Source: DHVE2 group archaeon (lineage in GTDB: Archaea; Thermoplasmatota; Thermoplasmata; Thermoplasmatales; Aciduliprofundaceae). From it: a stretch of 10,739 bases of DNA. Below, one piece after another: positions 1 to 10,739 of the stretch. How positions within the stretch are numbered: the first letter of the stretch is position 1; every line of letters starts with the position of its first letter. The translations under genes and the position numbers were made by a program. The stretch lies in the NCBI GenBank assembly GCA_027056155.1, contig JALULR010000096.1:1-10739 (forward strand). Reading direction: 5' to 3'. The notes beneath the pieces are model-generated. The model was not told the DNA's origin. It saw only the letters and a list, made by a program, of their open reading frames with translations, and ran no database searches.

Positions 1-1088
1 GTTCCGCATGTTAAAAGATGAGAAGGTTATAATCGTAATAGATGAGTTTCCAAATATGATTAAAGAAAACAAAGGAATAGCTTCCAAATTTCAAAAGATT
101 TGGGATCAAGTTCTATCTAAAACTAAGATAAAAATAGTGCTGCTCGGCTCTTCAATCAGAGTGATGGAATCTCAGGGTTTAGGATACAGAAGCCCGCTTT
201 ACGTACGCAGAACCTGACAGATACATCTAAAGCCACTTAAATTCATACATGTGCGGGAATTTTTCCCGGACAGAGTATAGAAGATGTTGTGAAGATATTC
301 GGATTGACAGATGGCATTCCGGCATATATAAGAGAAGTTGTCTATCGTTTCGAGATGGGAGAGAAACTGGAAGATGTTTTTCTACATAATAAACCGCTGT
401 TTGAAGAGGCTAATTACCTGCTCAGATATGAGATAAGAGACCCCGTGAGACATGCCCAGATTTTGAAAGCCATAGCGCTGGGGCACACAAAGTTTGGTGA
501 GATAGTGAATTTCACCGGTTTTTCTAATTCTACAGTGTCTCAATACCTGAGCAATCTGCAAACTTTGCATATAGTAGAGGTGGAATATCCAGCAGGAGAA
601 CCGAGAAAAAGAGATGCGAGATACAGGATTGTGGATAACTATTTCATCTTCTACTTTCGGTTCATATATCCAAACAAGTCCCGGCTCCTAGAGGGAAGAA
701 GAATTCCTGATTTTGAGAGTAAATACAACTAGTACCTCGGCTACGTGTTTGAGAGAGTAGCTAGGGAGTTCATGGTGGAGATAAGCGCAAGAAATAAACT
801 TCCTTTTTTCGTCGAGGATATAGGTAGATGGTGGAGCAAGGGAGAAGAGATAGATATCGTAGCAATAAACAGAGAGAAAAAGAAAGCACTTCTTATGGAA
901 GTGAAGTGGAGCAATTTGAACGAAAGGGAGGTGAATAGAATAATGCGCGAACTGACTAACAAATCCGGGCCTAAAAGCATTCAGAGGTATCAAAAATACT
1001 AGGGAATATTTGCAAAGAACATAGTGAATAAAGAAAAAAGAGAGCAAACTACGTTGCATATGACTTGAGAGATTTTTCTGAGTTATAA
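1..1088 (+). pseudogene. Decayed archaeal AAA ATPase with C-terminal DUF234 nuclease-like domain (5' end outside window)
   Basis: This is a remnant of the archaeal ATPase family (ATPase_2 N-terminal, DUF234 C-terminal). Seen: a Walker B strand (VIIVIDEFPNM, 29-61), a sensor-1-like strand (KIVLLGSS, about 128-152), then the family hallmark RRT before a TGA at 215-217 where the family usually has Gly. The frame after that TGA continues in family-like fashion (QIHLKPLKF..VREFFP) to about 265, then shifts at a C run near 266, as if one base were lost. A winged-helix segment follows (about 460-620), then a TAG at 730-732, then YLGYVFERVAREF and a PD-(D/E)XK-like core (EEIDIVAI..LLMEVKW, about 845-912). 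A further TAG lies at 1000-1002. A second frameshift near 1035-1044 restores the usual ending, YVAYDLRDFSEL, with a TAA at 1086-1088. The P-loop lies before the window. The intact family members are thought to be toxin- or mobile-element-associated ATPases of unclear role. Confidence 0.85.
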
Positions 1089-1243
1089 TTTAACTATGTT
1101 TGGGAGCGTTGTTTTTATAGTGACCTAACATATTTGGACAATCAGTGAGATAAGTGGCCAATTATTTGCAGACACATTTTAAGCTTGGGCAGTAATGTAT
1201 TGACTAACATCGTGGTGCGCTCACATGCATCCCGCTGAAAATA

Positions 1244-1284
1244 GAGAGAAAATTAGAACATGTCACTTTTCTTGTTTTTCTCTC
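1244..1284. repeat. Inverted repeat, 9-bp arms
   Basis: GAGAGAAAA at 1244-1252 is the exact reverse complement of TTTTCTCTC at 1276-1284, with a 23-nt loop. On either strand it could form a weak A/T-rich hairpin. Read on the minus strand it lies about 95 nt downstream of the tRNA-Leu gene, so it might help end that transcript. Low-complexity purine/pyrimidine arms of this length can also arise by chance. Confidence 0.35.
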
Positions 1285-1319
1285 AGAAAACCTGAAAACT
1301 ACCCAAAACCCGAAGGAAT

Positions 1320-1359
1320 CCGGGGGGCCGGACGAGCATCTTGGATGCGAGACCGTCCC
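1320..1359. other. GC-rich nested hairpin, possible structured RNA
   Basis: An outer 5-bp stem (GGACG 1330-1334 with CGTCC 1354-1358) encloses an inner 5-bp stem (GCATC 1336-1340 with GATGC 1344-1348) with a 3-nt loop and an asymmetric internal loop (one base against five). Just before it, CCGG-GGGG-CCGG (1320-1331) is self-complementary at its ends. In an AT-rich genome such an island next to a tRNA often marks a non-coding RNA, and on the minus strand it would lie in the tRNA trailer. I could not fit it to C/D box, H/ACA, SRP or RNase P RNA, so its identity is open. Confidence 0.3.
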
Positions 1360-1378
1360 TTGCACAAGCGTAGCGCAG

Positions 1379-1463
1379 TGCGGGGGGCCGGATTCGAACC
1401 GGCGAACCCCTACGGGAACAGATCTTGAGTCTGTCGCCTTTGACCTAGCTCGGCAACCCCCGC
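1379..1463 (-). tRNA. tRNA-Leu (anticodon CAA)
   Basis: Reading the minus strand from 1463, the acceptor GCGGGGG (1463-1457) pairs with CCCCCGC (1386-1380), and the discriminator is A (1379), as expected for leucine. The D arm has GCC/GGC with AGGTCAAA in the loop. The anticodon stem ACAGA/TCTGT closes the loop CTCAAGA, giving anticodon CAA, which reads UUG. A long variable arm (CCC-GTA-GGG) marks it as class II, and the T arm is GCCGG-TTCGAAT-CCGGC. The length is 85 nt, there is no intron, and CCA is not encoded, as is common in archaea. Alternative class II identities (Ser) do not fit the anticodon. It sits alone, divergent from the large surface-protein gene. Confidence 0.95.
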
Positions 1464-1480
1464 TTGGCTGGTTATCGCAG

Positions 1481-1494
1481 AGAAATATATAAAG
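1481..1494 (-). promoter_or_regulatory. Box A promoter of tRNA-Leu
   Basis: On the minus strand the sequence reads CTTTATATATTTCT, a strong archaeal TATA box centred about 25 nt upstream of the mature tRNA 5' end at 1463. It is nearly palindromic, so weak activity toward the plus strand cannot be excluded, but the plus-strand gene has a better placed box of its own at 1543-1550. Confidence 0.65.
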
Positions 1495-1534
1495 ATTATT
1501 TGCGCATGGCTCCAAGTTTTGCTCTTAATCAGTA

Positions 1535-1550
1535 CGAAAAACTTATTTAC
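1535..1550 (+). promoter_or_regulatory. BRE/TATA promoter of the large surface-protein gene, leaderless type
   Basis: A purine run, CGAAAAA (1535-1541), followed by TTATTTAC (1543-1550), resembles an archaeal BRE plus TATA box. Its centre lies about 27 nt before the ATG at 1573, so transcription should begin at or within a few bases of the start codon. There is no Shine-Dalgarno sequence between them. This supports the ATG at 1573 over the upstream in-frame TTG at 1519, which would lie ahead of the promoter. Confidence 0.5.
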
Positions 1551-1572
1551 TACATCTTCCATACTAAGTATA

Positions 1573-4500
1573 ATGCCCCGTATTATTCGCCTTCCATTCA
1601 CCGGCGAGGAACGCACTAAGATTTTAGAGGAGAGGGGCTACGATCTAGAACGTATAAAACGAGCAACACCAGAAGAGCTCGCTAATGTTTTGAAAATAAG
1701 TGAATATCTCGCGTATTTAATTATAAAAGCTGCAAATGAGGCAAATGTAGAAAATGTGCCAGACGAGCTCGTGCCTAAAGAGAGAATCTGCCCAAAATGC
1801 GGAAATATAATCACCGGACTTGAGTACGAATGCGGAAAATGCGGGTACCGCATTAAAAATATAGACATGGAGTACTACGAGCGATACATATCCAAATACG
1901 TAGATACTTTCATAGCGCTTTCTAAGAATCCGCGTGATGGAGCTTTATGGCTAAGATTGAAGGAAATATACGAAGCGCTAGGAAACGTTGAAGAAGCTCT
2001 AGATGTATCATTAAAAATTGACCTCTTAAAAGATGAGGGCATACAAATTCCCTCTGAAGATATAAAAAATGAGGAGCCGAGTGTTGAAAAAGCGCAAAAA
2101 GTTGCACCTGTGCCCGTAGCTATCGAGCCAGCCGCACCCGTTATTAAAGAAGAGCTCGCTGAGATTCCTGAGAAGCCCGACCAAAAGACAAAATTCAAAA
2201 ACGGTCTTGTTAACGGCTTTGGAGTGCGCCCCGCATTTACTAAAAAAGAGGTAAGAAAAAGGCGCATGATAATAGTGGGCTTGGTATTTGCGATAATTGC
2301 CGCAGCATTTGCGGTAGTATTTGTAGAAAGCCCGCCATATAAAATAGATGGTAATTTGGGTGAATGGGCAAACATACCGTCGTATGGCACATTCAGTTCC
2401 AAATTCACATCTTTTAAAATAGGTGGCTATGGCAATTATGAATATTTGGAGATTACTGGCAAGTTGGATTTACGCGGTGGGGTAAATATATTAATTGATG
2501 AAGACTCTAGCGCAAGCACTGGTTACTCATACGGAAAGCTAGGCTCAGAGTACAGAATGTTTATATTCGACAGCGGTAAACTCAGAGGCGTTTTATATCA
2601 TTTTGAGTCCAAAGACACGCATAACTGGACAGGTTGGAAAAAAGTTGGGGGAGTGAAAGTTGCTGGAGACTCAGATGGCATCGAGCTCAGAGTACCTAGA
2701 AACATATTCTCCAAGTACGCCGTTGCCGAGCTAGTTAATGATGGCGTGTCATCAGTTCCCATAAGTTTGTTCAAGCCAATGATTGTAGGAATTATGAATT
2801 TAGGAGGGGGAGTAGCCATTAACAACACGAAGATAGGCACACTGTACTTAAATAACACATACATCAAAAGTGCAACCGTAAAAGGATTGCTATTATCAAA
2901 CATAGGAAGTAAATCACTGCCAGTATCTCTGTGGTATGAAGGTAGAGAAATAGGATACGGAACCACAGGCACATACATCTCGCTAAAAAACAATATAAAC
3001 ATCAAGAGAAGTGCAGCAATCACAGTGCTCTATGCGGGAGGCGCCGCCAACGGCACAAAAATACGACCACATCTTAAAAGCATAATTGGTGCAACAAGCC
3101 TAGGTTACACTATAGGTGATGGCTTTTACGTAAATGAAACTCCTTCAACACCAGTTATTGATGGAATATATGCAGATTGGATAAAATACAGAAACTCAAC
3201 TGTTAGCGGAAACTCTGCACCAAGCGAGGACATAGTATCATTTGCTGAGTATGCTGGACCAAGAGAATCATATTACTACCTTCAAACAAGGGGCGAGATG
3301 GCCACAGGCATATTAGTACCGCTTCACAGCAGCTCTCCGAAAGATAGTGATAGAGACGGTGTGCCGGATAGCGAAGACCCATACCCAGAGGATTTCAACA
3401 ATGATGGCATACCTGATAACGAGAGCTTTGTTGTTGTAAACGGCACGCGCATGCCCGATGTAGATGGAGATGGAATACCCGATTATCCGTACGGCAAGGA
3501 TATGTGGCTTAATACCACTATACCCCGGGATCCGAAGATTCCACAAAAATACTGGGGCAAAAAGGTTAGTGTATATATTGGCCCCGCTAAGGGCGCAAAG
3601 CCCACGTACCCCTATGATTTTCTCGAGATATACATAAGTGGTAATAAGGGCTTCAGTATAGGTGGCATTAATGCACAGTATTTGTTCAGACTGTACGGAA
3701 TAGGAGGCACAATAACCAAATACGAGTTTTTTGAATACAAAAACAACAAGTTCACAAAAGAGAGCATAGATTTTGATAAAACGCGAGACCTAGCAAAAAG
3801 CTGGGCACGATTAGAAATGAAGCTACCTCTAAATATCAGCAATAGAGATGTGATATACAGAATAGTTAGCTACGGAGCCTTCTACAAGGACATGGCCCAC
3901 GCTCCTTTCGCAAATGTAATGGATATTCACGAGCCAGCTAAGCCAAACAATACTACGCATACTTCACAACCGCAGTTTCCAGCAAGTTTCAATCCCATGC
4001 AAGTGAATAACCCGGATAAGGACCCTATAGCGGGTAAATTCGTAGCACAGCTAGTAAATAAATACCAGAAAGATATAAATATTTACAAGCTCACATATTG
4101 GCTCTCAACTTTGGACTTACCCAAGGGTGCTGAGAAAAATCATGTATTTACAAGTGCGGATTTTATCGACGGTCATGTATCGCATTTCAAAGAAGAAGAC
4201 TATGCGTACAATAAAATGAAAGAGATAATAGACAAAGAGGGCATGCGTCCAATATACCGCGTAGAGCTCCTGAACGCAAGTATATTCAGGGAAGAGTGGA
4301 CAAACCTCACCTTAAAAACCAAACAATGGGAAATTTTGCACTGGATGCATGACCTAGAAAACATGAGAAATAAAGATAAAGATTATAGTGACCCCTATAA
4401 ACTAAATTGGTACAATCCGGAAGATATCCGCACATTAGAATGGTTAGGGTACAAATTAGAACAAAACATAAATGACTGGCACATGGCATTTAATATAGCA

Positions 4501-6399
4501 AAGGGCATAAAAAGCATCGATGACGCGAGAATCGGCCCGTTTTTCGCAGTATATCCCACAAAAGCTGCGAGAGAGACAAACTGGAGCGTGAAAACTAGAG
4601 CTGGCCCAACACACACCGTAACGTTCCAGCTTGTGAGGTGGTACAGTGGCACAAGTGATTGTCATGGAGATAATGATGGCTATGTGAAAATCACTATTGG
4701 CTCTTGGCAATATGTCTCCGGTGAAAGGGAAGATGATGATTCGTGGAACGCGAGAATTATTTTTACAAATAGCAACACAACTGGAACTGCGGCGTATATA
4801 AAATTAGAAAACTGGGAAGACGATAGCGGACTATGCGGTGGAGACGATGATTACGGTTCTGCCTCATTCACATACTATTTTTCAACTAAAACATGGAGTG
4901 GCTCGGCTTCCACACCGTACGTGCATACCTCCGGCGACGATGGCTCGGCTTATGACTGGTTTGTTATAGAAGGCGGCGATGATAACGAGGCGAAGATGGG
5001 CATTTACGAGCCAAATGGTGACAATGACCCAATGTATGGAGGAATATGCCTCAATGATCCATGGGATAGCCCAACTATTGTAACCTACTATAGTGGACAA
5101 CAGTATAGGGGGTATGGATACTATCTGAGCAGTTACTATGCTTTTTATGTACCATATGGAAAAACAATATCTGTACATCTTCAACCGTCTTCTTATAATT
5201 ATGATTTATACTTGTACGATCCCTCAGGAAACCAAAAAGCGTATTCGAATAATGGAGGGACCTCTGAAGATGACATAAGTTTTACGGCGGATTCATCAGG
5301 ATATTGGATTATTAGAATATACGACGCATCGGGAGGACATAGCGACTGGTTTAAGTTTTGGTTTACCTCAGGCCCAGATGATAAGGATTTCGCTGATATT
5401 TCGCCCACCACCGGAAATAGCGATACAGGGTATCTTATCCAATCATACGGGGGAGTTACGTACTACGATAGCAGCGATGACTGGAAATTCTACGTGCCCT
5501 CATCGTGGATATCTGGAAAGGGTGTGTTATTCTTCTGGATGAAACCGAATCCCAATGCAAATTTCAATGTGCAATTGTACGATCCTGGTGGCAATTTGAA
5601 AGCCACTGGTGCTTCTGGAGGCGCGGGTCAGGTAGATTACGTAATTTATAAGCTTCAAAGCACGGATTCCGCCGGTTTCTGGTACGGCCGCGTGCTGCCC
5701 GCATCATCTACAGACTACGGCAACTATACCATAGTTTTCTGGGCTGGTTATGTTGTAGATTTCTACGCGCAAACGGATAATTCAGGAGCGCACACGCCCA
5801 TGCACTCTGATAACGGAGTGAAGGTTACTTACTCATGTTTAGGCACACAGTACAACGTGTATCCAAACGATGATTATTACTGGGAAGTATATGTAGATAG
5901 AGACTCTTCCTACTCTTATGCATCTGAGTCAAATCTCTCCAACGACGCTAACGGGCATAGGTGGATATCGCAGAATCCGCCAAGCGGCACAATAAGCACA
6001 GGTGGAAGCATCGCTGGGCATTACTACGAGCAGTTTTATCTCACTATTAATACTGCGCACGATACCGGATATTCCTCGGGTAAGTACTTTGGAGCGGATA
6101 AGAGTTACAGCGCTCCCGGCTCTGGGTGGTACGATGCTGGCTGCACTGTAACCATAAGAGTGGATAGCACAGTTAATGAGAACGGTAAGAGATACCAATT
6201 TCTATCATGGACTGGCAGCGGTACGGGCAGTTACTCTGGAGCGGATAATCCTGCATCATTTACCATTAGCGCCGTAACAACCGAGACTGCAAACTGGAAT
6301 GAGGTGCCCGAGTTCTCAAATTTAGCTTACCTATTCTTTGCTCTAGCCATACTGGGATTTTTCGCATATCAAAGAAGAAAGAGAGCTAGACTGAGATAA
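1573..6399 (+). CDS. Very large single-pass surface protein: cytosolic HhH, zinc ribbon and TPR-like head; multi-domain exterior; PEF-type C-terminal tail
   Basis: 1608 aa; no function can be named. Residues about 10-58 look like a helix-hairpin-helix domain of the RadA N-terminal kind (ILEERGYDLERIKRATPEEL). Residues 73-90 form a zinc ribbon (C73, C76, C87, C90). Residues about 104-150 are TPR-like helices. A Pro/Glu/Ala-rich linker leads to KKEVRKRR and a transmembrane helix at 232-251; by the positive-inside rule the head is cytosolic. Outside come a CBM9/DOMON-like module (about 256-385, opening IDGNLGEW), a second weaker IDGIYADW module (from about 529), three calcium-type DxDxDG loops (591-599, 607-615, 629-637), a His-containing helical region (815-1000), an acidic Cys-containing region (1020-1160), two PPC-like beta modules (about 1183-1264, 1287-1390) and a bacterial-adhesin-like beta repeat (about 1505-1575, ending TETANW). 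The end is VPEF, a hydrophobic helix (1583-1599) and RRKRARLR. ATG 1573 is chosen from promoter spacing. Extracellular binding or adhesion is inference. Confidence 0.85.
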   Translation: MPRIIRLPFTGEERTKILEERGYDLERIKRATPEELANVLKISEYLAYLIIKAANEANVENVPDELVPKERICPKCGNIITGLEYECGKCGYRIKNIDMEYYERYISKYVDTFIALSKNPRDGALWLRLKEIYEALGNVEEALDVSLKIDLLKDEGIQIPSEDIKNEEPSVEKAQKVAPVPVAIEPAAPVIKEELAEIPEKPDQKTKFKNGLVNGFGVRPAFTKKEVRKRRMIIVGLVFAIIAAAFAVVFVESPPYKIDGNLGEWANIPSYGTFSSKFTSFKIGGYGNYEYLEITGKLDLRGGVNILIDEDSSASTGYSYGKLGSEYRMFIFDSGKLRGVLYHFESKDTHNWTGWKKVGGVKVAGDSDGIELRVPRNIFSKYAVAELVNDGVSSVPISLFKPMIVGIMNLGGGVAINNTKIGTLYLNNTYIKSATVKGLLLSNIGSKSLPVSLWYEGREIGYGTTGTYISLKNNINIKRSAAITVLYAGGAANGTKIRPHLKSIIGATSLGYTIGDGFYVNETPSTPVIDGIYADWIKYRNSTVSGNSAPSEDIVSFAEYAGPRESYYYLQTRGEMATGILVPLHSSSPKDSDRDGVPDSEDPYPEDFNNDGIPDNESFVVVNGTRMPDVDGDGIPDYPYGKDMWLNTTIPRDPKIPQKYWGKKVSVYIGPAKGAKPTYPYDFLEIYISGNKGFSIGGINAQYLFRLYGIGGTITKYEFFEYKNNKFTKESIDFDKTRDLAKSWARLEMKLPLNISNRDVIYRIVSYGAFYKDMAHAPFANVMDIHEPAKPNNTTHTSQPQFPASFNPMQVNNPDKDPIAGKFVAQLVNKYQKDINIYKLTYWLSTLDLPKGAEKNHVFTSADFIDGHVSHFKEEDYAYNKMKEIIDKEGMRPIYRVELLNASIFREEWTNLTLKTKQWEILHWMHDLENMRNKDKDYSDPYKLNWYNPEDIRTLEWLGYKLEQNINDWHMAFNIAKGIKSIDDARIGPFFAVYPTKAARETNWSVKTRAGPTHTVTFQLVRWYSGTSDCHGDNDGYVKITIGSWQYVSGEREDDDSWNARIIFTNSNTTGTAAYIKLENWEDDSGLCGGDDDYGSASFTYYFSTKTWSGSASTPYVHTSGDDGSAYDWFVIEGGDDNEAKMGIYEPNGDNDPMYGGICLNDPWDSPTIVTYYSGQQYRGYGYYLSSYYAFYVPYGKTISVHLQPSSYNYDLYLYDPSGNQKAYSNNGGTSEDDISFTADSSGYWIIRIYDASGGHSDWFKFWFTSGPDDKDFADISPTTGNSDTGYLIQSYGGVTYYDSSDDWKFYVPSSWISGKGVLFFWMKPNPNANFNVQLYDPGGNLKATGASGGAGQVDYVIYKLQSTDSAGFWYGRVLPASSTDYGNYTIVFWAGYVVDFYAQTDNSGAHTPMHSDNGVKVTYSCLGTQYNVYPNDDYYWEVYVDRDSSYSYASESNLSNDANGHRWISQNPPSGTISTGGSIAGHYYEQFYLTINTAHDTGYSSGKYFGADKSYSAPGSGWYDAGCTVTIRVDSTVNENGKRYQFLSWTGSGTGSYSGADNPASFTISAVTTETANWNEVPEFSNLAYLFFALAILGFFAYQRRKRARLR

Positions 6400-6423
6400 T
6401 TTGATAGCACTTTATCTAAAACC

Positions 6424-6440
6424 CTCTTTGTTTTTTATTA
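6424..6440 (+). terminator. T-rich terminator after the large surface-protein gene
   Basis: The run CTCTTTGTTTTTTATTA starts 24 nt after the stop codon at 6399 and precedes the cysS promoter. Archaeal RNA polymerase ends transcription on such U-rich tracts without needing a hairpin. Its position between the two genes suggests separate transcripts. Confidence 0.45.
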
Positions 6441-6461
6441 CCGTCTATGAGTTCCTACAAC

Positions 6462-6470
6462 TATTTTATA
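6462..6470 (+). promoter_or_regulatory. TATA box of cysS, leaderless type
   Basis: TATTTTATA is centred about 25 nt before the ATG at 6491 and 28 nt before the ATG at 6494. No Shine-Dalgarno sequence precedes either ATG, so the mRNA probably starts at or next to the start codon. This argues against the upstream TTG at 6401. Confidence 0.5.
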
Positions 6471-6493
6471 CCGCAGGCACATGTCAGATTATG

Positions 6494-7858
6494 ATGGCTT
6501 TGCGCATATATAATACAATGACTGGCGCGAAAGAAGAGTTTAAGCCCGTGCATGAGGGCCGTGTGGGCATGTATGTATGCGGGCCCACCACTTACGATTA
6601 CGCACATATAGGACATGCACGAGTTGCCATTTTATTTGATGTATTTCGGCGATTTTTAGAGTATGTTGGGTATGATGTACTGCTTGTATCAAATATAACC
6701 GATATCGATGATAAGGTAATTAATAAAGCTAATGAGCGGGGTGAAGACCCCATTGAAATGGCGCATTTTTACGCGAGAGCCTACTTGAAAGACATGGATA
6801 TGCTCAGAGTGCGCAGAGCGAATGTGATTCCAAAAGCAACAAGGCACATTGGCGAAATAATAGAATTAATTGAGAAGATAATTGCTAACGGCTACGGATA
6901 TGTAAGAGATGGAGATGTGTATTTTTCGGTTGAAAAATTTAAAGGATATGGCAAGCTCTCGCATAGAAAGCTCAAAGACATGCTCGCTGGCGCACGGGTT
7001 GATGTGAACGAGAAAAAGGATAATCCAATGGATTTTGCACTATGGAAGGCGGCCAAGCCGGGTGAGCCGTCATGGCCCAGCCCATGGGGCCCCGGGCGCC
7101 CCGGGTGGCATATTGAATGCAGTGCGATGAGCATGAGGTACATAGGTGAGACGCTAGACATACATGGCGGAGGAGCAGACCTGATTTTCCCGCATCATGA
7201 AAACGAGATTGCACAAAGCGAGGCGGCCACGGGCAAGACTTTCTCTAAATATTGGATGCATATAGGTTTGGTGCAATTTGAGCAAGAGAAGATGAGTAAA
7301 TCGGTGGGCAACGTGTTTTTGGTTAAAGACCTTCTAAAGAAATATCCCCCCGAGGCAATACGAATCATGTTTCTAAATGCCCATTATAGAAAACCATTTG
7401 AATTCTCTGAGAAGAATTTACAGGATTCGATGATAATTATGGAAAAACTACGCGCGAGCTACGCACATCTCTTATCATTCAAAGATGAAAAACCGGGGCC
7501 ATGCCCAGTGTGCAAAGAGTATGAAGCAAAGATTCTTCAAGCACTGGCGGATGATTTTAACACGCGAGAGGCAATGCGCCACTACATAGAATTTATAGCG
7601 CTTGCGCGAAGTCTGAGTGGCAGTGAAGCTAAATCGGCACTGTTGTTTCTAGAGAAAATCGATGAGATATTTGCCATACTTCCACATAGCGAGATATCTA
7701 ACGAAGAGAGACTTGTAGAGCTTCTTCTACATGTGCGCGAGCTAATGAGAAAAGAGAAAAACTATAAAATTGCAGATGAGATTAGGGATTCTTTGGAAGA
7801 GCTAGGTATAAAAATAGAGGATACTAAAGATGGTGCAAAGTGGTACCGTGTGGCATAG
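6494..7858 (+). CDS. cysS: Cysteinyl-tRNA synthetase (class I)
   Basis: The enzyme charges tRNA-Cys with cysteine in the cytosol using ATP. The protein is 454 aa, normal for the family. Visible signatures: CGPTTYDYAHIGHAR, with the HIGH motif at residues 38-41 and the first zinc ligand C29; the zinc ligands C209 (in HIECSAMS), H234 and E238 (in HGGGADLIFPHHENE), in the arrangement known for the E. coli enzyme; and KMSKS at 266-270. The C-terminal helical anticodon-binding part (about 300-450) contains the usual DDFNTREAM and a KEKNYKIADEIRDSLEELGI ending. Start: ATG 6494 gives MALRIYNTMTG, matching family starts; ATG 6491 would add one Met and cannot be excluded. Its stop lies 5 nt from the gyrB stop, so the two genes converge. 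Confidence 0.96.
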   Translation: MALRIYNTMTGAKEEFKPVHEGRVGMYVCGPTTYDYAHIGHARVAILFDVFRRFLEYVGYDVLLVSNITDIDDKVINKANERGEDPIEMAHFYARAYLKDMDMLRVRRANVIPKATRHIGEIIELIEKIIANGYGYVRDGDVYFSVEKFKGYGKLSHRKLKDMLAGARVDVNEKKDNPMDFALWKAAKPGEPSWPSPWGPGRPGWHIECSAMSMRYIGETLDIHGGGADLIFPHHENEIAQSEAATGKTFSKYWMHIGLVQFEQEKMSKSVGNVFLVKDLLKKYPPEAIRIMFLNAHYRKPFEFSEKNLQDSMIIMEKLRASYAHLLSFKDEKPGPCPVCKEYEAKILQALADDFNTREAMRHYIEFIALARSLSGSEAKSALLFLEKIDEIFAILPHSEISNEERLVELLLHVRELMRKEKNYKIADEIRDSLEELGIKIEDTKDGAKWYRVA

Positions 7859-7863
7859 CTTTG

Positions 7864-9789
7864 TTATATGTCCAAATTCATAACTTCCCTCGCGTGCTGG
7901 ATTATAAAATCCCTCCTAGGCTCCACAGCTTCGCCCATCAATATGGAAAACAGGCGGTCTGCCTCAGCAGCGTCTTCAATGGTTACCTGTATCAATCTCC
8001 TTTTTTCCGGCTCCATAGTAGTCTCCCAGAGCTGTTGCGGATTCATCTCTCCGAGACCTTTAAATCTCTGCACAGATACATTTTTTAGCTCATTAACCAT
8101 CTTTTCTTTCTCTTCGTCACTATATACATAGTACACATCTTTGCCTTTCTGAATCCGATAAAGGGGCGCTTGCGCTATGTACACGTGCCCATTTTCAATG
8201 AGTTCGGGCATATAACGATAGAAGAAAGTAAGGAGCAAAGTGCGGATATGCGCGCCATCTACATCGGCATCGGTCATTATTATGATCTTATGATAGCGCA
8301 ATTTAGAATAATCAAAATCTTCCCGCACACCTGTACCTATTGCAGAGATCAAAGCGCGAATCTCCTGATTTTTAAATACCTTATCGATTCTCGCCTTTTC
8401 CACATTCAATATTTTGCCGCGCAGAGGCAGTATTGCCTGAAAATGCCTGTCTCGGGCTTGCTTTGCACTACCCCCCGCAGAATCGCCTTCCACAATGAAT
8501 AGCTCCGCACGCTCTGGATTCTCTTCAGAGCAATCTGCTAGTTTGCCCGGCAGGTCAAGTGACTCTAAAAAGCTCTTTCGCCTTGCAATCTCTCTCGCTT
8601 TTCTCGCAGCAATGCGCGCCCTTGCAGCGGCTATAGCCTTACTTGCGATGACCGTGCCCACGTCTGGGTGCTCTTCAAAATACCTTTTGAGGCTCTTGGT
8701 CACAATCGAGAACACTATTCCCTTCACTTCACTATTTCCCAGTTTTGCTTTTGTCTGCCCTTCAAACTGCGGGTTAGGGTGCCTTACATGAAGCACAGCC
8801 GTTAAACCCTCGCGCACGTCTTCGCCCTGCAAAGTAATATCCTTCGAAATCTTTTTATCTTTGGCAAAATCGTTAATAACTTTCGTTAAAGCGCTTCTAA
8901 ACCCGGCAACATGCGTGCCGCCTTCAATAGTATTGATAGTATTTACAAACGCAAGCAGGTTCTCAGAAGTGCTATCATTATACTGCATCGCAAACTCAAC
9001 TATGGTGCCCTCGCTTTCATCGTAGCCGTATATCACATCTCTATGGAGCAGAGTAGAGCCCTCATTGAGGTACCGCACAAACTCAATTATGCCTCCTTCA
9101 TAGTAGAACTCATCTTGGTTTCCATTGCGCTTATCAAGTAAAGTGATGCGTACACCTTTGTTTAAAAATGCAAGGTACCGGAGTTTTTTGCGTATAGTAT
9201 CATATTTTATGGTAGTGGTCTCAAATATTTCTGCATCTGGCTTAAATCGAATGTAGGTGCCACGGGAGTACTTGAACTCCTCCTCAAAATCTCCGTATTT
9301 GAATGGGCCCACCGCGGCATCGCCAACTACCGTAACGTCCATTTGCGGCTTTCCTCGTATATACCATTGAAAATACACTTTCCCATCTCTCCGCACATAC
9401 GCACGTAGCCACTCTGATAGGAAATTTACCACATGTATGCCCACACCATGCAAACCTCCCGTAATGCGATACGCTTTTTTGTCAAATTTCGCACCAGCAT
9501 GCAAAACAGTAAGCACTATTTCAAGGGCGCTTTTTCCTTTGTCTGGGTGAATATCCACAGGTATGCCGCGCCCGTCATCTTCCACGCTCACGCTACCATC
9601 TTCGTGAAGTGTCACGGTTATATTGTGGCAATGCCCGGCAAGTGCCTCATCAATAGAGTTATCCACAACTTCATACACAAGATGATGCAGGCCCCGCTCG
9701 TCGGTGCTACCGATATACATGCCGGGGCGCTTTCGCACAGCTTCTGCATCTTGCAAAATCTGAATGGCCTTTGCATTGTATTCTTCCAT
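7864..9789 (-). CDS. gyrB: DNA gyrase subunit B (ATPase and TOPRIM subunit)
   Basis: This subunit powers negative supercoiling by gyrase A2B2, the type IIA topoisomerase. The 641 aa length matches the short GyrB form without the large C-terminal insertion of E. coli. The GHKL ATPase part shows YEVVDNSIDEA (E40, N44), DDGRGIP (71-77) and GGLHGVG (111-117). The transducer part carries the ATP-contacting lysine in QTK (345-347). The TOPRIM part shows EGDSAGG (434-440, catalytic E434) and the metal-binding DADVDG (507-512). The tail has QRFKGLGEMNPQQLW. ATG 9789 gives MEEYNAKAIQIL, a typical start, and sits about 25 nt from a TATA box; the frame is open 18 codons further up without family similarity. 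gyrA is not next to it downstream, where cysS converges, nor upstream. Gyrase in archaea is generally thought to have come from bacteria. A ParE/TopoIV identity is less likely in this setting. Confidence 0.95.
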   Translation of the reverse strand: MEEYNAKAIQILQDAEAVRKRPGMYIGSTDERGLHHLVYEVVDNSIDEALAGHCHNITVTLHEDGSVSVEDDGRGIPVDIHPDKGKSALEIVLTVLHAGAKFDKKAYRITGGLHGVGIHVVNFLSEWLRAYVRRDGKVYFQWYIRGKPQMDVTVVGDAAVGPFKYGDFEEEFKYSRGTYIRFKPDAEIFETTTIKYDTIRKKLRYLAFLNKGVRITLLDKRNGNQDEFYYEGGIIEFVRYLNEGSTLLHRDVIYGYDESEGTIVEFAMQYNDSTSENLLAFVNTINTIEGGTHVAGFRSALTKVINDFAKDKKISKDITLQGEDVREGLTAVLHVRHPNPQFEGQTKAKLGNSEVKGIVFSIVTKSLKRYFEEHPDVGTVIASKAIAAARARIAARKAREIARRKSFLESLDLPGKLADCSEENPERAELFIVEGDSAGGSAKQARDRHFQAILPLRGKILNVEKARIDKVFKNQEIRALISAIGTGVREDFDYSKLRYHKIIIMTDADVDGAHIRTLLLTFFYRYMPELIENGHVYIAQAPLYRIQKGKDVYYVYSDEEKEKMVNELKNVSVQRFKGLGEMNPQQLWETTMEPEKRRLIQVTIEDAAEADRLFSILMGEAVEPRRDFIIQHAREVMNLDI

Positions 9790-9810
9790 AATTTTGGAAT
9801 ACCGCAATGT

Positions 9811-9818
9811 ATTAAAAT
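9811..9818 (-). promoter_or_regulatory. TATA box of gyrB, leaderless type
   Basis: On the minus strand this reads ATTTTAAT, centred about 25 nt before the ATG at 9789. No purine-rich ribosome-binding sequence lies between the box and the ATG. The spacing places the transcript start at the start codon. Confidence 0.45.
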
Positions 9819-9847
9819 GCTTTCTCTTCTTGCAAGGTAACAAGAAT

Positions 9848-9868
9848 AAGAAAAATTTAAATTAAAAC
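9848..9868 (-). terminator. T-rich terminator after the CBS-domain gene
   Basis: Reading the minus strand just past the CBS gene stop (9872-9874), the sequence is dominated by T runs (GTTTTAATTTAAATTTTTCTT), a typical archaeal U-rich termination zone. It lies between the CBS gene and the gyrB promoter, implying that gyrB is transcribed on its own. Confidence 0.4.
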
Positions 9869-9878
9869 TAATTAGTTT
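9865..9878. repeat. 14-bp perfect palindrome over the CBS gene stop codon
   Basis: AAACTAATTAGTTT is its own reverse complement and overlaps the stop codon at 9872-9874. It could assist termination as a small hairpin or be a protein site about 75-90 bp upstream of the gyrB start. An A/T-rich palindrome of this length may be chance. Confidence 0.3.
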
Positions 9879-10312
9879 GTGCTTAGTTTTCGCTGTATTA
9901 GCTCTAGACCATGCACATCTCCAATAACCCTCATATTTTCATCAACCACGGGAATCTCATGTAGATGGTATTCAAACATCTTGGTAAACGCCTCGCTAAT
10001 TGGTGTGCTTTCTTTAACATACACCGGCGGAAGCATGATATTTTTTGCCACTGTATTAGCGCCCTCCATAACAGATATATTGAACTCCAAATACTGCGGC
10101 GGGATATACTCACTGTATAAGTACTGCAAAGCGATGTCTAGGGTAATAATGCCCACTAACTCCTCTTTGTCATTTACAACATACACACTCTGCGTCTTTG
10201 GGTCTTTAACCATCTCCCTTATGATTTTATCAAGGCTATCGTTCTCATTGACAGTGTAAGCGTCCGTGGTTATTAGGCTCATTACATCTTTGACTCTTAC
10301 TATCTCTCCCAT
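9872..10312 (-). CDS. Stand-alone two-CBS-domain protein
   Basis: 146 aa, consisting of one CBS pair and nothing else. CBS1 covers about residues 8-62 (VKDVMSLITTDAYTVNENDSL, then VYVVNDKEELVGIITL). CBS2 covers about 88-142 (AKNIMLPPVYVKESTPISEAF, then HEIPVVDENMRVIGDVHG). The linker (63-87) is longer than usual and aromatic (YLYSEYIPPQYLEF). CBS pairs form a cleft that binds AMP, ATP, SAM or similar ligands and usually act as energy or metabolite sensors; the partner of this one is unknown. ATG 10312 gives MGEIVRVKDVM and lies about 25 nt from a TATA-like box; the frame is open 16 codons further upstream (to 10360), but that part looks non-family. No signal peptide or membrane segment is visible. 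It is probably transcribed alone. Confidence 0.88.
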   Translation of the reverse strand: MGEIVRVKDVMSLITTDAYTVNENDSLDKIIREMVKDPKTQSVYVVNDKEELVGIITLDIALQYLYSEYIPPQYLEFNISVMEGANTVAKNIMLPPVYVKESTPISEAFTKMFEYHLHEIPVVDENMRVIGDVHGLELIQRKLSTN

Positions 10313-10332
10313 ACAAAGGTCATGACACCACT

Positions 10333-10342
10333 GAAAATTAAG
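10333..10342 (-). promoter_or_regulatory. TATA-like box of the CBS-domain gene, leaderless type
   Basis: The minus strand reads CTTAATTTTC, centred about 25 nt before the ATG at 10312, with the purine-rich AGAGAAAA just upstream as a possible BRE. No Shine-Dalgarno sequence precedes the ATG. Confidence 0.4.
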
Positions 10343-10369
10343 TTTTCTCTTAAATTGCAAATTGGCGTA

Positions 10370-10739
10370 CTATTTCACTTTTACGGCCTTCATTCCACCG
10401 ATATTGCCCGGTGTATTCAATTTCCAGAGCTCTTGCACTCTAAACCCGCACTTCTCAAATTTCTCTCGTAGTTTATCCAAGCCATGGTGGTACTCAATAA
10501 CATATTCCGGTACGCGCCGTATAATATCACATGGCACGCTAAGCAGAGAGTACTCGCAGCCTTCGCAATCAAACTTTGCAATATCTACATCATCAGTGAG
10601 AACCTTAGAAGCAGCTCTAGCCTTTACTACAAACTCATGCTCTCCAAAAAGTCCAAAATTAGTCCTGCCCTCTTCTTGATAATTTAGAGTTAGCTCTCCG
10701 TCATTGTCCGCCACCGCAATATTATGCACAGTGCCATTT
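10370..10739 (-). CDS. FkbM-family methyltransferase, C-terminal part (5' end outside window)
   Basis: The visible 122 residues are the C-terminal part of an FkbM-type S-adenosylmethionine-dependent methyltransferase. Signatures seen are the strand VHNIAVADNDGELTL, the core DVDIAKFDCEGCEYSLL (family form: DVIKIDVEGAE; about 10590-10540) and VIEYHHG, followed by a helix and the ending CGFRVQEL. FkbM enzymes usually O-methylate sugars or other small molecules, often in glycan or lipid synthesis; the substrate here cannot be told. The upstream SAM-binding glycine motif lies beyond the window edge. The frame is open to the edge (NGTVHN), so the GTG at 10727-10729 is an internal Val and not a start. 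Its stop is 57 nt from the CBS gene start, on the same strand, but that gene seems to have its own promoter. The unusual Cys pair in DCEGCEY replaces the more common Val and Ala. Confidence 0.82.
   Translation of the reverse strand, partial: NGTVHNIAVADNDGELTLNYQEEGRTNFGLFGEHEFVVKARAASKVLTDDVDIAKFDCEGCEYSLLSVPCDIIRRVPEYVIEYHHGLDKLREKFEKCGFRVQELWKLNTPGNIGGMKAVKVK

What the first reader, a model, noticed from the sequence alone, without database searches (positions are those of the whole stretch)
1573..6399. Single protein joining a DNA-repair-type HhH domain, zinc ribbon and TPR-like head to a giant exterior binding region
Seen: RadA-like helix-hairpin-helix (residues 10-58), four-Cys zinc ribbon (73-90), helical repeat (104-150), one membrane helix (232-251), then about 1330 residues with CBM9/DOMON-like, calcium-loop, PPC-like and adhesin-like modules. 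HhH and zinc-ribbon domains are normally nucleic-acid or protein binding and lie inside the cell, whereas the rest is of the S-layer/adhesin type. Inference: it may couple something outside the cell to a cytosolic partner (chromatin, ribosome or another protein), or the head may be a protein-protein module. I know of no described system with this layout.
Basis: partly seen in the sequence, partly recalled or inferred. Interest (0 to 1): 0.7.

Follow-up and report, generated by a model that had tools for sequence, protein, structure and literature searches.

The report
Swappable-head archaeal surface protein family
An archaeon makes a giant cell-surface protein whose inner end carries small modules best known from DNA-repair and ribosomal proteins, and it turns out to belong to a large, apparently undescribed archaeal family in which such inner heads are exchanged between outer parts.

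Summary
Residues 1-160 fold confidently as a Hel308/RadA-type HhH, a four-Cys zinc ribbon and a TPR-like unit, in one ORF with a ~1,330-residue exterior. Nine homologues keep the same join, so it is no assembly error. That linker leads to the main result: a Thermoplasmatota family with a constant core (NG linker, membrane helix, 'IDG..W' beta-domain, usually a PE-motif C-terminal anchor), variable exteriors and interchangeable cytosolic heads (HhH, zinc ribbons, TPRs, degenerate KaiC, or NG array with no detected domain). In one genome two paralogues are 66% identical from the linker outward but have unrelated heads. I favour protein docking and clustering, because heads are so varied and no catalytic one was found. 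A DNA tether remains open: the window HhH is closest to Hel308's and keeps R14 and K/R16, and the charge argument against DNA is weak. Partners are unknown. Ten paper searches found no description. New variant of a known kind; interest about 0.6.

The parts
1573..6399 (+). whole gene, 1608-aa double-anchored surface protein with cytosolic head
   Evidence: ORF; nine homologues with 42-86% identity over 78-100% of the query
1582..1743 (+). HhH domain, residues 4-57 (Hel308 C-terminal / RadA N-terminal type)
1789..1842 (+). four-Cys zinc ribbon, C73-x2-C76-x10-C87-x2-C90
   Evidence: invariant Cys; ribosomal S27ae zinc ribbon match E 0.0051
1867..2034 (+). TPR-like three-helix unit, residues 99-154
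2059..2247 (+). disordered linker, residues 163-225
   Evidence: pLDDT mostly below 50 for 163-222
2200..2217 (+). NGLVNG juxtamembrane motif, residues 210-215
   Evidence: N210, G211, L212, N214, G215 invariant in 9 heads; NG within 60 aa before TM1 in 148 of 148 members, 957 NG observed vs 43 expected
2269..2325 (+). membrane helix 1, residues 233-251, N-in
   Evidence: hydropathy 3.15; AF2 helix 226-252
2341..2772 (+). first 'IDG..EW' beta-domain (CBM9/DOMON-like), part of the family core
   Evidence: A4 profile; weak CBM9-type PDB match E 0.0084
3151..3942 (+). second 'IDG..DW' domain with inserted calcium-type loops
   Evidence: alignment conservation; homologous in distant member P0121
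3343..3483 (+). DxDxDG calcium-type loops, residues 591-637
   Evidence: sequence and invariant Asp/Asn in 10 orthologues; the loop-type name is recalled
4030..4542 (+). conserved helical module, residues about 820-990, fold and function unknown
   Evidence: also in three paralogues without this head (L043-L045); AF2 helices; E874, E875, R896, W909, H923, E929, D983, D984 invariant in all 8 aligned rows
4594..4986 (+). extracellular C2 domain, residues 1008-1138, with invariant C1030 and C1088
5134..5322 (+). PPC domain
   Evidence: PF04151 26.1 bits, cut-off 25.9
6304..6396 (+). C-terminal anchor: VPEF, membrane helix 1581-1599, basic tail
   Evidence: hydropathy and alignment; C-terminal helix in 130 of 148 members, 129 with basic tail, 124 with a PE motif

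Best explanation
This is one orthologue group of a Thermoplasmatota family that I call NG-hinge proteins (my label). Shown by sequence and models: a folded head, a disordered NG-containing hinge, a membrane helix, a large glycosylation-sequon-rich exterior and a C-terminal membrane anchor, with different heads on like exteriors. Inferred: the exterior is a loop pinned at both ends that binds surface ligands or membranes, partly through calcium (C2, DxDxDG loops, CBM9-like domains). The head is a docking platform for a cytosolic protein, used to cluster, position or retain the surface loop. The NG hinge is a flexible spacer, perhaps also a self-association segment. HhH, zinc ribbon and TPR act here as interaction modules. 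The partner is unknown.
For: Order HhH-zinc ribbon-TPR-NG-TM-exterior in 71 of the 117 heads that could be delimited out of 158 members (41 skipped; in-house HMMs seeded from family members; sampling biased by my two queries). Distant member P0121 shares HhH+ZR (residues 7-94, 32%, E 4e-7) and the exterior from residue 210, the NG motif, to 697 (28%, E 1e-23). Head exchange: L100 and L102, same genome, 66% identical from the hinge region outward, no head match at E 1e-5 (five zinc ribbons after an unmatched N-terminal region that looks KaiC-like by eye, against HhH+TPR). Topology signals. No catalytic head: 6 of 6 KaiC-type heads lack a strict Walker A motif. HhH net charge: median 0 of 53 domains and -1 of 66. 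C2 domain.
Against: No partner is known; the docking role is inferred from domain type only. HhH and zinc ribbons are most often nucleic-acid modules, and the window HhH is closest to Hel308's. The charge argument is weak: the RadA HhH used as yardstick nets -3, and 10 of 53 and 4 of 66 family domains net +3 or more. In several members no head domain was detected (P0147-P0150, P0152; L098, L106, L108, L109), so a folded head is not needed in every member. The C2 part of the model has pLDDT of only about 35-64.
Confidence: 0.45

Rival explanations
1. Nucleoid-envelope tether: HhH and zinc ribbon hold DNA at the membrane.
For: The Hel308 C-terminal HhH scores 40.8 bits against the window-clade HhH profile, nearly as high as a true family member (P0121, 44.8) and above an ERCC4-type HhH (21.0, 19.1). 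R14 is invariant and residue 16 is K or R in 10 of 10 orthologues, matching Hel308's RAR (its DNA role is recalled). One paralogue clade has basic HhH domains, net +6 to +7 (P0013, P0014, P0037, P0038).
Against: Acidic E13 invariant and residue 12 E or K at the first hairpin; position 41, glycine in 4 of 10 orthologues, is K in the window protein. Net charge near zero in the clade: -7 to +2 over residues 1-60 or 1-64 of 9 members, -6 to +3 over HMM-bounded domains of 9 members; but RadA's own HhH nets -3. Many heads lack a detected HhH.
Confidence: 0.2
2. Outside-in receptor: ligand or calcium binding outside changes the head's state and recruits regulators inside.
For: Large ligand-type exteriors; heads of TPR, zinc-ribbon and KaiC type, common in archaeal signalling (recalled); head exchange resembles receptor modularity.
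Against: No kinase, cyclase, methyl-acceptor or active ATPase domain appeared in the Pfam rows shown; 6 of 6 KaiC heads lack a strict Walker A; a disordered hinge with up to 43 NG is a poor rigid signal transmitter.
Confidence: 0.18
3. Biogenesis head: TPR and zinc ribbon recruit chaperones, ribosome or Sec during export of the giant exterior, with no later role.
For: Zinc ribbon resembles ribosomal S27ae; the exterior exceeds 1,300 residues; heads vary while the membrane core is constant.
Against: Three paralogues carry the helical+C2 module without such a head; heads can be elaborate (seven TPR_1 stretches in L104) and differ between like exteriors.
Confidence: 0.13
4. Assembly or annotation artefact joining two genes.
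For: The source is a fragmented draft genome (278 contigs).
Against: Nine homologues with the same join; head and exterior in one frame in three other genomes, G001, G004 and G006.
Confidence: 0.01

Closest known systems
Hel308 C-terminal HhH and RadA/Rad51 N-terminal HhH
   Same: Hel308: 40.8 bits against the window-clade profile, 27.1 bits in the PDB scan. RadA: 28.7 bits, 32-46% identity over 55-57 residues in structure
   Different: Here at the cytosolic end of a membrane protein, no helicase or recombinase attached
Single-pass bacterial surface proteins with a cytosolic zinc ribbon (TcaA type; recalled, search gave nothing usable)
   Same: Zinc ribbon inside, one helix, exterior outside
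   Different: HhH and TPR in addition, NG hinge, second anchor, giant exterior; homology not tested
Eukaryotic LEM-domain/Heh inner-nuclear-membrane proteins (recalled, not tested)
   Same: Small helical chromatin-type domain before a membrane helix
   Different: Different fold, topology and partners; DNA binding here unproven
Perforin, extended-synaptotagmin and CAR-type C2 domains
   Different: Archaeal, extracellular, with two invariant Cys; binding untested
Archaeosortase-processed surface proteins (PEF/PGF-CTERM type, recalled)
   Same: PE motif, membrane helix, basic tail at the C-terminus
   Different: PF09721 found in only 7 of 31 genomes and not in G002, G004, G005 (93-96% complete), which carry the family

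Membership tests
HhH domain (HHH_5/HHH_2) | HhH fold and profile match | tested here: met
   (orthologue over cut-off); P0001 alone is below the Pfam cut-off
HhH domain (HHH_5/HHH_2) | DNA binding | tested here: inconclusive
   charge and hairpin residues point both ways; no assay
Zinc ribbon | two CxxC knuckles conserved, beta strands | tested here: met
TPR | helix-turn-helix repeat with profile match | tested here: met
   one repeat-like unit only; Pfam sub-threshold in P0001
C2 domain | C2 beta-sandwich fold | tested here: met
C2 domain | calcium-dependent membrane binding | not testable with these tools
   D1029, D1035, D1054, D1084, D1091 invariant is only suggestive
PPC | PF04151 over cut-off | tested here: met
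   marginal
Archaeosortase substrate | cognate sortase present in the genome | tested here: inconclusive
   none in the own draft genome (70% complete); 7 of 31 genomes searched have one
S-layer lattice protein | forms a lattice | not testable with these tools
   no structural or expression data
NG-hinge family (defined here) | NG motif within 60 aa before TM1, IDG..W domain after it, C-terminal anchor | tested here: met

The most novel reading that the evidence does not exclude
Thermoplasmatota have a general inside-outside coupling system: a constant hinge-plus-membrane core into which evolution plugs different cytosolic heads and different giant exteriors. The hinge is a length-variable NG polymer, and members with Hel308-like or basic HhH heads tie the cell surface directly to the nucleoid.
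Probability: 0.17. Interest if true: 0.85.

Novelty: new variant of a known kind. Interest (0 to 1): 0.6.

Why it matters
If right, an archaeal phylum uses one modular scaffold to connect surface and interior, and the exchanged heads are natural baits for finding the unknown cytosolic partners. Two complete single-contig genomes of a sister genus carry one member each (G011, G013; by size I presume Aciduliprofundum, recalled), so it may be testable in a cultured organism. It also places a C2 domain outside an archaeal cell. Automatic names such as 'lamin tail domain-containing protein' or 'helix-hairpin-helix domain-containing protein' hide the family.

Tried and rejected
Enzyme hypothesis for residues 820-990: it looked like a His/Asp/Glu metal site, but H857 and H926 are lost in all three paralogues without the head and H871 in two of three; of these four His only H923 is kept throughout. 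No solved relative of that part appeared by sequence, and the fold search was filled by the C2 part, so the helical part is barely tested.

Neighbourhood: the flanks are partly conserved in other genomes but not in the window. A class-V aminotransferase follows the gene in L002, L004/L021 and L096 (three genomes, 90-94% identical), and a divergent ERCC4-HhH nuclease precedes it in L002 and L096; neither was found in the window, L095 or L097 (the L095 stretch ends with the gene itself, so its downstream side was not seen). I tested whether that nuclease donated the head HhH: its HhH scores 19-21 bits against the window-clade profile, Hel308's 40.8, so no.

Archaeosortase processing is not required. 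The whole-protein profile against the PDB gave three designed proteins only. Foldseek for the head gave nothing significant; the profile search, the confident model and VIA-align carry the claim. The first NG and sequon tally included members without a detected helix and was replaced, which dropped 10 of 158 without a 19-residue window of hydropathy 2.0 or more. The HMMs were seeded from members, so their 'HhH-TPR' class (13 heads, P0015 type) is partly circular: Pfam showed only TPR in P0017 and the window-clade HhH profile does not match P0022. Absence from a sister family (0 of 61) has no positive control inside that family.

Literature: ten searches, seen as listings and abstract beginnings; passages read in PMC11188069 and PMC3581485; none of what I saw describes this layout. 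Most subscription papers and bioRxiv itself are not in the library.

Full report
WHAT WAS CLAIMED.

NOT AN ARTEFACT. Nine other proteins carry the same head and exterior (86, 63, 64, 60, 56, 45, 45, 45, 42% identity; the three at 45% lack the PPC stretch), with the four zinc-ribbon Cys invariant. A partial orthologue lies in a record named DHVE2 group archaeon, which places the window near Aciduliprofundum (beyond the record title, recalled).

THE FAMILY. In 26 of the 87 match rows the homology begins at residues 204-210, at the NG motif. A profile of NG, membrane helix and the following IDG..W domain (A4) matches 17 of 18 genomes of the window's own family (10 of 10 of high quality), 0 of 61 of a sister family in the same order, and 22 of 292 genomes drawn across the phylum, 17 of 137 genera; two of the 22 are weak (G175, G188). 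At most 11 candidates per genome were scored there; G134, G287 and G290 each matched at 11 separate places. Rows are matches, not proteins: some ORFs match twice, and G011 and G013 hold one member each while G004 has six separate loci. Among 158 collected relatives, 148 had a clear TM1: all 148 have at least one NG within the preceding 60 residues and 142 have two or more (957 NG against 43 in shuffled heads). Sequons are depleted in heads (124 against 222) and enriched outside (2905 against 1341); 130 have a C-terminal helix, 129 of these with a basic tail and 124 with a PE motif. These relatives were gathered by homology and include fragments, so the counts show consistency, not independent events.

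HEADS ARE MODULES. Of 117 delimited heads (of 158; 41 skipped), 71 read HhH-zinc ribbon-TPR, 13 HhH only, 13 HhH-TPR, 4 TPR only, 4 zinc ribbon only, 3 zinc ribbon-HhH-zinc ribbon-TPR-zinc ribbon, 1 TPR-zinc ribbon, 1 HhH-zinc ribbon-TPR-zinc ribbon, and 7 with none detected, at least one of them (P0041) cut at its start. The HMMs were seeded from members, so weak classes, above all HhH-TPR, are partly circular. Independent Pfam scans of 32 hand-picked members find HHH_5 in 21, TPR_2 in 17 and double zinc ribbon in 14. P0121, a distant member, has HHH_5 at 12-60 (E 3.5e-13), zinc ribbons within 76-146 and TPRs within 220-359, the same order as the window. Others carry long TPR arrays (L104, L105) or a KaiC-type domain (P0160, 80 bits); six KaiC heads examined lack a strict Walker A. 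L100 and L102, from one genome, are 66% identical from the hinge region outward but have unrelated heads: heads have been exchanged at the hinge.

MECHANISM. Shown: layout, conservation, topology signals, modular exchange. Inferred: the head docks to a cytosolic protein and so clusters, positions or retains the surface loop; the hinge is a flexible spacer of variable length; the exterior binds ligands or membrane partly through calcium. The main rival is a DNA tether. For it: the window HhH is closest to Hel308's C-terminal HhH among the DNA-repair HhH domains compared (40.8 bits, near a true family member's 44.8), R14 and K/R16 are kept in 10 of 10 orthologues, and one paralogue clade is basic. 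Against it: invariant acidic E13 and near-zero net charge, but the RadA yardstick nets -3, so charge decides little; and many heads carry no detected HhH. Enzymatic signalling is weaker because no catalytic head was found in the scans made.

CONTEXT. In three other genomes a class-V aminotransferase follows the gene, and in two of them a divergent ERCC4-HhH nuclease precedes it; the window has tRNA-Leu and cysteinyl-tRNA synthetase instead. The nuclease's HhH is not the closest relative of the head.

NOVELTY. Ten paper searches (listed under tried and rejected) gave no description; the string NGLTNG occurs in none of the 5.39 million papers of that library. The parts are known domain types and single-pass surface proteins with inner adaptors are a known kind, hence 'new variant of a known kind'.

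Noticed in passing
window 2-217, 289-732, 745-1002 (+): Open frames that look by eye like pieces of one archaeal ATPase broken up; possibly a decaying gene. Described only, not searched.
   Followed up: no
L023:1801-3936; L032: About 700-aa multi-membrane proteins of the same archaea with HHH_5 (47 bits), several zinc ribbons and C-terminal TPRs (L023 by Pfam; L032 by eye): another membrane protein built from the same modules.
   Followed up: partly
L043, L044, L045: Proteins with the same helical module plus C2 domain but without the HhH/zinc-ribbon/TPR head or NG hinge.
   Followed up: partly
L002:117-797, L096:7380-8051: Divergently placed ERCC4-HhH nuclease gene directly upstream of two orthologues of the window gene; whether this is more than chance was not tested.
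   Followed up: partly
L099, L108, L106, L081, L090: Long near-perfect arrays of GLTNGN or RTNG units (up to 43 NG in one head) before the membrane helix.
   Followed up: partly
P0213, P0160, P0196, P0203, P0210: Heads with a KaiC-type domain lacking a strict Walker A; the precomputed Pfam list of P0213 holds HhH, KaiC and double zinc ribbon together.
   Followed up: partly
window 7864-9843 (-): A DNA gyrase subunit B gene (Pfam) beside the cysteinyl-tRNA synthetase gene.
   Followed up: no
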